Below, in pieces: positions 1 to 64,000 of a stretch of DNA of 64,000 nucleotides (positions are counted from its first letter, which is position 1; each line of letters starts with the position of its first letter). The translations under genes and the position numbers were made by a program. The stretch is from Pseudopedobacter saltans DSM 12145 (GTDB lineage: Bacteria > Bacteroidota > Bacteroidia > Sphingobacteriales > Sphingobacteriaceae). A model generated the notes under the pieces. That model did no database searches, had not been told where the DNA came from, and worked only from the letters and a program-made list of their open reading frames with translations. The stretch is from the NCBI RefSeq assembly GCF_000190735.1, contig NC_015177.1:4526001-4590000 (forward strand). The letters are read 5' to 3'.

Positions 1-1
1 C

Positions 2-946
2 CCGGATATTACTTATTCGAGCGTTTACTTTTTGGAACCCGAAAGCCGTAGTGATCAAAACCGTTTCTTAAGTATTGTGAGCACAGGCGAAACCACAGGG
101 TATTATGTAGATATTTTCCGTTCAAAAAAACAGCGGCAGGGAGATAAGTTTCACGACTATTTTTACCACAATCTTGGTCAGCAGCTATGGGTAAAAGATG
201 CCAATGGAAATAATCTGGACCTGAAACCCAGTGAAGAAATGGCTTTCGCAGGCGGACATTTATTTGCGCTGGATTATATGTGGGATAAGCGTTCGGCCAA
301 AACAAATGGTAATTATACCGCTACTTGGAAAATGGCAATGCCAGACAGCAACCACGTATACATGAATTTATGGATGAAAGGATACGAAGGCCGTGAGGTA
401 TTTACCATTAAGTCGCCGCCTGTAAAATCTTTCAGAAGCAATGCGGATTTTCCTTATGCGGTAGATAAGTCTCCTGCATTAACTATTTCTGCCCGTCAGC
501 ATGGCGAAGCATGGAACCATCCGTTTGTATCGGTATATGAACCAAGTACAGAAAAAGAAGGGAAGTCTATCGAGTCTATCTCTTCATTTGAAGTACAGCA
601 AGCCTCTCCCGATTTTGTAGGGCTGATAGTAAAAAGCAAATCGGGTCGTACTGATTATATTTTCTCATCTGTAAAAGATGGGGCGGTGCAATACCGGGGA
701 ATGACAGTGGATGGAACTTACGGCGTTGTGAGTGAGGTTGGTAAAGATTTTACCCTGTTTTTGGGCAATGGGCAAAAGATAAGCGCTAAAGGTTTTACCA
801 TAGAAAGCGCCGAGAAAGCCAACGTGGTATTGAGCTGTAATAATGGAGAATATTATTTTACAAGTGACCAGCCTGTACTAATTACCACGGCTAAAAAACG
901 AAAAGTTAAAATGGAACCTGCAGACTATAAATTGATAAAGCTGTAG
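2..946 (+). CDS. Heparinase II/III-family polysaccharide lyase, C-terminal part (cut by window edge)
   Basis: The reading frame is open to the first bases of the window, so this is the 3' part of a longer gene and no true start is visible. The peptide is rich in beta-strand-like sequence. Near residue 52 it has the stretch HDYFYHNLGQ, which resembles the 'H-DY-YHNLG' region of the C-terminal beta-sheet domain of heparinase II/III-type lyases. Family members are secreted or periplasmic and cleave uronic-acid polysaccharides by beta-elimination; the catalytic alpha/alpha barrel would lie upstream. The stop is 3 bp before the next gene, so the two are probably co-transcribed. The substrate cannot be read from this fragment. 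The L-rhamnose genes downstream suggest a rhamnose-containing uronic polymer, which is inference only. Confidence 0.6.
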   Translation, partial: PDITYSSVYFLEPESRSDQNRFLSIVSTGETTGYYVDIFRSKKQRQGDKFHDYFYHNLGQQLWVKDANGNNLDLKPSEEMAFAGGHLFALDYMWDKRSAKTNGNYTATWKMAMPDSNHVYMNLWMKGYEGREVFTIKSPPVKSFRSNADFPYAVDKSPALTISARQHGEAWNHPFVSVYEPSTEKEGKSIESISSFEVQQASPDFVGLIVKSKSGRTDYIFSSVKDGAVQYRGMTVDGTYGVVSEVGKDFTLFLGNGQKISAKGFTIESAEKANVVLSCNNGEYYFTSDQPVLITTAKKRKVKMEPADYKLIKL

Positions 947-949
947 TAC

Positions 950-2578
950 ATGAAAATCCTTGTTTTCCATCGGCTGGCTTGTTTTAAGATAGTAAAGGTG
1001 TTTTTGCTTTTGTCGCTCACATTCGTTAATTATCTATTTGGCCAGTCTGTTTGGCAATGGCGTGTGCCTATGCGTGATGAACAAGGCAAGATAAAGAGCG
1101 ATTATGCAAATGCTTTTTTATGGATTCCTGAAAAGTGTAAGAAGCTGAATGCGGTTATATTGGTACAGCATAATATGATTGAGGAGGGGATTCTGGAACA
1201 TCCAAAATTCCGAAAACAGATGATGCAACTCGGCATAGGAGAAATATGGCTTACCGATAATATTTCACAAAGTTTTGCTCAACAAGAACAAGATAATGCA
1301 GCCGTAAACAGAATACTGGATGAGTTAGCGGATAAATCAGGATATAAAGAATTGAAACACATTCCGATTATTCCAATGGGACATTCTGCAATGGCAACCT
1401 ATCCATGGAATTTTGCATTAGCTAATAAAGAAAGGACATTGGCTGTAATTTCCTTAAAAGGAGATGCCCCATCAACAAATTTAACTGGTTATGGGAGAGC
1501 TAATGTAAACTGGAAGGATAAAAATATAGATGGCATTCCCGGACTAATGGTAATGGGAGAGTATGAATGGTGGCAGGACAGAATAACTCCGGGTTTCAAA
1601 TATATAGAACAACATCCCAATTCACCCATTACCTGGTATGCAGACGCCGGTAGAGGGCATTTTGATTCCTCTGAACAATTAATAGGTTTGCTGAATTTGT
1701 TTATTAAAAAAGCAAAGGAACACCGATTCGTAGAAGGTTCTGATGCTTTAAAGCCTGTTGATGTCAAATCAGGTTGGTTAATGGAAAGTTGGAAAAAAGA
1801 CAATTTTGCCCCAGTTTATCCAGCAAAGTATGTTGAATTTAAAGGTAACCGTTCCACAGCATCCTGGTGTTTTGATGCTGAATTAGTAAAATACATCGAG
1901 CGTGTTTACAAAAGACAGGCAGGAAAGGAACAACAATATCTGGGCTATATACAAAATGGCCTTGTCGTAACTCCAAAGAAAACACATGCCAATTACCATT
2001 TGCTTTGGCAATCTCAGGCAGATGGTGTAACCTTTAATGTAAGAAGCTTTTTTGCAGATAGTTCGAGAGCAAAGCCGACAACAAGGCATGCATCCAATAA
2101 AATCCGTATCGATAGAATCTGTGGGCCGGTGAAAAAGATAGATAATACCACTTTTCGGATAGCACATACCAGAATTGGCTTAAATAATCCCAAGAGGTCG
2201 AATGATATCTGGCTACTGGCATCAAACAATGGCGATTCCCGCTACAAAAGCGCAGTTCAGCAAGCCTTACTTACTATACCTAAGAATACAGAAGGGAAAT
2301 CTCAGACAATTGACTTCTCTCCTATGAAAGATCAGCAAATAGGTGTTAAGAAATTGCGCTTACATGCAGTTTCTGATGCCGGTTTAAAGGTGTCTTTCTA
2401 TGTGAAAGAAGGTCCTGTTTATATAGATAACAGTGAATTAATATTTACCAAGATACCGCTATCAGCTAAGTTTCCTGTAAAAGTAACTGTAGTGGCATGG
2501 CAGATAGGCGTAAACAATGAGAAGCAAAAAATACAACAGGCTACTCCGGTAGAAAGAAGTTTTTATATACATAAATAA
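950..2578 (+). CDS. Secreted alpha/beta-hydrolase-fold protein of unknown function
   Basis: This is a 542-residue protein with a hydrophobic N-terminal signal of about 32 residues. After it comes a region typical of alpha/beta hydrolases, with a nucleophile-elbow-like GHSAM whose Ser is residue 146. The C-terminal half (from about residue 290) has no feature I recognise and looks beta-rich. The Ser motif would fit a carbohydrate esterase, but I did not identify the acid and His partners with confidence. A possible His is in GRGHFDSS near residue 239. The gene starts 3 bp after the lyase stop, so it belongs to the same transcription unit and probably acts on the same glycan in the periplasm. 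The exact reaction is unknown. Confidence 0.55.
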   Translation: MKILVFHRLACFKIVKVFLLLSLTFVNYLFGQSVWQWRVPMRDEQGKIKSDYANAFLWIPEKCKKLNAVILVQHNMIEEGILEHPKFRKQMMQLGIGEIWLTDNISQSFAQQEQDNAAVNRILDELADKSGYKELKHIPIIPMGHSAMATYPWNFALANKERTLAVISLKGDAPSTNLTGYGRANVNWKDKNIDGIPGLMVMGEYEWWQDRITPGFKYIEQHPNSPITWYADAGRGHFDSSEQLIGLLNLFIKKAKEHRFVEGSDALKPVDVKSGWLMESWKKDNFAPVYPAKYVEFKGNRSTASWCFDAELVKYIERVYKRQAGKEQQYLGYIQNGLVVTPKKTHANYHLLWQSQADGVTFNVRSFFADSSRAKPTTRHASNKIRIDRICGPVKKIDNTTFRIAHTRIGLNNPKRSNDIWLLASNNGDSRYKSAVQQALLTIPKNTEGKSQTIDFSPMKDQQIGVKKLRLHAVSDAGLKVSFYVKEGPVYIDNSELIFTKIPLSAKFPVKVTVVAWQIGVNNEKQKIQQATPVERSFYIHK

Positions 2579-2675
2579 GCCTAGGGCTTAAAGCGGAAGG
2601 CGAAAGCTATAAAGAAAGAGAAGGCATATTTTTCTTTGTACAATCTGTAGTTAAATAACAATATGCAATTAATAT

Positions 2676-4013
2676 ATGAGAAAGCTATTCATTTTATTTT
2701 TAGTCTTGTTTGCTATTACAGTAGCACAAGCTAATAACGTTAAAATATCCAGCTTGGCTGAACTGAATAAATATGCACAAGAAGATAATCAGACAATAGT
2801 GCTGAAGTCTGGTATTTATAATTTGTCAGATTATCTGAATGCAGATTCCATAACAGCCAAAATTACCAGAAAAGACTATCCTTATTTTACCTTTCGCGGT
2901 AATAACAACACATTTGTTTTGAAAGGCGTAAAACTGATTATAGATACCCGTTTGAGGGAGCAATTAAAATTTCCCATCCACACCAACGAAATTATAATAA
3001 AAGGCAATGATAATGTTTTTGAAGGCCTCGAAATTACAGAAACAGAAAACGGGTTATCACCAGGAGGTGCAGTACTTGAAATAGCCGGAAAAGGAAATAC
3101 CATAAAGAATTTTAATATACTGGTGAAAGGTTCGTATCCTTATGGTTACGGTGACCTTTTTGGAAAAGGTGGACCTGATGTAATCAGGCATAAAAAGCAG
3201 AGTGGTTTTCTGATAACCGGAAGTTATACTAAAGTTTATGATGTACGGTTGATCATGAGAGCTTACGGACATGGTTTTTTTATACAAAAGGACGCAGGTA
3301 ATATTCATTTTGAGAATTGCTATGTGGAAGGCGAACTGAGAAAAACAGACGATGTTTTAAAAGAAAATTCAGGCCCAGCCTTCGGCGTAAATTTTAGAAC
3401 ATGGACAGCCAACCGCGAAGGAAAATATGTGGTTACTCCCGGTTATATGAAGTCTTTATGCGAAGATGGCTTTAGAACCTATGGACAAAACAAAAATATC
3501 TCTTTTAAAAACTGTACTGCTAAAAATACCAGAGGCGGTTTTGAGTTAAGAACCAACGGCGGAGTGGAATTGGACAATTGTACAACTATAGGAACCGAAA
3601 GAGCTTATTGGGTAGGGAATAACGCCATTATCAAAAAATCTAAGGGAGACGCCAATTACGGGCCATTAATTTTTGTGGAGGGCAGTAATGTGGATGTAGA
3701 ACTGGAACTATTACCTTACGAATCAGATAGAATAGTACACGCCTTAGCTACTATACAAGGCAGAAACAATAAAGTAATCCTGTTCGCTAAAAAAGAAAGG
3801 AAACAGGACTTACCTGTTCTGGTAGGTTATACACATCCGGAGCATGGAGAATCAATGTCGCCTTACGGAGAGGCGGCGGCTGTTAATTTACAGTTGATTA
3901 ATAAAACCAATATGCCCATAGTTGTTGGGAGAGAAGGTGCTGATTCTCGAATTCAGACAAAGGGAAAAGTTATAGATAATCAAGGTCGATCTATTGTAAT
4001 ACAGCAATTATAG
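2676..4013 (+). CDS. Secreted right-handed parallel beta-helix protein (putative lyase or glycan-binding)
   Basis: This 445-residue protein has a clear signal peptide (about residues 1-19, ending AQA). The rest is made of short, Asn- and Gly-rich beta-strand repeats such as IIIKGNDNVFEGLEIT and NTIKNFNILV, the signature of a right-handed parallel beta-helix. Such folds occur in pectate lyase-like enzymes, PL6 alginate/chondroitin lyases and epimerases. I see no clear PL6 catalytic Lys/Arg pair, so the reaction is not assigned. It lies between the alpha/beta-hydrolase-like gene and a GH43 gene on the same strand, which makes a role in glycan breakdown likely. It is unrelated in detail to the chondroitinase B at 58980-60518. 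Confidence 0.6.
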   Translation: MRKLFILFLVLFAITVAQANNVKISSLAELNKYAQEDNQTIVLKSGIYNLSDYLNADSITAKITRKDYPYFTFRGNNNTFVLKGVKLIIDTRLREQLKFPIHTNEIIIKGNDNVFEGLEITETENGLSPGGAVLEIAGKGNTIKNFNILVKGSYPYGYGDLFGKGGPDVIRHKKQSGFLITGSYTKVYDVRLIMRAYGHGFFIQKDAGNIHFENCYVEGELRKTDDVLKENSGPAFGVNFRTWTANREGKYVVTPGYMKSLCEDGFRTYGQNKNISFKNCTAKNTRGGFELRTNGGVELDNCTTIGTERAYWVGNNAIIKKSKGDANYGPLIFVEGSNVDVELELLPYESDRIVHALATIQGRNNKVILFAKKERKQDLPVLVGYTHPEHGESMSPYGEAAAVNLQLINKTNMPIVVGREGADSRIQTKGKVIDNQGRSIVIQQL

Positions 4014-4043
4014 GTCATTCATTAAAATTATAAATAATAGAAT

Positions 4044-5711
4044 ATGAAACAGATTTTTAGTTATTTATATGCAGGACTTATTTTTGTAAATCTATATTCC
4101 TGTAATAATAATCCACAAGAAAAAATAGAAATTCTACAAGATACCATAAGTTATGTTTCTAAAGTCTGGGTTGCAGATAATGGTGACGGAACATATAAAA
4201 ATCCAATTCTTTTTGCAGACTATTCGGATCCGGATGCGATTAGGATTGGTGACGATTTTTTCATGACTGCTTCCAGCTTTAACAGTTCACCTGCGTTGCC
4301 CATACTACATTCAAAAGATTTGGTGAACTGGAAAATTGTGAACCATGCGCTTCCGAAACAAACAGAAGCAGTTTATAATTTGCCACAGCATGGAAAAGGT
4401 GTTTGGGCGCCAAGTATGGTATACCATGATAAAGAATTAAGGATTTATTACGGCGATCCTGATTATGGTGTATATATGCTAAAAACTAAAGATCCTTTTG
4501 GAAAATGGGAAGAGCCCGTATTGATAATGAAAGCGAAAGGAATTATAGATCCTACAGTTTTATTCGATGACGATGGGAAGGTGTATATGACAATAGCTTG
4601 GGCGGGAAGTCGGGCTGGTATGAATAGTATATTAACTGTTTATCCTTTAAATGCGGATGGTACGAAAGTAGTAGGAGAAGGTAAGCATGTCTTTGACGGG
4701 CATGAAAAGCACCATACCGTAGAAGGCCCTAAGCTTTTTAAAAGAAATGGCTATTATTACATCTCAGCGCCTGCCGGTGGGGTAGAAACAGGCTGGCAAT
4801 TGATATTACGTTCGAAGAATATTTATGGTCCTTATGAAGAAAAGGTGGTATTGCATCAGGGAAATACGCAGATAAACGGCCCACATCAGGGATCTTTGGC
4901 AGAAACGGCTCAGGGAGAAACCTGGTTTATTCACTTTCAGGATAGAGGTGTTTATGGCAGAATCTTACATTTGCAACCCGTAGAATGGAAAGATGGATGG
5001 CCTTTGATAGGTAAGGACATCAATAATGATGGAATAGGAGAGCCGGTACTTAGTTATAAGAAACCAAACATTGGAAAAAACTATCCTATAAATACTCCAC
5101 AGGAAGACGATGAGTTCAATACAGACAGATTAGGCTTACAGTGGCAATGGCATGCTAATGAAGACATCAGATGGAGTGTGAATTTGGCAAATACCGGTTA
5201 CTTACGTTTATTAGCTATACCTATGCCGGCAGAAACCAAAAATTTATGGAACATTCCTCATTTATTGCTGCAAAAATTCCCTGCCGAAGGGTTTACAGCT
5301 ACAACAAAAGTAAAACTGACTATAGAATGGGATGTATGGCAATCTAAAAAAGCAGGTTTGCTGGTTATGGGAAACGATTATAGCTATCTGTCTATCCAAA
5401 AAGATGCTAAGGGGTATTTGGTAAATCAAATGGTTTGTTTCGATGCAGCAAATGGCACCGGGGAAAAAAGTAATGCTATACAAAGGTTGAAATCTAACGA
5501 AGTTTACTTACGTGTTAAAATTAAATCTTCAGATGCCCGATGCCAATTTAGTTATAGCGAAGACGGTGTGAATTTTAATGATATAGGGCCAGAATTTCAG
5601 GCCAAGCCTGATAAATGGATAGGAGCCAAAACGGGGATATTTGCAGCAAGTGATAGTGACGTACGTATAGGAGGCTATGCGGATTTTGATTGGTTTAGGA
5701 TAACTAAATAG
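4044..5711 (+). CDS. GH43-family glycoside hydrolase lipoprotein with C-terminal beta-sandwich
   Basis: This is a 555-residue lipoprotein. The N-terminus ends in the lipobox NLYSC with Cys20. The five-bladed propeller domain (about residues 50-345) carries the expected GH43 acidic residues: Asp62 in DYSDPDA (base), Asp169 in GIIDPT (pKa modulator) and Glu227 in TVEGPK (acid). Residues from about 350 form a concanavalin-like C-terminal domain often found in xylosidase/arabinofuranosidase members. The family removes arabinofuranose, xylose or related sugars from side chains; the exact sugar cannot be told from sequence. It is the last gene of the upstream glycan-degradation group and is followed by a LacI regulator. 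Confidence 0.85.
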   Translation: MKQIFSYLYAGLIFVNLYSCNNNPQEKIEILQDTISYVSKVWVADNGDGTYKNPILFADYSDPDAIRIGDDFFMTASSFNSSPALPILHSKDLVNWKIVNHALPKQTEAVYNLPQHGKGVWAPSMVYHDKELRIYYGDPDYGVYMLKTKDPFGKWEEPVLIMKAKGIIDPTVLFDDDGKVYMTIAWAGSRAGMNSILTVYPLNADGTKVVGEGKHVFDGHEKHHTVEGPKLFKRNGYYYISAPAGGVETGWQLILRSKNIYGPYEEKVVLHQGNTQINGPHQGSLAETAQGETWFIHFQDRGVYGRILHLQPVEWKDGWPLIGKDINNDGIGEPVLSYKKPNIGKNYPINTPQEDDEFNTDRLGLQWQWHANEDIRWSVNLANTGYLRLLAIPMPAETKNLWNIPHLLLQKFPAEGFTATTKVKLTIEWDVWQSKKAGLLVMGNDYSYLSIQKDAKGYLVNQMVCFDAANGTGEKSNAIQRLKSNEVYLRVKIKSSDARCQFSYSEDGVNFNDIGPEFQAKPDKWIGAKTGIFAASDSDVRIGGYADFDWFRITK

Positions 5712-5739
5712 TCTGTAATAGACTTTAGTTAGTTGAATA

Positions 5740-5767
5740 TTGAATTCAGATAATTATTGTAACTTTA
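5740..5767 (+). promoter_or_regulatory. Possible promoter of the LacI-family gene
   Basis: A TTG at 5740-5742 is followed 17 bp later by TAACTTTA (5760-5767), one base away from the Bacteroidetes -7 consensus TAnnTTTG. It lies 49 bp before the LacI start. This is a motif match only. Confidence 0.3.
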
Positions 5768-5815
5768 GAACAAAACTTGTTTGTAGCTATCTAAATAGGT
5801 TTATTAAGGTATTTA

Positions 5816-6838
5816 ATGAAGAAAAAGATTACGATAGGGAATATAGCTGAACAATTGGGTGTTTCTAAAACAACAATATCCTTTGTTTTAAATGGAAAAG
5901 CCAGGGAAAAGCATATCAGCGAAAGTCTGGAAGAGAAAATCCTTCAGCATATTGAGAAAGTAGGATATAGACCAAATCAATTTGCACAAGGTCTTAGAAG
6001 TGGGAAAACAAAAATTATAGGTATGCTAGTGGAAGATATCTCTGATCCTTTTTTCTCTTCTGTGGCCAGACAAATTGAAGAAATAGCTTATAAAAAAGGA
6101 TATAAAATTATCTATTCCAGTACAGAGAACGAGACAGAAAAAGCTAAAGATTTAATAGAAATATATAGAAGCAGGCAGGTTGATGGGTATATTATTGCTC
6201 CTCCCCCCGGATTGGAAAAAGAAATCAATGATTTATTAGATGATAATTTGCCAGTTGTTATTTTTGATAGAACTATACATGATGTGGATACCAATACTGT
6301 TCTAGTAAATAATTATGCAAGTGCATATGATGCGGTAGCACACTTTATTGAAGGTGGGTATAAAAATATAGCTATGGTAACATTGTCTTCAGATCAGGAG
6401 CAAATGTTGGAGAGGATGGAAGGATATATAGATGCCTTGAAAAGAATAAAAGGCGTACCGCTAATTAAAAAGGTAATATATCACGATCGAAAGGAAACCA
6501 GTGTGAAAGAAATACAGGATTTTTTAGTTTCCAATAAGCAAATTGATGCCGTATTTTTCGCTACTAACTACATTGCTGATAGTGGATTGGAATCTATTAA
6601 AAACCTGAATCTGAATATCCCAAATGATTTAGGAGTAATTGTATTTGATGATCATCAATTATACAGATTGTTTTCCCCGCCTTTAACTGCAGTTTCGCAA
6701 CCAATTAAGGCAATCGCCGAAAACTCAATAAATATCATGTTAGAGATTCTCGATGGAAGAAGATCTTTGAAAGATAAGAAAAGTGTAGTTCTGGATAACA
6801 CACTGATGGTTAGAGGATCTTCTTTGAAGAGGAATTAG
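5816..6838 (+). CDS. LacI-family transcriptional regulator
   Basis: This 340-residue protein has the canonical LacI layout: a helix-turn-helix at residues about 5-30 (ITIGNIAEQLGVSKTTIS), a hinge helix around residues 48-60 (GYRPNQFAQGLRSGKT), and a periplasmic-binding-protein-like effector domain to the C-terminus. The family binds operators and is released or activated by a sugar ligand. It sits between the GH43-containing cluster and the rhamnose block, on the same strand as both, so either could be its target. The start ATG at 5816 gives the usual N-terminal MKKKITIGNIA. The ligand is not evident from sequence. Confidence 0.9.
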   Translation: MKKKITIGNIAEQLGVSKTTISFVLNGKAREKHISESLEEKILQHIEKVGYRPNQFAQGLRSGKTKIIGMLVEDISDPFFSSVARQIEEIAYKKGYKIIYSSTENETEKAKDLIEIYRSRQVDGYIIAPPPGLEKEINDLLDDNLPVVIFDRTIHDVDTNTVLVNNYASAYDAVAHFIEGGYKNIAMVTLSSDQEQMLERMEGYIDALKRIKGVPLIKKVIYHDRKETSVKEIQDFLVSNKQIDAVFFATNYIADSGLESIKNLNLNIPNDLGVIVFDDHQLYRLFSPPLTAVSQPIKAIAENSINIMLEILDGRRSLKDKKSVVLDNTLMVRGSSLKRN

Positions 6839-6989
6839 GTGTGTTAATCAATCTTGACTCATTGAGCAAATGCTACTGCTTTATTTTTAATTTAATAATT
6901 TTGGTAAAAAAGCGTGATTTTTACAAACAACGAACTAAACCCGTCTTTTTTTTATAAATTGACAGTCTGTTTTTTTGAGTTGTTTTAAC

Positions 6990-8021
6990 ATGAAAGCATC
7001 CGATTTTTTAAACTTTATTTTTATAGACGAATATTCTGCTACCCCGAAGTATCTTCAACTCAGTTATTCTATAATAGCGGCAATAGAGGATGGTAAAATA
7101 ACCAAAGATGATTTACTACCTTCGATAAATGAATTGAGCTATCTGTTGGAAATATCGAGAGATACAGCTGAAAAAGGATACAGATACCTGAAAAAGATGG
7201 GGGTAATTGTTTCTGTTCCAGGAAAGGGATATTATGTCTCTACTGAAGAGATCAAAAAGAAAATCAAGGTCTTTCTGCTTTTTAATAAGCTTTCGGCACA
7301 TAAAAAAATAATATATGACTCTTTTGTCTCTTCGTTGGGAGAAGATGCAACAATAGATTTTTATATCTATAACAATGATTATTCTTTGTTTAAAAAACTT
7401 ATCAAAAATAAAAACAACGATTATTCTCACTATGTTATTATTCCTCATTTTGTAGAGGGAGGGGAGAATGCTCATGAAATTATCAATACTATTCCTAAAG
7501 AAAAACTTATTCTTTTAGATAAGAAGCTCAATAAGATTGAGGGGGTGTATGGTGCTATTTATGAAGATTTTGAAAAAGATATTTATTCTGCGCTTGATGA
7601 GGTAAAGGAAAGGTTGGCAAAATACGAAACTATTAAAATCATTATTCCCGAAAAAAGCTATTTTCCTAAAGAGATTGTAAATGGCTTTAAGCGGTTTTGC
7701 CAGCAATATGCGTTTAACTATAAGGTGATTAAAAATATTCAGGATGAAGTACTACATAAAGGAGAAGTGTATATAAACCTGATGGAAGACGATCTGGTGG
7801 CGATTATAGAAAAGGCAATTTCGCAAGATCTGCAAGTGGGAGGGGATATCGGGATAATATCCTATAATGAAACGCCGTTGAAAAGATTGATTTTAAATGG
7901 TATAACAACCGTTTCTACAGATTTTAAAGCTATGGGAGCCATGGTTGCAGAGATGATTAAAAGCCAGAAGCCGGAACATGTAGCTGTCCCTTTTAAAGTT
8001 AATTTGCGCCCGTCTTTATAG
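6990..8021 (+). CDS. GntR-family regulator with sugar-binding-like effector domain (probable rhamnose regulator)
   Basis: The N-terminus (about residues 8-75) is a winged-helix GntR DNA-binding domain: residues such as PKYLQLSYSIIAAIEDG, LLPSINELSYLLEISRDTA and VPGKGYYVS follow the family pattern. The remaining ~260 residues resemble a LacI-type periplasmic-binding fold rather than a FadR or UTRA domain. I chose the ATG at 6990 over an upstream TTG at 6975, because the ATG gives the normal start of the domain. It lies directly upstream of rhaT and the rhamnose enzymes, on the same strand and with an 84 bp gap, so it is most likely the regulator of that operon. That assignment is inference from position. 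GntR-type rhamnose regulators are known in Bacteroidetes lineages lacking RhaS/RhaR. Confidence 0.8.
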   Translation: MKASDFLNFIFIDEYSATPKYLQLSYSIIAAIEDGKITKDDLLPSINELSYLLEISRDTAEKGYRYLKKMGVIVSVPGKGYYVSTEEIKKKIKVFLLFNKLSAHKKIIYDSFVSSLGEDATIDFYIYNNDYSLFKKLIKNKNNDYSHYVIIPHFVEGGENAHEIINTIPKEKLILLDKKLNKIEGVYGAIYEDFEKDIYSALDEVKERLAKYETIKIIIPEKSYFPKEIVNGFKRFCQQYAFNYKVIKNIQDEVLHKGEVYINLMEDDLVAIIEKAISQDLQVGGDIGIISYNETPLKRLILNGITTVSTDFKAMGAMVAEMIKSQKPEHVAVPFKVNLRPSL

Positions 8022-8105
8022 TAATTTTGCTAGCCGGGCATAACAGTGCATGACAGACGTATTGAGTTAACTATTTATTTTAGTCAAACTCAATTACAAT
8101 CATAA

Positions 8106-9182
8106 ATGCATACGATACTCGGAATTATTTTTCATTTTATTGGAGGTTTCGCATCAGGAAGCTTCTATATCCCTTACAAGAAAGTAAAGGGATGGGCGTG
8201 GGAAAGCTATTGGATAATTGGTGGACTGTTTTCATGGCTTATTGTACCTCCCTTAGCTGCTTATCTAACCATTCCAGGATATATAGATATTATAAAACAC
8301 ACGAATGGAAACATTCTATGGCTAACTTATTTCTTTGGCGTATTGTGGGGAATTGGCGGTTTGACATATGGTTTGGGCGTACGTTATTTAGGTGTAGCAT
8401 TAGGTAGTTCGATCATTCTGGGATTATGTTCTGTGTTTGGTTCATTAATTCCGTCTATTTATTACGATATTAACCCTTCTCCAGGAAAAGACTCCTTTTC
8501 AGATTTATTACACAGTTCCTGGGGGCAGATGGTACTGCTTGGCATCATAGTTTCTGTTATAGGAATTATTATTTGCGGTAAAGCCGGTGTGATGAAGGAA
8601 AAAGACTTAAAAGAAAAAGATGGAGGAGAAGAAAATACAGAATATAAAGTAGGTCTAGGTTTAACTGTAGCGATTATTTCTGGTATTCTGAGTGCTTGTT
8701 TTGCTTTCGGGATTGACGCAGGAAAAGATATGGCGCATGAAGCTAATAATGCATGGAAAGCCTTAAATCCGGGGCAAGGAGAATTTTTGTACCAGAACAA
8801 CGTAACTTATGTTATTATTCTTCTTGGTGGTTTAACGACCAACTTGATATGGTGTTTATACCTTAACTCTAGAAACAAAACATTTGGAGATTATACCAAT
8901 TCAAAAACTCCATTAATTAAAAACTATATTTTCTGTGCTTTAGCTGGTACTACCTGGTTTTTACAGTTCTTTTTCTATGGAATGGCAGAAAGTAAACTTG
9001 GTAACGGAGCCAGTTCCTGGATACTTCACATGGTGTTTATAATTCTTATTGCAAACACTTGGGGATTAATACTTAAAGAATGGAAGGGAGTGAAGAAATC
9101 CACCATCGTGACATTGGCATTTGGTATTGCCATCTTATTACTTTCTGTTTTGGTTGTAGGATATGGTAATTCGATTAAATAA
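8106..9182 (+). CDS. rhaT: L-rhamnose/proton symporter RhaT
   Basis: This is a 358-residue, highly hydrophobic protein with about ten membrane segments. The N-terminus (ILGIIFHFIGGFASGSFYIP, KKVKGWAWESYW) closely follows the RhaT family of the drug/metabolite transporter superfamily. It imports L-rhamnose with protons across the inner membrane. Relative to the E. coli protein it is slightly longer, with a charged cytoplasmic loop rich in Lys and Glu near residues 160-180. It starts the rhamnose block and is followed after 33 bp by the bifunctional aldolase/dehydrogenase, consistent with one transcription unit. Confidence 0.93.
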   Translation: MHTILGIIFHFIGGFASGSFYIPYKKVKGWAWESYWIIGGLFSWLIVPPLAAYLTIPGYIDIIKHTNGNILWLTYFFGVLWGIGGLTYGLGVRYLGVALGSSIILGLCSVFGSLIPSIYYDINPSPGKDSFSDLLHSSWGQMVLLGIIVSVIGIIICGKAGVMKEKDLKEKDGGEENTEYKVGLGLTVAIISGILSACFAFGIDAGKDMAHEANNAWKALNPGQGEFLYQNNVTYVIILLGGLTTNLIWCLYLNSRNKTFGDYTNSKTPLIKNYIFCALAGTTWFLQFFFYGMAESKLGNGASSWILHMVFIILIANTWGLILKEWKGVKKSTIVTLAFGIAILLLSVLVVGYGNSIK

Positions 9183-9215
9183 CAAAAAGCAAATTAATTA
9201 TATATAGAATAGAAT

Positions 9216-11336
9216 ATGTCTGTTAAAACAACAAGTTTTAAACATGTAAGCTACTTATGGGATGAAGCGGAAGCTGCTAAATTAGCAGGTGACGAAGTAG
9301 CTTTATTAATTTATCGCTCAAACTTATTGGGTGCTGATCTGAGATTGACTAACTATGGTGGAGGAAATACTTCTTGCAAAGCAATGGCTAAAGATCCGTT
9401 GACAGGTGAAGAAACTGAAATCATGTGGATTAAAGGTTCTGGTGGTGATATCGGCACTTTAACTAAAAGTGGTTTGGCGGCACTTTACGTAGACAGATTA
9501 AGAAGCCTTAAAAACGTTTATAGAGGTATTGAGCATGAGGATGAAATGGTGGAATTGTTTAACCACTGTATTTATGACTTAGCTTCTAAAGCACCTTCAA
9601 TTGATACTCCGCTACATGGTTTTTTACCATTCAAACATATCGATCACTTACATCCCGATGCGGCTATCGCTATCGCGGCAGCAAAAGACGGAAAGAAAAT
9701 TACACAAGAATTGTTTGGTGGAACAATTGGCTGGGTAGAGTGGCAAAAACCAGGTTTCGATTTAGGTTTGCAGTTGAAACAATGTTTAGACGAAAACCCT
9801 GGAATCAGAGGAATCATGTTAGGTTCTCATGGTTTATTTACCTGGGGTGATACAGCTTACGAAAGCTATGTGAACACCTTAGAGGTTATCGAAAAATGCG
9901 CTGAGTATCTAGAGGCTAACTACGGCAAAAAAGGACCTGTATTTGGTGGTCAGAAAGTAGAAAGCCTTGCTGTAGAAGATAGAAAAAAACAAGCTGCTAA
10001 GATAGCTCCAATCTTAAGAGGTTTCTGCTCTAGCGAAAGACACATGATCGGTCATTTCACAGACGATGCAAGAGTATTGGAGTTTATTAATTCGAACGAT
10101 TTGGAAAGGTTAGCTCCGCTGGGAACAAGCTGTCCAGATCACTTCTTAAGAACCAAGATTTCTCCTTTAGTTTTAGATTTAGCAAAAGACGAGGATTTGT
10201 CAGATGTAGCAGCAATCAAAGAAAGATTGGCTCCTTCATTTGAAGCTTATCGTCAAATGTATACTGATTATTACAATACTTGTAAACACGATAACAGCCC
10301 GGCTATCCGCGATGCTAATCCGGTAATTATTTTATATCCGGGAGTAGGTATGTTTGCTTTTTCTAAAGATAAGCAAACGGCAAGGGTAGCGGCAGAGTTC
10401 TATACAAATGCCATTAATGTCATGAAAGGTGCAGAAGCAATTTCTGAATATACTTCATTACCAAGACAAGAAGCTTTCAATATAGAATACTGGTTATTGG
10501 AAGAAGCAAAGTTACAACGTATGCCTAAACCTAAGGCGCTATCAGGAAAAATTGCTCTAATAACAGGTAGTGCTGGTGGTATAGGTAAAGCTATTGCAAA
10601 GAAATTTGTAAAAGAGGGCGCTGTAGTCGTATTGAACGATATGAATGCTGAACGTTTGGAAAGCGCTGGTGAAGAATTCAAAAAAGAATTCGGACGTGAT
10701 TCTTACGCAACAGCTATCCTAGATGTAACTAAAGAAACACAAATAGAAGCAGCATTAGAAGAGGCAGCTTTGGCTTTTGGCGGCGTGGATATCATTGTGA
10801 ACAATGCAGGATTATCCATCTCTAAAACCATTGAAGATCATACTGAAAAAGATTGGGATATTTTATATGATGTACTGGTGAAAGGCCAGTTCTTTGTAAC
10901 ACAGGGCGCTGTAAAAGTATTAAGAAAACAAGCAATTGGTGGGGATATTATCAATATTGTGAGTAAAAATGCTTTAGTTAGCGGACCGAACAATGCGGGT
11001 TACGGAAGTGCTAAATCTGCGCAATTGCATTTAAGCAGATTGAATGCTGCGGAATTAGGTGCTGATCATATTCGTGTTAACGTAGTCAATCCAGATGCTG
11101 TAATTTCAGATAGTAATATCTGGGCAGGCGGATGGGCAGAAGGAAGAGCAAAAGCTTATGGAATTACTGTAGCTGAGCTTCCTGCATATTACGCTAAGCG
11201 TACATTATTGAACGAGATTATTTTACCGGACGATATTGCAAATGCATGTTTCGCATTTACCGGTGGCTTACTAAATAAGTCGACAGGAAACGTATTAAAC
11301 GTTGATGGTGGTGTCGCCATGGCATTTGTAAGATAG
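9216..11336 (+). CDS. rhaD: Bifunctional rhamnulose-1-phosphate aldolase / lactaldehyde dehydrogenase-type SDR
   Basis: This 706-residue fusion has an N-terminal class II aldolase/adducin domain (about residues 20-400) with His-rich metal-binding segments such as FKHIDHLHPDA. The C-terminal short-chain dehydrogenase domain starts near residue 440: the nucleotide motif TGSAGGIG lies near 448, NNAG is present, and the catalytic YGSAK is near 596. It is the RhaEW-type enzyme found in many bacteria in place of separate RhaD and lactaldehyde-processing enzymes. It splits rhamnulose-1-phosphate into dihydroxyacetone phosphate and lactaldehyde and oxidises or reduces the aldehyde. It lies between rhaT and rhaI; a 290 bp repeat-bearing gap separates it from rhaI. 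Confidence 0.93.
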   Translation: MSVKTTSFKHVSYLWDEAEAAKLAGDEVALLIYRSNLLGADLRLTNYGGGNTSCKAMAKDPLTGEETEIMWIKGSGGDIGTLTKSGLAALYVDRLRSLKNVYRGIEHEDEMVELFNHCIYDLASKAPSIDTPLHGFLPFKHIDHLHPDAAIAIAAAKDGKKITQELFGGTIGWVEWQKPGFDLGLQLKQCLDENPGIRGIMLGSHGLFTWGDTAYESYVNTLEVIEKCAEYLEANYGKKGPVFGGQKVESLAVEDRKKQAAKIAPILRGFCSSERHMIGHFTDDARVLEFINSNDLERLAPLGTSCPDHFLRTKISPLVLDLAKDEDLSDVAAIKERLAPSFEAYRQMYTDYYNTCKHDNSPAIRDANPVIILYPGVGMFAFSKDKQTARVAAEFYTNAINVMKGAEAISEYTSLPRQEAFNIEYWLLEEAKLQRMPKPKALSGKIALITGSAGGIGKAIAKKFVKEGAVVVLNDMNAERLESAGEEFKKEFGRDSYATAILDVTKETQIEAALEEAALAFGGVDIIVNNAGLSISKTIEDHTEKDWDILYDVLVKGQFFVTQGAVKVLRKQAIGGDIINIVSKNALVSGPNNAGYGSAKSAQLHLSRLNAAELGADHIRVNVVNPDAVISDSNIWAGGWAEGRAKAYGITVAELPAYYAKRTLLNEIILPDDIANACFAFTGGLLNKSTGNVLNVDGGVAMAFVR

Positions 11337-11355
11337 CTAATAAGTTTTAAGTAAT

Positions 11356-11533
11356 AAGTCTGAGGTCCAAAGTGGGAGTGTCTGAAAAGTGTTAACTGTC
11401 ACCCCGAACTTGATTCGGGATCTGTTGACTGAGCGGAATTTTGAAAAGTGGGTCATTAATCGCTTCCACCAGCCCAGAGATGCTGAATCAAATTCAATAT
11501 GACAAAAGATAGTGCTTTTTGGACCTAAGACTT
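11356..11533. repeat. Nested inverted-repeat element between rhaD and rhaI
   Basis: The outer arms are AAGTCTGAGGTCCAAA at 11356-11371 and its inverted counterpart at 11518-11533, matching at 15 of 16 positions. Inside lies a second, more diverged inverted pair at 11397-11423 and 11476-11504, both of the 'TGTCA...GATTC.G..ATCT' type. The layout is that of a small non-coding palindromic or MITE-like element. It interrupts an otherwise tight operon without hitting a gene. Open frames across it on the minus strand are not credible genes. Confidence 0.6.
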
Positions 11534-11575
11534 TTAATTTAAGAAACTGTAATATTATAAATAGCACAATCCTGC

Positions 11576-11613
11576 TTCCCTCTCTTTCGGAGAGGGGTTG
11601 GGGGTGAGGCTCT
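11576..11613. repeat. REP-like hairpin unit upstream of rhaI
   Basis: The hairpin CCCTCTC-TTTCG-GAGAGGG is followed by GTTGGGGGTGAGG. On the other strand this reads as a CCTCACC-type head followed by a C-rich stem-loop, the same plan as the units around 58795 and 62829 but with a different sequence. It lies 13 bp before the rhaI start and may affect the 5' end of that message. Confidence 0.5.
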
Positions 11614-11626
11614 AAATACTAAAAAG

Positions 11627-12901
11627 ATGCTAATAGAAACTAATCAGATTGAGCAACATAACCAGGGAAATCTGGCGACTCACCAAAGGAATTTTAACTT
11701 CATTTCAGAGAATATTTCTAATATCGAAGAAATTGTAGAAAAGTTAAAAGTATTTCAAATCGCTATTCCTTCCTGGGCTTTAGGAACGGGAGGAACACGT
11801 TTTGGACGTTTTTCTGGTCCGGGTGAACCAGGAACGTTAGAACAAAAGATAGACGATGTAGGTTTATTGCATAAGCTAAACCAATCCAGCGGTGCAATTT
11901 CATTGCATATTCCCTGGGATATTCCTTCGGATGCAGAGAAAATCAAAGCGTTAGCTGCATCTCATGGTTTAGGTTTTGATGCGGTTAACTCCAATACTTT
12001 CCAGGATCAAAAGGGACAAGAGCATAGCTATAAATTTGGATCGTTACACCATGTAGATCCTAAGGTTAGAAAGCAAGCTGTAGATCATAATATCGAAGTA
12101 ATTAAACACGGGATTGCTTTAGGGTCTAAATCATTAACAGTTTGGTTAGCAGATGGATCTTCTTTTCCTGGGCAATTAAACTTCCGCGAAGCTTTCCAAA
12201 ATACATTAGAGTCTTTAAAAGAAATCTATAAGCATTTACCATCTGACTGGAAAATGTTCGTAGAATATAAAGGTTTTGAACCGAATTTTTACTCTATGAC
12301 AATTGCAGATTGGGGACAGTCTTTATTGTTAGCCAATAAATTAGGCGAGAAAGCTTATACACTGGTAGATTTGGGTCATCACCAACCAAATGTGAATATT
12401 GAACAGATTGTTTCTTTATTATTGATGGAAGGTAAGTTGGGTGGTTTCCATTTTAATGATTCTAAATATGCTGATGATGATTTAACTGCTGGGGCGATTA
12501 AACCTTATCAGTTATTTTTGATTTTCAACGAACTGGTTGATGGTATGGATGCAAAAGGAATAGACCATGCGACAGGTTTAGGTTGGATGATTGACGCATC
12601 TCATAACTTAAAGGATCCATTGGTAGATTTACTACAATCTGTAGAAGCTATAAAAATTGCATATGCACAAGCATTATTGGTTGATAGAAAAGCTTTAAAA
12701 GAAGCACAACAAGCTAATGATGTAGTAAAAGCCCAAGAGATTTTACAAGATGCTTTCAGAACCGATGTGCGTTCTATTGTGGCAGAATCAAGATTAAGAG
12801 CCGGTGCGGCGTTAGACCCTGTTCAGGCTTTTAGAGATTTAAAGGTAAGAGAAAAGTTGACAGAAGAAAGAGGAGCTGTTACAATAGCAACTGGATTATA
12901 G
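11627..12901 (+). CDS. rhaI: L-rhamnose isomerase-type sugar isomerase
   Basis: This 424-residue TIM-barrel protein has long runs matching the Bacteroidetes/Rhizobium type rhamnose isomerase: IPSWALGTGGTRFGRF near residue 46, an FVEYKGFEP segment and DLGHHQPNVN with metal-ligand-type Asp and His, and GGFHFNDSKYADDD. The enzyme converts L-rhamnose to L-rhamnulose in the cytoplasm. This type is distinct from E. coli RhaA. The stop codon directly abuts the ATG of the kinase gene, showing tight coupling. The gene order transporter, aldolase/dehydrogenase, isomerase, kinase gives a complete pathway. Confidence 0.9.
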   Translation: MLIETNQIEQHNQGNLATHQRNFNFISENISNIEEIVEKLKVFQIAIPSWALGTGGTRFGRFSGPGEPGTLEQKIDDVGLLHKLNQSSGAISLHIPWDIPSDAEKIKALAASHGLGFDAVNSNTFQDQKGQEHSYKFGSLHHVDPKVRKQAVDHNIEVIKHGIALGSKSLTVWLADGSSFPGQLNFREAFQNTLESLKEIYKHLPSDWKMFVEYKGFEPNFYSMTIADWGQSLLLANKLGEKAYTLVDLGHHQPNVNIEQIVSLLLMEGKLGGFHFNDSKYADDDLTAGAIKPYQLFLIFNELVDGMDAKGIDHATGLGWMIDASHNLKDPLVDLLQSVEAIKIAYAQALLVDRKALKEAQQANDVVKAQEILQDAFRTDVRSIVAESRLRAGAALDPVQAFRDLKVREKLTEERGAVTIATGL

Positions 12902-14266
12902 ATGAGTAAGAAACCCGTAATAGCAGTTTTTGACGTGGGTAAAACCAATAAAAAATTGTTCTTATTTGACGAGCATTATCGTATTGTATACGAAAAATCT
13001 GCTCGTTTTATAGAAACTGTAGACGAAGACGGAGATCCTTGCGAAAACCTGGAAAGCCTGAGGCTTTCGGTTTTTGATTCTTTGTCGGAAGTCTTAAGAA
13101 AGGAAGAGTTTGATATCAAAGCACTCAACTTTTCTACATATGGTGCAAGTTTTGTGTATGTGGGAGAAGATGGTTTACCTGTTGCTCCGCTGTATAATTA
13201 TTTGAAACCATATCCAGATAATCTTTTAAAACAATTTTATAACACCTACGACGGAGAAGAAGAGTTTGCAAAAAGCACTTCTTCTCCCGTCCTTGGGAGC
13301 TTAAATTCTGGTATGCAACTTTATAGAATAAAGCACGAGAAGCCGGAGTTGTTTAAAAAGATAAAATATGCATTGCATTTACCGCAATACTTAAGTTATT
13401 TGGTGACGGGAAAGGTGTTTACTGATATAACCAGTATTGGTTGTCATACCAATTTATGGGATTTTCAAAAGAATGATTACCATAGATGGGTATATGAAGA
13501 AGGAATTGCAGAGAAATTTGCGCCTATTTTGCCGGGGGATCAGGTTTTAGAAACGGCTTTTCAGGGACATGCTTTTAAAGTGGGGGCTGGACTGCATGAT
13601 AGCTCGGCCGCTTTGATACCTTATCTGGAGAATTTCCATGAGCCGTTTATCCTGCTTTCCACAGGAACCTGGTGTATTTCCTTAAATCCGTTTAATAGTA
13701 ATCCTTTGACTTTAGAAGAGTTAAAGCAGGATAGTTTATGCTATATGAATTATAAAGGTACTCCAGTGAAGGCATCCCGTCTTTTTGCAGGGTACGAACA
13801 TGAGCAGGAAGCGAAACGAATAGCTGAGCATTTTGCAATTGGCAGTTCGTCTTTTAAAACGGTAAAATATAATCCTGAATATATAGCCCGACTAAAGGCT
13901 AAATTGCCACAAGGAGATGATATCCGGTTTGCTGATAGAGATCTTTCTGTTTTTGAAAATTCCACAGAAGCTTATCACCAATTGATTATGGATATTGTTA
14001 AACAGCAAGAAAAATCGACTAAGCTGGCCATACAGGATAGCGGCGTTCGAAGAATTTTTGTGGATGGTGGTTTTGGTAATAATGATATTTTTATGCATTT
14101 AATTGCAAATGCTTTCCCCGGTGAAGAATTGTTTGCAGCGTCGATGGCTCAGGCAACGGCAATGGGAACGGCTATAGCTATCCATAAATCATGGAATCGG
14201 ACACCGATTTCGGGAAATATTATCGAATTGAGATTTTATCCGAGAAGTGCTGAGGAAATTGCTTAG
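12902..14266 (+). CDS. Rhamnulokinase-type FGGY carbohydrate kinase
   Basis: This is a 454-residue FGGY-family kinase. The N-terminal phosphate-binding segment AVFDVGKTNKK (about residues 8-18) is the actin-fold ATPase motif. A STGTWCISLNP segment (about residues 258-268) and DGGFGNNDIFM near residue 389 match the second domain. It would phosphorylate L-rhamnulose to the 1-phosphate, the substrate of the upstream fusion enzyme. The start codon immediately follows the isomerase stop. A strong terminator 24 bp after the stop ends the operon. The role as rhamnulokinase rests on operon context; other ketose or deoxy-sugar kinases share the fold. Confidence 0.87.
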   Translation: MSKKPVIAVFDVGKTNKKLFLFDEHYRIVYEKSARFIETVDEDGDPCENLESLRLSVFDSLSEVLRKEEFDIKALNFSTYGASFVYVGEDGLPVAPLYNYLKPYPDNLLKQFYNTYDGEEEFAKSTSSPVLGSLNSGMQLYRIKHEKPELFKKIKYALHLPQYLSYLVTGKVFTDITSIGCHTNLWDFQKNDYHRWVYEEGIAEKFAPILPGDQVLETAFQGHAFKVGAGLHDSSAALIPYLENFHEPFILLSTGTWCISLNPFNSNPLTLEELKQDSLCYMNYKGTPVKASRLFAGYEHEQEAKRIAEHFAIGSSSFKTVKYNPEYIARLKAKLPQGDDIRFADRDLSVFENSTEAYHQLIMDIVKQQEKSTKLAIQDSGVRRIFVDGGFGNNDIFMHLIANAFPGEELFAASMAQATAMGTAIAIHKSWNRTPISGNIIELRFYPRSAEEIA

Positions 14267-14290
14267 ACAATTTCTTTAAGCAGAAAAGCT

Positions 14291-14325
14291 AAACCGCCAA
14301 ATAATTTATTTGGCGGTTTCTTTTG
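14291..14325 (+). terminator. Rho-independent terminator after the rhamnose kinase gene
   Basis: A perfect 13 bp stem AAACCGCCAAATA / TATTTGGCGGTTT with a three-base loop is followed by CTTTT. Confidence 0.85.
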
Positions 14326-14429
14326 TCTTGGCCCTTCTACCTTATTCTTTTATCTTTACTCTTTGTCTTTGTTTTTTATTTATAAAAATAGAAAGCCCGA
14401 AGAATTCTCTGCCAAAATAAAATTGTACC

Positions 14430-14437
14430 TATATTTG
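14430..14437 (+). promoter_or_regulatory. TAnnTTTG -7 element just before gldA
   Basis: TATATTTG is an exact match to the Bacteroidetes -7 consensus and ends only 4 bp before the GTG start of gldA. If it is used, the message would start at or very near the start codon. No clear -33 TTG is seen at the usual distance. Confidence 0.35.
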
Positions 14438-14441
14438 TTAA

Positions 14442-15164
14442 GTGAGCATAATTGTAGAAAACCTAACGAAGTGTTATGGTAAGCAAAAAGCTGTAGATCA
14501 GATATCTTTTCATGCAAATCCGGGGGAAGTTTTAGGTTTCCTTGGCCCAAATGGGGCAGGAAAGTCTACAACAATGAAGGTTCTAACGGGATATATACCT
14601 CAAACTTCAGGAAAAGTAAGCATATGTAGTCTTTCGTTGGAAGAATCACCTCTGGAAATCAAGAAAAAAATAGGATACCTTCCGGAAAACAATCCTTTAT
14701 ACCATGATATGTATGTGAAGGAGTTTTTGGATTTTATAGCGGATTTACATCAGATTTCTCAAAAGAAGGAACGTATTGCAGAAGTTATAGGCATTACGGG
14801 GCTCGGTCCCGAACAAAATAAAAAGATAGGAGATTTATCTAAAGGATATAAGCAACGGGTTGGGATTGCGCAGGCGATAATACATAATCCGGAAGTTTTA
14901 ATCCTGGATGAACCTACCTCGGGCTTGGATCCCAACCAGTTGATAGAAGTGAGATCATTGATAAGAGAACTCGGGAAAACGAAGACTGTTATTCTTTCTA
15001 CGCATATTATGCAGGAAGTAGAAGCCATTTGTCAGCAAGTAGTTATTATTAATAAAGGGAAAATAGTAGCTAATGATAGTTTAGCTAATTTGTTGGCCAT
15101 GCACAATGAAACTTCTATCGAGCCTATTTTTGTGAAACTCACAAAGGTAGATTCAAGTGGGTAA
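14442..15164 (+). CDS. gldA: Gliding-motility ABC transporter ATP-binding protein GldA
   Basis: This 240-residue ABC ATPase has Walker A GPNGAGKST at residues 35-43, the signature LSKGYKQRVG near 130, Walker B VLILDEPTSGLDP near 155 and a switch His in STHIMQE. It is followed by gldF and gldG, the conserved Bacteroidetes set needed with other Gld proteins for gliding in Flavobacterium. GldA would energise the GldF/GldG membrane complex. The start is GTG at 14442, since no ATG lies near the natural N-terminus VENLTKCYG. The substrate of the transporter is not established, and many Sphingobacteriaceae carry it without obvious gliding. Confidence 0.93.
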   Translation: MSIIVENLTKCYGKQKAVDQISFHANPGEVLGFLGPNGAGKSTTMKVLTGYIPQTSGKVSICSLSLEESPLEIKKKIGYLPENNPLYHDMYVKEFLDFIADLHQISQKKERIAEVIGITGLGPEQNKKIGDLSKGYKQRVGIAQAIIHNPEVLILDEPTSGLDPNQLIEVRSLIRELGKTKTVILSTHIMQEVEAICQQVVIINKGKIVANDSLANLLAMHNETSIEPIFVKLTKVDSSG

Positions 15165-15219
15165 TAATCAAATATCAAGATGTTGAATTTTAATTTTTGA
15201 TTTTAGACTTTTTCAAAAC

Positions 15220-15948
15220 ATGAATACAATTATTTACAAAGAGCTTTCCGCATATTTTAGTTCTTTGGCTGCATATGTAACCATTGCCATTTTTCTTGTG
15301 GTGCTGGGACTCTTTTTGTGGGTTTTTCCCCAATCGAGTATTTTGGAATATGGCTATGCCAGCTTAGATTCGCTTTTTGGAACTATTCCTTATTTATTTA
15401 TGTTTTTGATTCCTGCGATTAGTATGCGTTCCTTTTCGGAGGAAAAGAAGGAGGGAACTTTTGAACTTTTAGCAACCAAACCATTAACAGATTGGCAGAT
15501 TCTTTTGGGTAAGTTCTTTGCGATTTTACTTGTGGTTTTAATAGCCTTATTACCTACTTTGGTGTATTATACTTCTGTATATCAGTTAGGGAATCCGGTA
15601 GGGAATATAGATACAGGAGCCGTTATAGGATCATATGTTGGATGTGTTTTATTGGCATCCGTTTTTACGGCTATTGGCGTCTTTTCTTCTTCTATAACAA
15701 AAAATCAAATTGTGGCATTTGCCATAGCTGTATTTCTTTGCTTTTTCTTTTTTAACGGGTTTAATTCACTGAGTCAGCTTTTATCATTACAATATATCTC
15801 CTTTTTTATAAGCAATTTGGGAGTAGACGAACATTATCAATCTGTTGGCAGAGGCGTTTTAGATACACGTGATTTAGTTTATTTTATCAGCGTGTCGGCA
15901 ATCTTTTTAGTAATTACCAGAACAATATTGAGGAGCAGAAAATGGTAA
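15220..15948 (+). CDS. gldF: Gliding-motility ABC transporter permease GldF
   Basis: This 242-residue membrane protein has about six hydrophobic segments and the conserved core motifs IPAISMRSFSEEKKEGTFELL and TKPLTDWQILLGKF of ABC-2 type permeases. It is the membrane partner of GldA, encoded 55 bp upstream. Its last seven bases overlap the start of gldG, which points to translational coupling. Length and order fit GldF of other Bacteroidetes. Confidence 0.92.
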   Translation: MNTIIYKELSAYFSSLAAYVTIAIFLVVLGLFLWVFPQSSILEYGYASLDSLFGTIPYLFMFLIPAISMRSFSEEKKEGTFELLATKPLTDWQILLGKFFAILLVVLIALLPTLVYYTSVYQLGNPVGNIDTGAVIGSYVGCVLLASVFTAIGVFSSSITKNQIVAFAIAVFLCFFFFNGFNSLSQLLSLQYISFFISNLGVDEHYQSVGRGVLDTRDLVYFISVSAIFLVITRTILRSRKW

Positions 15949-17624
15949 ACCAAAAGAAAAAAGATATACAATATTTATTGGTTGCGCTAGTAGCTATTGC
16001 TGTACTGAATATCTTATCAGGGTACTTTTTTACCCGCATAGATTTTACTGCTGAAAAGAGATTCACATTGTCTGCTGTTACAAGAGGGATATTGAAAGAT
16101 ATAAAGAAACCAATTAGGATTACTGTTTTTTTAGATGGTGAGTTTCCTGCTGGTTTTAAGAGATTACAAAAAGAAACCCGCGATATTTTATACGATCTCA
16201 AGGCCTATTCTTCTGCAAATATTGAAATTGATTTTATAGATCCGAGTTGGGGGAGAAATGAACAGGAACAGCAAGCTTTCTTTGAAGAACTTTATCAAAG
16301 AGGTTTAGAACCTACTAACTTAAGTGTAAAAACAGACAATGGCCTTTCTCAAAAAATAATTTTTCCGGGGGCTTTAGTTTCTTATGATGGCAATGAAATT
16401 CCGGTAAAATTGCTGCAAAGCAGAATGGGAATTGGACCGGATGAGGTGTTGAATAATTCTATCCAGAATCTGGAATATGCTTTTATTTCAGCCATCAAGA
16501 AAGTAATCTCTGGAGGAAAACCAAGGGTAGCGTTTACAGAAGGGCATGGAGAACTATCCGATACGGAATTGCAGGATGCGATGAGAAGCTTAAGTGATGG
16601 TTATGAGGTTGGTCGTATTGATCTTTCGGAAGCAACTCAAGAAGGGTTGAATAAATTGGCCGCATTGATTATCCCAAAACCAAATACTGGTTTTTCGGAA
16701 TTGGAGAAAATAAAGATTGATCAATTTCTGGTAAATGGAGGAAAGGTTTTTCTGGCAATCGATCAGGTTCATGCCGAATTGGATAGTATGCAACGGGGGG
16801 CTGGCGAGCAGTTGGCTTTCCAGCGAGAGTTAAATCTGGATGATCAGCTCTTTAAATATGGTGTTAGGGTAAATTACGATTTGATTGGCGATATGAACTG
16901 TCTTCATATCCCCTTAAATGTGGGTAATGTTGGCGGGCAGGGCCAGATACAAATGGTTCCCTGGTTATTTTATCCGATTATTATGCCATTGTCAAATCAT
17001 CCTTTGGTGAAAAACCTTGAGGGGATTAAAACGCAATTTATAAGCTCAATAGATACCATAGAGACGAAAGGTTTGGTTAAACAAGTCTTATTGAAAACTT
17101 CGCCCTTTAATAGAACACTGCAAGCGCCAACTTTGATTTCTTTAAATATGGTAGAGGAAGTTCCAGATCCTCAAAAATTCAGAAGTGAACCCAAAGCAGT
17201 TAGTGTCCTGGTGGAAGGAAAGTTTGAATCGGTGTTTAAAAACAGGCCTATACCTGAGGGATTCCGTAAATCGGATTTTAAGGAGCGAAATAAAACAGGA
17301 AAGCTTTTGGTTTTTAGTGATGGAGATGTCTTAAGAAACCAGATTGGGCAAGATGGCTCTGTTTTTCCATTGGGTTTTGACCGTTACACTTCTCAAACAT
17401 TTGGAAATAAAACTTTTTTGTTGAATATTGTAGATTACTTTGCAGATGATGCCGATTTGATTTCACTAAGATCGAAAGAAATAAAATTAAGATTATTAGA
17501 TAAAGGAAAGTTAAAGGAGCAAAAGCTAAATTGGCAAATTATTAATACAGTCGTTCCGGTTGCATTGTTGATTTTATTCGGTATTTTTCAACATATTTAC
17601 CGTAAACGGAAGTATGCCAGTTAA
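15942..17624 (+). CDS. gldG: Gliding-motility-associated ABC transporter substrate-binding protein GldG
   Basis: This 560-residue protein has one N-terminal membrane segment (about residues 10-28), a long extracytoplasmic domain and a C-terminal membrane segment (about residues 535-553) followed by a basic tail RKRK. The early motif RIDFTAEKRFTLS and the IKKPIRITVFLDGEFPAGF stretch are typical of GldG. It completes the GldA/F/G set, overlapping gldF by 7 bp. It is thought to act as the substrate-interacting part of the transporter. The next gene, dnaN, starts 42 bp later on the same strand. Confidence 0.92.
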   Translation: MVNQKKKDIQYLLVALVAIAVLNILSGYFFTRIDFTAEKRFTLSAVTRGILKDIKKPIRITVFLDGEFPAGFKRLQKETRDILYDLKAYSSANIEIDFIDPSWGRNEQEQQAFFEELYQRGLEPTNLSVKTDNGLSQKIIFPGALVSYDGNEIPVKLLQSRMGIGPDEVLNNSIQNLEYAFISAIKKVISGGKPRVAFTEGHGELSDTELQDAMRSLSDGYEVGRIDLSEATQEGLNKLAALIIPKPNTGFSELEKIKIDQFLVNGGKVFLAIDQVHAELDSMQRGAGEQLAFQRELNLDDQLFKYGVRVNYDLIGDMNCLHIPLNVGNVGGQGQIQMVPWLFYPIIMPLSNHPLVKNLEGIKTQFISSIDTIETKGLVKQVLLKTSPFNRTLQAPTLISLNMVEEVPDPQKFRSEPKAVSVLVEGKFESVFKNRPIPEGFRKSDFKERNKTGKLLVFSDGDVLRNQIGQDGSVFPLGFDRYTSQTFGNKTFLLNIVDYFADDADLISLRSKEIKLRLLDKGKLKEQKLNWQIINTVVPVALLILFGIFQHIYRKRKYAS

Positions 17625-17666
17625 AATTTATAAATTTGATACGAACAAGTAAAATATAATCCGATA

Positions 17667-18791
17667 ATGAGATTCATCGTTTCTACAACTACCTTACTAA
17701 AGCACTTGCAGTCTGTAAGTGGCGCTTTAAGTAGCAGTGCTGTATTACCTATTTTAGAAAATTTTTTATTTGAAATAAAAGAAGGAAATCTGATCATCTC
17801 TGCGACGGATTTGCAGACAAGCATGATAACTTCTTTGGCAGTTGAAGCAAAAGAAGGTGGAAAGATTGCTGTTCCTTCTAAAATTTTATTAGATACGCTA
17901 AAGACTTTACCAGAGCAGCCAATAGCTTTCTCTGTAGATGAGCAGACCTATGCGATAGAGATTAGTGCTGGGGATGGTAAATATAAACTAAGTGGAGAGA
18001 ATGGCGAAGATTTTCCTAAAATCCCTACTGTAGATGAGGCGTCTACAGTTAATTTACCTGCATCCGCTTTGTCAGAAGCTATAAACAAAACTATTTTTGC
18101 TGTAAGTAATGACGAGCTTCGCCCTGCAATGACCGGGGTTTTCTGTCAATTGTCTCCCCAAGACATCACATTTGTTGCTACAGATGCACATAAATTAGTA
18201 AGATACAGAAGAAAAGATACTAAATCCGAGTCGTCGACTTCTTTTATTTTACCTAAAAAGGCATTGAACTTATTGAAATCGGCTTTGCCTTCGGAAGATG
18301 TAAATGTTGCTGTAGAATATAATTCTACAAGTGCATTTTTTAAATTCGCAAATATCAGTTTAATCTGTCGTTTAATAGATGAAAGATATCCTGATTACGA
18401 GGCAGTTATTCCACAAAATAATCCTAATAAGTTGATTCTGGATAAAAGCTTGTTTTTGAACTGTCTGAAAAGGGTAGTAATCTTTGCGAATAAAACTACA
18501 CATCAGGTGAGATTGAAAATCAGCGGAAGCGAATTACATATTTCTTCTGAAGATTTAGATTTTGCAAATGAAGCCCACGAACGTATCGGCTGTCAATATA
18601 ACGGCGAAGATATGGAAATTGGTTTCAATGCTAAATTTCTGATAGAAATGTTAAATAATATTTCCGGGGATGAGGTGACATTGGAGATGTCCACACCGAA
18701 CAGAGCAGGTTTACTATTCCCAAGTGTTACGGATGAGAATGAAGATGTTTTAATGTTGGTAATGCCGGTTATGTTGAATAACTACGCATAA
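17667..18791 (+). CDS. dnaN: DNA polymerase III beta subunit (sliding clamp)
   Basis: This 374-residue protein aligns in length and order with the three-domain sliding clamp. MRFIVSTTTLLKHLQSVSGA opens the first domain, RPAMTGVF and FVATDAHKLVRYR lie in the second, and the C-terminus MLVMPVMLNNYA matches the MPM-type ending. Two copies form the ring that holds the replicative polymerase on DNA. It is not next to dnaA or oriC here; gliding genes precede it. A TAAATTTG -7-like box at 17631-17638 could give it its own promoter, and a strong terminator follows. Confidence 0.96.
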   Translation: MRFIVSTTTLLKHLQSVSGALSSSAVLPILENFLFEIKEGNLIISATDLQTSMITSLAVEAKEGGKIAVPSKILLDTLKTLPEQPIAFSVDEQTYAIEISAGDGKYKLSGENGEDFPKIPTVDEASTVNLPASALSEAINKTIFAVSNDELRPAMTGVFCQLSPQDITFVATDAHKLVRYRRKDTKSESSTSFILPKKALNLLKSALPSEDVNVAVEYNSTSAFFKFANISLICRLIDERYPDYEAVIPQNNPNKLILDKSLFLNCLKRVVIFANKTTHQVRLKISGSELHISSEDLDFANEAHERIGCQYNGEDMEIGFNAKFLIEMLNNISGDEVTLEMSTPNRAGLLFPSVTDENEDVLMLVMPVMLNNYA

Positions 18792-18811
18792 ACATTGTAT
18801 AAAATATTAGC

Positions 18812-18845
18812 AAAAAGCCTGATGCCCTAAACCTCAGGCTTTTTT
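18812..18845 (+). terminator. Rho-independent terminator after dnaN
   Basis: The stem AAAAAGCCTGA / TCAGGCTTTTT with an 11-base loop runs directly into a T-run. Confidence 0.88.
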
Positions 18846-18870
18846 GTTGTATATTTAGTCCCAAATTGGT

Positions 18871-19584
18871 ATGATAATGAAAAAGGCATTAAGTAAAGTT
18901 GCTGGATTTTTTGTGTTAGCAGTGCTGTTGTTTACTTCTTGTTCGGAAAATTCTGAGGTTGGTACTATAGGCAGAGCCCAGGTTGCCGTGTTTAATTTAG
19001 TTCCCCAGAAAGACTCTTTTAACTTATATTTAGATACCAATAAGGTAACCAACGCATTGGCTTATGCAGGATATCATGCGTATGATACGGTTGCAGCTGG
19101 AAGAAGAAATGCCAAATTGTTTTCGAATGTAAAAGATTCTGTTGTTTTGTCTAAAGATTTATACCTGAACCCTTATCGGGATTATTCTTTCTTTTTGGTT
19201 CCCTCTGATTCTACAAATACCGGATTATCTTATGTGGCTACAGTAGATTATCTAAGTGAACCCAATGTAAAGACAAATGCAAAAATCCGTTTTATTCATC
19301 TCTCTCCGGATGAAAAAGGGATAGATTTTTATACCAAATTAGGTGAGGCGGAAGAGAAGAAGACTTTTTCCAATGCTGTATATCAGTCTGCCTCTCCGTT
19401 TCAAGAGATTAAAGCAGGTGCCTATAATTTTAGGTTGACTCCTTATAATGTAACGGATCAGGTGGTAGTATCAGCTTCAAATGTGGTTTTGGAAGCAAAG
19501 AAAGTGTACACTGTTTTTATCTCTGGACTAAAAGCAGAAACAGGGAACTATTCTCAACAACTGACAGTTGTCCAAAACAGATAA
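18871..19584 (+). CDS. DUF4397-type lipoprotein
   Basis: This 237-residue lipoprotein has a signal peptide ending LLFTSCS. The body holds two similar beta-rich units, AQVAVFNLVPQKDSFNLYLD and AKIRFIHLSPDEKGIDFYT, the repeated pattern of DUF4397 domains. These are surface or periplasmic proteins of unknown role, common in Bacteroidetes. A second ATG at 18877 gives the more usual MKKALSK start, and the choice between the two is open. It stands alone between dnaN and a DedA gene, so context gives no functional hint. Confidence 0.75.
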   Translation: MIMKKALSKVAGFFVLAVLLFTSCSENSEVGTIGRAQVAVFNLVPQKDSFNLYLDTNKVTNALAYAGYHAYDTVAAGRRNAKLFSNVKDSVVLSKDLYLNPYRDYSFFLVPSDSTNTGLSYVATVDYLSEPNVKTNAKIRFIHLSPDEKGIDFYTKLGEAEEKKTFSNAVYQSASPFQEIKAGAYNFRLTPYNVTDQVVVSASNVVLEAKKVYTVFISGLKAETGNYSQQLTVVQNR

Positions 19585-19628
19585 ATTTTAATTCCTTCAT
19601 ATTACACACCATTATAAAATAATACAAC

Positions 19629-20273
19629 GTGGAACTTATCACTTCATTAATTGATTTTATCCTTCACATAGACAAACATTTAAGCGAAATTATTAGAGAC
19701 TATCAGGTTTGGACTTATTTAATTCTTTTTCTTATCATTTTTGCCGAAACAGGTTTTGTAGTAACGCCTTTTCTACCCGGAGATTCTTTATTATTTGCTG
19801 CAGGAGCGTTAATTGGAGCGGGGGATACAGGTTTAAGTATCTATTTATTGGCCTTGCTGTTATTTATAGCTGCTGTGCTGGGAGATACGGTGAATTATGA
19901 AATTGGCAAGTACTATGGTGCCAAAGCTTTTAGTGGCAAGATTAAGTTTCTAAAAAAAGAATATCTCACAAAAACTCAGGACTTTTTTGCCAAGCATGGA
20001 GGAAAGACCATTATTTATGCAAGGTTTGTTCCCATTGTAAGAACGTTCGCTCCCTTTGTAGCGGGTATTGGAGAAATGACTTATAAAAAATTTATTTCTT
20101 TTAATGTTGTGGGTGGATTTGTTTGGGTTGGAATTTTTCTTTTTCTAGGATACTTCTTCGGAAATATGGCGTTTATTCAGAAAAACTTCAGTCTCGTTAT
20201 TCTTGTAATCATCTTTATTTCTTTATTACCTGCGGTTATAGAAATCGTAAGAGGTAAGAATAAAACTGCTTAG
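19629..20273 (+). CDS. DedA-family inner-membrane protein
   Basis: This 214-residue membrane protein has the VTT/DedA core: ETGFVVTPFLPGDSLLFAAG near residue 41, a GDTVNYEIGKYYG segment and ARFVPIVRTFAPFVAGIGEM with the conserved Arg residues. Family members are flippase-like proteins needed for envelope integrity and undecaprenyl-phosphate or phospholipid recycling. The GTG start at 19629 is the only suitable start before the first helix. It appears to be a single gene. Confidence 0.9.
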   Translation: MELITSLIDFILHIDKHLSEIIRDYQVWTYLILFLIIFAETGFVVTPFLPGDSLLFAAGALIGAGDTGLSIYLLALLLFIAAVLGDTVNYEIGKYYGAKAFSGKIKFLKKEYLTKTQDFFAKHGGKTIIYARFVPIVRTFAPFVAGIGEMTYKKFISFNVVGGFVWVGIFLFLGYFFGNMAFIQKNFSLVILVIIFISLLPAVIEIVRGKNKTA

Positions 20274-20424
20274 TATATAGAAAGATAGTGTTAGGTGTTA
20301 TTGTGGGTTTTGTTCTACTGTCTGGGAAATATTGTTCCGTCTGTTTTTTAGTTCAATGTGGGTAGGGATGCCTTCGTTGTAGGTTTTTTGATATGGCATA
20401 TTTATTTCTGAGGGGAAGATTGTT

Positions 20425-21015
20425 ATGAAGAAGTTGTTAGTTGTTATGTCATTATGTGCGTTGTCCGTAATGGCTTTTGCACAAGATAATATATTTTTAG
20501 CTGCTAAAATGAATAATGTCCAGTCTTTGCAGTTTTATAAAGAACAAGGTGTATCGTTAGATACATTGGACGTGATTGGATTTTCTCCGCTTTTTTTGGC
20601 GATTTACAACAATCAACAGGATGCTTTTGAGTATTTATTAGAGGCAGGTGCGTCTATGATTTTGCCGGACAAAAGTGGGAATTGCCCTTTAATGGGAGCA
20701 ATATTTACCTCAAATGAGGATTTCGTTTCTTTGTTGTTGGATAAAGGAGCCAATGTAAATCAGTCGAATAATAATGGAACTACTCCGCTTATGCTTGCTG
20801 TAACCTTACAAAGGATAGATATTATCAAGATTTTGCTTTCTCATAAGGCAAAGACCAATAAAAAAGACATTTCGGGGAACGACGCCTTAGGTTTAGCCAA
20901 ATCTATGGGGAATCAGGAAGTGATAGATTTGCTTTCTTCTAAAAGAAGTAGAAAGCCGGAAAAGCAGCGTATTGTGGAAAAAAGTACATCAAATAGGGAA
21001 AGCTACGCTATATAA
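20425..21015 (+). CDS. Secreted ankyrin-repeat protein
   Basis: This 196-residue protein has a signal peptide (MKKLLVVMSLCALSVMAFAQ) followed by about four ankyrin repeats. Repeat cores include GFSPLFLAIYNNQQDAFEYL, GNCPLMGAIFTSNEDFVSLL, GTTPLMLAVTLQRIDIIKIL and GNDALGLAKSMGNQEVIDLL. The last ~25 residues are basic and unstructured. The fold mediates protein-protein contact, here in the periplasm or outside the cell. The partner is unknown and the neighbours give no clue. Confidence 0.85.
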   Translation: MKKLLVVMSLCALSVMAFAQDNIFLAAKMNNVQSLQFYKEQGVSLDTLDVIGFSPLFLAIYNNQQDAFEYLLEAGASMILPDKSGNCPLMGAIFTSNEDFVSLLLDKGANVNQSNNNGTTPLMLAVTLQRIDIIKILLSHKAKTNKKDISGNDALGLAKSMGNQEVIDLLSSKRSRKPEKQRIVEKSTSNRESYAI

Positions 21016-21036
21016 CGAATAGTTGTTTAATGCTTT

Positions 21037-21073
21037 AAAGGGGAGATTGGTTTAATAGTCCATTCTCCCCTTT
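21037..21073. terminator. Bidirectional terminator between converging genes
   Basis: AAAGGGGAGA at 21037-21046 pairs with TCTCCCCTTT at 21064-21073. It serves the ankyrin gene (+) and overlaps the last codons of the S1/P1-like gene (-). Confidence 0.75.
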
Positions 21074-22023
21074 GCTTTTCCTTCGAGATAGAACTGATGT
21101 TCTGTTTCTGTCTCCTCGAGTTGTTTGGTATCAATATCTTTTCTGGAGATTCCTTTTAAATCAGGCTGTCCGGCATCTACCCATGCTGAATACCAAAAAC
21201 ACCCGGTGGTCAGAATTGCTTTTTTCATTTGTTCTTCCACCATCCCTTTTAAAGCCTCATGATAAGCCTTCGAGTACTCTTCGGAATATTGCTTTATTAC
21301 CTTCCCGTTTCTTTCACTGTAATTGTACTTTCTGTCAGAAGGAAAGCTTTTGGTTACTCTTTTTTCGATATTGAGGGTAGAATCGACCAGAGAGAAAGTG
21401 TTTTTTACAATTTTCCAGGCTTCACCAATCGGACTATTTAAATAATAAGCTTTCCCAACAAAATAATCATAGGAATCAGCATATAGTTCCGGTAGGCGAC
21501 TTTCCCAGAAGGAATGGATTCCAAGCTGACCCGTGAGTTGCCCGTTGTAATTTTCTGTAGTGTGTAATGGTACATGGGCATCTGCTATGTAATGCGATAA
21601 ATCAGCAGATACTCTGATAATGTCCGATGAATCTTTCTGCTCAAAAGCTTTTACCAGTTTATAATAAGTTCGTTCAATTTCCCAGGGGACAGTTCCATAT
21701 GCTTTTAACGTGTCTTCAGAATATTTTGCTACTGCATCTTTCCATAGTTTTGGTATACTGTCGAAAGGAGCCAAGCCAAAATGGTCCGCGTCCAGATAAT
21801 GTCGGCTTGCTTCCAAAGAATCGACGTACCTTCTCTTGTCGGGATTCACCGCGTTTTCAGTGATTTGGTTGATATTGCTCTTATAAAATCCAATAAGTTC
21901 GGAAGGTAATGTGAATACAGCAAGTCTGGCTATTCTTTTGTGAGCGTAAAAGCCCCAAGAGCATAAAAAGATAATGCAGGAGAGCAATGCAAAAACTTTT
22001 ATAGAAGTATGCTTCATAAACAA
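21052..22023 (-). CDS. S1/P1-like zinc-dependent nuclease / phospholipase C-fold protein
   Basis: This 323-residue exported protein has a signal peptide after which the mature chain would begin at or near the Trp of WGFYAHKRIA, as in S1/P1 nucleases whose N-terminal Trp binds zinc. Further metal-ligand-like residues appear in SRHYLDADHF and in LSHYIADAHVPLHTTENYNG, followed by HSFWESR. The family hydrolyses single-stranded nucleic acids or phospholipids with a tri-zinc centre. The specificity cannot be set from sequence. The start is ATG at 22023; a second ATG at 22017 (MKHTSIK) is also plausible. It is transcribed alone, towards the ankyrin gene. Confidence 0.8.
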   Translation of the reverse strand: MFMKHTSIKVFALLSCIIFLCSWGFYAHKRIARLAVFTLPSELIGFYKSNINQITENAVNPDKRRYVDSLEASRHYLDADHFGLAPFDSIPKLWKDAVAKYSEDTLKAYGTVPWEIERTYYKLVKAFEQKDSSDIIRVSADLSHYIADAHVPLHTTENYNGQLTGQLGIHSFWESRLPELYADSYDYFVGKAYYLNSPIGEAWKIVKNTFSLVDSTLNIEKRVTKSFPSDRKYNYSERNGKVIKQYSEEYSKAYHEALKGMVEEQMKKAILTTGCFWYSAWVDAGQPDLKGISRKDIDTKQLEETETEHQFYLEGKAKGRMDY

Positions 22024-22236
22024 ATGTAATGAATTCAGTTATCATTTCTCGATTGACTGGTGTCTAATCGTTCCAGGATTTGATTCCTCCAAGTGTATGT
22101 CTTTCACTTTTAATAATTGAGCCACCATAAATTACAATGTAAATTATTTATGAAGTTTGGCTATAGCACTTGTTGAATATACATAAAAAAGTCTCTTAAA
22201 TAGAGCTGAGAGATGCAATTTATGAATGTAAGAGCG

Positions 22237-22289
22237 TGTTAAAAATTCATCTAATAATTTTTCATGACTCTTTTTGGTCCCGATGAATC
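22237..22289 (+). repeat. Direct repeat copy A (about 53 bp)
   Basis: It matches copy B at 23150-23203 at all but about two positions: one substitution and one indel in a T-run. It begins TGTTAAAAATTCATC and ends TCCCGATGAATC. Confidence 0.85.
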
Positions 22290-22955
22290 CTTATCGTGTG
22301 GCCACAAAATAGGCTTACATTTCTGTTCGGGCAGGGTCTTTCTTTAAGACTAAAATTTACCCGGAAAATAGATTTGATTTATTAAGTGAGTATCCTGTCC
22401 AAAGGGTTTGATCATATTGGTAACCCTTCCAGTGGAATTGTCCTCTTTTTTATATAATTATGTTGTTGTTATAAAGTAGGGGTATAGTAAAGGAATAGGT
22501 ATAGAATAGTACAAGGTATAAGCCGGATACCGTGGGGTATACGTGGATGAAAGGTGGATTATAGGTGGAGTTATAAAATTTTGGTTTGGGTAAATAGACA
22601 AAGTGAAAACAACTTTTAAAAGGCGTTAAAGACAAGGGGATTAAACATAATTCCAATTACTAATATACGCAAAAATAAAGACAAAAGGTATATGTCCTGA
22701 AGACCTGTAGATTGGACTTTTAATTTTTACAGGGCCTTCCGGTAAAAAATTAGACTTTAAACAAAGAGGGGTTTAAATGCTTATTTGCTTATCTCAGTGC
22801 TTCTAGAGAGACCCGTGGGATTTGTAGTTGTCCGGGTTTATTAATACTATTCAAATATTGTTCTGTTCAAGCAGGTTTTTCTGCAAGAAGACCCTGCGCC
22901 AGATCATTGAAACAGTATCCTTTTTAGATAACGTATAGATTTTTAGCCCTTATCG

Positions 22956-22982
22956 CAGTGGTCTCTCTATGAGAGACCACTG
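22956..22982. repeat. Perfect 12 bp hairpin
   Basis: CAGTGGTCTCTC and GAGAGACCACTG are separated by TAT. No T-run follows, so it is not a standard terminator. Its role is unknown. Confidence 0.7.
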
Positions 22983-23149
22983 CTCGGAAGTAGGATTTGT
23001 TATTGTTCGAGGAACTTATAAAATCGTATAAGAAAGGCGCTATCAACCTTTTTGGACAAGCCATTATCTATTCGAGTTTCTAAATCATATCAGGCACAGT
23101 GGTTTTGAGGTGATAATGAGTCGGAGATTCTTCGTTATTTAATAATGCC

Positions 23150-23203
23150 TGTTAAAAATTCATCTAATAATTTTTTTATGACTCTTTTTGGTCCCGATGA
23201 ATC
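23150..23203 (+). repeat. Direct repeat copy B (about 54 bp)
   Basis: This is the second copy of the repeat at 22237-22289. Here the end continues into a small palindrome, TCCCGAT-GA-ATCGGGA, which copy A lacks. Confidence 0.85.
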
Positions 23204-23346
23204 GGGATTATGTTTTCTTGAGGTAGAAGCGCTGCTATCTCTTCAAAAACATGTCTCGTCTCGCTTAAAAATAGCTTATAAAAAAATACAATATAAATTT
23301 GAACAGGCTCTAAGAAATCAGAAAATAAAAAATTTTAAATCAGCAC

Positions 23347-23377
23347 TTTGTATTTTGAAAATTTCAATCTATATTTG
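23347..23377 (+). promoter_or_regulatory. rpsT promoter of Bacteroidetes type
   Basis: TTTG at 23347-23350, a 19 bp spacer and TATATTTG at 23370-23377 match the -33 and -7 consensus. The rpsT start codon follows 45 bp later. Confidence 0.65.
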
Positions 23378-23422
23378 CATCCCCAATAGGGAAGATGTAT
23401 TTAAGGAATAATAAGCTTAGAA

Positions 23423-23674
23423 ATGGCAAATCATAAATCAGCATTAAAAAGAATTAGATCAAACGCAGCTAAACGCTTACGTAACAGATATCAAGCGAAA
23501 ACAACTAGAACTTTTATCAAAAGATTACGTAGTGCAGCGTCAAAAGAAGAAGCGGTAGCTTTATTACCAAAAGTTACTTCTATGTTAGACCGTTTAGCAA
23601 AAAACAACGTAATACATAAAAATAAAGCAGCTAACAACAAGTCTAAATTGACTAAGTTAGTTAACTCTTTATAA
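23423..23674 (+). CDS. rpsT: 30S ribosomal protein S20
   Basis: This small, very basic 83-residue protein begins MANHKSALKRIRSNAAKRLR, the hallmark N-terminus of S20, and ends with NKAANNKSKLTKLVNSL. It binds 16S rRNA in the small subunit body. A consensus promoter lies just upstream and a strong terminator just downstream, so it forms a one-gene unit. Confidence 0.97.
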   Translation: MANHKSALKRIRSNAAKRLRNRYQAKTTRTFIKRLRSAASKEEAVALLPKVTSMLDRLAKNNVIHKNKAANNKSKLTKLVNSL

Positions 23675-23702
23675 GAATATACAAGATATTCCTTTTATCC
23701 GA

Positions 23703-23738
23703 AAAGCGAGGCTTGTTTGAGTCTCGCTTTTTGTTTTT
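23703..23738 (+). terminator. Rho-independent terminator after rpsT
   Basis: AAAGCGAG and CTCGCTTT form the stem, followed by TTGTTTTTT. Confidence 0.85.
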
Positions 23739-23768
23739 TATTTTGTGGAATATTTGTAGATTCAGTAA

Positions 23769-24473
23769 ATGAATCCACATTATAAACCACATATTCCTAT
23801 TACCACCTGGGCCGAAGAAGACAGGCCCCGAGAGAAACTGCTCCTACATGGCAGACGAACTCTGTCCGACTCTGAACTGATAGCGATTCTGATCGGTTCG
23901 GGAAGTAAAAACGAGTCGGCGGTAGATCTCAGTAAAAGAATTCTCAATCACTATCAGAATAATTTAGATGCGTTGGGCCGACTTTCGGTACAGGAGCTTT
24001 CTAAATTTAAAGGTATTGGAGAAGCTAAGGCAATTTCCATTATTGCCGCTTTGGAATTAGGGCGTAGGAGGAAAGATGCAGAAAACGAGCAGCTGCATAG
24101 TAAAATAACTTCCTCTTTTGATGTTTATAAATTGTTGTCTTCGCATTTTTTCGATTTATTACATGAGGAGTTCTGGATTGTCCTATTAAACAGGACCAAT
24201 AGAGTCCTTTCGAAAGTGTTAATTTCAAAAGGCGGCCAATCAGCTACGGTATCTGATCCTAAGATTATTTTTAAATCTGCTTTGGAGCACAATGCTTCTT
24301 CAATTGTGCTCGCGCATAATCATCCTTCTGGAAATTTGAAGCCGAGTTCCGCGGATTTGCAATTGACCAAGAAAATGGTTGAAGGTGGAAAAATACTGGA
24401 TATCGGTGTATTGGATCACTTGATTTTTGCAGAGAGAAAATATTTTAGTTTTGCGGATGAAGGTTTGATGTAG
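23769..24473 (+). CDS. radC: RadC-family JAB-domain protein
   Basis: This 234-residue protein has an N-terminal helix-hairpin-helix-like region (EDRPREKLLLHGRRTLSDSE, FKGIGEAKA) and a C-terminal JAB metalloprotease-like domain. The metal motif AHNHPSGNLKPSSADLQLT is intact. The family was named for DNA repair, but its biochemical role is unresolved. It lies alone between rpsT and pheT, the common genomic housekeeping version rather than a mobile-element copy. Confidence 0.93.
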   Translation: MNPHYKPHIPITTWAEEDRPREKLLLHGRRTLSDSELIAILIGSGSKNESAVDLSKRILNHYQNNLDALGRLSVQELSKFKGIGEAKAISIIAALELGRRRKDAENEQLHSKITSSFDVYKLLSSHFFDLLHEEFWIVLLNRTNRVLSKVLISKGGQSATVSDPKIIFKSALEHNASSIVLAHNHPSGNLKPSSADLQLTKKMVEGGKILDIGVLDHLIFAERKYFSFADEGLM

Positions 24474-24573
24474 CTGCATTTTTTTCATTTTTGTCAATTA
24501 CTTCTGATTTATTGCTAGCTATACTTTTCATAGGCGGTTAAAATTCCTATTTTTGCCGTTCAGAAAAGATATA

Positions 24574-26973
24574 ATGAAAATCTCATATAATTGGTTAAAG
24601 CAATTTTTAGATATTAACTCAACACCAGAGGAGATTTCTAAAATATTGACAGCTATAGGTTTAGAGGTAGAAAGCTTGGAAAAGGTGCAAGCCGTACCGG
24701 GTGGATTAGAAGGTTTGGTGATTGGCTATGTAAAAGAAGCGATTCAACATCCTAATGCAGATAGATTAAGGGTTACTAAAGTAGATGTAGGTCTTGGAGA
24801 AGATTTACAGGTAGTTTGCGGTGCTCCTAATGTTTCAGCGGGACAAAAAGTAGTAGTCGCAACGGTAGGTACCACTGTGTATCCAAATACGGGAGAGCCC
24901 TTCAAAATCAATAAATCCAAAATCAGGGGAGAGGTGTCTGAGGGAATGATTTGTGCAGAGGACGAAATCGGTTTGGGTGAATCTCATGATGGGATTATGG
25001 TTTTAGCCGACGATGCTAAAATTGGGATGCCTGCAAAAGAATTCTTTAATCTGAATGATGATTATTTATTTGAGATCGGTCTGACTCCAAACAGAGCTGA
25101 TGCTGCTTCTCATTTAGGTGTGGCAAGAGATATAGCCGCATTTCTGGAAATACCTGTAAAGAAATCGGATGTTGAAGCCTTTAAAATTGAATCAACAGTA
25201 TCTCCTATTGTTGTGGAGGTTGCCGATGAAAATCTGGCACAGAGGTACAGTGGTGTTAGTATTTCCGGAATATCGGTTAAAGAATCACCACAATGGTTAA
25301 AAGAAAAACTTGCTGTTATTGGCGTAAGAAGTATTAATAATGTTGTAGATGTGACTAATTATGTTTTACATGACTTGGGACAGCCTCTACATGCTTTTGA
25401 TGCCAAAGAAATAATAGGTAATAAAGTTGTTGTGAAGACGGCTGAGGAAGGAAGATCTTTTGTAACCTTGGATGGCGTAGAACGTAAATTGACTGCCAGT
25501 GATCTAATTATTTACAATGCCGAAGAACCCATGTGTATTGCTGGAGTTTTTGGCGGATTGAATTCGGGAGTTAAGGAGTCTACAACAGATATATTTTTAG
25601 AAAGTGCCTATTTTAATGCTGTTTCTGTAAGAAAGACATCAAAGAGATTTGGACTAAAAACAGATTCTTCTTTTAGGTTTGAAAGAGGTACTGATCCTGA
25701 AATTACAGTTTATGCTTTGAAAAGAGCTGCTTTACTAATTCAGGAAGTTGCAGGAGGTACGATCTCTTCTGAGATTTTTGATCATTATCCGAAGCCTGTG
25801 ACTGATTTTAAGGTTAATCTGTCTATAAATCATGTAAACCGATTGATAGGGCAGGAAATTGGAGAAGAAAAGATAAAATCTATTATCCGTAGTCTTGGTA
25901 TCCGTATTTTGTCTGAAAATGATGGCGAATTAAGCTTAAGTGTGCCGTCTTACAAAGTGGACGTAACAAGAGATGTGGATGTGATTGAAGAGGTACTTAG
26001 GATTTATGGTTACGATAATATTGCGATTCCCAATAAAGTAAATGCATCGTTAAATTATACTTCAAAACCAGATAGAGAAAGTGTACAACAAACAATCTCT
26101 GATTTGCTTTCTGCTAATGGATTCTACGAAATACTCTCCAACTCGTTGACTAAGTCTGCATATTCAAAAGATTTAGACCATGCCGTGAAGATTTTAAATC
26201 CATTAAGTTCTGATTTGGATGTGATGCGCCAGTCTATGATCTTTTCTGGGCTGGAAGCAGTGGCTTATAATAGTAATCGTAAAAATTCCGATCTGAAATT
26301 CTATGAGTTTGGAAAGATTTATGCGGTTTATGAAGATAAATATGTAGAAACTCCTGAATTGGCTGTTTTTATTACAGGGAAAGCTAATCAGGCTACATGG
26401 AATTCATCTGCTGCTCATACAGATTTTTATAGTATCAAGTCTGTTGTCGACAATATTTTAGCCCGATTGAATATTGTGAATCTGAATTCTGATGAGTTAA
26501 ATGATGAAGATTTTGCATATGGGGTGAAGTATAATAAGGGGCAGAAAACTTTGGTTAAATTTGGTGCTGTTTCTGGCTCTGCATTGAAACAGGCGGATGT
26601 TGATAAGCCAGTTTTTGCAGCAGTATTTGATTGGAATCTGGTCCTTACTGTTATCAGAAGTAATAAAATCACTTACAAAGAGGTTTCTAAGTTTCCTGCT
26701 GTAAGAAGAGATTTGTCTATGTTGATTGATACAAACGTTACTTTTGAGCAATTGAAACGTATTGCTGTGAAAACAGAAAAGAATCTTTTGAAAGCTGTAG
26801 ATGTTTTTGATGTTTATCAGGGAGATAAATTGCCGGCAGGTAAAAAATCCTACGCATTGAGTTTTGTTTTACAGGATGAAGAAAAAACACTTGCTGATAA
26901 ACAGATTGATGCAGTAATGCAAAAAATAATTCTTAACTTAGAAAAAGAATCAGGTGCAGAAATTAGAAAATAG
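24574..26973 (+). CDS. pheT: Phenylalanine-tRNA ligase beta subunit
   Basis: This is a 799-residue protein with the full PheT layout: N-terminal region MKISYNWLKQFLD, tRNA-binding EMAP-like domain (about residues 40-150), B3/4 and B5 domains, a catalytic-like core and a C-terminal anticodon-binding domain (about 700-799). With PheS it charges tRNA-Phe. I chose the ATG at 24574 instead of an upstream TTG at 24553, since the ATG gives the conserved N-terminus. A TATTTTTG -7 box at 24548-24555 would start the message before it. The next gene follows after 6 bp. Confidence 0.96.
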   Translation: MKISYNWLKQFLDINSTPEEISKILTAIGLEVESLEKVQAVPGGLEGLVIGYVKEAIQHPNADRLRVTKVDVGLGEDLQVVCGAPNVSAGQKVVVATVGTTVYPNTGEPFKINKSKIRGEVSEGMICAEDEIGLGESHDGIMVLADDAKIGMPAKEFFNLNDDYLFEIGLTPNRADAASHLGVARDIAAFLEIPVKKSDVEAFKIESTVSPIVVEVADENLAQRYSGVSISGISVKESPQWLKEKLAVIGVRSINNVVDVTNYVLHDLGQPLHAFDAKEIIGNKVVVKTAEEGRSFVTLDGVERKLTASDLIIYNAEEPMCIAGVFGGLNSGVKESTTDIFLESAYFNAVSVRKTSKRFGLKTDSSFRFERGTDPEITVYALKRAALLIQEVAGGTISSEIFDHYPKPVTDFKVNLSINHVNRLIGQEIGEEKIKSIIRSLGIRILSENDGELSLSVPSYKVDVTRDVDVIEEVLRIYGYDNIAIPNKVNASLNYTSKPDRESVQQTISDLLSANGFYEILSNSLTKSAYSKDLDHAVKILNPLSSDLDVMRQSMIFSGLEAVAYNSNRKNSDLKFYEFGKIYAVYEDKYVETPELAVFITGKANQATWNSSAAHTDFYSIKSVVDNILARLNIVNLNSDELNDEDFAYGVKYNKGQKTLVKFGAVSGSALKQADVDKPVFAAVFDWNLVLTVIRSNKITYKEVSKFPAVRRDLSMLIDTNVTFEQLKRIAVKTEKNLLKAVDVFDVYQGDKLPAGKKSYALSFVLQDEEKTLADKQIDAVMQKIILNLEKESGAEIRK

Positions 26974-26979
26974 CGATTT

Positions 26980-27270
26980 ATGTCTGTTTTAGCAAAAAAA
27001 TTAGATCATGTTCTGGACCGCACCCAGGATTTGATAAAATTGGCAAAGGCTTTACAGGAACATAATGACCTTTTAAGTCTTGAAAATCAATCCTTAAAGG
27101 TTGCTTTGACAACCAGTGAGGATAAACGAAAAGAGCTGGAAGAAACGGTTCGTGTTTTGAAGCTAGCGAAGAGTCTTGAAGGGACAAATGAAAAAACACT
27201 TGACATAAAACAAAAAATTAACGAATTTGTGCGGGAAATAGATAAATGTATTGTATTACTTAAAAAGTAA
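26980..27270 (+). CDS. Small coiled-coil protein upstream of zapA
   Basis: This 96-residue protein is dominated by heptad-like sequence (LAKALQEHNDLLSLENQSLK, LEETVRVLKLAKSLEG), indicating a coiled coil with no other domain. It lies between pheT (6 bp) and zapA (25 bp) on the same strand. Position and type suggest a division-ring accessory protein, analogous to ZapB, which is a short coiled coil. Sequence alone does not prove it. Confidence 0.75.
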   Translation: MSVLAKKLDHVLDRTQDLIKLAKALQEHNDLLSLENQSLKVALTTSEDKRKELEETVRVLKLAKSLEGTNEKTLDIKQKINEFVREIDKCIVLLKK

Positions 27271-27295
27271 TACATAGTGAAACAGAAACTCTAAT

Positions 27296-27592
27296 ATGGG
27301 AGATATCTCCATAAAGATAAATATTGCTGATCGTGTCTATCCTTTAAAGATAGATGCTGATGAAGAGGAATTAGTGCGGAGGGCTGCTAAATTGATAAAT
27401 GACCGTATAAAAGAATTTCAGGAAAATTATGCGGTGAAAGACAAGCAAGATTTGCTTTCGATGTGTGTGCTGCATTATGCTACATCCTCTTTGAAAGCAG
27501 AAAAAAAGGCTAGTAACGAGGATACGGATCTGGCTGAGAAGGTTTACAATTTAGATAGCGTGTTGACAGATTTTTTTAGGGAAGATAAATAA
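27296..27592 (+). CDS. zapA: Cell division protein ZapA
   Basis: This 98-residue protein has the ZapA pattern: ISIKINIADRVYPLKIDADE, EELVRRAAKLINDRIKEFQE, then a helical C-terminus. ZapA forms tetramers that bundle FtsZ filaments at the division site. It follows the small coiled-coil gene by 25 bp and likely shares its message. The 6S RNA candidate starts 41 bp after its stop, a neighbourhood also seen in Proteobacteria. Confidence 0.9.
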   Translation: MGDISIKINIADRVYPLKIDADEEELVRRAAKLINDRIKEFQENYAVKDKQDLLSMCVLHYATSSLKAEKKASNEDTDLAEKVYNLDSVLTDFFREDK

Positions 27593-27633
27593 ATACATTC
27601 GTTCTTTATATATAAATGAGTTTTAAGAAATTT

Positions 27634-27813
27634 AACCGCAGTTAAATTTTAGGTTTCACTATTAAAAACTTAACGTTTCAATATCAAAAAAGGTAACTTA
27701 CACAAGTTTTTGTTTTATCTTCGATAAGAAGATCATCCTGAAAACTTTTACCTTAAACCTGCAATTAGAAGTTTACAATACATGAAATCTAAAATTAATT
27801 GCGGTTTTTTTTT
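27634..27813 (+). ncRNA. ssrS: 6S RNA candidate
   Basis: The 180-nt stretch between zapA and rny folds on itself almost end to end. The 5' arm AACCGCAGTTAAATTTTAG (27634-27652) pairs with a 3' arm ending TTAATTGCGGTT, leaving only small bulges. An inner pairing AAGGTAA/TTACCTT and a terminal hairpin ATCTTC/GAAGAT complete a long rod with a loose centre. The 3' end runs into a T-run of nine. Size, rod-with-bubble shape, built-in terminator and position beside zapA all fit 6S RNA, which binds RNA polymerase holoenzyme. No covariance search was run. Confidence 0.72.
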
Positions 27814-27831
27814 AAAATTTAAAAACACTTT

Positions 27832-29394
27832 ATGGAATTTTTTATTTATCTCGCTATAGCCATTATTGCCTTCGGAGGAGGAGTTTTAGCTGGAAGATAT
27901 TTGCTGAGACAGCTACTTAAACAGCAGGAAATTGCTGCCCAAACCAAAGTTAAAAAGATATTAAAAGACGCGGAAGTTAATGCTGAACTATTAAAGAAGA
28001 ATAAACTTCTAGAAGCAAAGGAGAAATTTTTGCAGTTGAAAGCTGATCACGAACAGGAGGTTAACCAGCGTAACCAGGTTGTGGCACAGAAAGAAAATAC
28101 TTTGAAACAAAAAGAACAATCTTTAAATCAAAAGCTGGAAAATCAAAACAGAAAAGAGCAGGAATTAGATAATCAGCGAAAAAAATTAGACCATCAACTT
28201 GAGATTGTTGAAAAGAAGCAAGAGGAGGTAGAGGCGCTTAAGGCTCAACATATCAAAGAATTGGAAAATGTAGCGGGGTTATCTGCTGAAGAAGCCAAAT
28301 CTCAACTGGAAGCCAATTTGAAAGAGGAAGCCAGAACAAATGCTATGGTACATATTAAAGATATCGTAGACGAGGCTAAACTTACCGCTGCAAAAGAGGC
28401 TAAAAAAGTTGTAATACAGACTATCCAGAGAACTGCAACTGAATCGGCTATCGAAAATACTGTGTCAATCTTTAATATCGAAAATGATGAAATTAAAGGT
28501 CGTATTATTGGTAGAGAAGGTAGAAACATCAGAGCTTTAGAAGCGGCCACAGGAATTGAAATTATTGTTGATGACACACCTGAAGCTATTATTCTTTCTG
28601 GTTTTGATCCTGTGAGACGCGAAATTGCCCGTTTGGCATTGCACCGTTTGGTAACGGACGGTCGTATACATCCTGCGAGAATAGAGGAAGTTGTTGCGAA
28701 AACTCAAAAGCAAATTGAAGAAGAAATTGTAGAAATAGGTGAGAGGACTGTTATTGATTTGGGTATTCACGGTTTGCATCCCGAATTGATAAGGATGGTA
28801 GGTCGTATGAGATACCGTTCTTCTTATGGTCAGAACTTATTGCAACACTCCAGGGAGGTAGCTAACTTCTGTGCTACAATGGCCTCAGAATTAGGTTTAA
28901 ATGCCAAATTGGCTAAAAGAGCTGGGCTTTTACATGATATTGGAAAGGTGCCAGACGACAATCCGGAATTACCTCATGCAATATTAGGTATGCAATTGGC
29001 AGAGAAATATAAGGAGCATCCTGATGTTTGTAATGCTATTGGTGCTCACCATGACGAAATTGAAATGACATCTTTAATTTCTCCAATTGTACAGGCCTGT
29101 GATGCTATTTCTGGCGCAAGACCAGGTGCAAGAAGAGAAGTAGTGGAAAGCTATATCCGCAGGTTGAAAGAGTTGGAAAGTTTGGCTATGTCTTATCCGG
29201 GAGTAGAGAAAACGTTTGCGATTCAGGCGGGTAGAGAGCTTAGGGTTGTTGTAGAGAGCGAGAAAATCAGCGATGCTCAATCAGAGATTTTAGCAGCGGA
29301 TATATCCAACAGAATTCAAACAGAAATGACTTATCCGGGGCAAATCAAGGTTACGGTAATCAGAGAAACAAGGTCTGTGGCTTACGCGAAATAA
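27832..29394 (+). CDS. rny: Ribonuclease Y
   Basis: This 520-residue protein has the full RNase Y order: an N-terminal membrane anchor (about residues 2-22), a long coiled coil to about residue 200, a KH domain with [19 protein letters not shown] near 223, and an HD domain with LLHDIGK near 365. It is a membrane-bound endoribonuclease that starts mRNA decay. The start at 27832 lies 18 bp after the end of the 6S-like RNA. Confidence 0.95.
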
Positions 29395-29428
29395 GCCTTT
29401 AAGATTATATATTTTAATTTAAAAATGG

Positions 29429-29460
29429 ATAAGCGGTGACATTAACATGTCATCGCTTAT
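29429..29460 (+). terminator. Hairpin after rny, probable terminator
   Basis: ATAAGCGGTGACA pairs with TGTCATCGCTTAT with one G-T mismatch pair. The following T-run is weak, so its strength is uncertain. Confidence 0.55.
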
Positions 29461-29470
29461 TATGTATAAT

Positions 29471-29977
29471 ATGAAGCAGAAAGTAGAAGAACAAAGGAAT
29501 GTAGATAAAATGTTATCAGATTATGGAACTTACCATTTTAATCAAGCTAATTTTATTATTCAGGTAATTTTTCTGCCATTGCTTATTTTTAGTTTAATGG
29601 GCTTAATTACGGCTACTCCGTTCCCATATTTAGCTTTTTTGGGTAAATACAATATGTTTATAAATTGGTTTTCAATTGTATTAGCACTGGCTATCTATTA
29701 TTACTTAAAACAATCTCCTTTACTGTCCTATATTATGCTTTTTACATTTGGTGCGCTATACTTTTTTATAGTTCAATTGGAATATGTGGAGCAGGCTGGG
29801 GGGATTAAATTATGGGAAATAAGTTTGCTTATTTTTGTGGTTTCTTTGCTCTTCTTATTATTAGGAAATCAAAATGAAGAACATAAATTGCCGTTATCCC
29901 AATTTTGGAAAAAAATTATTATAGGACCTATCTGGTTATGGAGCCTGGTTCTTAAGCGTTTCAATTTGAAATATTAG
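29471..29977 (+). CDS. Small membrane protein of unknown function
   Basis: This protein has about 168 residues, with a polar N-terminus (MKQKVEEQRNVDKMLSDYG), four hydrophobic segments and a short cytoplasmic tail. I recognise no family. An earlier ATG at 29447 lies inside the hairpin that follows rny, so the ATG at 29471 is the better start. It sits alone, and a terminator-like hairpin follows at 30081. Confidence 0.6.
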   Translation: MKQKVEEQRNVDKMLSDYGTYHFNQANFIIQVIFLPLLIFSLMGLITATPFPYLAFLGKYNMFINWFSIVLALAIYYYLKQSPLLSYIMLFTFGALYFFIVQLEYVEQAGGIKLWEISLLIFVVSLLFLLLGNQNEEHKLPLSQFWKKIIIGPIWLWSLVLKRFNLKY

Positions 29978-30080
29978 GTTTACAAGATCTGGTGTTTTTT
30001 TATATACCCTTCCGATCATTACGCGGTTATGATAGAACTGAAATTACCGAAGTAATTTTTGTGATATTAATTAATTCTTT

Positions 30081-30115
30081 ATCCTAGTCTTTTACTAATA
30101 GAGGCTGGGATTTTT
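30081..30115 (+). terminator. Probable terminator
   Basis: ATCCTAGTCT pairs with AGGCTGGGAT, including G-U pairs, and is followed by TTTTT. Confidence 0.55.
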
Positions 30116-30755
30116 AAATGTTCAGGAAACTAAATTTAACACGTAATAATCATTGCCGATTTTATTCATACAAGCTTAATCTACAATTTTTACTTAAGTA
30201 ATAGTGTTTGTTCTCTTTTGCAAGGGTAAAAGTACTTTTTTAGTGTGATAACTGTGGATCGAGTTAGGTTTATTAACAGCGGATTTATAATGTTCTAAAT
30301 TTAGTAGTTTTCCTATTTGTGCTTTAAAAGAACTACTAACCTATTAGATATACTGAATTTTTGTTGATCGCTATTTCTTTTTGTTTTTATTTCTTTTTTT
30401 ATTAATTTGATTTTCGTTTCTTTTTGTTTTAGGTGATTGTTGAAATAGCAACAGATTAAGCGAGGAAAATCTGTTTAAGCGGCAGAGAAATGGTCCACAT
30501 TGTTTATGGAACTGTTTTAAAGGCAGTAAATAATTTTTTGAATACTTATTGTGAAAAGTACACTTTGTGTTTTGATTCGTAAATATTTAATATTAATTTC
30601 AGTCCGAATAAACCGATTTTAAAATATAATAAATGGTTGCTTAAGGATTTAGTGCTGTTTTAAAATAGAAACTCAATTTCTATTGCTTTATTTAAATCAG
30701 AACGTCACCTCAAAACAACAAATTTGTATAAGATAAAATGTAACCTAAATAAAAA
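30116..30755. other. 640 bp leader region before the GMC operon, no gene seen
   Basis: This AT-rich stretch contains a long T-rich tract near 30365-30430. I found no credible frame, tRNA or known riboswitch. It could hold the promoter of the downstream operon, but no clear -33/-7 pair stands out. Confidence 0.4.
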
Positions 30756-32435
30756 ATGGCGAAAAATGTTTATGATGCAATAGTCATTGGATCAGGAATT
30801 TCTGGCGGATGGGCAGCCAAAGAGCTCACAGAAAAGGGACTTAAAACAATTGTTTTAGAAAGAGGGCGAAATATAGAGCACATTAAAGACTATACAGCGG
30901 CTACCAAAGCGCCCTGGGAGTTTCCTCATAGAGGAAGAAGGACACAAGAACTTATCAAAGAATACCCGGTATTAAGCAGAGATTATCCTTTAAATGAGAA
31001 GAACCCGGACTTTTGGGTAAACGAAAAGGAATCTCCATACGTAGAGGTTAAAAGGTTTGACTGGTTTAGAGGTTATCATGTTGGTGGGAGATCATTGATG
31101 TGGGGAAGACAATCTTACCGTTGGTCTGATCTTGATTTCGAGGCAAATCTGAAAGAAGGGATTGCGGTTGACTGGCCTGTTCGTTATAAAGAAATAGCGC
31201 CGTGGTATAGTTACGTTGAAAAGTTTGCAGGTATAAGTGGCTCAAAAGAAGGATTATCCCAACTTCCGGATAGTGAGTTTTTGCCGGCAATGGAAATGAA
31301 CTGTGTAGAAAAAGATGTTGCTGCGCGTATAAAATCGAATTTTAACGGTTACAGGGATATGATTATCGGTCGTGTAGCTCATGTTACTGGTCCGCATTTA
31401 AACAGAAGCAATTGCCAATATAGAAACAAATGTGTTTTAGGTTGTCCTTTCGGTGGATATTTTAGTACGCAATCTTCTACATTACCTGCTGCCATGGCTA
31501 CTGGTAATCTCACGCTGCGACCTTTCTCTATTGTTACAAGAATATTATATGATAAGGATACAAAAAAAGCAACAGGAGTAGAGATTATTGATGCTCAAAC
31601 CAACGAAACTATAGAATACAAAGCTAAAGTTATTTTCGTTTGTGCTTCTACGTTAAATTCTACCTGGGTACTTATGAATTCTGCAACAGATGTTTGGGAA
31701 GGTGGATTAGGAAGTAGCAGTGGTGAGTTGGGACACAACCTGATGGATCATCACTTCAGAACGGGAGCTTCGGGAGAAGCAGAAGGTTATGATGATAAAT
31801 ATTATTTTGGAAGAAGACCTAATGGAATTTATATTCCCCGATTCAGAAACTTCAGAGACGATAAACGTGATTATTTAAGAGGTTTTGGATATCAGGGAGG
31901 AGCTAGCAGAGATGGTTGGAGCCGTGAAATTGCAGAACTAAGTATAGGTGCTGAACTTAAAGAAGCTTTATCTCAACCGGGGCCGTGGAAGATGGGAATT
32001 ACCGGATTCGGTGAGATTCTTCCATATCACGAAAATCGTATTTCCTTAGATAAAAATGTCAAAGATAAATGGGGATTACCTGTTTTAGCTATTGATGCAG
32101 AAATAAAGGAAAACGAGAAAAAAATGCGTATTGATATGGCGAATGATGCCAAAGAAATGCTGGAAGCAGCAGGACTTAAAAACGTTCGTACACATGATTC
32201 AGGATATGGGTTTGGACAGGGTATTCATGAAATGGGAACAGCAAGAATGGGACATGATCCAAAAACGTCTGTTTTAAATAAATATAACCAGGTTTGGGAT
32301 GCTAAAAACGTATTTGTTACAGATGGTTCTTTCATGACTTCCGGAGCTTGTGTTAATCCCTCCTTAACTTATATGGCGTTTACTGCAAGGGCCGTAGATT
32401 ACGCGGTTTCTGAATTAAAGAAAAAGAATATTTGA
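30756..32435 (+). CDS. GMC-family FAD oxidoreductase, probable glycoside 3-dehydrogenase large subunit
   Basis: This 559-residue flavoprotein has the FAD-binding motif AIVIGSGISGGWAAKEL (residues 8-24), ending ERG after the second strand. Further GMC motifs include GGRSLMWGRQ, HEMGTARMG and the C-terminal NPSLTYMAF. It lacks an export signal, but the small subunit downstream carries a twin-arginine lipoprotein signal, so it is likely exported as a passenger. With a gluconate-dehydrogenase subunit 3-like protein and a cytochrome c in the same operon, it fits the glucoside 3-dehydrogenase complexes that oxidise C3 of glucosides to 3-keto forms. The exact sugar is not known. Confidence 0.85.
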   Translation: MAKNVYDAIVIGSGISGGWAAKELTEKGLKTIVLERGRNIEHIKDYTAATKAPWEFPHRGRRTQELIKEYPVLSRDYPLNEKNPDFWVNEKESPYVEVKRFDWFRGYHVGGRSLMWGRQSYRWSDLDFEANLKEGIAVDWPVRYKEIAPWYSYVEKFAGISGSKEGLSQLPDSEFLPAMEMNCVEKDVAARIKSNFNGYRDMIIGRVAHVTGPHLNRSNCQYRNKCVLGCPFGGYFSTQSSTLPAAMATGNLTLRPFSIVTRILYDKDTKKATGVEIIDAQTNETIEYKAKVIFVCASTLNSTWVLMNSATDVWEGGLGSSSGELGHNLMDHHFRTGASGEAEGYDDKYYFGRRPNGIYIPRFRNFRDDKRDYLRGFGYQGGASRDGWSREIAELSIGAELKEALSQPGPWKMGITGFGEILPYHENRISLDKNVKDKWGLPVLAIDAEIKENEKKMRIDMANDAKEMLEAAGLKNVRTHDSGYGFGQGIHEMGTARMGHDPKTSVLNKYNQVWDAKNVFVTDGSFMTSGACVNPSLTYMAFTARAVDYAVSELKKKNI

Positions 32436-32535
32436 TTTATTGTAATCGATGTTTTTGATTGGCAGATGTGTAAATTGTCGCTTCTCAAAAATATCGATTT
32501 GATAAGAATGGATGGTTAATGACCATGACTAAATT

Positions 32536-33108
32536 ATGAACAGAAGAGAAGCGATATCCTCCGTAGCGTTCTTGTTGGGAGGAACAATTATTGGCAGTCA
32601 GGCTTTTATTTTAAGTGGTTGTTCATCTTCAATTAAAGATGTGCAGGATCTGTTTTCAAAAGAAAACATACAGCTTATGGATGAAGTGGCCGAAACTATT
32701 ATTCCGAAAACATCTACACCTGGAGCTAAAGATGCTAAAGTGGGTGAATTTATGGCGATAATGGTTAAGGATTGCTATAGCGAACCAGATCAGAAAACGT
32801 TTATAGACGGCCTTCAAAAGATAGAGGATATTTCTAAAAAGAATTATTCTAAAAACTTTGTCGATTGTAGTCCGGAACAGCGTAAGACAATTTTAGAAGG
32901 TTTAGATAAAGAACAAAAAGAATATCAGCAGACAAAGAAAGAAGAAGATCCTCAGCATTTCTTTAGAATGATTAAAGAACTGGTGTTGTTCGGTTACTTT
33001 ACTTCTGAAGAAGGCGGAAATCATAATTTGACATATGTAGAAGTTCCTGGAAGATTTGATGGGTGTATTCCTTATAAAAAAGGAGATCCCGTGTATTTGA
33101 ACCCTTAA
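32536..33108 (+). CDS. Gluconate 2-dehydrogenase subunit 3-like protein (dehydrogenase small subunit)
   Basis: This 190-residue protein starts MNRREAISSV with a twin arginine, followed by a hydrophobic stretch and the lipobox LSGC (Cys29). It would therefore be exported folded and lipid-anchored. The rest matches the gluconate 2-dehydrogenase subunit 3 family, which escorts and anchors GMC flavoproteins. The partner is the oxidoreductase encoded 100 bp upstream. The stop codon nearly touches the next gene, an operon sign. Confidence 0.85.
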   Translation: MNRREAISSVAFLLGGTIIGSQAFILSGCSSSIKDVQDLFSKENIQLMDEVAETIIPKTSTPGAKDAKVGEFMAIMVKDCYSEPDQKTFIDGLQKIEDISKKNYSKNFVDCSPEQRKTILEGLDKEQKEYQQTKKEEDPQHFFRMIKELVLFGYFTSEEGGNHNLTYVEVPGRFDGCIPYKKGDPVYLNP

Positions 33109-33114
33109 TTGAAG

Positions 33115-34260
33115 ATGAGAAAATTAAAGTTAGCAATGATCGGTGGTGGTCCGGGCGCTTTTATCGGAGCGGTCCATAGGATAGCCGCTAGGATGGATAA
33201 TTTATATGATATTGTCGCTGGCTCTTTTAGTAGCTCAGCAGAAAAATCAAAGATAACAGCCAAAGAATTAGGTATATCTCCTGATAGAGCTTATGCAACT
33301 TATCAGGATTTAATTAATAAGGAAAAGCAGTTGCCGGAAGACGTCAGAGTGGATGTTGTTTGTATTGTTACCCCGAATCATCTGCATTTTGAGCCAGCAA
33401 AACTAGCTTTAGAAAATGGCTTTCATGTTATTTTAGACAAGCCAATAACCCTGGCACTATCAGAAGCTAAAGAATTGAAAAAGCTTCAAAAAGAAAGTGG
33501 GAAAGAGCTTTTACTTACCCATACCTATACGGGGTATCCAATGGTTAAAGAGGCTAAACAACAAATAGCCAGTGGTGCTCTAGGGAAAATCAGGAAAGTT
33601 TATGTAGAATATCCACAAGGGTGGTTAAGTAATGCGGTAGAAAGTAAACAAGCCGACTGGCGAACAGATCCTTCTAAAAGTGGTATAGCAGGTGCTATGG
33701 GAGATATAGGAACACATGCTTTTAATCTGGCTGAATATGTTAGCGGACTGGAAGTCAATAAGCTTTGCGCAGATATCAATACAGTAGTGCCTAACAGAAG
33801 GCTAGATGATGACGGCGCTGTATTGCTTAGGTTTAATAATGGAGCGAGCGGAGTACTGATGGCTACTCAAATTGCAGCTGGAGAAGAAAATAAGGTAAAA
33901 ATCAGGGCGTATGGAGAAAAAGGTGGTTTGGAATGGCATCAGGAAGATGCTAATTCATTAATGATGAAATGGCTTGATGCTCCCGCTCAAATTTTTAGAA
34001 CTGGTGGAAGTTATGTGAGCTCTTTTGCTTCTCACAATACAAGAACTCCGGCGGGTCACCCGGAAGGATATTTAGAAGCCTTTGCTAATTTATATAGGAA
34101 TTTTGCACTAACTGTTCTGTTAAAGAAAGAAGGAAAAGAGGTGCCAAAAGAATACCTGGATTTTCCTGGCGTTGAAGAGGGTATTAGAGGCATGGCTTTT
34201 ATAGAAACTGTTATCGCTTCTGGAAAATCAGACGAAAAATGGGTTGAATTAACTATTTAA
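33115..34260 (+). CDS. Gfo/Idh/MocA-family oxidoreductase
   Basis: This is a 381-residue cytoplasmic-type protein with an N-terminal Rossmann motif AMIGGGPGAF and the family segment ILDKPITLALSEAKEL, a version of the EKP motif. The C-terminal domain is the usual alpha/beta sheet of the family. These enzymes oxidise or reduce sugar hydroxyls, often forming or reducing 3-keto sugars with NAD. I chose the ATG at 33115; a TTG at 33109 would add two residues. Its place in this operon suggests it handles a 3-keto sugar inside the cell, probably reducing it back. Confidence 0.88.
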   Translation: MRKLKLAMIGGGPGAFIGAVHRIAARMDNLYDIVAGSFSSSAEKSKITAKELGISPDRAYATYQDLINKEKQLPEDVRVDVVCIVTPNHLHFEPAKLALENGFHVILDKPITLALSEAKELKKLQKESGKELLLTHTYTGYPMVKEAKQQIASGALGKIRKVYVEYPQGWLSNAVESKQADWRTDPSKSGIAGAMGDIGTHAFNLAEYVSGLEVNKLCADINTVVPNRRLDDDGAVLLRFNNGASGVLMATQIAAGEENKVKIRAYGEKGGLEWHQEDANSLMMKWLDAPAQIFRTGGSYVSSFASHNTRTPAGHPEGYLEAFANLYRNFALTVLLKKEGKEVPKEYLDFPGVEEGIRGMAFIETVIASGKSDEKWVELTI

Positions 34261-34319
34261 TATTGAGTAGTGTGTAGCGTATAGAGATTACGTATTACTT
34301 AATATTCATACTTCTTAAT

Positions 34320-35375
34320 ATGATGAAAACAATTAAAGGGCCTGGTTTATTTATTGCGCAGTTTATTTCGGATACTGCTCCACATGATAATCTGGACAAC
34401 ATCTGTAAATGGGCAAAGGGCTTAGGTTTTAAGGGACTGCAACTACCTACTTTGGATGCAAGATTTATAGATTTAAAGCAGGCAGCTGAAAGTAAAACAT
34501 ATGCAGATGAGCTTAAAGGTAGAATCAATTCGCATGGTTTAGAAATAACCGAACTTTCTACGCATTTGCAGGGACAACTGGTAGCAGTGCATCCTGCGTA
34601 TAACGAATTATTTAATGCATTTGCCCCGCAAGAATATCACAAAGATTTTAAAGCCAGAACAGAATGGGCTATTCAACAGCTTAAATATGCAGCGAAAGCT
34701 TCCAGAAATTTAGGTTTGGATGCACATGTTACCTTTAGTGGAGCATTGCTTTGGCCTTATGTTTATCCGTGGCCACAAAGATCTCCTGGGTTGGTAGAAG
34801 CTGGTTTTGACGAATTGGCGAAAAGATGGAAACCCTTATTGGATGTTTTTGAAGATAATGGAGTTGATCTTTGTTATGAATTGCATGCAGGAGAAGATTT
34901 ACATGATGGCGTTAGTTTCGAGATGTTTCTGGAGCGGGTAAATAATCATCCAAGGGCTAATTTGTTATACGATCCCTCTCATTTTATTATTCAGTGTTTA
35001 GATTATCTGGAATATATCGATATCTATCATGAACGTATAAAAATGTTCCATGTAAAAGATGCAGAGTTTAATCCTACCGGGAGACAGGGAGTTTATGGTG
35101 GTTATCAGAACTGGGTAGACCGGGCCGGAAGGTTCAGGTCTTTGGGAGATGGACAGGTAGATTTTAAGTCTATTTTTAGTAAAATGGCACAATATGGATT
35201 TGAAGGTTGGGCTGTTTTAGAATGGGAATGTGCGATTAAGCATCCTGAAGATGGAGCTAAAGAAGGCGCTCAGTTTATCAAAGATCATATTATCAGGGTT
35301 ACCGAAAAGGCTTTTGACGATTTTGCCAAATCCGGAGGGAATGATAGTTTCAACAAACAAATTTTAGGTATATAA
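34320..35375 (+). CDS. Sugar phosphate isomerase/epimerase-like TIM-barrel protein
   Basis: This is a 351-residue AP-endonuclease-2-like TIM barrel. Metal-ligand-type residues are seen in CYELHAGEDLHDG, NLLYDPSHFIIQ, MFHVKDAEFNP and VLEWECA. Related enzymes isomerise or epimerise sugars, and some act on 3-keto-glycosides or their products. It lacks a signal peptide. It lies inside the operon with the dehydrogenase, cytochrome c and DUF1080 genes; the cytochrome gene follows after 5 bp. Confidence 0.85.
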   Translation: MMKTIKGPGLFIAQFISDTAPHDNLDNICKWAKGLGFKGLQLPTLDARFIDLKQAAESKTYADELKGRINSHGLEITELSTHLQGQLVAVHPAYNELFNAFAPQEYHKDFKARTEWAIQQLKYAAKASRNLGLDAHVTFSGALLWPYVYPWPQRSPGLVEAGFDELAKRWKPLLDVFEDNGVDLCYELHAGEDLHDGVSFEMFLERVNNHPRANLLYDPSHFIIQCLDYLEYIDIYHERIKMFHVKDAEFNPTGRQGVYGGYQNWVDRAGRFRSLGDGQVDFKSIFSKMAQYGFEGWAVLEWECAIKHPEDGAKEGAQFIKDHIIRVTEKAFDDFAKSGGNDSFNKQILGI

Positions 35376-35380
35376 TTTTT

Positions 35381-35761
35381 ATGAAGAGAAAGTATTTATT
35401 AATGCCGGTCCTGATTTTTCTAATATATGCATGTGGTGGACAAAGTAATCAGCAAGCAAATAACACAGCAGGGTCAGATACAAAAGCCACAGCAGTAAAG
35501 CAAGAGCATAAAGGCAAACAGCTCATCGCTAAATCTGATTGTTCTGCATGTCATTCTGATAAAAATAAAATTGTAGGGCCATCTTATACAGATGTGGCAA
35601 ACAAGTACGATAATACACCTGAAAATCATCAATATTTAACTGAAAAAATAGTAAAAGGAGGCTCAGGGGTTTGGGGAGATGTGCCTATGACACCACATCC
35701 ACAACTTAGCGAAGCTGATCTTAAAGAAATGGTAAATTATATATTCACATTAAAACATTAG
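35381..35761 (+). CDS. Small lipoprotein c-type cytochrome
   Basis: This 126-residue lipoprotein has the lipobox LIYAC (Cys18), a Ser/Gln/Asn-rich linker and a cytochrome c domain. Heme is bound at CSACH (residues 54-58); the likely axial Met is Met103 in VPMTPHP. It would accept electrons from the GMC flavoprotein on the periplasmic side and pass them to the respiratory chain. It starts 5 bp after the TIM-barrel gene and ends 5 bp before the DUF1080 gene. Confidence 0.9.
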   Translation: MKRKYLLMPVLIFLIYACGGQSNQQANNTAGSDTKATAVKQEHKGKQLIAKSDCSACHSDKNKIVGPSYTDVANKYDNTPENHQYLTEKIVKGGSGVWGDVPMTPHPQLSEADLKEMVNYIFTLKH

Positions 35762-35766
35762 ACTAA

Positions 35767-36447
35767 ATGAAGAATTTTTTGTTCTTGCTTTCTATGATAT
35801 TTGTGACCAGCTCTTGTAGCGCACAAAAAACTAATTCCCAATGGGAAAACTTGTCAAGTCCGGATAAATGGCATACTTATGGCAAAAACGAAGTGACAAA
35901 AGCCTGGCAGTTTGAAAATGGTGTCTTATATTTCAATTCTAAGATTACGGACAAATCTCAGAAAGGCAATTTGATAACAAACGAAGCGTTTGAAAATTTT
36001 CATTTACAGTTAGAGTGGAAGATTTCACAAAAAGGCAATAGCGGAGTTATATTTTTGGTTAACGAAGATATTTCGAAATATAAAGAACCTTATTTAACAG
36101 GGCCGGAAATGCAGGTGCTGGATAATGATGGGCACCCTGATGGTAAAATATTTAAACACCGGGCAGGTGACTTATATGACTTAACTCCATGTAAACGTGA
36201 AACAGTAAAGCCTGTTGGAGAATGGAATAAAGCTGAAATCATATTGAAAAACGCCAAACTTACTTTTATTCTAAACGGAGAGAAAGTTGTCGAAACAACA
36301 ATGTGGGATGACGCCTGGAACAAAATGGTTGCAGAAAGTAAATTTAAAGCTATGCCGGACTTTGCAAAGTATAAACAAGGTAAAATCGCTTTACAGGACC
36401 ATGGTAACGATGTCTGGTATAGAAATATCAGAATTAAAAGATTGTAG
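35767..36447 (+). CDS. DUF1080 (3-keto-disaccharide hydrolase) lipoprotein
   Basis: This 226-residue lipoprotein has the lipobox TSSC (Cys17). The body is a concanavalin-like beta-sandwich with the DUF1080 pattern: GNLITNEAFENFHLQLEWKI, GNSGVIFLVNED, GPEMQVLDNDGHPDG and a WNKAEIILKN stretch. Members have been shown to cleave glycosides whose sugar carries a keto group at C3, by elimination rather than classic hydrolysis. In this operon it would act on products of the GMC dehydrogenase in the periplasm. Confidence 0.88.
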   Translation: MKNFLFLLSMIFVTSSCSAQKTNSQWENLSSPDKWHTYGKNEVTKAWQFENGVLYFNSKITDKSQKGNLITNEAFENFHLQLEWKISQKGNSGVIFLVNEDISKYKEPYLTGPEMQVLDNDGHPDGKIFKHRAGDLYDLTPCKRETVKPVGEWNKAEIILKNAKLTFILNGEKVVETTMWDDAWNKMVAESKFKAMPDFAKYKQGKIALQDHGNDVWYRNIRIKRL

Positions 36448-36507
36448 TTGTTGAGTATTAAGTATCAAGAGCTAGCAAATAAAATCAATTTTAACCAAAC
36501 CTAAATC

Positions 36508-37740
36508 ATGACAAGTATTAATCGTATCAAACTATCATTTATGATGTTCCTCGAGTTTTTCATCTGGGGAGCATGGTTCGTAACATTAGGGACTTTTTTG
36601 GGTAGTAATTTAAACGCTGGTGGCTCGCAGATAGCAGCAGCTTTTTCTACACAATCTTTTGGTGCTATAATAGCCCCATTTATTATCGGCTTAATAGCAG
36701 ACAGATATTTCAATGCCGAAAGAATATTAGGTGTTTTACATTTGGTTGGAGCCTTTCTGATGTATCAGATGTTCAATTCGCAAGATTTTGCTGCTTTCTA
36801 TCCTTATGTATTTGCCTATATGGTGGTTTATATGCCAACTTTAGCTTTGGTAAATTCTGTGTCATTTAATCAGATGAGCGATCCGGAGAAGGAATTCTCA
36901 AATATAAGAGTTTGGGGTACAATAGGCTGGATAGCTGCCGGACTAACAATCAGTTATGTTTTTCATTGGGATTCGGCCGAAAGTATATCATCCGGCTTTC
37001 TGAAAAATACATTTATGATGGCGGGTATAGCATCGTTAATACTAGGCTTATTTAGCTTTACTTTACCAAGAACGCCACCAAAAGCTAATAAAGAAGAAAA
37101 GATAAGTATAGCTGGAATATTAGGTTTGGATGCTTTGAATTTATTGAAAAGCAGGGACTTCCTGGTTTTTTTTATCTCATCAATTCTTATCTGTATACCG
37201 CTGGCCTTTTATTATCAAAATGCAAACCCATTTTTAACCAATGTAGGACTGGAAAATCCAACCGGAAAAATGACAATAGGGCAAATATCCGAGGCGTTTT
37301 TCTTATTGTTGCTTCCTATATTCTTTAAAAAATTCGGTTTTAAGAAAACCTTAATGGCCGGTATGCTGGCCTGGGTATTAAGGTATGCGCTTTTTGCTTA
37401 TGGCGATGCAGGTTCAGCTTCCTGGATGTTAATCTTAGGTATTGCATTGCATGGTATCTGTTATGATTTCTTTTTTGTATCGGGACAGATATATACTAAT
37501 GCAAGAGCTGGCGAGCATGTGAAAAGTGCTGCACAAGGATTAATAACCCTTGCAACTTATGGTGTAGGGATGTTAATTGGATTCTGGGTGGCTGGAATGG
37601 TGACAGATAATTATAAAATAACGGATGGTTCCTTTAATTGGAACATGATCTGGTTAATTCCGGCAGGTATCGCTGCAGTGGTTCTATTGTTATTTGCAGT
37701 TACATTCAGAGAAAAGAAGGAAAAAATATCTGGTGTTTAG
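36508..37740 (+). CDS. MFS sugar/nucleoside permease, NupG-like
   Basis: This 410-residue inner-membrane protein has about twelve hydrophobic segments. The N-terminus FFIWGAWFVTLGTFLG and the loop IADRYFNAERILG match the nucleoside:H+ symporter (NupG) branch of the major facilitator superfamily. In Bacteroidetes this branch often transports sugars. It is encoded within the putative 3-keto-glycoside operon, so it may import the keto sugar or its aglycon. Substrate assignment is inference. Confidence 0.85.
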   Translation: MTSINRIKLSFMMFLEFFIWGAWFVTLGTFLGSNLNAGGSQIAAAFSTQSFGAIIAPFIIGLIADRYFNAERILGVLHLVGAFLMYQMFNSQDFAAFYPYVFAYMVVYMPTLALVNSVSFNQMSDPEKEFSNIRVWGTIGWIAAGLTISYVFHWDSAESISSGFLKNTFMMAGIASLILGLFSFTLPRTPPKANKEEKISIAGILGLDALNLLKSRDFLVFFISSILICIPLAFYYQNANPFLTNVGLENPTGKMTIGQISEAFFLLLLPIFFKKFGFKKTLMAGMLAWVLRYALFAYGDAGSASWMLILGIALHGICYDFFFVSGQIYTNARAGEHVKSAAQGLITLATYGVGMLIGFWVAGMVTDNYKITDGSFNWNMIWLIPAGIAAVVLLLFAVTFREKKEKISGV

Positions 37741-37756
37741 GATAAATTAAAAGATA

Positions 37757-38623
37757 ATGACTAATAGAAGGCAAGTAATAAAAAATGTAATAGGAGGTGC
37801 TGTTGCTGTTGGTACAACAGGACTTCTATCTTCTTTTGATAAAGCCGAACAGATGAAACTCAAGGGAAATATTAACCATGCGGTATGTAAATGGACTTAT
37901 CAATATCTTGGATTGGAGGAACTTTGCATAAAGGCAAAGGAAATGGGGATTAAAGCTATAGATCTGGTTGGTCCGAATGAATGGGATATCTTAAAAAAAC
38001 ATGGTTTGGATTCCAGTATGTGCAATGGAGCCGAAATTAATCTGGTGGATGGCTTTGCTGAACCGAACTTTCATAAAAAGCTAATAGATAGCTATACAGA
38101 AATGATTCCGAAGGTAGCTAAGGCGGGATATAAGAATTTGATTTGCTTCAGTGGAAACAGACGAGGTATGGATGATGAGAAAGGGATTAACAATTGTGTC
38201 GAAGGTTTAAAAAAAATCATTTCGCTGGCTGAAAAGCATAATGTAATGCTGGTTATGGAATTGTTAAATAGTAAAATTAACCATAAAGACTATTTTGCAA
38301 GCAGAACCCATATAGGCGCCGAAATTGCTAAGCGACTAGGATCTGAAAGCTTTAAATTATTGTATGATATTTATCATATGCAGGTTGATGAAGGAGATGT
38401 AATCAATACAATCCGAACTTATCATCCATATATTGGACATTATCATACAGCAGGTGTACCTGGAAGAAATGAGATCGATGAAAATCAGGAACTTTATTAT
38501 CCTGCAATTATGAGAGCAATTGTAGCTACAGGATTTAAAGGATACGTGGCACAGGAATTTATTCCCAAAAAGAAAGACAAGCTGGAATCGTTGAGAGAAG
38601 CCATTCGGATTTGTGATGTTTAG
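37757..38623 (+). CDS. Exported hydroxypyruvate isomerase-like TIM-barrel protein
   Basis: This 288-residue protein begins MTNRRQVIKN followed by a hydrophobic run, a twin-arginine signal. The rest is a TIM barrel of the hydroxypyruvate isomerase/AP-endonuclease-2 type, with VMELLNSKINH, LLYDIYHMQVDEGD, YHTAGVPGRNEID and AQEFIP carrying metal ligands. Export is unusual for a true hydroxypyruvate isomerase and fits a role on periplasmic sugars. It is the last gene of the operon; a strong terminator follows 20 bp later. Confidence 0.86.
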   Translation: MTNRRQVIKNVIGGAVAVGTTGLLSSFDKAEQMKLKGNINHAVCKWTYQYLGLEELCIKAKEMGIKAIDLVGPNEWDILKKHGLDSSMCNGAEINLVDGFAEPNFHKKLIDSYTEMIPKVAKAGYKNLICFSGNRRGMDDEKGINNCVEGLKKIISLAEKHNVMLVMELLNSKINHKDYFASRTHIGAEIAKRLGSESFKLLYDIYHMQVDEGDVINTIRTYHPYIGHYHTAGVPGRNEIDENQELYYPAIMRAIVATGFKGYVAQEFIPKKKDKLESLREAIRICDV

Positions 38624-38643
38624 AATATATTAAGATAATATTT

Positions 38644-38674
38644 AGCCCCTTCATCTATCATAAGGGGCTTTTTT
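38644..38674 (+). terminator. Rho-independent terminator ending the 3-keto-glycoside operon
   Basis: The stem AGCCCCTT / AAGGGGCT with a 10-base loop is followed by a T-run. Confidence 0.88.
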
Positions 38675-38793
38675 ATTTGTTTATAATACCTAAGTTTTTA
38701 ATGATCAAAGGTTAGGAGTGTTGTTAATATTGTTTTAACATATTAGTTATAGATAGTTAATCCTATGGTAACAAGTCGGTAATATGCTCATAA

Positions 38794-38801
38794 TACTTTT
38801 G
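38794..38801 (+). promoter_or_regulatory. TAnnTTTG -7 element before the TonB-dependent receptor gene
   Basis: TACTTTTG is an exact match to the -7 consensus, 21 bp before the GTG chosen as the start. It lies inside the longer frame that would start at 38784, which argues against that start. No clear -33 TTG is visible. Confidence 0.4.
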
Positions 38802-38822
38802 CAACAATTAAATAACGCAAAA

Positions 38823-41633
38823 GTGAATAAAAGACAATTTAACACATTTAGTATAGTAGTTCTTATACTAGTGCTTTTTACTTCGAGTTTAACATTTGCT
38901 CAGAACGCAAAGATAACAGGTAAAGTTGTTGATAAGGCTAATGGAGAAACACTTATTGGTCTTGCGGTGGGCATAGAAGGTTCCACAAAAGGTACGCTTA
39001 CCGATGTGGAGGGAAGATTTACTTTAACAGGTCTTACTGCCGGGAAATACAATCTGACTTTTAGATATTTAGGATATCAGGCAAAAACAATTACAGCTGT
39101 AGAAGTCAAAGCCGGACAGGTTACTACTTTGGATGTCCAAATGGAACAATCTGCAACACAAGCTTTAAAAGAGGTGGTTGTTACCGCATCTTATAAGCAG
39201 GAAACAGTTGGAGCGTTGTATGCCAAGCAAAAAAACAATATTAGTATATCTAATGGCATCAGTTCCGATCAAATTAAAAAATCTCCAGATAGAAATACTT
39301 CTGAAGTACTAAAAAGAGTAAGTGGAGCTAGTATCCAGGATAATAAATTTGTTGTCATCAGGGGGTTATCTGATAGATATAATTCTACATTATTAAATGG
39401 AGCGGTATTACCAAGTACAGAACCAGATAAGAAAGCTTTTTCATTTGATATTATACCATCCAATCTCATAGATAATCTTATAATTAGCAAAACAGCATCT
39501 CCAGAGCTTCCGGGCGAGTTTGCGGGTGGTGTAATTCAAGTAGTAACAAAAGATATACCTGATCAAAACTATATTTCACTAAGTGTTGGGGCAGGTTACA
39601 ATACACAAAGTACTTTTAAGGACTTTAATCTGGGAGAGAAGAAAAATGGTGAGTTTTTAGGTTTTGTAAATTCTGAAAGAAATATCCCACAAGGTGTGCC
39701 AAAAACCATAGCATTCCGTACTGCGGGGGCTCAAGAGAAAATTAATGCAGGGAAATTATTTGACAATTCATTTAATACAAAATCATCAAAGGGAGTACCC
39801 TCTCAAAATTATCAATTGAATTTGGGACTTCAGAAAAGTTTTGAGAATGATGGGAAATTAGGACTTATCTTCTCTCTGTCACAAAGAAATGGGGAATCTA
39901 TTTCTAATTCTGAGAGATATGATTATGAATCAAATTATAAGCAATTTGATTTTAATGATAGGATATTTAAGTATAGTACTTCAAGTGGGGCATTGTTGAA
40001 TTTAGCATATGTTAAAGGAAATAATAAGATAGCTTTAAAAAATCTATATAATATATCTTTAGATAACTCATATACTTCAAGATACGGTGTTCAAATAGCT
40101 GAGCAAGATTCTATTAGGGGTAATTCACTCGATTTAGTAAGTAAGTCTTTATTAAACAATCAATTAGAGGGAGATCATAAGTTAAATTGGAAAGACGTAA
40201 AGGTAAATTGGAATATGAATTATTCTTATACCGAAAGGAATCAGCCAGATTTAAAATCTTTGAACTATAGATTGGATTACGATCAGGGTGCAACAAAATA
40301 TGAAGCGATAGTACCTAATGGCACAGCATCTCGTACTGATGCTAGTAGATTCTTCTCCAATATGACGGAAGATAGTTATGGGGGAGCATTGAATTTCACA
40401 ATTCCGTTTAATTTATTTAATGAAAAAAGTTCAGCAAAATTAGGGTTCTTAAAGCAATATAAGTTAAGAGATTTTGCGGCGAGAAAGTTTGGATATATAC
40501 GTAGCAGTTACGGAACTTTTGATCAGAATCTTTTGTACTTGCCTATGGATAAGATATTTGAAGGTCAAAATCTCAATCTTAATGGTTTTATTATGGATGA
40601 AGGAACTGAAAATGCAGACAAATATGATGCAACTTCGGATCTAAATGCTGGTTATATACAATTTGATAATAAAATTGGATCTAAAACTAGAGTTATTTGG
40701 GGAGTAAGATTGGAAGATAGTTATCAACTAGTTAACACATTTGATCCTTCAGGTAATAAGTTAAAAGTTGAAAATACATATTTAGATGTATTGCCTAGTC
40801 TAAATTTAACTTATAGCCTTAATGATAAAACAAATATCAGAATTGCGGCCTCTCAAACTGTTACCAGACCGGAATTAAGAGAAATGTCTAGGTTTGGCTT
40901 CTTTGATTACATTTCAAAAAGAATATTACAAGGAAACCCTGATTTAAAAAGAAGTCAGAATACGAATCTAGATTTTAAATACGAAATTTATCCAAGCAAC
41001 GGTCAAATATTATCATTCTCTGCATTTTATAAAAACTTCCAAAATCCGATCGAGCAAATTGTTTCATCAGGTAATGGTGGGAAAAATGTAAGCTTTCAAA
41101 ATGCTAATTCAGCAAATACCTATGGTTTTGAAATTGAGGCAAGAAAAAACTTAGAATTTTTAGGAAATAAAGACTTCCTTAAAAATCTGACAATTTATAC
41201 GAATGCATCTTTTATTATATCAACGGTCAATTTAAATTCTTTGGTCTCTGAGGTAACATCCAGAGCTCTACAAGGGCAATCTCCATATCTTTTAAATGCA
41301 GGTCTGCAATATGCTTCGCCTAAAAATGACATGGCTTTTAGTTTATTATACAACAAAATTGGCCCTAGGATAGCGGAAGTTGGTTATGAAGGTTATGCTG
41401 ATATTTATGAAAGAGGGCGAGATATGTTGGATTTTCAGATTAGCAAGAACTTTTCAAAAAGATTTGAACTCAAATTGAATGTGTCGGATATTCTAAATCA
41501 AAAGCAAATATTCTATCAAAACAACGATAGCAAAAAGACTTACGATGCATCTAAAGATAACTTAATGAATGCTGTTAAGTATGGTTCTGGAATATCACTT
41601 TCTCTTAAATATGATTTGTCTTTAGGTAAATAA
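38823..41633 (+). CDS. TonB-dependent outer-membrane receptor with carboxypeptidase-regulatory-like N-domain
   Basis: This protein has about 936 residues from GTG at 38823. An earlier ATG at 38784 would put an odd polar peptide before the signal sequence and overlap a -7 promoter box. After the signal peptide comes a CarboxypepD_reg-like domain (ITGKVVDKANGETLIGLAVG). The plug follows with the family motif VVIRGLSDRYNSTLLNGAVL, then a 22-strand-type barrel. It is not SusC-like in length, and its partner is a beta-helix-like lipoprotein, not SusD. The substrate is unknown. Confidence 0.88.
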   Translation: MNKRQFNTFSIVVLILVLFTSSLTFAQNAKITGKVVDKANGETLIGLAVGIEGSTKGTLTDVEGRFTLTGLTAGKYNLTFRYLGYQAKTITAVEVKAGQVTTLDVQMEQSATQALKEVVVTASYKQETVGALYAKQKNNISISNGISSDQIKKSPDRNTSEVLKRVSGASIQDNKFVVIRGLSDRYNSTLLNGAVLPSTEPDKKAFSFDIIPSNLIDNLIISKTASPELPGEFAGGVIQVVTKDIPDQNYISLSVGAGYNTQSTFKDFNLGEKKNGEFLGFVNSERNIPQGVPKTIAFRTAGAQEKINAGKLFDNSFNTKSSKGVPSQNYQLNLGLQKSFENDGKLGLIFSLSQRNGESISNSERYDYESNYKQFDFNDRIFKYSTSSGALLNLAYVKGNNKIALKNLYNISLDNSYTSRYGVQIAEQDSIRGNSLDLVSKSLLNNQLEGDHKLNWKDVKVNWNMNYSYTERNQPDLKSLNYRLDYDQGATKYEAIVPNGTASRTDASRFFSNMTEDSYGGALNFTIPFNLFNEKSSAKLGFLKQYKLRDFAARKFGYIRSSYGTFDQNLLYLPMDKIFEGQNLNLNGFIMDEGTENADKYDATSDLNAGYIQFDNKIGSKTRVIWGVRLEDSYQLVNTFDPSGNKLKVENTYLDVLPSLNLTYSLNDKTNIRIAASQTVTRPELREMSRFGFFDYISKRILQGNPDLKRSQNTNLDFKYEIYPSNGQILSFSAFYKNFQNPIEQIVSSGNGGKNVSFQNANSANTYGFEIEARKNLEFLGNKDFLKNLTIYTNASFIISTVNLNSLVSEVTSRALQGQSPYLLNAGLQYASPKNDMAFSLLYNKIGPRIAEVGYEGYADIYERGRDMLDFQISKNFSKRFELKLNVSDILNQKQIFYQNNDSKKTYDASKDNLMNAVKYGSGISLSLKYDLSLGK

Positions 41634-41732
41634 CTGTAATTGTTAATTTCTTAACAAGGATTTTATTTAAACATAATAGTTTAGAAACACATAGGAAACA
41701 TAGCTGATTTATTTTTATAAAAAATTAAAAAC

Positions 41733-43052
41733 ATGAAAAAAATTAAATTTTTAGCGCTTCTAGCAGTTTTAGCAATTTCTTTTTCATCTTGTAGGAAAAG
41801 TAATGATGAAGAACAAAATATAGTTAAAGAACCGCAAGAGATTTCTGGAGATATAACTTCTAATATGAAATTGACAGCTGATCGAGTATGGGTATTGGAT
41901 GGGTTTGTTTTTGTGAAGAATAATGCTGTACTCACTATTGAACCGGGTACTCTAATTAAAGCTAAAGTAGGACAAAAAAGTGCTTTAGTAATTACACAGG
42001 GGTCAAAAATTATGGCAGAAGGTACTGCTCAGAAACCTATTGTTTTTACATCTGGCAGACCTGTAGGAGAAAGAGCTCCTGGAGATTGGGGAGGAATCGT
42101 TTTAATTGGTAGAGCTTCAACCAATAGAACCACTCCACAAGCGATAGAGGGAGGTTTAGGACTAACTTATGGTACAGAGAAAATAGATGATGACAACTCA
42201 GGTATATTGAAATATGTGAGAATAGAATACGCGGGTATTGGAACTAATGATAGCGAAATTAATGCGCTTACATTTTACGCTGTAGGTAGCGGAACAACTA
42301 TAGAGCATATTCAAACGTCTTACGCAAACGACGATGCCTACGAGTTTTTTGGAGGTACCGTAAATGCTAAATACTTAGTAGCATATGCAACAGCTGATGA
42401 TGATTTTGATTTTGATTTTGGATACAATGGTTCAATCCAATTCGCGGTATCATTAAGAGATCCTAAATTTGTTGACGCTGGAGACGCAGGTAATGGAATT
42501 GAGTGTGATAACGATAAAGATGGTACAACTGCTACTCCCGTTACAAAACCAAGATTATCTAACTTTACAATAATAGGTCCTAATAATGCAACGGGTACAG
42601 CCTCAAATCATAATTATGGTAATAGATGGAGAAGAGGAACTCAGTTTGTTTTCAACAACTCAATTTTGTTAGGAAATCAAAAAGGTGGTTTTTCTATTGA
42701 GTCTGACATTACAGCAAACTCCTATAAAAATGGTACTTCAGAGTTTAAAAATAATATTATTTCGGTTGTTACTGCTCCATTTTTGAGTACCTCAACAGCT
42801 CTTAGTGCTACCGACATGCAAACAAAAGCTTTAGCTGAAGGAAATATTATTGTGCCTACAGCAGAAATTAAAATTAACTCTCCTTTTAGTTTAACTGCAC
42901 CTAACTTTTTACCATTGACTGGCTCATTGGCATTATCTGGTACTTTTGCAGCTACAACTAATGCAACCGCTGTAAACTATAGAGGAGCTTTTGGAACAAC
43001 TGATTGGACAGCAGGTTGGGCGAGCTGGACACCACAAACTAACGTGTACTAA
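41733..43052 (+). CDS. Lipoprotein partner of the TonB-dependent receptor
   Basis: This 439-residue lipoprotein has the lipobox FSSC near residue 20. The body shows repeated short beta-strands and Gly turns (VFVKNNAVLTIEPGTLIKAK, SALVITQGSKIMAEGTAQKP, IVFTSGRPVGE), like a beta-helix. The pairing of this lipoprotein type with a TonB-dependent receptor is common in Bacteroidetes. It starts 100 bp after the receptor stop on the same strand. It is probably surface-exposed and helps capture the unknown substrate. An Asp/Glu-rich centre (DDDFDFDFGYNG) suggests metal binding. Confidence 0.75.
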   Translation: MKKIKFLALLAVLAISFSSCRKSNDEEQNIVKEPQEISGDITSNMKLTADRVWVLDGFVFVKNNAVLTIEPGTLIKAKVGQKSALVITQGSKIMAEGTAQKPIVFTSGRPVGERAPGDWGGIVLIGRASTNRTTPQAIEGGLGLTYGTEKIDDDNSGILKYVRIEYAGIGTNDSEINALTFYAVGSGTTIEHIQTSYANDDAYEFFGGTVNAKYLVAYATADDDFDFDFGYNGSIQFAVSLRDPKFVDAGDAGNGIECDNDKDGTTATPVTKPRLSNFTIIGPNNATGTASNHNYGNRWRRGTQFVFNNSILLGNQKGGFSIESDITANSYKNGTSEFKNNIISVVTAPFLSTSTALSATDMQTKALAEGNIIVPTAEIKINSPFSLTAPNFLPLTGSLALSGTFAATTNATAVNYRGAFGTTDWTAGWASWTPQTNVY

Positions 43053-43091
43053 GACTTTTTATAAGTAATCCTAATTATATATTAACAATGA

Positions 43092-43122
43092 AAATCCGTT
43101 CCTTTTTAGGGCGGATTTTTTT
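43092..43122 (+). terminator. Terminator hairpin of the ATCCGTTCC type
   Basis: AAATCCG pairs with CGGATTT and is followed by a T-run. Nearly the same hairpin recurs at 44803 and 45611. Confidence 0.8.
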
Positions 43123-43333
43123 GTTTTAGATTGGATGTTTAACTATCAGTAATTGCTGTGAATTTTCTATAGTTATGTTATCTCGTTTACTATAGAAGAA
43201 TAATAGTTACTGAAAAGCTCACAGTCTTTAGTGTGAAAGTATAAGAAATATTGTTTCTTATAATAATGTGGTATTGGTGTTTTTTTACATTAAATTAATC
43301 TAAGGGTAATGTGTGTTTTTTTATTTTCAGAGC

Positions 43334-43636
43334 ATGAAAAAGAAAAAACTTATATTCCTCAAGATCTCTATGTTAGCAATTTTAGTCAGTTCGTTATTGA
43401 CAGGGTGTAAAAAAAATGAAACGGAAGTTGCCATAGGGCCTATTAATGTACAAGAAGATTATAAAAACGAAAAGAGGTACCTCTCCATTAGTACATCAAT
43501 ACCTATTGATAAAGTGGTGTACGACTCACAAAACGAGCAGTTTATACTTGATGGTTGGTATAAAATAAGTTTAAATGAGGTACAAGAAATATATGCTCGG
43601 TCTAATGAATATAAACTTAAATACGAGAATCAATAG
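43334..43636 (+). CDS. Small lipoprotein of unknown function
   Basis: This has 100 residues from the ATG at 43334; an upstream GTG at 43313 would only add a polar tail before the signal. The lipobox is LLTGC, followed by a short Lys/Glu-rich region and a compact domain. I recognise no family. It ends 2 bp before the metalloprotease-like gene, so they are co-transcribed, as an accessory or inhibitor-like partner might be. That role is speculation. Confidence 0.6.
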   Translation: MKKKKLIFLKISMLAILVSSLLTGCKKNETEVAIGPINVQEDYKNEKRYLSISTSIPIDKVVYDSQNEQFILDGWYKISLNEVQEIYARSNEYKLKYENQ

Positions 43637-43638
43637 AA

Positions 43639-44223
43639 ATGAAAAATGTATTTATATTCTTAATTGTATTTTTCATGGTTGAAAATGCAAAGGCTGTAAT
43701 CGGTTTGTCAGAATTTAGTATACAAACTCAATATTTATCTGATGGAAAACTTAAGGTTAACAATGAGAAAGTTACGACGGCATTTAAAGCTGAATTCATT
43801 TTGTCAAGAGATTTATTGTCAAGCGGTCAGTTTGAGGCCGGAAATTGTACAGTTTCAATAATATATACAGAAAGCCCCAATTATATAACACAGGCTACTT
43901 CAAATAATAATTACGAAAATGATCCATCTACTATAGTTTTAGCAACTAAAAATGTAACTAGCTCAGATTATAATAATGGAGCTGTGGCATTGATGGTTGA
44001 TTCAAGAGGAAAATCTACTTCTTGTATTTTGCCTGCGAGTAAGTTTTTAGGGAAGATTTTGCTAAGAATTAAGTATTATGACACTTCTTTATCTCGGGAT
44101 ATTACAGTCTATTCAACCACAAGATATGAGATTTACGTCCCACATTTGACTAAAATTCAGTCGATGGGATTTTCTATAAGTGGAATAAAAGACTTTAATA
44201 GCACATATTACGGTAGATGTTGA
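43639..44223 (+). pseudogene. N-terminal fragment of a frameshifted zinc-metalloprotease-like protein
   Basis: The frame opens with a signal peptide (MKNVFIFLIVFFMVENAKA) and runs 194 residues, ending GIKDFNSTYYGRC at a stop. From about 44207 the neighbouring frame reads ITVDVEIKGDNGVLLSNTAM and flows into the next fragment, so a net +1 (or -2) indel near 44190-44207 split one gene. The intact protein would have had about 380 residues, with this part as the pro- or beta-rich N-domain. A sequencing error is the alternative explanation. Confidence 0.7.
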
Positions 44224-44263
44224 AATAAAAGGCGACAATGGAGTCTTATTAAGTAACACAGCG

Positions 44264-44779
44264 ATGGTGGCTGCTTATCCGAGTGGCAATGGAAAGCCTG
44301 GAGAGGTGATTCTTGTGAATGAAGATTTTAATCAAAATCCGGAGCAAGCTACTTGGAATTTCATACATGCAATTGCGCATAGTCTAGGTCTTAAGCATGC
44401 GGTTAACAATTCGAGTTCCATTATGCATAGAGGAGATTTTAGAAAGAATTTCCCAAATTTTAGTAATTCTTTTCCAACTAGCTATGATGAAATTAATATT
44501 TCATCAATGTATCCTATAAATATTAATAGCATAATTCAACCGAGTATTCGTGGATATAATGGAGTTTTTAGTTTAAGCTATGTGTCAATAGAGGATGGAA
44601 TATCTTATCATTGGAAAATAATTGGTACAAGCGGTAGCCCTTATTTTTATGAAGAAGTTGGAACTAGTACTCTTTCGGATATGTATTTAGCGAAAGGTAA
44701 TTATAGAGTAGAATGTACAATATCTGGAACCAAATATTTAACGTCTGTCACAGCAACAAAAAATATCTCAATTCAATAA
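44264..44779 (+). pseudogene. C-terminal fragment with metzincin-like motif lacking the catalytic Glu
   Basis: This frame is readable from about 44189 and has its first ATG at 44264. Its motif HAIAHSLGLKH has all three zinc-ligand His residues of the HExxHxxGxxH metzincin signature. Ala replaces the catalytic Glu (GCA for GAA). SIMHR, matching the Met-turn SIMxx, follows. The C-terminal ~80 residues resemble an Ig- or PKD-like beta domain. Even if the frameshift were repaired the enzyme should be inactive, unless it has been kept as a binding protein. Confidence 0.7.
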
Positions 44780-44802
44780 TTGGTTAAATATATCTTGAAT
44801 AT

Positions 44803-44834
44803 TAATCCGTTCCTTAAATAGGGCGGATTTTTTT
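44803..44834 (+). terminator. Terminator hairpin of the ATCCGTTCC type
   Basis: AATCCGTTCC, a short loop and AGGGCGGATT are followed by a T-run, closing the metalloprotease remnant. Confidence 0.8.
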
Positions 44835-44922
44835 GGTTAATTAAACGTAAAGCTTAATGTAAATTTAATATTGCTTATGTTACAAAGCAGTAATTGTTGC
44901 GTATTGTCTGAAAGCATAATTT

Positions 44923-45426
44923 ATGAAAAAAGTATTATTAATTGCTATTACAGGCTTTATAAGTTTAGGGGCTTGTAAAAAAGGTGAAACATTACAGATA
45001 GATGAAAGCAATCTTACTCAATGCGAGGATAATGCTGAATGTTCTTTTTCTTATTTTTTAAATAAAGATTTAGAAGGTCACGATGTTAAAGAGGGAAAGT
45101 TAAGATTATTTACATTTGAGAATACGTGGGCTTCTGGCTGTGGTATTGTTGATAGGATATATGTGAAAGTCCCGATGAATACAAATAGCTTCTATTTAAA
45201 AAATGAAGATATACAAAAGGGTAAAATCATTTATGTATCTATTTGCCCTTGCTGCCTTCAGGTGCCATTAGAAATAACAGCGGGATATGTTAAGGGGAAA
45301 TCGCTAACGAAGGATATTAATGGGAAATGGATTTTAGATATGGAAATAAAAATGGCAAATAAAGAAAGCTCGCAAGTCATAAAAACTATAAGAATAAAAC
45401 AGTATTTCAACCCCATTACTAATTAA
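44923..45426 (+). CDS. Cys-containing lipoprotein of unknown function
   Basis: This is a 167-residue lipoprotein with lipobox LGAC (Cys18). It holds several further Cys residues (CEDNAEC, GCGIVD, CPCCL) that could form disulfides or bind metal; the CPCC stretch is notable. No family is recognised. It is a single gene in a row of small secreted proteins, with a hairpin terminator before it. Confidence 0.65.
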   Translation: MKKVLLIAITGFISLGACKKGETLQIDESNLTQCEDNAECSFSYFLNKDLEGHDVKEGKLRLFTFENTWASGCGIVDRIYVKVPMNTNSFYLKNEDIQKGKIIYVSICPCCLQVPLEITAGYVKGKSLTKDINGKWILDMEIKMANKESSQVIKTIRIKQYFNPITN

Positions 45427-45610
45427 CGCACTATCTGCTCAATTTTTATTGGAGTCAGATCTATCGGAGAACATTTGAAATAGGGGGGCTACTACTTTGA
45501 ATATAAACCAAGGGGATTTAATGAAATTAAAATTAATCAACGATTCAGATCCAACTATATATGATCTAACTCATACTTTTTATATTACTGAATATTGATT
45601 GGGAAAAAAC

Positions 45611-45645
45611 AAATCCGTTCCCTAATATCAGGAACGGATTTGTTT
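45611..45645 (-). terminator. Terminator of the ompA-like gene, bidirectional
   Basis: A perfect 11 bp stem AAATCCGTTCC / GGAACGGATTT is followed on the minus strand by TGTTTTTT, ending the gene at 45663-46970. Its sequence is kin to the hairpins at 43092 and 44803. Confidence 0.82.
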
Positions 45646-45662
45646 AACGAAGTGTGACTCCA

Positions 45663-46970
45663 TTAATACAATGTAAATTCTACACGTCTGTTTTTCTGAC
45701 GTCCTTCTGCTGTTTTATTAGAAGCGATTGGTTGGGTTGGCCCGTATCCTGTCGCTTCTATCCTGGAAGCGTTGGCTCCCTGACTTACCAAATAAGCTTT
45801 TACAGATTCAGCTCTTTCTTTAGATAACCTCATGTTTAATTCCATAGAACCTGTATTATCGGTATGTCCCGCTAGTTTTAAGCTGAAGTTTTTCTCAACC
45901 AATAGTTGTGCAACTCTATTTAAAGTAGCATAAGAAGTAGAACGGATTGTAGCTTTCCCTAAATCGAATTCCAGGTTTTTAATTGCTTCATCTACAATTT
46001 TGCGGTCGGCTTCGGTAACTACAATTTTCTCTCTTACAATTTCGCGAGGACCTGTCATTGGACAACCAGCGCCATCTACTACAGTACCACTAGGTGTTCC
46101 CGGACATTTATCGAATTTATTTGCTACGCCATCTCCATCGTCATCGCCCATGTCTCTGGCATATTGCTCGCGGTCTCTGGCTGCATTTTGTTCGGCGGTA
46201 GATAAGGCTCTTCTTAGATCTTCACTTTCAGCTGCGGTGCGTTTTCTTAAATCGGCAATAGGGCTGTAATGAATTAATTGCGGATTATTGCTATTACCGA
46301 TAGCAAATTCTAAACCGGCATGAGCATAAGAGAAATTGTCGTATTTTCTCGAATCAAGCCCATCGAAATTTGCCGATTTAACAAAGTTAACGTCATAACC
46401 TAAGTCTAAATTAATTCCTTTGGCGATACCAATTTTAAATCCGGCACCTACAGGAATAAACCAATCTTCAGAATATCCTCTGGATCCTGGAGCATTCGTA
46501 ACATCAGAGTTGGAAGACATATAACCTGCACCGGCTTTCAAGTATGGGGAGAAGTATCCATTTTCGTTATTCATGCTGAAATTAGCCAGGGTTAAATTTG
46601 CAGTTAAAGCTGCAGACCATTCAATATGAGATTTAAATTTCGAATTAGGTATATAGCTGGAAGTTACAGCATCCCATTGTCTGATTCCTTCAACGTGACC
46701 AGCAAGGAAATCGGCCTGGATACCAAAGGCTGGAATAATTTGCTTTTTGATATACCCCCCATATCCCCAATTTTCTGTAGGGGCCTGATAGTCATTATTT
46801 GCGCCTCTAAAAATAGTATAAGGGGTTAGAACGCCACCATGGGCGCCAATAGACCATGTTCTGAAATTTTTGGTAGAGAACCTGTCGGTCTCAGTTGATA
46901 TTGTCTGTGCAGACAATTGCGATAATGTACCGCATAGGGCGAGCATTAAAGCGGGTTTAAGTGTTTTCAT
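45663..46970 (-). CDS. OmpA-family outer-membrane protein with thrombospondin type 3 repeat
   Basis: This 435-residue protein has a signal peptide ending SAQ, an eight-strand-type barrel to about residue 230, a charged helical linker, one TSP3-like calcium-binding repeat (DDDGDGVANKFDKCPGTPSG, near 276) and a C-terminal OmpA peptidoglycan-binding domain. The latter has LAGHTDNTGSMELNMRLSKE and NRRVEF. It links the outer membrane to the cell wall. It is transcribed away from the chondroitin locus, and its 3' terminator is shared with the lipoprotein genes coming from the other side. Confidence 0.92.
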   Translation of the reverse strand: MKTLKPALMLALCGTLSQLSAQTISTETDRFSTKNFRTWSIGAHGGVLTPYTIFRGANNDYQAPTENWGYGGYIKKQIIPAFGIQADFLAGHVEGIRQWDAVTSSYIPNSKFKSHIEWSAALTANLTLANFSMNNENGYFSPYLKAGAGYMSSNSDVTNAPGSRGYSEDWFIPVGAGFKIGIAKGINLDLGYDVNFVKSANFDGLDSRKYDNFSYAHAGLEFAIGNSNNPQLIHYSPIADLRKRTAAESEDLRRALSTAEQNAARDREQYARDMGDDDGDGVANKFDKCPGTPSGTVVDGAGCPMTGPREIVREKIVVTEADRKIVDEAIKNLEFDLGKATIRSTSYATLNRVAQLLVEKNFSLKLAGHTDNTGSMELNMRLSKERAESVKAYLVSQGANASRIEATGYGPTQPIASNKTAEGRQKNRRVEFTLY

Positions 46971-47244
46971 AATTAATAAATGTTAAAAATGTGATAATTG
47001 TATATACATCAAACAAGCTAAAGAAATACTTTTGCCAAAAAAGCTGTGTTTTGTTGTAACTGTCTGATGTTTTGACTTTTATGAATATATTTTCTGAGAA
47101 TGAATCTGTTCTTGTTTCGTTTTTTTGTCTATTAAAAAAGACACTTTTGTTAAAAAGGCACTATGTATTATTTCTAATGTATTTGCTTTCTGCTATTGAA
47201 ATCCATAAGATATCTTGTATTTTTATCTATCCGTTAGGAATCAA

Positions 47245-50200
47245 ATGAAAAAAATTGTATTGTTTTTTTTAGCCTGGATATGCACCTTAAACGTCTTTGC
47301 TAAACTTTCTTTTGATCACATTTCCGTAATTGATGGGCTTTCCCAGAGTACGGTATTATCTATCTGTAAAGATAGCCGGGGCTTTTTATGGCTGGGAACC
47401 AGGGATGGCTTGAACAGATATGACGGAAAAACCATAAAGCAATACAAAAATGATCCTTTAAATCCTAACTCGCTAATTTCTGATGATTACATATATGCTA
47501 TTGCTGAGGATCAGAATCAGAAATTATGGGTGGGGACACAAAAAGGAATTAGCTATTATTCACCCGAAACGGATTCTTTCGAGCAGATAGATTATAAAAA
47601 GGCGGGAAAAAATGATCCGCAATCTTTTGCCATTTTGCAAATATTACCTGCTAAAGATGGGAAAGTTTGGTTTGGTACCAATGATGGACTCTTATATATA
47701 GAAAACACAACATCCAGAAAATTTAAAGCTTACAATAAAACTAACGGGTTAGCTGGAAACGAAGTTTATGCTGTATTTGCCGATGATATAGGTAATATAT
47801 GGGTGGGTACGGTAACCGGGCTTTCTAAATTAAGTCCCACAGCGAATAAGAAAAGCTATACCATAAAGAATTATTTTAATGACAAAACCGAATCCAATTC
47901 AATAGGAGCAAATTTTGTGCGAACAATAGCACAGGATAATAAAGGGCAAATTTGGTTTGGTACGGAAAAGGGCGGGATAAGTCTCTATCAGTCCAATACA
48001 GACGATTTTAAAACCTACACCACTAAGAATTCCCGATTAAACAATGATATCGTCAGAAAGATTTACGTTGCTAATGACGGAACGATGTTAATTGGTACCA
48101 TGAATGGTTTATGTGTTTACAATCCATTTTCTAAAGATTTTCAGGTTTACCATCACAATCCGGACAACGATAAAAGTATAAACGATAATTCTATTAAAGA
48201 CATCTATGAAGATAATAACGGATCAATCTGGATCGGCACAAATTTCGGCGGAGTAAATGTAGCTCATCGGAATACACTTACTTTTGATATTTATAATTTT
48301 AATACTTTCAATACAAACAGCATCAGCGGAAACCTGATCAGTGTGCTGGCCAGAGATAAAGATGGAAATCTATGGATTGGTACAGAAGGCAGGGGATTGA
48401 ATTTTTATAACACGAAGACCAGAAGATTTACAAGGTACGGAAATCAGGAAAGTAACACAGGCAGTATTGGCTCCAATACCATAAAATCCATTCATGTAGA
48501 CAGAAAAAATAACGTATGGATTGGACTGTTTGAAGGTGGATTGGAGCTTTTTAATCGAAATACTGGTGGATTTGTCCATTACAGACCAAACTCAAATAAT
48601 CCTCAAGCCTTAAACCACGGATACATCAGTGCTATTGATGAAGATGTGGACGGTAACATCTGGATAGGTACTTCTACTAAGGGATTGAATATTCTGGATC
48701 CAAAGACAAATGTTTTCTCGCATATCAATAGCAATACCAAAGGCAGGAACCTGAATAGTGATTACATAAAAGATATCTTAGTTGATTCCAAAGGTAATAT
48801 ATGGATAGGTACGGTTTCGGGAATAAATTTATTAAGAAAGGGATCATCAGCCTTTGTTCAGATTTTAAAGGGCGAAAGCGGATTGGTTACTAATTACATC
48901 AATTGTATCCAGGAAGACGATAAAGGAAATATCTGGGTTGGAACGCATAAGGGAGGGCTCAGCCTTTACGATCCTCAAAAAAAGAAATTTAGAAATTATA
49001 ATAAAGCCGATGGACTGATTAGTGATAATGTAGTAGGTATCAATTTTGATCTGGAAGGTAACGTTTGGATAAGTACAGATAATGGACTTTCCGTTTTAAA
49101 TATCCAAAAACAGACCTTTAAGAATTTTGATATGAATGACGGTTTGCCGAGCAGCGAGTTCAGCGTAAAGTCGACCCTGAGGGACGCGGAAGGAAATCTG
49201 TATTTCGGAACTTATAACGGTTTAATTTCCTTTAAGCCGGAAGACATCGCTTTTAATAGTAACCCTCCTAAAATAGTCTTCACATCATTAAAGCTGTTTA
49301 ACCAGACTGTTAAAGTAAACGGAGAAGACGGAATTCTGGATAAGGATATTTCTTTCCAAGACAAATTGGTGTTTAAAGCAAGTCAGAACATTTTTTCAAT
49401 TGACTTTATCGCTTTCAACTATATCAATTCCAGTAGAAATAAGTATGCATATAAATTAGAAGGCTTTGAAAAGGAGTGGAATTACGTAGATAACCCATCA
49501 GCAACTTATACCAACTTACCCGCAGGGACCTATAAATTGCTGGTAAAGGCGGCTAATAATGATGGTATTTGGACAGATCAGCCCAAAGAATTAACTATTA
49601 AGGTTTTACCGCCAATCTGGAAAACCTGGTGGGCATATTTAATATATGCCATACTTTTTGTAGTAATCTGGTATCAGATCAATAAATTCCTGCGCAAACA
49701 GCAAAAGCTGGAAACCGATCTTTATTACGAACAACTTAATCATGAAAAGCAAGAAGAGCTCTATCAGAGCAAACTGGAATTCTTTACTAAAATATCTCAC
49801 GAGATCAGGACGCCCTTGACATTGATATTTGCACCATTAGAACGGCTGATAGCGTCTACCAAACAAGACCCTGCTTTAAATAAACAGCTTTATAGCATTA
49901 AAAATAATACCGAGCGTTTACTGCATTTAATCAGCGAACTTCTGGATTTTAGAAAAATAGATACCGGAAATCTGAAGTTAAAGCTTGTAATAGTAAGCCT
50001 GGAAAACTATTGCCGACAAATTTTCGATTCTTTTAAAAGTCAGGCTCAGACTAAACATATCGATTTTAGTTTTGAAGCGAATAGTGAGTTGTTTGTTAGG
50101 GTGGATATCCACCAGATGGAGAAAGTCTTTTTTAACTTGTTGTCCAATGCTTTTAAATATACTCAGGAAGGTGGCAGCGTAAAATTACGTTTAAGAAGCA

Positions 50201-51345
50201 ACCAGGATTTTGTTTTTGTAGACGTACAGGATAACGGAACCGGAATTCCGAAAGAGGATCAGGAGAAGATATTTGATAATTTTTACCAGAGTAAGAATGA
50301 AACGGTGAAGAGTGCGGGTTGGGGAATAGGTTTGGCTTTGGCTAAAAATATAGTCGATCTGCATGGCGGCGATATATTTTTAGACAGCAGAGTTAAAACG
50401 CAAGAAGAAACTGGTTTTACCTGTTTTACGGTAAAATTAAATCGGGTATATGCCACCGAAGGTCAGCTGCTGGAGGTTGATCAGGAATTACCATTATTAT
50501 CGGCTATTAGTTTAGAGGAGGACAGGTTAATAAAAGAAGAGCAAATTGATAAAACCAACGATAAAGATCGTATGCATACGGTTTTGGTGGTGGAAGATAA
50601 TGATGAGTTAAGAACTTTTTTGGCACAATCTCTTTCCGGGGAATATCTGGTATTGGAGGCAAGGGATGGAGTAGAAGGTTTGGATCTTGCACTTAAAGAG
50701 GTGCCGGACATTATTGTGTCAGATGTAACTATGCCAAATATGGATGGTATGGAATTTTGTAGTCTGGTAAAGAAAAACGAAGTCAGTAGCCATATTCCTG
50801 TAATTATGCTTACAGCGATGGCTTCTCACCTGCATCAGGTTGAAGGTTTGGAGTCCGGAGCAAATATTTATCTAACTAAGCCTTTTAGTGTTCAGCTATT
50901 AGAATTACATATCAGAAACCTGATTAATTCAGCAAATGCTTTAAAAGAGAAATTCAGTAAGCAGGTGATGCTGATGCCAAAGAATGTGGAAATTGAAGAT
51001 CCGGAAGAAAAGTTTCTAAACAAATTGGTGCAGATTGTAGAAGATCACATGGAAGATTCCGATTTTAACGTATCTACTTTGGTAGATAAGATTGGAATGA
51101 GTCAAACGGTGCTTTACAAGAAAATAAAGGCTCTTACAGGAATGACTATAACAGATTTTATTAAATCGTTACGTTTAAAAAGAGCGGCACAGTTGTTAGA
51201 GCAACGAAAACTGAACATTTCTGAGGTAGCGTATTCTGTTGGTTTTAATGATCGGAAATATTTCAGTAAAGAATTTAAAAAGCAATTTGGAAAGTCGCCC
51301 TCAGAATATATTGGGGAAAAGTCTGAAGGTAAAGATGACGAGTAG
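47245..51345 (+). CDS. Hybrid two-component system (HTCS) sensor-regulator of the glycan locus
   Basis: This has about 1366 residues from ATG at 47245; an upstream TTG at 47215 is less likely because the signal peptide begins at MKKIVLFFL. The order is as follows: a periplasmic two-propeller sensor with many IWIGT-type repeats (to about 710), a Y_Y_Y domain, a membrane helix near 795-815, a histidine kinase with the H-box SHEIRTPLTL (His852) and ATPase motifs DNGTGIP and GWGIGLALA, a receiver (Asp1160 in SDVTMPNMDG), and an AraC-type helix-turn-helix. Such proteins sense oligosaccharides and switch on adjacent PULs. Here the target is probably the lyase/sulfatase genes downstream. Confidence 0.95.
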   Translation: MKKIVLFFLAWICTLNVFAKLSFDHISVIDGLSQSTVLSICKDSRGFLWLGTRDGLNRYDGKTIKQYKNDPLNPNSLISDDYIYAIAEDQNQKLWVGTQKGISYYSPETDSFEQIDYKKAGKNDPQSFAILQILPAKDGKVWFGTNDGLLYIENTTSRKFKAYNKTNGLAGNEVYAVFADDIGNIWVGTVTGLSKLSPTANKKSYTIKNYFNDKTESNSIGANFVRTIAQDNKGQIWFGTEKGGISLYQSNTDDFKTYTTKNSRLNNDIVRKIYVANDGTMLIGTMNGLCVYNPFSKDFQVYHHNPDNDKSINDNSIKDIYEDNNGSIWIGTNFGGVNVAHRNTLTFDIYNFNTFNTNSISGNLISVLARDKDGNLWIGTEGRGLNFYNTKTRRFTRYGNQESNTGSIGSNTIKSIHVDRKNNVWIGLFEGGLELFNRNTGGFVHYRPNSNNPQALNHGYISAIDEDVDGNIWIGTSTKGLNILDPKTNVFSHINSNTKGRNLNSDYIKDILVDSKGNIWIGTVSGINLLRKGSSAFVQILKGESGLVTNYINCIQEDDKGNIWVGTHKGGLSLYDPQKKKFRNYNKADGLISDNVVGINFDLEGNVWISTDNGLSVLNIQKQTFKNFDMNDGLPSSEFSVKSTLRDAEGNLYFGTYNGLISFKPEDIAFNSNPPKIVFTSLKLFNQTVKVNGEDGILDKDISFQDKLVFKASQNIFSIDFIAFNYINSSRNKYAYKLEGFEKEWNYVDNPSATYTNLPAGTYKLLVKAANNDGIWTDQPKELTIKVLPPIWKTWWAYLIYAILFVVIWYQINKFLRKQQKLETDLYYEQLNHEKQEELYQSKLEFFTKISHEIRTPLTLIFAPLERLIASTKQDPALNKQLYSIKNNTERLLHLISELLDFRKIDTGNLKLKLVIVSLENYCRQIFDSFKSQAQTKHIDFSFEANSELFVRVDIHQMEKVFFNLLSNAFKYTQEGGSVKLRLRSNQDFVFVDVQDNGTGIPKEDQEKIFDNFYQSKNETVKSAGWGIGLALAKNIVDLHGGDIFLDSRVKTQEETGFTCFTVKLNRVYATEGQLLEVDQELPLLSAISLEEDRLIKEEQIDKTNDKDRMHTVLVVEDNDELRTFLAQSLSGEYLVLEARDGVEGLDLALKEVPDIIVSDVTMPNMDGMEFCSLVKKNEVSSHIPVIMLTAMASHLHQVEGLESGANIYLTKPFSVQLLELHIRNLINSANALKEKFSKQVMLMPKNVEIEDPEEKFLNKLVQIVEDHMEDSDFNVSTLVDKIGMSQTVLYKKIKALTGMTITDFIKSLRLKRAAQLLEQRKLNISEVAYSVGFNDRKYFSKEFKKQFGKSPSEYIGEKSEGKDDE

Positions 51346-51416
51346 CAGGTTTTTGGGGTTGCTAAGACAGTTTTGTTTTTCCTATCAACTTATTAACTTC
51401 TTACAGCAACTATTCT

Positions 51417-51461
51417 CTTTCCAGATCATTAGATATCATTCTAATGATCTGGAAAGAAAAA
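51417..51461. terminator. Strong bidirectional terminator between converging genes
   Basis: A perfect 17 bp stem CTTTCCAGATCATTAGA and its complement with a six-base loop is followed by AAAAA. It ends the HTCS gene and, on the other strand, the gene at 51470-52504. Confidence 0.85.
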
Positions 51462-51469
51462 GATCTGGT

Positions 51470-52504
51470 TTAATTAATCTTAAAAGTCGCAATTACAGCC
51501 CGATGGTCCGTTGGCCAAATTCCTTTAGGCAGAATCAAAGGATCTTTTGTCTTTTCTAAAATAACTTCCCCAAAAGCAATAGACTCTTGCGGACCAACCA
51601 TTGCTATGTTTTTAAATTTTAGTTTGGGATTTGGATAGTAAAAAATATAATCAATTCTATCTCTGTCATCAGATTCCGGAGCCCAGACAAGTTTCTTGAA
51701 ATCTACATTTTTATTGTAAACAGGGAACGTAATACCTGGATGTGTAATGTTGTTTGGATATTTTTCACGGTAAGCATCAATAAAGTTATTCGCTTCCAGC
51801 CTAGCTGGTACAGACCAGCGAACGGCAACCTTTCTTTCAAATAAATGCTTTGTGTTTTCTGTCCAGTCCAGATGGGAAGGTTCGTTAAAATCACCTCCTA
51901 ATATTACCAGTCGACCCTGTTTACTTTCCTTAAAAGCGTCATTTATAAAAGCCTTGATAGCTTCATCTCTTTGCGACATTAAATTGTCTTTGAGTATACT
52001 ATCTACATTTAAAACGGGTTGTTCTAATTTTTTCCATGTAGAACTATGGTATCCTCTTGAAAGATAATTCGCTGCATACTTATAATCTAAGTGAGCGGTA
52101 TAAAAAGCTACCTGTTTGCCTTTTAAACTGATGATGGCTTTATAAAGCGATCCCTGGTCATCCTTTTCCGGAAATATTGTTTTATGATCTATTATGGGAT
52201 ATCTGGATAAAATACCCGAATCATAACTATAAAAGCTATAAAACTTCTTGCCTTGTTTTGCCAAAGCATCTGCAATTTTTTCATTAAATTTAGTTTGCCC
52301 GTAATTTCGTACTTCGCTAAAGGCTATCAGGTCAGCATCCAGTCTGATAATCTCGTCTACTATAGCCGAAAAACCGCCGTCTACAGTTGTTCCCTCCTGC
52401 CAGATATTAAACTGTAGAACTTTAAACTCTTGTGCTTTTGCAATATTCTGAACCGAGATTGTCAACACTGTAATTAGTATTATAAATAGCTGTTTTTTCA
52501 TCAT
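51470..52504 (-). CDS. Secreted endonuclease/exonuclease/phosphatase-family protein
   Basis: This 344-residue exported protein has a signal peptide ending AKAQ. The EEP fold motifs are intact: FNIWQEG near residue 36, IAFSEVRN with the metal-binding Glu, GGDFNEPSHLDW and the C-terminal TDHRAVIATF with the catalytic Asp-His. The family cleaves phosphodiester or phosphomonoester bonds in nucleic acids, lipids or sugars. It is on the opposite strand to its neighbours. The genomic place inside the sulfated-glycan locus may be coincidental. Confidence 0.87.
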   Translation of the reverse strand: MMKKQLFIILITVLTISVQNIAKAQEFKVLQFNIWQEGTTVDGGFSAIVDEIIRLDADLIAFSEVRNYGQTKFNEKIADALAKQGKKFYSFYSYDSGILSRYPIIDHKTIFPEKDDQGSLYKAIISLKGKQVAFYTAHLDYKYAANYLSRGYHSSTWKKLEQPVLNVDSILKDNLMSQRDEAIKAFINDAFKESKQGRLVILGGDFNEPSHLDWTENTKHLFERKVAVRWSVPARLEANNFIDAYREKYPNNITHPGITFPVYNKNVDFKKLVWAPESDDRDRIDYIFYYPNPKLKFKNIAMVGPQESIAFGEVILEKTKDPLILPKGIWPTDHRAVIATFKIN

Positions 52505-52707
52505 CTGTGTTTATAATTGATTATTAAAGAAATCGAATAAAAGCTTTGCAAACAAATGTGATGTGTTACGGAGATATAAAATCATAAAAATTACCCCTAA
52601 TTCAACCAATTTATAATACTCCTTATTATTGATTTAAGGGAATATTTGAAAAAGCATCCTTTAAACCTTTGTTTAAGGAAGGACCTAAATTTATAATAAT
52701 AGCAGAG

Positions 52708-54225
52708 ATGAGAATTTTCGAGATTTTTACGTTACTATTTATTTCCTGTGCATTTCTTTCCCAGGCACAACAGAAGCCTAATATCGTATTGATTTATACG
52801 GATGATTTGGGCTATGGCGATTTGAGCTGCTACGGAGCAAATAAAATCAGTACGCCAAATATTGACGCGCTGGCCAGTAAAGGGTTAAAATTTAATAATG
52901 CTTTTGCCACATCATCTACTTGTACTCCTTCACGCTTTTCTTTACTTACAGGTAAATATGCCTGGAGAAAATCGGGGACCGATATTGCTCCCGGTGATGC
53001 TGCACTTATTATCCCAACAGATATCAATACTTTGCCAAAAATGCTACAACATGCCGGATATAAAACGGCTGCAGTTGGTAAATGGCATTTAGGATTAGGT
53101 CCTAAAGGAGGGCCAAACTGGAACGGAGAAATAAAACCAGGACCACTGGAAATTGGTTTTGATTATTGTTTTCTGATCCCTGCGACAGCAGACCGTGTAC
53201 CTACCGTGTACATGGAGAACAGACATATTATAAATCTTGATCCAAAAGATCCTATTCAGGTTAATTACCACAGTAAAGTAGGAAATGAACCTACGGGAGA
53301 AGAAAACCCGGAGTTGTTGAAGATGAAATTGAGCGATGGTCATGCCCAAACTATTGTAAACGGAATCAGTAGAATCGGTTATATGACAGGGGGACATTCT
53401 GCAAGATGGAAAGATGAAGATTTAGCGATTGATATCACCAACAAATCCATCGAATTTATGGAGAAGAATAAGAATAATCCTTTCTTCTTGTATATGGCTA
53501 CCAATGACATTCACGTACCACGCTCTCCGAATGAGAAATTCGTGGGCAAAAGCGGATTAGGTCCTCGTGGAGATGTTATTTTGCAGTTAGACTGGACGGT
53601 TGGTAAGGTTGTAAAAGCATTGGACAGCCTGGGTATATCAGACAATACCCTGATTATTTTTAGTAGTGACAATGGCCCTGTGTTGGATGATGGTTATGCA
53701 GACTTTGCCAATGAAATGCTAAATGGTCACCAACCTGCTGGTATTTACAGAGGCGGAAAATATAGTGCTTACGATGCCGGAACCCGAGTACCATTTATCG
53801 CTTATTGGCCGGGTAAAATTAAACCGGGAGTAAGCCAGGCTATGCTAAGCCAGGTAGATTTGTACCACTCGTTTGCTAAAATGAATAATCAAAAGCTGGC
53901 AGCTGATGATGCACCGGATAGCTTTAATATGCTGAATGTCCTTTTGGGTAAAGACACCAAAAAAGGCAGACCATATATAGTACAACACGCCATGAACGGT
54001 ACTTTGTCTTTGATAGAAAACGGTTGGAAATATATAGAGCCTGCAGAGGGACCTAAAATACTACCAGTAACTAACATAGAATTAGGGAATTCAAAAGAAC
54101 CTCAATTATTCCATTCAAAGGTAGATCCTAAAGAAGAAAATAATGTTTACCAATCTTATCCTAAAGTTTTAAGTAAGATGGAAAATAAGTTGCAAGCAAT
54201 CAAAAATAAAGAAGTTACCAGATAA
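52708..54225 (+). CDS. S1-family sulfatase (probable GalNAc-sulfate type)
   Basis: This has about 505 residues from ATG at 52708 (a TTG at 52669 is rejected, since the signal peptide starts at MRIFEIFTLL). Metal ligands are in IYTDDLGYGD, and the formylglycine-forming motif CTPSR has Cys72 as the residue to be modified. Further ligands appear in SSDNGP. The stretch NDIHVPRSPNEKFVGKSGLG resembles sulfatases that act on 6-sulfated GalNAc, which is inference. It sits 15 bp before the ABC-type lyase gene. It is probably periplasmic and removes sulfate from chondroitin or dermatan oligosaccharides. Confidence 0.92.
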   Translation: MRIFEIFTLLFISCAFLSQAQQKPNIVLIYTDDLGYGDLSCYGANKISTPNIDALASKGLKFNNAFATSSTCTPSRFSLLTGKYAWRKSGTDIAPGDAALIIPTDINTLPKMLQHAGYKTAAVGKWHLGLGPKGGPNWNGEIKPGPLEIGFDYCFLIPATADRVPTVYMENRHIINLDPKDPIQVNYHSKVGNEPTGEENPELLKMKLSDGHAQTIVNGISRIGYMTGGHSARWKDEDLAIDITNKSIEFMEKNKNNPFFLYMATNDIHVPRSPNEKFVGKSGLGPRGDVILQLDWTVGKVVKALDSLGISDNTLIIFSSDNGPVLDDGYADFANEMLNGHQPAGIYRGGKYSAYDAGTRVPFIAYWPGKIKPGVSQAMLSQVDLYHSFAKMNNQKLAADDAPDSFNMLNVLLGKDTKKGRPYIVQHAMNGTLSLIENGWKYIEPAEGPKILPVTNIELGNSKEPQLFHSKVDPKEENNVYQSYPKVLSKMENKLQAIKNKEVTR

Positions 54226-54240
54226 GAACTGTTTTAGGAT

Positions 54241-57200
54241 ATGATAAAGTCATTGAGGTTTTTAATTTTAGCTTTTATACTATTTAGTAGTCCCGTTTTT
54301 GCCCAGCTGCAGGTAGATATTTGCGAAAATACAGTTCCAAAAGATTGGAAAGCCAATTATGGTAAATTAAGTTTAAGCACAGTTCATGCTAAAATGGGCA
54401 AGCAATCTGTGAAATGGGATTGGACGGATCAAAATGCCAGTATAGGCATAATTGATAAGGATTTTGCTAAGGTTGCCGATGATCCAAGAAGCACTTTCGT
54501 GTTATGGTTATATAACGAAAAGCCAATTGCAGATCAATTGCATTTTGTTTTTTATGAAGGAACAAAGGCAACTTATAAGTTTGATGTAAATTTAGCCTTT
54601 ACAGGCTGGAGAACAGTTTGGGTGATGTACCACAGGGATATGATTAAGCTTGCCGATGGAGGCGTAGATAAATTAGAAATTACCGCTCCGGCATCCATTA
54701 AAAAAGGGACTTTATATTTTGATCAGGTACTTAACTATGTGAATATCAATCCAAGATCTCCAATGCGAGATTTGCAGGTGCCTTTTGTCAATTTAGAAGG
54801 TGATAAAGCTGCAAATGCACATTGGAATTCTTTGTATCAATTTAATGCTAACCCTGGCTATTTACCTTTAGAGGCCAGCGTTTCTGAAAAGCAGAAAAAG
54901 CAATTTACACAAATTACCAACAGATATATTAAACTTATAGAAGGTAAGAAAACTGTTAATGAACAAAAAAGTTTAGACTCCATAAAGAAAGAGTTTGCTT
55001 TTTGGGATATCAAAAGAGACAAAGGCAATATCTCGGGGCGTGTTATTTACTCCGTAAATGATATAGAACTTAGCGGAAACGAGGTGCTGGCAAAAGCAAA
55101 AGTGGCTAACGAGAAGTCTAATGTTAAAAGATATGCCCAGCTGATGTTAGCAGTAGCCAGGCTACACCACCAAACTAAAAGCCAATTAATCCAATCAGAA
55201 ACAGCTAAAATGTATCTGGATTTATTAGATCACATGGAAGATCAGGGTTGGAGTTATGGTAGCGGAATGGGCGCTTTACACCATTTAGGTTATAATCTGG
55301 CAGATTACTACAACTCTTGTTTATTGATGAAAGATGTTATTAAACAAAGTGGTAAACTAGACAGAACTTTTAAAACGATGTATTGGTACAGCGGTTTAGG
55401 AAGAACTTTAGCAGAGATAGATCAGCTGCCAGTTTCTAATATTGACGTTTTCAATACTTTGTTAGGAAGCATGTTGAGTTCGGCTTTAATCTTAGATGAT
55501 ACTCCAGAAAAGCATCGTTATTTAAAGCACTTTTCTAACTGGATGTCTTATAACGTAAAGCCTAATACAGAAATTACCGGAGCATTTAAACCGGACGGAG
55601 CAGTTTTTCATCACGGAACGTTATACCCAGCTTACGGTGTTGGCGGTTATACCGGTTTGGCTCCTATCATTTATGTATTGAGCAAAACAGAATTTCAGAT
55701 AGCAGCAGATGCGCATCAATCATTTAAGGAAAACATGATGATGATGCATTATTACACCAATTCTACGCGCTGGCCAATAAGTGTTTCTGGTAGACATCCA
55801 ACAGGAACGTGGCGTATTCCGGATATGCCTTATGCTTATATGGCTTTGTCGGGTTCTCCAGATGGCAAAGAAACAATAGATAAAGACATGGCTGCGGTAT
55901 ATTTACTGGTTACAAAAAGCCAGCAAAATGCTTATGCCAAGCGTTTTCTGAATGCAGGAATAAAACCGGCTATCTATCCGGCAATGCACTGGACATTAAA
56001 TTTCGGTTTACTGGATATCCATAGAAGAAATGATTGGTTATTAACGATTAAAGCTCACAATAGATACATTGTTAGCCACGAATCTTATCCAAACGCCAAC
56101 GTTTTTGGTAGATATTTTAGCTATGGGCAATTAGAAGTTTTGTATCCAGAGAGCCAAAAAGATATTGCTTCTAACTTTAAAGATAAAGGATGGGATTGGA
56201 ATAGAATTCCAGGTACTACCACCTTGCATGTACCTTTAGATTTATTAAGAGCAGATATTAAAAATGTAGATGATTATAGTGGTGTTGAAGAAATGTTGCT
56301 GACGGACGAACCTTTTGCCGGAGGTGTACATTTAAATAAACAGGGCGTTTTTGCAATGAAATTGAAAGGCCATGATAAGTACAAAATGGGAAGCTTTAAA
56401 GCAACCAAATCATGGTTTACATTTGATAGTTTGGTAGTGGCGTTAGGTTCGGATATTTCCAATCACACTAAGGAGTATCCAACCGAAACCACGCTTTTTC
56501 AAAATTATCTCAATGACAAAAGTGATGTAATCTCTATCAACAATAAAAACATCGCCGGTTTCCCTTATACGCAAAATAAATCCGTAACTACAGTTTTAGA
56601 TAACCGTAAGATTGGATATTATATTCCTGCGAAGCAGAACGTTGTAGTTTATAAGAAAAATCAAACTTCACGAGATCAGAAGGATTTGCAGGATACCAAA
56701 GGAGATTTTGCAGGATTATACATCAATCATGGTCAAGCGCCACAAAAGCAAGCTTATGAATATGCCATGTTAGTTGCAATAGATCAGGCTAAGTTGGATG
56801 CTTTTGCTGCACAAATGAAGACTAACAAAGCTCCTTATACCGTTTTACAAAAAGATAGTATCATGCATCGTGTTAGATACAATCTTAAAAATATAACAGG
56901 TATGGCCATTTTTGCCTCAAATAAAAATCTTAATGACCAATATGTTGTTAATAATAGCAAACCTTGTTTGGTGATGTATGAAGAGCAAAAAGATAAGTTG
57001 GCGTTGGCAGTAGTAGATCCGGATTTAGCATTTTCTGATAAAGAAGATGATACGCCAAGAAATCCGGACGGTACAAGAAAAGAAGTAAGCGTTTATTCTA
57101 GAGATTGGTTTAAAACACCGTCCAGGCCAACGGTTGTCACGCTAACATTGAACGGGCTTTGGAAGAAACTGGATGGAGACAATAAAGATTATACCGTAGA

Positions 57201-57279
57201 ATATACAAAAGATGGTAAGACTTTATTAACCATTAACTGTAAATATGGTTTAACCACAAATATGAGTTTAGGAAAGTAA
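54241..57279 (+). CDS. PL8 chondroitin sulfate ABC-type lyase
   Basis: This 1012-residue secreted protein has the length and domain order of chondroitinase ABC: a jelly-roll N-domain (about residues 22-175, opening VDICENTVPKDW), an alpha/alpha catalytic domain, and C-terminal beta domains. Catalytic residues match by motif: His458 and Tyr465 in FHHGTLYPAYG, and Arg518 in VSGRHP. It would cleave chondroitin and dermatan sulfate by elimination, giving unsaturated disaccharides. It follows the sulfatase by 15 bp in a tight operon. It is a distinct subtype from the AC lyase at 60531. Confidence 0.9.
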   Translation: MIKSLRFLILAFILFSSPVFAQLQVDICENTVPKDWKANYGKLSLSTVHAKMGKQSVKWDWTDQNASIGIIDKDFAKVADDPRSTFVLWLYNEKPIADQLHFVFYEGTKATYKFDVNLAFTGWRTVWVMYHRDMIKLADGGVDKLEITAPASIKKGTLYFDQVLNYVNINPRSPMRDLQVPFVNLEGDKAANAHWNSLYQFNANPGYLPLEASVSEKQKKQFTQITNRYIKLIEGKKTVNEQKSLDSIKKEFAFWDIKRDKGNISGRVIYSVNDIELSGNEVLAKAKVANEKSNVKRYAQLMLAVARLHHQTKSQLIQSETAKMYLDLLDHMEDQGWSYGSGMGALHHLGYNLADYYNSCLLMKDVIKQSGKLDRTFKTMYWYSGLGRTLAEIDQLPVSNIDVFNTLLGSMLSSALILDDTPEKHRYLKHFSNWMSYNVKPNTEITGAFKPDGAVFHHGTLYPAYGVGGYTGLAPIIYVLSKTEFQIAADAHQSFKENMMMMHYYTNSTRWPISVSGRHPTGTWRIPDMPYAYMALSGSPDGKETIDKDMAAVYLLVTKSQQNAYAKRFLNAGIKPAIYPAMHWTLNFGLLDIHRRNDWLLTIKAHNRYIVSHESYPNANVFGRYFSYGQLEVLYPESQKDIASNFKDKGWDWNRIPGTTTLHVPLDLLRADIKNVDDYSGVEEMLLTDEPFAGGVHLNKQGVFAMKLKGHDKYKMGSFKATKSWFTFDSLVVALGSDISNHTKEYPTETTLFQNYLNDKSDVISINNKNIAGFPYTQNKSVTTVLDNRKIGYYIPAKQNVVVYKKNQTSRDQKDLQDTKGDFAGLYINHGQAPQKQAYEYAMLVAIDQAKLDAFAAQMKTNKAPYTVLQKDSIMHRVRYNLKNITGMAIFASNKNLNDQYVVNNSKPCLVMYEEQKDKLALAVVDPDLAFSDKEDDTPRNPDGTRKEVSVYSRDWFKTPSRPTVVTLTLNGLWKKLDGDNKDYTVEYTKDGKTLLTINCKYGLTTNMSLGK

Positions 57280-57351
57280 GAAGATAAACTCTAACTAAGA
57301 GGAAAGATAAAGAAGGTTTTTATTTTGATTAATTACATAAATAATATAAAG

Positions 57352-58764
57352 ATGAAGAGACTGGTTTTTAAAGCTTTTTTGTTGTGTATAAGCTGTGTGA
57401 CTGTTGTGGCGCAAGCTCAGCAAAAAAAGCCTAATGTAATTGTTATTGTTAGTGACGATGCAGGTTATGCAGATTTTGGTTGTTATGGTGGAAAGGAAAT
57501 ACCGACTCCAAATATTGACGCTTTAGCAAAGAATGGTACGTTGTTTACAGATGCTTATGTGTCGGCATCGGTATGTGCGCCTTCCAGAGCGGGCATTTTA
57601 ACCGGAATGTACCAGCAACGTTTTGGTTTCGAGCATAATATTTCTGAATTGCCTGTAAAACCTTACACCTTGAATGATGTGGGGATGGATCCAAAAATTA
57701 AAACTATTGGAGACCAAATGAAACATAATGGTTACCGTACCATCGCAATTGGTAAATGGCATCAGGGAGATTTACCTCAGTATTTTCCTTTAAAAAGAGG
57801 TTTTGATGAGTTTTACGGTTTTGTAGGCGGGCATAGAAGCTTTTTCGGTTATCCGGGTGGTAAAGCGCCATCTCATGAATTGGCTTTGTTCGATAATGAC
57901 AAGATTGTACCAGAAAACACGATTGGTTACCTAACTGATATGTTTACAGATAAAGCGATCTCTTTTGTTAAAGAAAATAAGTCTAAACCATTTTTTATGT
58001 ATTTAGCTTATAATGCGGTTCATGTTCCAATGAATGCGAAGAAAGAGCTAATGGATAGATTTCCTAATATTACAGATCCGGGAAGAAAAGCTTATGCGGC
58101 CATGATGGTTTCTTTAGATGATGGAGTGGGCGAGTTGGTGAAGACTTTAAAGGAACAAAATCTTTATGATAATACTTTAATTGTCTTTGTAAATGACAAT
58201 GGTGCGGCAACAGGAAATTATGCAGATAATGGTAAACTGAGAGGATTGAAAGGCTCTAAATGGGAAGGCGGAATCAGAGTGGCTTATATTATGCAATATC
58301 CTGATCAAATTCCGGCCGGAAAAGTTTATAGCAAAATGGTGTCTGGTTTAGATATTATGCCAACAGCTGTAGGTGCAGGTAAAGGAGAATTAATTTCAGG
58401 TCAGGTTACAGACGGTAAAAACCTTATTCCGTACTTAAACAATACTATTAAAAAAGCTCCGCATGATGATTTATTCTGGAGAAGAGGAATAGCTGCCGCC
58501 GTTAGAGAAGGTGATAAATGGAAATTGATAAGAAGTGGCGATACGAATCCTGTTTTATTGTTCAACCTGAAGAAAGATATTTCAGAGACTAAGAATCTTG
58601 CGCAATCGCATCCGGCTAAGACCAAAAAGCTATTAGCTAAGCTGGCAGCATGGGAAAAAACGATAGATAATCCGCATTGGTTAAGCCCTTACGGTGATAA
58701 AAATCAGATATTGAAACACCGCATGGAGGTTATTGGCAGAGAAATGGAATTGAAGTATCCGTAA
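57352..58764 (+). CDS. S1-family sulfatase
   Basis: This 470-residue exported sulfatase starts at the ATG at 57352, because the signal peptide begins MKRLVFKAFL. An upstream start at 57325 would add nine polar residues. The maturation motif CAPSR has Cys75 for formylglycine formation. Metal-binding segments SDDAGYADFG and VNDNGAATG are intact. It differs clearly from the sulfatase at 52708, so the two probably remove sulfate from different positions. It lies 72 bp after the ABC lyase, and a repeat element follows its stop. Confidence 0.92.
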   Translation: MKRLVFKAFLLCISCVTVVAQAQQKKPNVIVIVSDDAGYADFGCYGGKEIPTPNIDALAKNGTLFTDAYVSASVCAPSRAGILTGMYQQRFGFEHNISELPVKPYTLNDVGMDPKIKTIGDQMKHNGYRTIAIGKWHQGDLPQYFPLKRGFDEFYGFVGGHRSFFGYPGGKAPSHELALFDNDKIVPENTIGYLTDMFTDKAISFVKENKSKPFFMYLAYNAVHVPMNAKKELMDRFPNITDPGRKAYAAMMVSLDDGVGELVKTLKEQNLYDNTLIVFVNDNGAATGNYADNGKLRGLKGSKWEGGIRVAYIMQYPDQIPAGKVYSKMVSGLDIMPTAVGAGKGELISGQVTDGKNLIPYLNNTIKKAPHDDLFWRRGIAAAVREGDKWKLIRSGDTNPVLLFNLKKDISETKNLAQSHPAKTKKLLAKLAAWEKTIDNPHWLSPYGDKNQILKHRMEVIGREMELKYP

Positions 58765-58794
58765 AGACAGAATTGCTAAGAGTTAATTGTTAAG

Positions 58795-58938
58795 CCCTCA
58801 TCCGCCCTTTGGGCACTTCTCCCAGAAGGAGAATGGTGATTTTAGGAACGGTACAAGCTTTAAGTTTTACAATAAGCATTAATCGAAGTGATTTCCCTTC
58901 TCCCTGAGGGAGAAGGTGGCTGAAAGCCGGATGAGGGG
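58795..58938. repeat. REP/BIME-like module (inverted pair) between sulfatase and chondroitinase B
   Basis: The left unit is at 58795-58833 and the right unit, inverted, at 58895-58938. Both follow the plan CCCTCATCCG, a small GC hairpin, then CCTTCTCCC with its mirror GGGAGAAGG. The spacer of about 60 bp has a short match (AGGAACGGTA) to the spacers of the modules at 62829 and 63553. It lies between genes of the chondroitin operon and could fold strongly in the message. Confidence 0.8.
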
Positions 58939-58979
58939 AAACAAATAGTAATAAAAATTGGATTTGTTGATATCAAACC

Positions 58980-60518
58980 ATGAATAAAAGGACACTTGTT
59001 TTAGGTTTTGTTTTACTATGCTTTGCCCTGCCAACATGGGCAAAGCATATTCTTGTTGCTTCTGTAAAAGAAGTTTATAGTAAGGTTGATCAGCTTAAAG
59101 CCGGCGATACATTGCTGCTAAAAGACGGTATCTATAAAGATATCCAATTGGTTGTTAAACGCTCTGGAAGTAAAGAAAAACCAATTGTTATTGCTGCGCA
59201 AAACGGAGGAAAGGTTTTCTTTACCGGTGATGCCAAGGTAGAATTGAGAGGTGAATATCTTGTCCTTAAGGATATCTATTTTAAAGACGGAAATCGCAAT
59301 GTCAATCAATGGAAATCGCATGGGCCGGGTTTGGTGGCTATTTACGGTAGTTATAACCGCGTAACCGGATGTGTTTTTAATGCTTTTGACGAAGCCAACT
59401 CTGCTTATATTACCACTTCTTTAACAGAGGAAGGAAAAGTACCAAAACATTGCCGTATAGACCATTGTGTCTTTACCGATAAAATCACTTTCGATCAGGT
59501 AATTAACTTAAATAACAGACCCAGAGCCGATAAGGAAAGCAAGGTTTTGGGCGAGGCTATGTATCATCGTATAGACCATTGCTTTTTCTCTAATCCGCCA
59601 AAGCCAGGAAATGCAGGTGGCGGTATTCGTGTTGGTTATTACCGAAATGATATCGGCCGGTGCCTGATAGATTCTAACCTTTTTGTCAGACAAGATTCGG
59701 AAGCTGAAATCGTGACCAGCAAATCGCAGGAGAATGTTTATTATGGTAATACCATTTTAAATTGTCAGGGAACATTAAACTTCAGACATGGCGATAAGCA
59801 AGTAGCTCTAAATAACTTTTTTATCAGTACAGATAATAAATATGGCTACGGCGGAATGTTTGTTTGGGGAAGTCAGCATATCATAGCCAATAACTATTTC
59901 AATCTGAAAAAGACTATCAAGGCCAGAGGGAATGCCGCTTTGTATCTTAATCCAGGACCGGAAGGTTCTGAACATGCTTTGGCTTTCAACTCGTTAATCG
60001 TCAATAATTTTTTTGATGATAATAATGGTTACGATATCAATTTTGAACCGTTATTAGAAAGAAGAAAGGAGTTTGCTAAAGAGGTGAATGCCGAGTTTAA
60101 ACTACCTTATAACATCACGATTGAAGGAAATCTTTTTGCAAGCAAGCAGGGCGATAAACATATTCCATTCTTAGGAAATCTGGATAAGAATAACCTTCAG
60201 AACAATTATAGTTTCGGACAAATGGCTAATGATAAATTGTTTACCAATGTAAAGCCAACGACCGACGGTTCTTATAACCCGCAAAGTTATAAAGGATATC
60301 AGTTAGCTAACGTTAAGGATATTAAGAATATTGAAGGGATTGATCTGGATATCCAAAATCTAATCAATAAAGGAATAGAAGGAAACCCACTAACATGGAA
60401 TGATGTACGTCCGTCATGGTTAGTGGAAATACCAGGATCTTACGCCAAAGAAGGTACACTGGATCAGGAAACTAAAATACGTTTTCAAAGGGTTTTGGCA
60501 AGAGACAGAAATAACTAA
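58980..60518 (+). CDS. cslB: PL6 chondroitinase B (dermatan sulfate lyase)
   Basis: This 512-residue secreted beta-helix protein is very similar, by motif and length, to P. heparinus chondroitinase B (506 residues, from memory). The segments [33 protein letters not shown] and FDQVINLNN are close matches. Catalytic residues shift by two: Lys248 in VTSKSQ and Arg269 in LNFRHG correspond to Lys250 and Arg271; Glu243 and Asn211 also match. It cleaves dermatan sulfate at galactosamine-iduronate bonds by elimination. It starts 41 bp after the repeat module and ends 12 bp before the AC lyase gene. Confidence 0.94.
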
Positions 60519-60530
60519 AATTAAACGAAT

Positions 60531-62642
60531 ATGATTAAGCGAATTCTTCTGTTAAGCTTTATGCTGATGGGCTTTTCTCCATCAGTTTTATGGGCGCAAA
60601 AGCAGACATTTGAACTGATTATGGGGCGCGTAGCCGAAGATAATGCGGTTACTAAACCCAAACAGGTAGATGCTGCGGCAATTAAATTATTTGATAAGTG
60701 GCAGGAAGATGGCAGTTGGTCTGATATCAATTACAAAGCTATAGATATTACCAAATGGCAACCGTCTACGCATTTAGACAGATTAAGAACTATTGTTAAT
60801 GCTTATACGGATAAAGATGGTAGCTTTTACGGTAACCCGCAGATATTTAATAAAATACAAAATGCTTTGGCGTTTTGGTACGATCAGGATCCTAAAAGTG
60901 ACAACTGGTGGCATAACGAGATAGATGTTCCGCAAAAACTGGGCGAACTATTAATTTCTTTAAGGTACGGAAGTCAGAAACTATCAAAAGAATTAGAAGC
61001 CAATTTAATAGAGCGCATGAAGCGTGGCGTTGCCGAGAAAAAAACCGGAGCCAACAAAACGGATATTGCTTTACATTATTTCTATAGAGCTTTACTTACC
61101 CAGGATAAAGCTTTATTGAAACTGGCAGTAGACCAGCTTTTAGAACCGGTTGCGCTGGTAGACGGGGCAGAGGGTTTGCAATATGATTACTCTTATATGC
61201 AACACGGGCCACAGCTATACATCTCTGGTTACGGAGCGGTTTATCTGACAGGTATTGTAAAAATAGGGAAGTACGTAGCGAATACACCTTATGCCATGTC
61301 TAAAGAGCAAGTCGCTTTATTCTCTAAATTCTATAGAGACGTGTATTTGAAGACTTTTAGGTCAAAATATATCGATTTTAACGTAGAGGGAAGAGGGATT
61401 AGCAGGAAAGACATTTTAAAGAAAACTTCAGAAAAATACCGAATCAATAATGCTAAACTAATTGATCCTAAAAATGCAGACGATTGGGAAAATAACCGTT
61501 TGAGGGTAGACAGCGCAGAGGCACCAAGTTTTAAAGTAACTCCTTACCACCAGCATTTCTGGAAAGCGGATTATACATTGCATATTCGTCCGAATTATTC
61601 TTTCAACGTTAGAATTGCCAGTAACAGAACCAATAGAAGCGAATCTGGTAATAAGGAAAATTTGTATGGTCGTTACCTTTCTGATGGGGCTACAAACATA
61701 CAGGTTAATGGACCAGAATATTTTAATATTATGCCTATCTGGGAATGGGATAAAATTCCGGGAACGACCAGCGTAGATAATAAAGAAGATTTATTGTTAG
61801 ATAAGTTTTGGGGGCATTTAGGAGATAATGCATTTGCCGGAGGGGTGTCAGACCAGGTTTATGGTGCGACAGCTTATCAGTTGGATTATGACAATGTATT
61901 GGCTAAAAAAGCGTGGTTCTTCTTTGATGATGAGATTGTTTGCTTAGGTGCAGATATCCATTCTAAAGACGAAAGAAATGTGACTACTACGCTTAACCAG
62001 ACCTGGTTAAACGGAAAAGTGTCATCTTCTGTAGCTGATATTAAAACGGAAAGTCCAGAGCAAATGAATATTGCAGCAAATGGATGGTTGTTCCATAACG
62101 GAGTAGCTTATGTATTCCCTAAGCCAAGCCAGGTTAATGTTAGCACAGCGACGCAAACGGGTTCCTGGTACAAGATTAATAATTCGTTTGGTAAAGCAGA
62201 AGTTTCCGGCTCGGTATTTAAAGCATGGATAGACCATGGTAAACAACCCGAAGGTGCAGATTATGCTTATATCGTACTGCCGGGATTAAAAGACGCAGCT
62301 GCTTTAAAGAAATACAATTCGCCTATAGAAATTGTTAGAAACGATAAAGATGTACAGGCAGTTTTCCATAAGAAACTGAATTTGACACAAGTGGTATTCT
62401 ATACAGCAGGTACAGCTACAGTAAGTGGTTTAGAAATTACGGTAGACAAGCCATCGGTATTGATGGTGAAATCTCTAAAAGGAGCCGAAAAAGAAGTTCT
62501 GGTAGCAGATCCTTTGCAAAAAGAAACAGCATTAAAAGTAAGTCTTAAAAATGCCAAAAATGGTGTTCAAAAAGATTTGTCAATTACTTTACCGACTGGG
62601 CCATATAAAGGTTCTACCAAATCAGAAAAAGTTAGTTTATAA
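60531..62642 (+). CDS. cslA: PL8 chondroitinase AC
   Basis: This 703-residue secreted lyase is nearly the length of P. heparinus chondroitinase AC (700). All six known active-site residues occur at exactly the same numbers: Asn175 in KTGANKTD, His225 in YMQHGP, Tyr234 in SGYGA, Arg288 and Arg292 in VEGRGISRKD, and Glu371 in SESGNKENL. It cleaves chondroitin 4- and 6-sulfates and hyaluronan by elimination. The signal peptide ends SVLWAQ. It is the last gene of the locus, 12 bp after chondroitinase B, and a terminator follows. Confidence 0.96.
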   Translation: MIKRILLLSFMLMGFSPSVLWAQKQTFELIMGRVAEDNAVTKPKQVDAAAIKLFDKWQEDGSWSDINYKAIDITKWQPSTHLDRLRTIVNAYTDKDGSFYGNPQIFNKIQNALAFWYDQDPKSDNWWHNEIDVPQKLGELLISLRYGSQKLSKELEANLIERMKRGVAEKKTGANKTDIALHYFYRALLTQDKALLKLAVDQLLEPVALVDGAEGLQYDYSYMQHGPQLYISGYGAVYLTGIVKIGKYVANTPYAMSKEQVALFSKFYRDVYLKTFRSKYIDFNVEGRGISRKDILKKTSEKYRINNAKLIDPKNADDWENNRLRVDSAEAPSFKVTPYHQHFWKADYTLHIRPNYSFNVRIASNRTNRSESGNKENLYGRYLSDGATNIQVNGPEYFNIMPIWEWDKIPGTTSVDNKEDLLLDKFWGHLGDNAFAGGVSDQVYGATAYQLDYDNVLAKKAWFFFDDEIVCLGADIHSKDERNVTTTLNQTWLNGKVSSSVADIKTESPEQMNIAANGWLFHNGVAYVFPKPSQVNVSTATQTGSWYKINNSFGKAEVSGSVFKAWIDHGKQPEGADYAYIVLPGLKDAAALKKYNSPIEIVRNDKDVQAVFHKKLNLTQVVFYTAGTATVSGLEITVDKPSVLMVKSLKGAEKEVLVADPLQKETALKVSLKNAKNGVQKDLSITLPTGPYKGSTKSEKVSL

Positions 62643-62676
62643 AAATCGTTTATTCAGTATAACGTTTATTGTTAGG

Positions 62677-62710
62677 GCGCATTAGAGATAAAACTCAATG
62701 CGCTTTTTTT
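62677..62710 (+). terminator. Terminator of the chondroitin operon
   Basis: GCGCATT and AATGCGC are separated by a loop and followed by seven T. Confidence 0.85.
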
Positions 62711-62770
62711 GTGGGTTGTGTAGCTTCTTATAAGCCTTCGGGCAGCTACTCGGAGCAGGTAGAAGGGCAT

Positions 62771-62819
62771 AATAGCAATAGCAATGCAAATTTTGCTTTT
62801 TTGTGGGTCTATTGCTATT
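62771..62819. repeat. 11 bp perfect inverted repeat
   Basis: AATAGCAATAG at 62771-62781 and CTATTGCTATT at 62809-62819, with a GCAAA/TTTTGC core. The preceding bases (GGAGCAGGTAGAAGG) recur at 63623. It lies just before the repeat module. Confidence 0.65.
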
Positions 62820-62828
62820 TCGTTTATA

Positions 62829-63143
62829 CCCTCATCCGCCCTTTGGGCACCTTCTCCCAGAGGTAGAAGGAGATAATAGGAAGGTGTGTGGTGCATTCAT
62901 TGTTAGTAATTCTATTTACGGTGGTAAAGGAACGGTATATCCGTTTTAGTAATGCTATTCATCGTTCGTTTGCCCTTCCCCCAGAGGTAGAAGGAGATAA
63001 TAGGAAGGTGTGTGGTGCCTTTTGTTGTTAGTAATTCTATTTACGGTGGAAAAGGAACGGTTTATCCGTTTTTAGTAATACCATTCATAGTTCCTTTATC
63101 CTTCTCCCTTGAGGGAGAAGGTGGCTGAAAGCCGGATGAGGAG
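62829..63143. repeat. REP/BIME-like module upstream of the DUF559 gene, with an internal duplication
   Basis: The left unit is at 62829-62870 and the right unit, inverted, at 63100-63143, the latter built on CCTTCTCCC-TTGA-GGGAGAAGG then GCCGGATGAGG. Between them a stretch of about 124 bp is present twice in tandem (from 62858 and from 62982), each starting CAGAGGTAGAAGG. The duplicated spacer (AGTAATTCTATTTACGGTG, then ATCCGTTTT) recurs in the module at 63553. No gene is seen in 62711-63183; minus-strand frames here only translate the repeats. Confidence 0.85.
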
Positions 63144-63183
63144 GAACAAAATACCACGCTAAAAATCATTATCTTGTAATGTT

Positions 63184-63537
63184 ATGGATAGTAAAAGTTT
63201 TAGACGATTACAACGACAAGAACCTACACCTGCAGAAATGAGAATGTGGTCTATTCTTAGGGATCGTAGGTTTTCTGGTTATAAGTTTAGGCGACAACAT
63301 AGCATAGGTAAGTATACAGTAGACTTTTACTGTCATAGACTAAAGTTGGTGGTAGAAGTTGACGGCAAAGTACATGACGAGCTGGGGCAATGTTTTTATG
63401 ATTATGAAAGAGACCAATGGTTGTCTTCTCAGGGAATCATTGTTGTAAGGTATGAGAATGAAGCCTTACTTAAATGGTGTGAGAATGTAACAGATGATTT
63501 ATTGGCCCTTATAAAAGATATCGAATCTAAAGAGTAG
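63184..63537 (+). CDS. DUF559 protein, Vsr-like putative endonuclease
   Basis: This 117-residue single-domain protein has the DUF559 pattern: TPAEMRMWSILRDRRFSGYK, FRRQHSIGKYTVDFYC, LVVEVDGKVHDE and GIIVVRYENE. It is related to very-short-patch-repair and PD-(D/E)xK nucleases; the Asp of VDFYC and the Glu and Asp of VEVDG are candidate metal ligands. No partner gene is adjacent. It is bracketed by two copies of the same repeat module, the right unit of one ending 40 bp upstream and the left unit of the next starting 15 bp downstream. No activity has been shown for this exact protein, and the link to the repeats is inferred. Confidence 0.88.
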   Translation: MDSKSFRRLQRQEPTPAEMRMWSILRDRRFSGYKFRRQHSIGKYTVDFYCHRLKLVVEVDGKVHDELGQCFYDYERDQWLSSQGIIVVRYENEALLKWCENVTDDLLALIKDIESKE

Positions 63538-63552
63538 TAATGATTGGGGTTT

Positions 63553-63786
63553 CCCTCATCCGCCATTTGGGCACCTTCTCCTCCTTCCAAAGGAATCCCT
63601 TCGGGACAAAGGGACTCCTTTGGAGCAGGTAGAAGGACATACTAGGTAAAGGAGTGATGCCTTTGTTGTTAGTAATTCTATTTACGGTGTAAAAGGAACT
63701 GTATATCCGTTTTAGTAATGCTATATTCATAGTTCCTTTGTCCTTCTCCCTTGAGGGAGAAGGTGGCTGGAAGCCGGATGAGGGGG
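63553..63786. repeat. REP/BIME-like module downstream of the DUF559 gene, with a nested hairpin
   Basis: The left unit starts at 63553 and the right unit is at 63742-63786, in the same inverted arrangement as at 62829. The second hairpin of the left unit is interrupted by a foreign palindrome of about 45 bp (about 63581-63626) with arms TCCAAAGGA and TCCTTTGGA and an inner CCCTT/AAGGG. The spacer matches the 62829 module. The remaining 63787-64000 is AT-rich and shows nothing I can name. Confidence 0.85.
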
Positions 63787-64000
63787 AACAAACTTTTAAT
63801 TTTAGAATACTGAATTTAGCACCATTCTTATTAAATTAAAAATCGACATAAAGTCGTTAGATTATCAATTTTAATAGTGTAAATTGCTAAAAACCGTATA
63901 AAGACTTTTTAAATCAGAAATAAATAAAAAGTGGATTATTATAAAATAATACTAGGTGTCTGCTATTTAGTTGTTTCTCGGTGTATAATCCATAAGTTTG

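Follow-up and report, generated by a model that had tools for sequence, protein, structure and literature searches.

A DUF559 nuclease gene between BoxC-type repeat modules points to a possible class of nuclease-driven mobile elements in bacteria

Does a small nuclease gene that lies between elaborate inverted repeats have anything to do with how those repeats spread? The question is raised by a locus near the end of a 64,000-nucleotide stretch of the Pseudopedobacter saltans DSM 12145 genome (the window). The original prediction proposed that the protein encoded there recognizes or cuts the hairpins around it and spreads them. The gene (63184..63537, plus strand; DUF559, PF04480, YcjD-type) encodes a 117-amino-acid predicted Vsr-like PD-(D/E)XK nuclease that keeps D47, E58, D60, and H64. 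It matches PF04480 with 108.9 bits (cut-off 20.6; E = 1.6e-31; profile positions 5-108 of 109) and is the sole PF04480 gene that we found in its 4.64-Mb genome. The left module (62829..63142) ends 41 bp before the start codon and the right module (63553..63784) begins 15 bp after the stop codon. A solo two-unit module without a gene (58795..58937) lies between a sulfatase ORF (stop at 58764) and a chondroitinase B ORF (start at 58980). This much is as predicted: a DUF559 gene between two inverted-repeat modules, with a third copy standing apart.

That each module is a pair of inverted units around a spacer held in outline, but both modules are more complex than that. The left module runs from a unit at 62829-62870 (plus strand) through a duplicated spacer (62896 and 63021), with a partial unit at 62974-62994 in the middle, to an inverted unit at 63100-63142. 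The right module begins with a unit at 63553 (plus strand), whose loop contains a nested extra hairpin (63574-63636), and continues through a spacer to an inverted unit at 63742-63784. The copies of the spacer repeat (62896..62947 on the plus strand, 63021-63072, and 63662-63713) are 92-94% like the reference copy. Upstream, a possible decayed piece of a unit (GGAGCAGGTAGAAGG..., 62752..62786, plus strand) is 80% like 63622-63656.

Each unit in the window has a CCCTCATCC head, then a small hairpin (GCCC/GGGC), and then CCTTCTCCC-loop-GGGAGAAGG. Read on the opposite strand, the tracts are CCTTCTCC, GGAGAAGG, and GGATGAGG. The first two form a hairpin, and the third mirrors the second with a T opposite one A, which is permitted in a purine-type intrastrand triplex. 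Since the unit's purine arm mirrors the complement of the pyrimidine head, one strand could fold as an intrastrand triplex. A strict scan for three such tracts matched the window only at 63100..63141 (where the tracts are those given above), 63742..63783, and 58896..58936 (in the solo module), all on the plus strand and all within modules; 20 block-shuffled windows averaged 0.05 matches. The left-facing units (with a GGTAGAAGG arm) fail this strict scan. The head pattern CCCTCATCCGNC, allowing at most one mismatch, matched six times in the window versus 0.31 expected, and none of 100 shuffles reached six.

The small inner hairpin shows compensatory changes. Across 15 of 17 unit contexts (10 distinct rows), nine cells were altered on both sides, as compared to 2.9 in shuffles (0 of 500 reached nine), and all cells remained paired; two of the four pairs change on both sides, and no shuffle of 500 reached the covariation score. 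Coarser measures were not above the shuffles (2 versus 1.7 two-sided pairs, and 3 versus 3.8 pair types).

The original prediction took DUF559 to be a Vsr-like nuclease family, and predicted-structure matches support a nuclease fold related to Vsr. For the predicted model of the window protein (pLDDT 89.3), the best Foldseek match was 3hrl (NGO0050, itself DUF559; 2.1e-8), followed by 3r3p (the catalytic domain of I-Bth0305I, which is akin to Vsr; 1.2e-4). Vsr itself appeared only at ranks 8 and 10 (1cw0, 0.019, and 1vsr, 0.036), below mitochondrial ribosome chains and PvuRts1I. (The chains that the fold resembles are from Toxoplasma and Tetrahymena: 9i05, 9g6k, and 6z1p.) The window protein, YcjD, and NGO0050 (3hrl) belong to the same family, PF04480. 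YcjD has been assigned to the PD-(D/E)XK superfamily, and its profile ties it to Vsr (PMC1189080); literature passages on YcjD or NGO0050 gave neither a function nor a link to repeats. D47, E58, G61, and H64 are invariant among 32 sequences and D60 is nearly so; a permissive motif is present at 137 of the 138 DUF559 loci described below.

The units resemble a known family of repeats. According to passages of Holder et al. (2015, PMC4666352), BoxC/PIT/TM repeats were recognized in E. coli in the 1990s and, by 2015, in over 260 genomes, their origin is not known, and the E. coli motif was reported to fold as a triplex in vitro. In the same passages the repeats are widespread, with no mobility activities found around them; neither "endonuclease" nor "DUF" appears as a word in the text. 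The window unit has the BoxC/PIT/TM design, with a T1-T2 hairpin and a T3 that mirrors the purine arm (G-GC, A-AT, T-AT), and its copies are likewise dispersed, some as inverted pairs; this is a match of design, as opposed to an alignment with the listed sequences. As far as those passages describe the published repeats, the two share the purine-motif hairpin with a third tract, a G/C-rich composition, occurrence singly or as inverted pairs, and presence in many bacteria. They differ in that the repeats described here have a gene partner, occur as in-frame inserts, and have filled and empty alleles. We found no link between DUF559 or YcjD and BoxC-type repeats among the matches listed for the open-licence literature, and no paper there that contains two or more of four unit strings is on bacteria, as judged by title. 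The repeats and the protein fold were each already known; their pairing and the in-frame cassettes appear to be new.

We assembled two sets of DUF559 loci. The Bacteroidota set comprises 60 standalone genes from 56 of the 109 PF04480-positive genomes in a 198-genome sample (58 were usable), and for the cross-phylum set, a protein-similarity search of many phyla gave at least 585 loci, of which we kept the best 80. The original prediction would lose ground if DUF559 genes elsewhere lacked such hairpins or if relatives lacking the gene had equally many repeats, and we found neither. The three-tract motif lies within 400 bp of 110 of the 138 DUF559 loci versus 16 of 466 control ORFs (other ORFs of 90-250 amino acids from the same regions), and near 44 of 1036 of all other ORFs. 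Its density is 1.54 per kb near DUF559 and 0.033 per kb beyond 1 kb. The two flanks share a 14-mer at 37 of 55 Bacteroidota loci versus 3 of 239 control ORFs; in the cross-phylum set, this is so for 22 of 39 standalone and 14 of 34 long-frame loci, as compared to 12 of 691 ORF flanks and 11 of 691 mid-ORF windows. The tract letters vary between genomes and the three-tract design is constant. The third tract fits its own hairpin on the 3' side for 42.6% of 578 hairpins (long hairpins may be counted more than once), versus 5.7% on the 5' side and 21.6% if loci are swapped. A mirror repeat fits better than a direct repeat by 251 to 69, with 258 ties.

Some features of these loci count against movement of the repeats by DUF559. 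The strict motif is absent nearby at 28 of the 138 loci. The nearest unit's head points toward the gene in 122 cases and away from it in 50, which is a mixed orientation. Also, near/far enrichment is alike for mirror (46.3-fold) and direct (45.5-fold) third tracts and does not separate them. Apart from these points, a relative (E = 1e-5) was found in 2 of 50,697 phage records and in 42 of 72,556 plasmid records, and some of these "plasmids" are chromosome-sized. In one genome (G146, contig 14, 442322-547942), 11 matches to the BoxC-type pattern fall within about 105 kb, over 115 kb from the contig's listed DUF559 place.

The number of repeats in a genome tracks the gene. With a gapped pattern, the window unit has 17 copies in its own genome and none in 120 other genomes of the family, including 12 congeners. 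Some of the 17 are in pairs, several are single and distant from the gene, and three stand in a row 508-529 bp apart. For a broader comparison, we counted a related unit pattern, CCTCACCCN{0,5}CCCTCTCC, in 121 family genomes, including copies that adjoin the gene, and scored DUF559 as present if PF04480 matched with E of 1e-10 or better (a cut-off set after the gap was visible). The related unit is present in 39 of 49 genomes with DUF559 versus 7 of 72 without it (Fisher p = 2e-15), with means of 7.7 and 0.44 copies per genome, respectively. A permutation within genera gave p = 0.004, and among the nine genera with both states, copies were higher with the gene in six, lower in none, and tied in three. 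There were exceptions: 10 of the 49 genomes with DUF559 lack the related unit, and five of the 72 without it have 3-8 copies (G212, 7; G295, 8; G259, 6; G290, 6; G216, 3). Sixteen family genomes had weak, partial-profile matches to PF04480 (best E above 1e-10) and were scored as lacking DUF559; if these are rescored as positive, the related unit is found in 40 of 65 versus 6 of 56 genomes. In family genomes such as G002, G295, and G237, there is a recurring frame of about 160-200 amino acids that matches PF04480 weakly and only over its C-terminal part; it probably represents a different family. In the 198-genome phylum sample, presence of CCCTCAYCCN{4,24}CCYTCTCC differed little (15 of 109 PF04480-positive versus 9 of 89 other genomes), which counts against a role of the gene; three or more copies were found in seven genomes with PF04480 and none without (p of about 0.014). 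The backward control of this pattern was present in four genomes of the sample.

In other bacteria, DUF559 can lie inside another gene. In 35 of the 80 cross-phylum loci, the domain is part of a frame of more than 260 amino acids, although some of these may be chance open frames. We scanned 10 long frames with Pfam, and in seven of them, domains of the same host protein lie on both sides (two MetH, LeuRS, MetRS, ValRS, an HrpA-like helicase, and HsdR). Of the other three, L200 has a different domain on each side, and in L201 and L204 only one side carries named domains. Within the window's family and phylum, DUF559 is in frame within leuS (two sites), metH, and mcm, again with host domains on both sides. 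Overall, the sites used by cassettes are in leuS (two), metH, metG, valS, mcm, an HrpA-like helicase gene, hsdM, and hsdR. In the LeuRS of L197, the insert falls between chain positions 384 and 387 of 3zgz (which we take to be E. coli LeuRS), and in the MetRS of L203, it falls between the anticodon-binding and C-terminal domains. The cassettes are bordered by units, whose translation gives peptides such as PSPSGRGAGGEG and PLPEGEG. The sources from Stagnimonas, Pseudoxanthomonas, Rudaea, and Cryomorpha are not metagenome bins, so misassembly is not the general cause of in-frame inserts. Rickettsia palindromic elements are similar in kind, being palindromic repeats in frame within protein genes; they are not known to have a nuclease gene. 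In five loci (L140, L143, L154, L155, L158), a DUF559 frame continues directly into hisF (AKRIIPCLDV...; Pfam confirmed this on L158), which looks as if a cassette had landed at the start of hisF.

Comparing relatives for empty sites, as the original prediction had suggested, turned up filled and empty alleles within one genus for both leuS and mcm. Of 13 genomes in the window's genus, six have the leuS cassette and seven, including the window's own genome, lack it. Four of the seven cassette-free loops hold other short inserts, which indicates that the loop tolerates insertion. Of 30 mcm loci from another genus of the family, 19 fitted our search pattern: 10 with a cassette, eight without, and one internally deleted (L303). 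Pfam confirmed methylmalonyl-CoA mutase in one filled and one empty locus. The mcm cassettes span 450-669 nt from the first to the last matched head, of which the nuclease domain takes about 310 nt, and by pattern they terminate in CCTCACC...GGTGAGG, with the gene inside a two-unit module as one bounded insert. (L307, L306, and L320 hold extra units, so the ends are less certain there.) Pfam scans found no second gene in the cassettes that we read. In the closest pair of mcm alleles, the filled one reads CACTATCAAAG, cassette, CTAAGTTGCC (L324) and the empty one reads CACTATCAAAGTGCTAAATTGCC (L302). No target duplication is seen in this one close pair, which counts against the nuclease as a mover.

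There are also modules without the gene. Another mcm loop has in-frame gene-less modules in L303, L309, L316, and L329; at mcm site 1, 13 of 30 loci matched, and none of these is a plain short allele. Gene-bearing cassettes and gene-less modules resemble autonomous and non-autonomous elements. The inserted DUF559 copies appear to be under constraint, with a median pN/pS of 0.22 for eight mcm copies and 0.25 for five leuS copies, as compared to 0.09 and 0.22 for the respective host segments, and these ratios are only a rough guide because dS was saturated in many pairs. One mcm copy (L317) lacks the active-site aspartate, which counts against a role in movement.

Other repeats occupy the same loops. 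A different repeat (GACGTCCGAGGTCGG..., peptide ERPTSEVGSQDSSDLRLRTSDL) is in frame in the leuS loop of L272 and L273 (with similar ones in L285 and L288), and in other species this loop is the DUF559 cassette site. A third repeat family (GAGACGCAA...TTGCGTCTC, peptide ETQSIASL) is in frame in mcm loop 1 of L310, L315, L318, and L319, the same loop that holds gene-less BoxC modules.

The recurring pairing of nuclease and repeat across bacteria, even within essential genes, suggests that the nuclease moves the repeat. We think it likely that BoxC elements owe their mobility to the DUF559 (YcjD-type) nuclease, in a system similar to REP/RAYT with an unrelated enzyme, and that the locus in the window is a single copy of a mobile cassette. 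The Vsr-like nuclease would recognize the folded unit and nick or cut at its head; the segment between two units, freed or copied, would then insert elsewhere via host break repair. Segments that include the gene would spread as autonomous cassettes, and two units with a short spacer would spread as gene-less, MITE-like derivatives. The units contain no stop codons when translated, and we propose that this allows inserts to persist in tolerant loops of essential proteins. That the protein cuts DNA and recognizes the folded unit, the route of insertion, movement, and which allele state is older are what we infer from these comparisons of sequences. PD-(D/E)XK enzymes hydrolyse DNA and require other factors for strand transfer, which counts against a mover of this type. 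Chances seem to us about even for the broader claim of a separate class of bacterial mobile elements, in which a single-domain nuclease with the Vsr fold (DUF559/YcjD) moves DNA that ends in triplex-type units, makes gene-less derivatives, inserts in frame in essential genes, and gave rise to the BoxC/PIT repeats across phyla, including those in E. coli.

The E. coli member of the family is ycjD; of 5426 E. coli genomes, 3365 contain a near match to it and about 2,060 do not. In the annotated E. coli rows that we examined, ycjD lies between sapF and fabI. The name Box C was first given near envM/fabI. In L294, a BoxC-type unit, identified by eye, lies between ycjD and fabI, and its second loop, also by eye, is the TTA of BoxC/PIT/TM type A as given in passages on that type. 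An 8-nt triplex scan found no match in E. coli and P. aeruginosa loci L333, L295, and L299, and it also missed the unit in L294. We had considered E. coli as a source of precise empty sites, and set it aside: L334 and L335, which lack ycjD, have an efflux operon beside fabI, and this indicates a regional replacement as opposed to an empty site. (One report, in part, takes the efflux operon to have been lost where ycjD stands; PMC12817139.) A control search with PF04480 was positive in 2 of 14 known genomes, E. coli not among them, though ycjD is common in E. coli.

Could the BoxC units instead be spread by another agent, with the DUF559 gene merely inserting there or using a safe site? Units in the five genomes without strong DUF559 (G212, G295, G259, G290, G216) favor this, as do the E. 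coli genomes without a near match to ycjD, two of which have other genes beside fabI. We nevertheless judge it unlikely, given the mean of 0.44 copies in 72 family genomes without DUF559 versus 7.7 with it, the absence of the window unit from 120 relatives, and the mcm gene that sits inside a two-unit module as a single bounded insert. It is less likely still, in our view, that DUF559 spreads by homing, as an endonuclease that inserts copies of itself at specific empty alleles, with the repeats only as its borders and not spread by it. The nearest solved fold of known role is that of the homing endonuclease I-Bth0305I (3r3p), whose gene is likewise present or absent at fixed sites, and several species have a cassette at the same leuS, mcm, and other sites. 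Unlike I-Bth0305I, DUF559 has many unrelated target sites (listed above) and dispersed repeats as flanks, and no intron or intein was seen by eye; furthermore, gene-less modules exist, and the number of units across the genome follows the gene.

The parallel with REP elements has a rival of its own, namely that a RAYT-type HUH transposase moves these repeats. As described in passages on REP, BIME, and REPIN elements with RAYT (TnpA-REP) genes, palindromes flank an enzyme gene, two inverted units spread, and solo units lie elsewhere (PMC8266576, PMC2817692, PMC3116915), and the window's genome has three Y1_Tnp genes. These genes are at 116597, 495673, and 657222, whereas the 17 units lie between 1357866 and 4589784. 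The nearest are thus about 160 kb apart if the chromosome is circular and 700 kb if it is not. The gene beside the repeats is PF04480, the only one in the genome, and encodes a PD-(D/E)XK-type enzyme, as opposed to a Y1 HUH protein, and these inserts occur within coding genes. REP elements have GTAG/CGTC at the foot of the hairpin, according to PMC3733652; here, by eye, the head is CCCTCATCC, a mirror-repeat third tract, and GTAG occurs only within some 3' arms. We disfavor RAYT as the mover on the grounds of distance and consider it very improbable. GC-rich intergenic hairpins are common, and ordinary transcription terminators or local palindromes might flank a small gene by chance. This is scarcely credible in view of the motif near 110 of 138 DUF559 loci versus 16 of 466 control ORFs from the same regions, the shared flank words (37 of 55 versus 3 of 239), and the in-frame inserts within genes.

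Overall, the data support the original prediction of a nuclease-driven counterpart to REP/RAYT, in which the protein itself would cut or move the repeats. If DUF559 moves BoxC/PIT repeats, the origin of the repeats and the role of the uncharacterised E. coli ycjD would be answered together. It would also mean that REP-like families can be driven by a hydrolytic nuclease with a Vsr-like fold as well as by HUH transposases, and that nuclease inserts reside in essential proteins, leucyl-tRNA synthetase among them.

Two further observations concern the window itself. A row of sulfatase, chondroitinase B, and polysaccharide lyase family 8 genes (57325-62642) precedes the flanked gene. The hairpin nested in the right module (63574-63636) holds TCCAAAGGA/TCCTTTGGA, which resembles CCGAAGGAGTCCTTTGGACAG adjoining the units at 3865.7-3866.8 kb (L009-L011).
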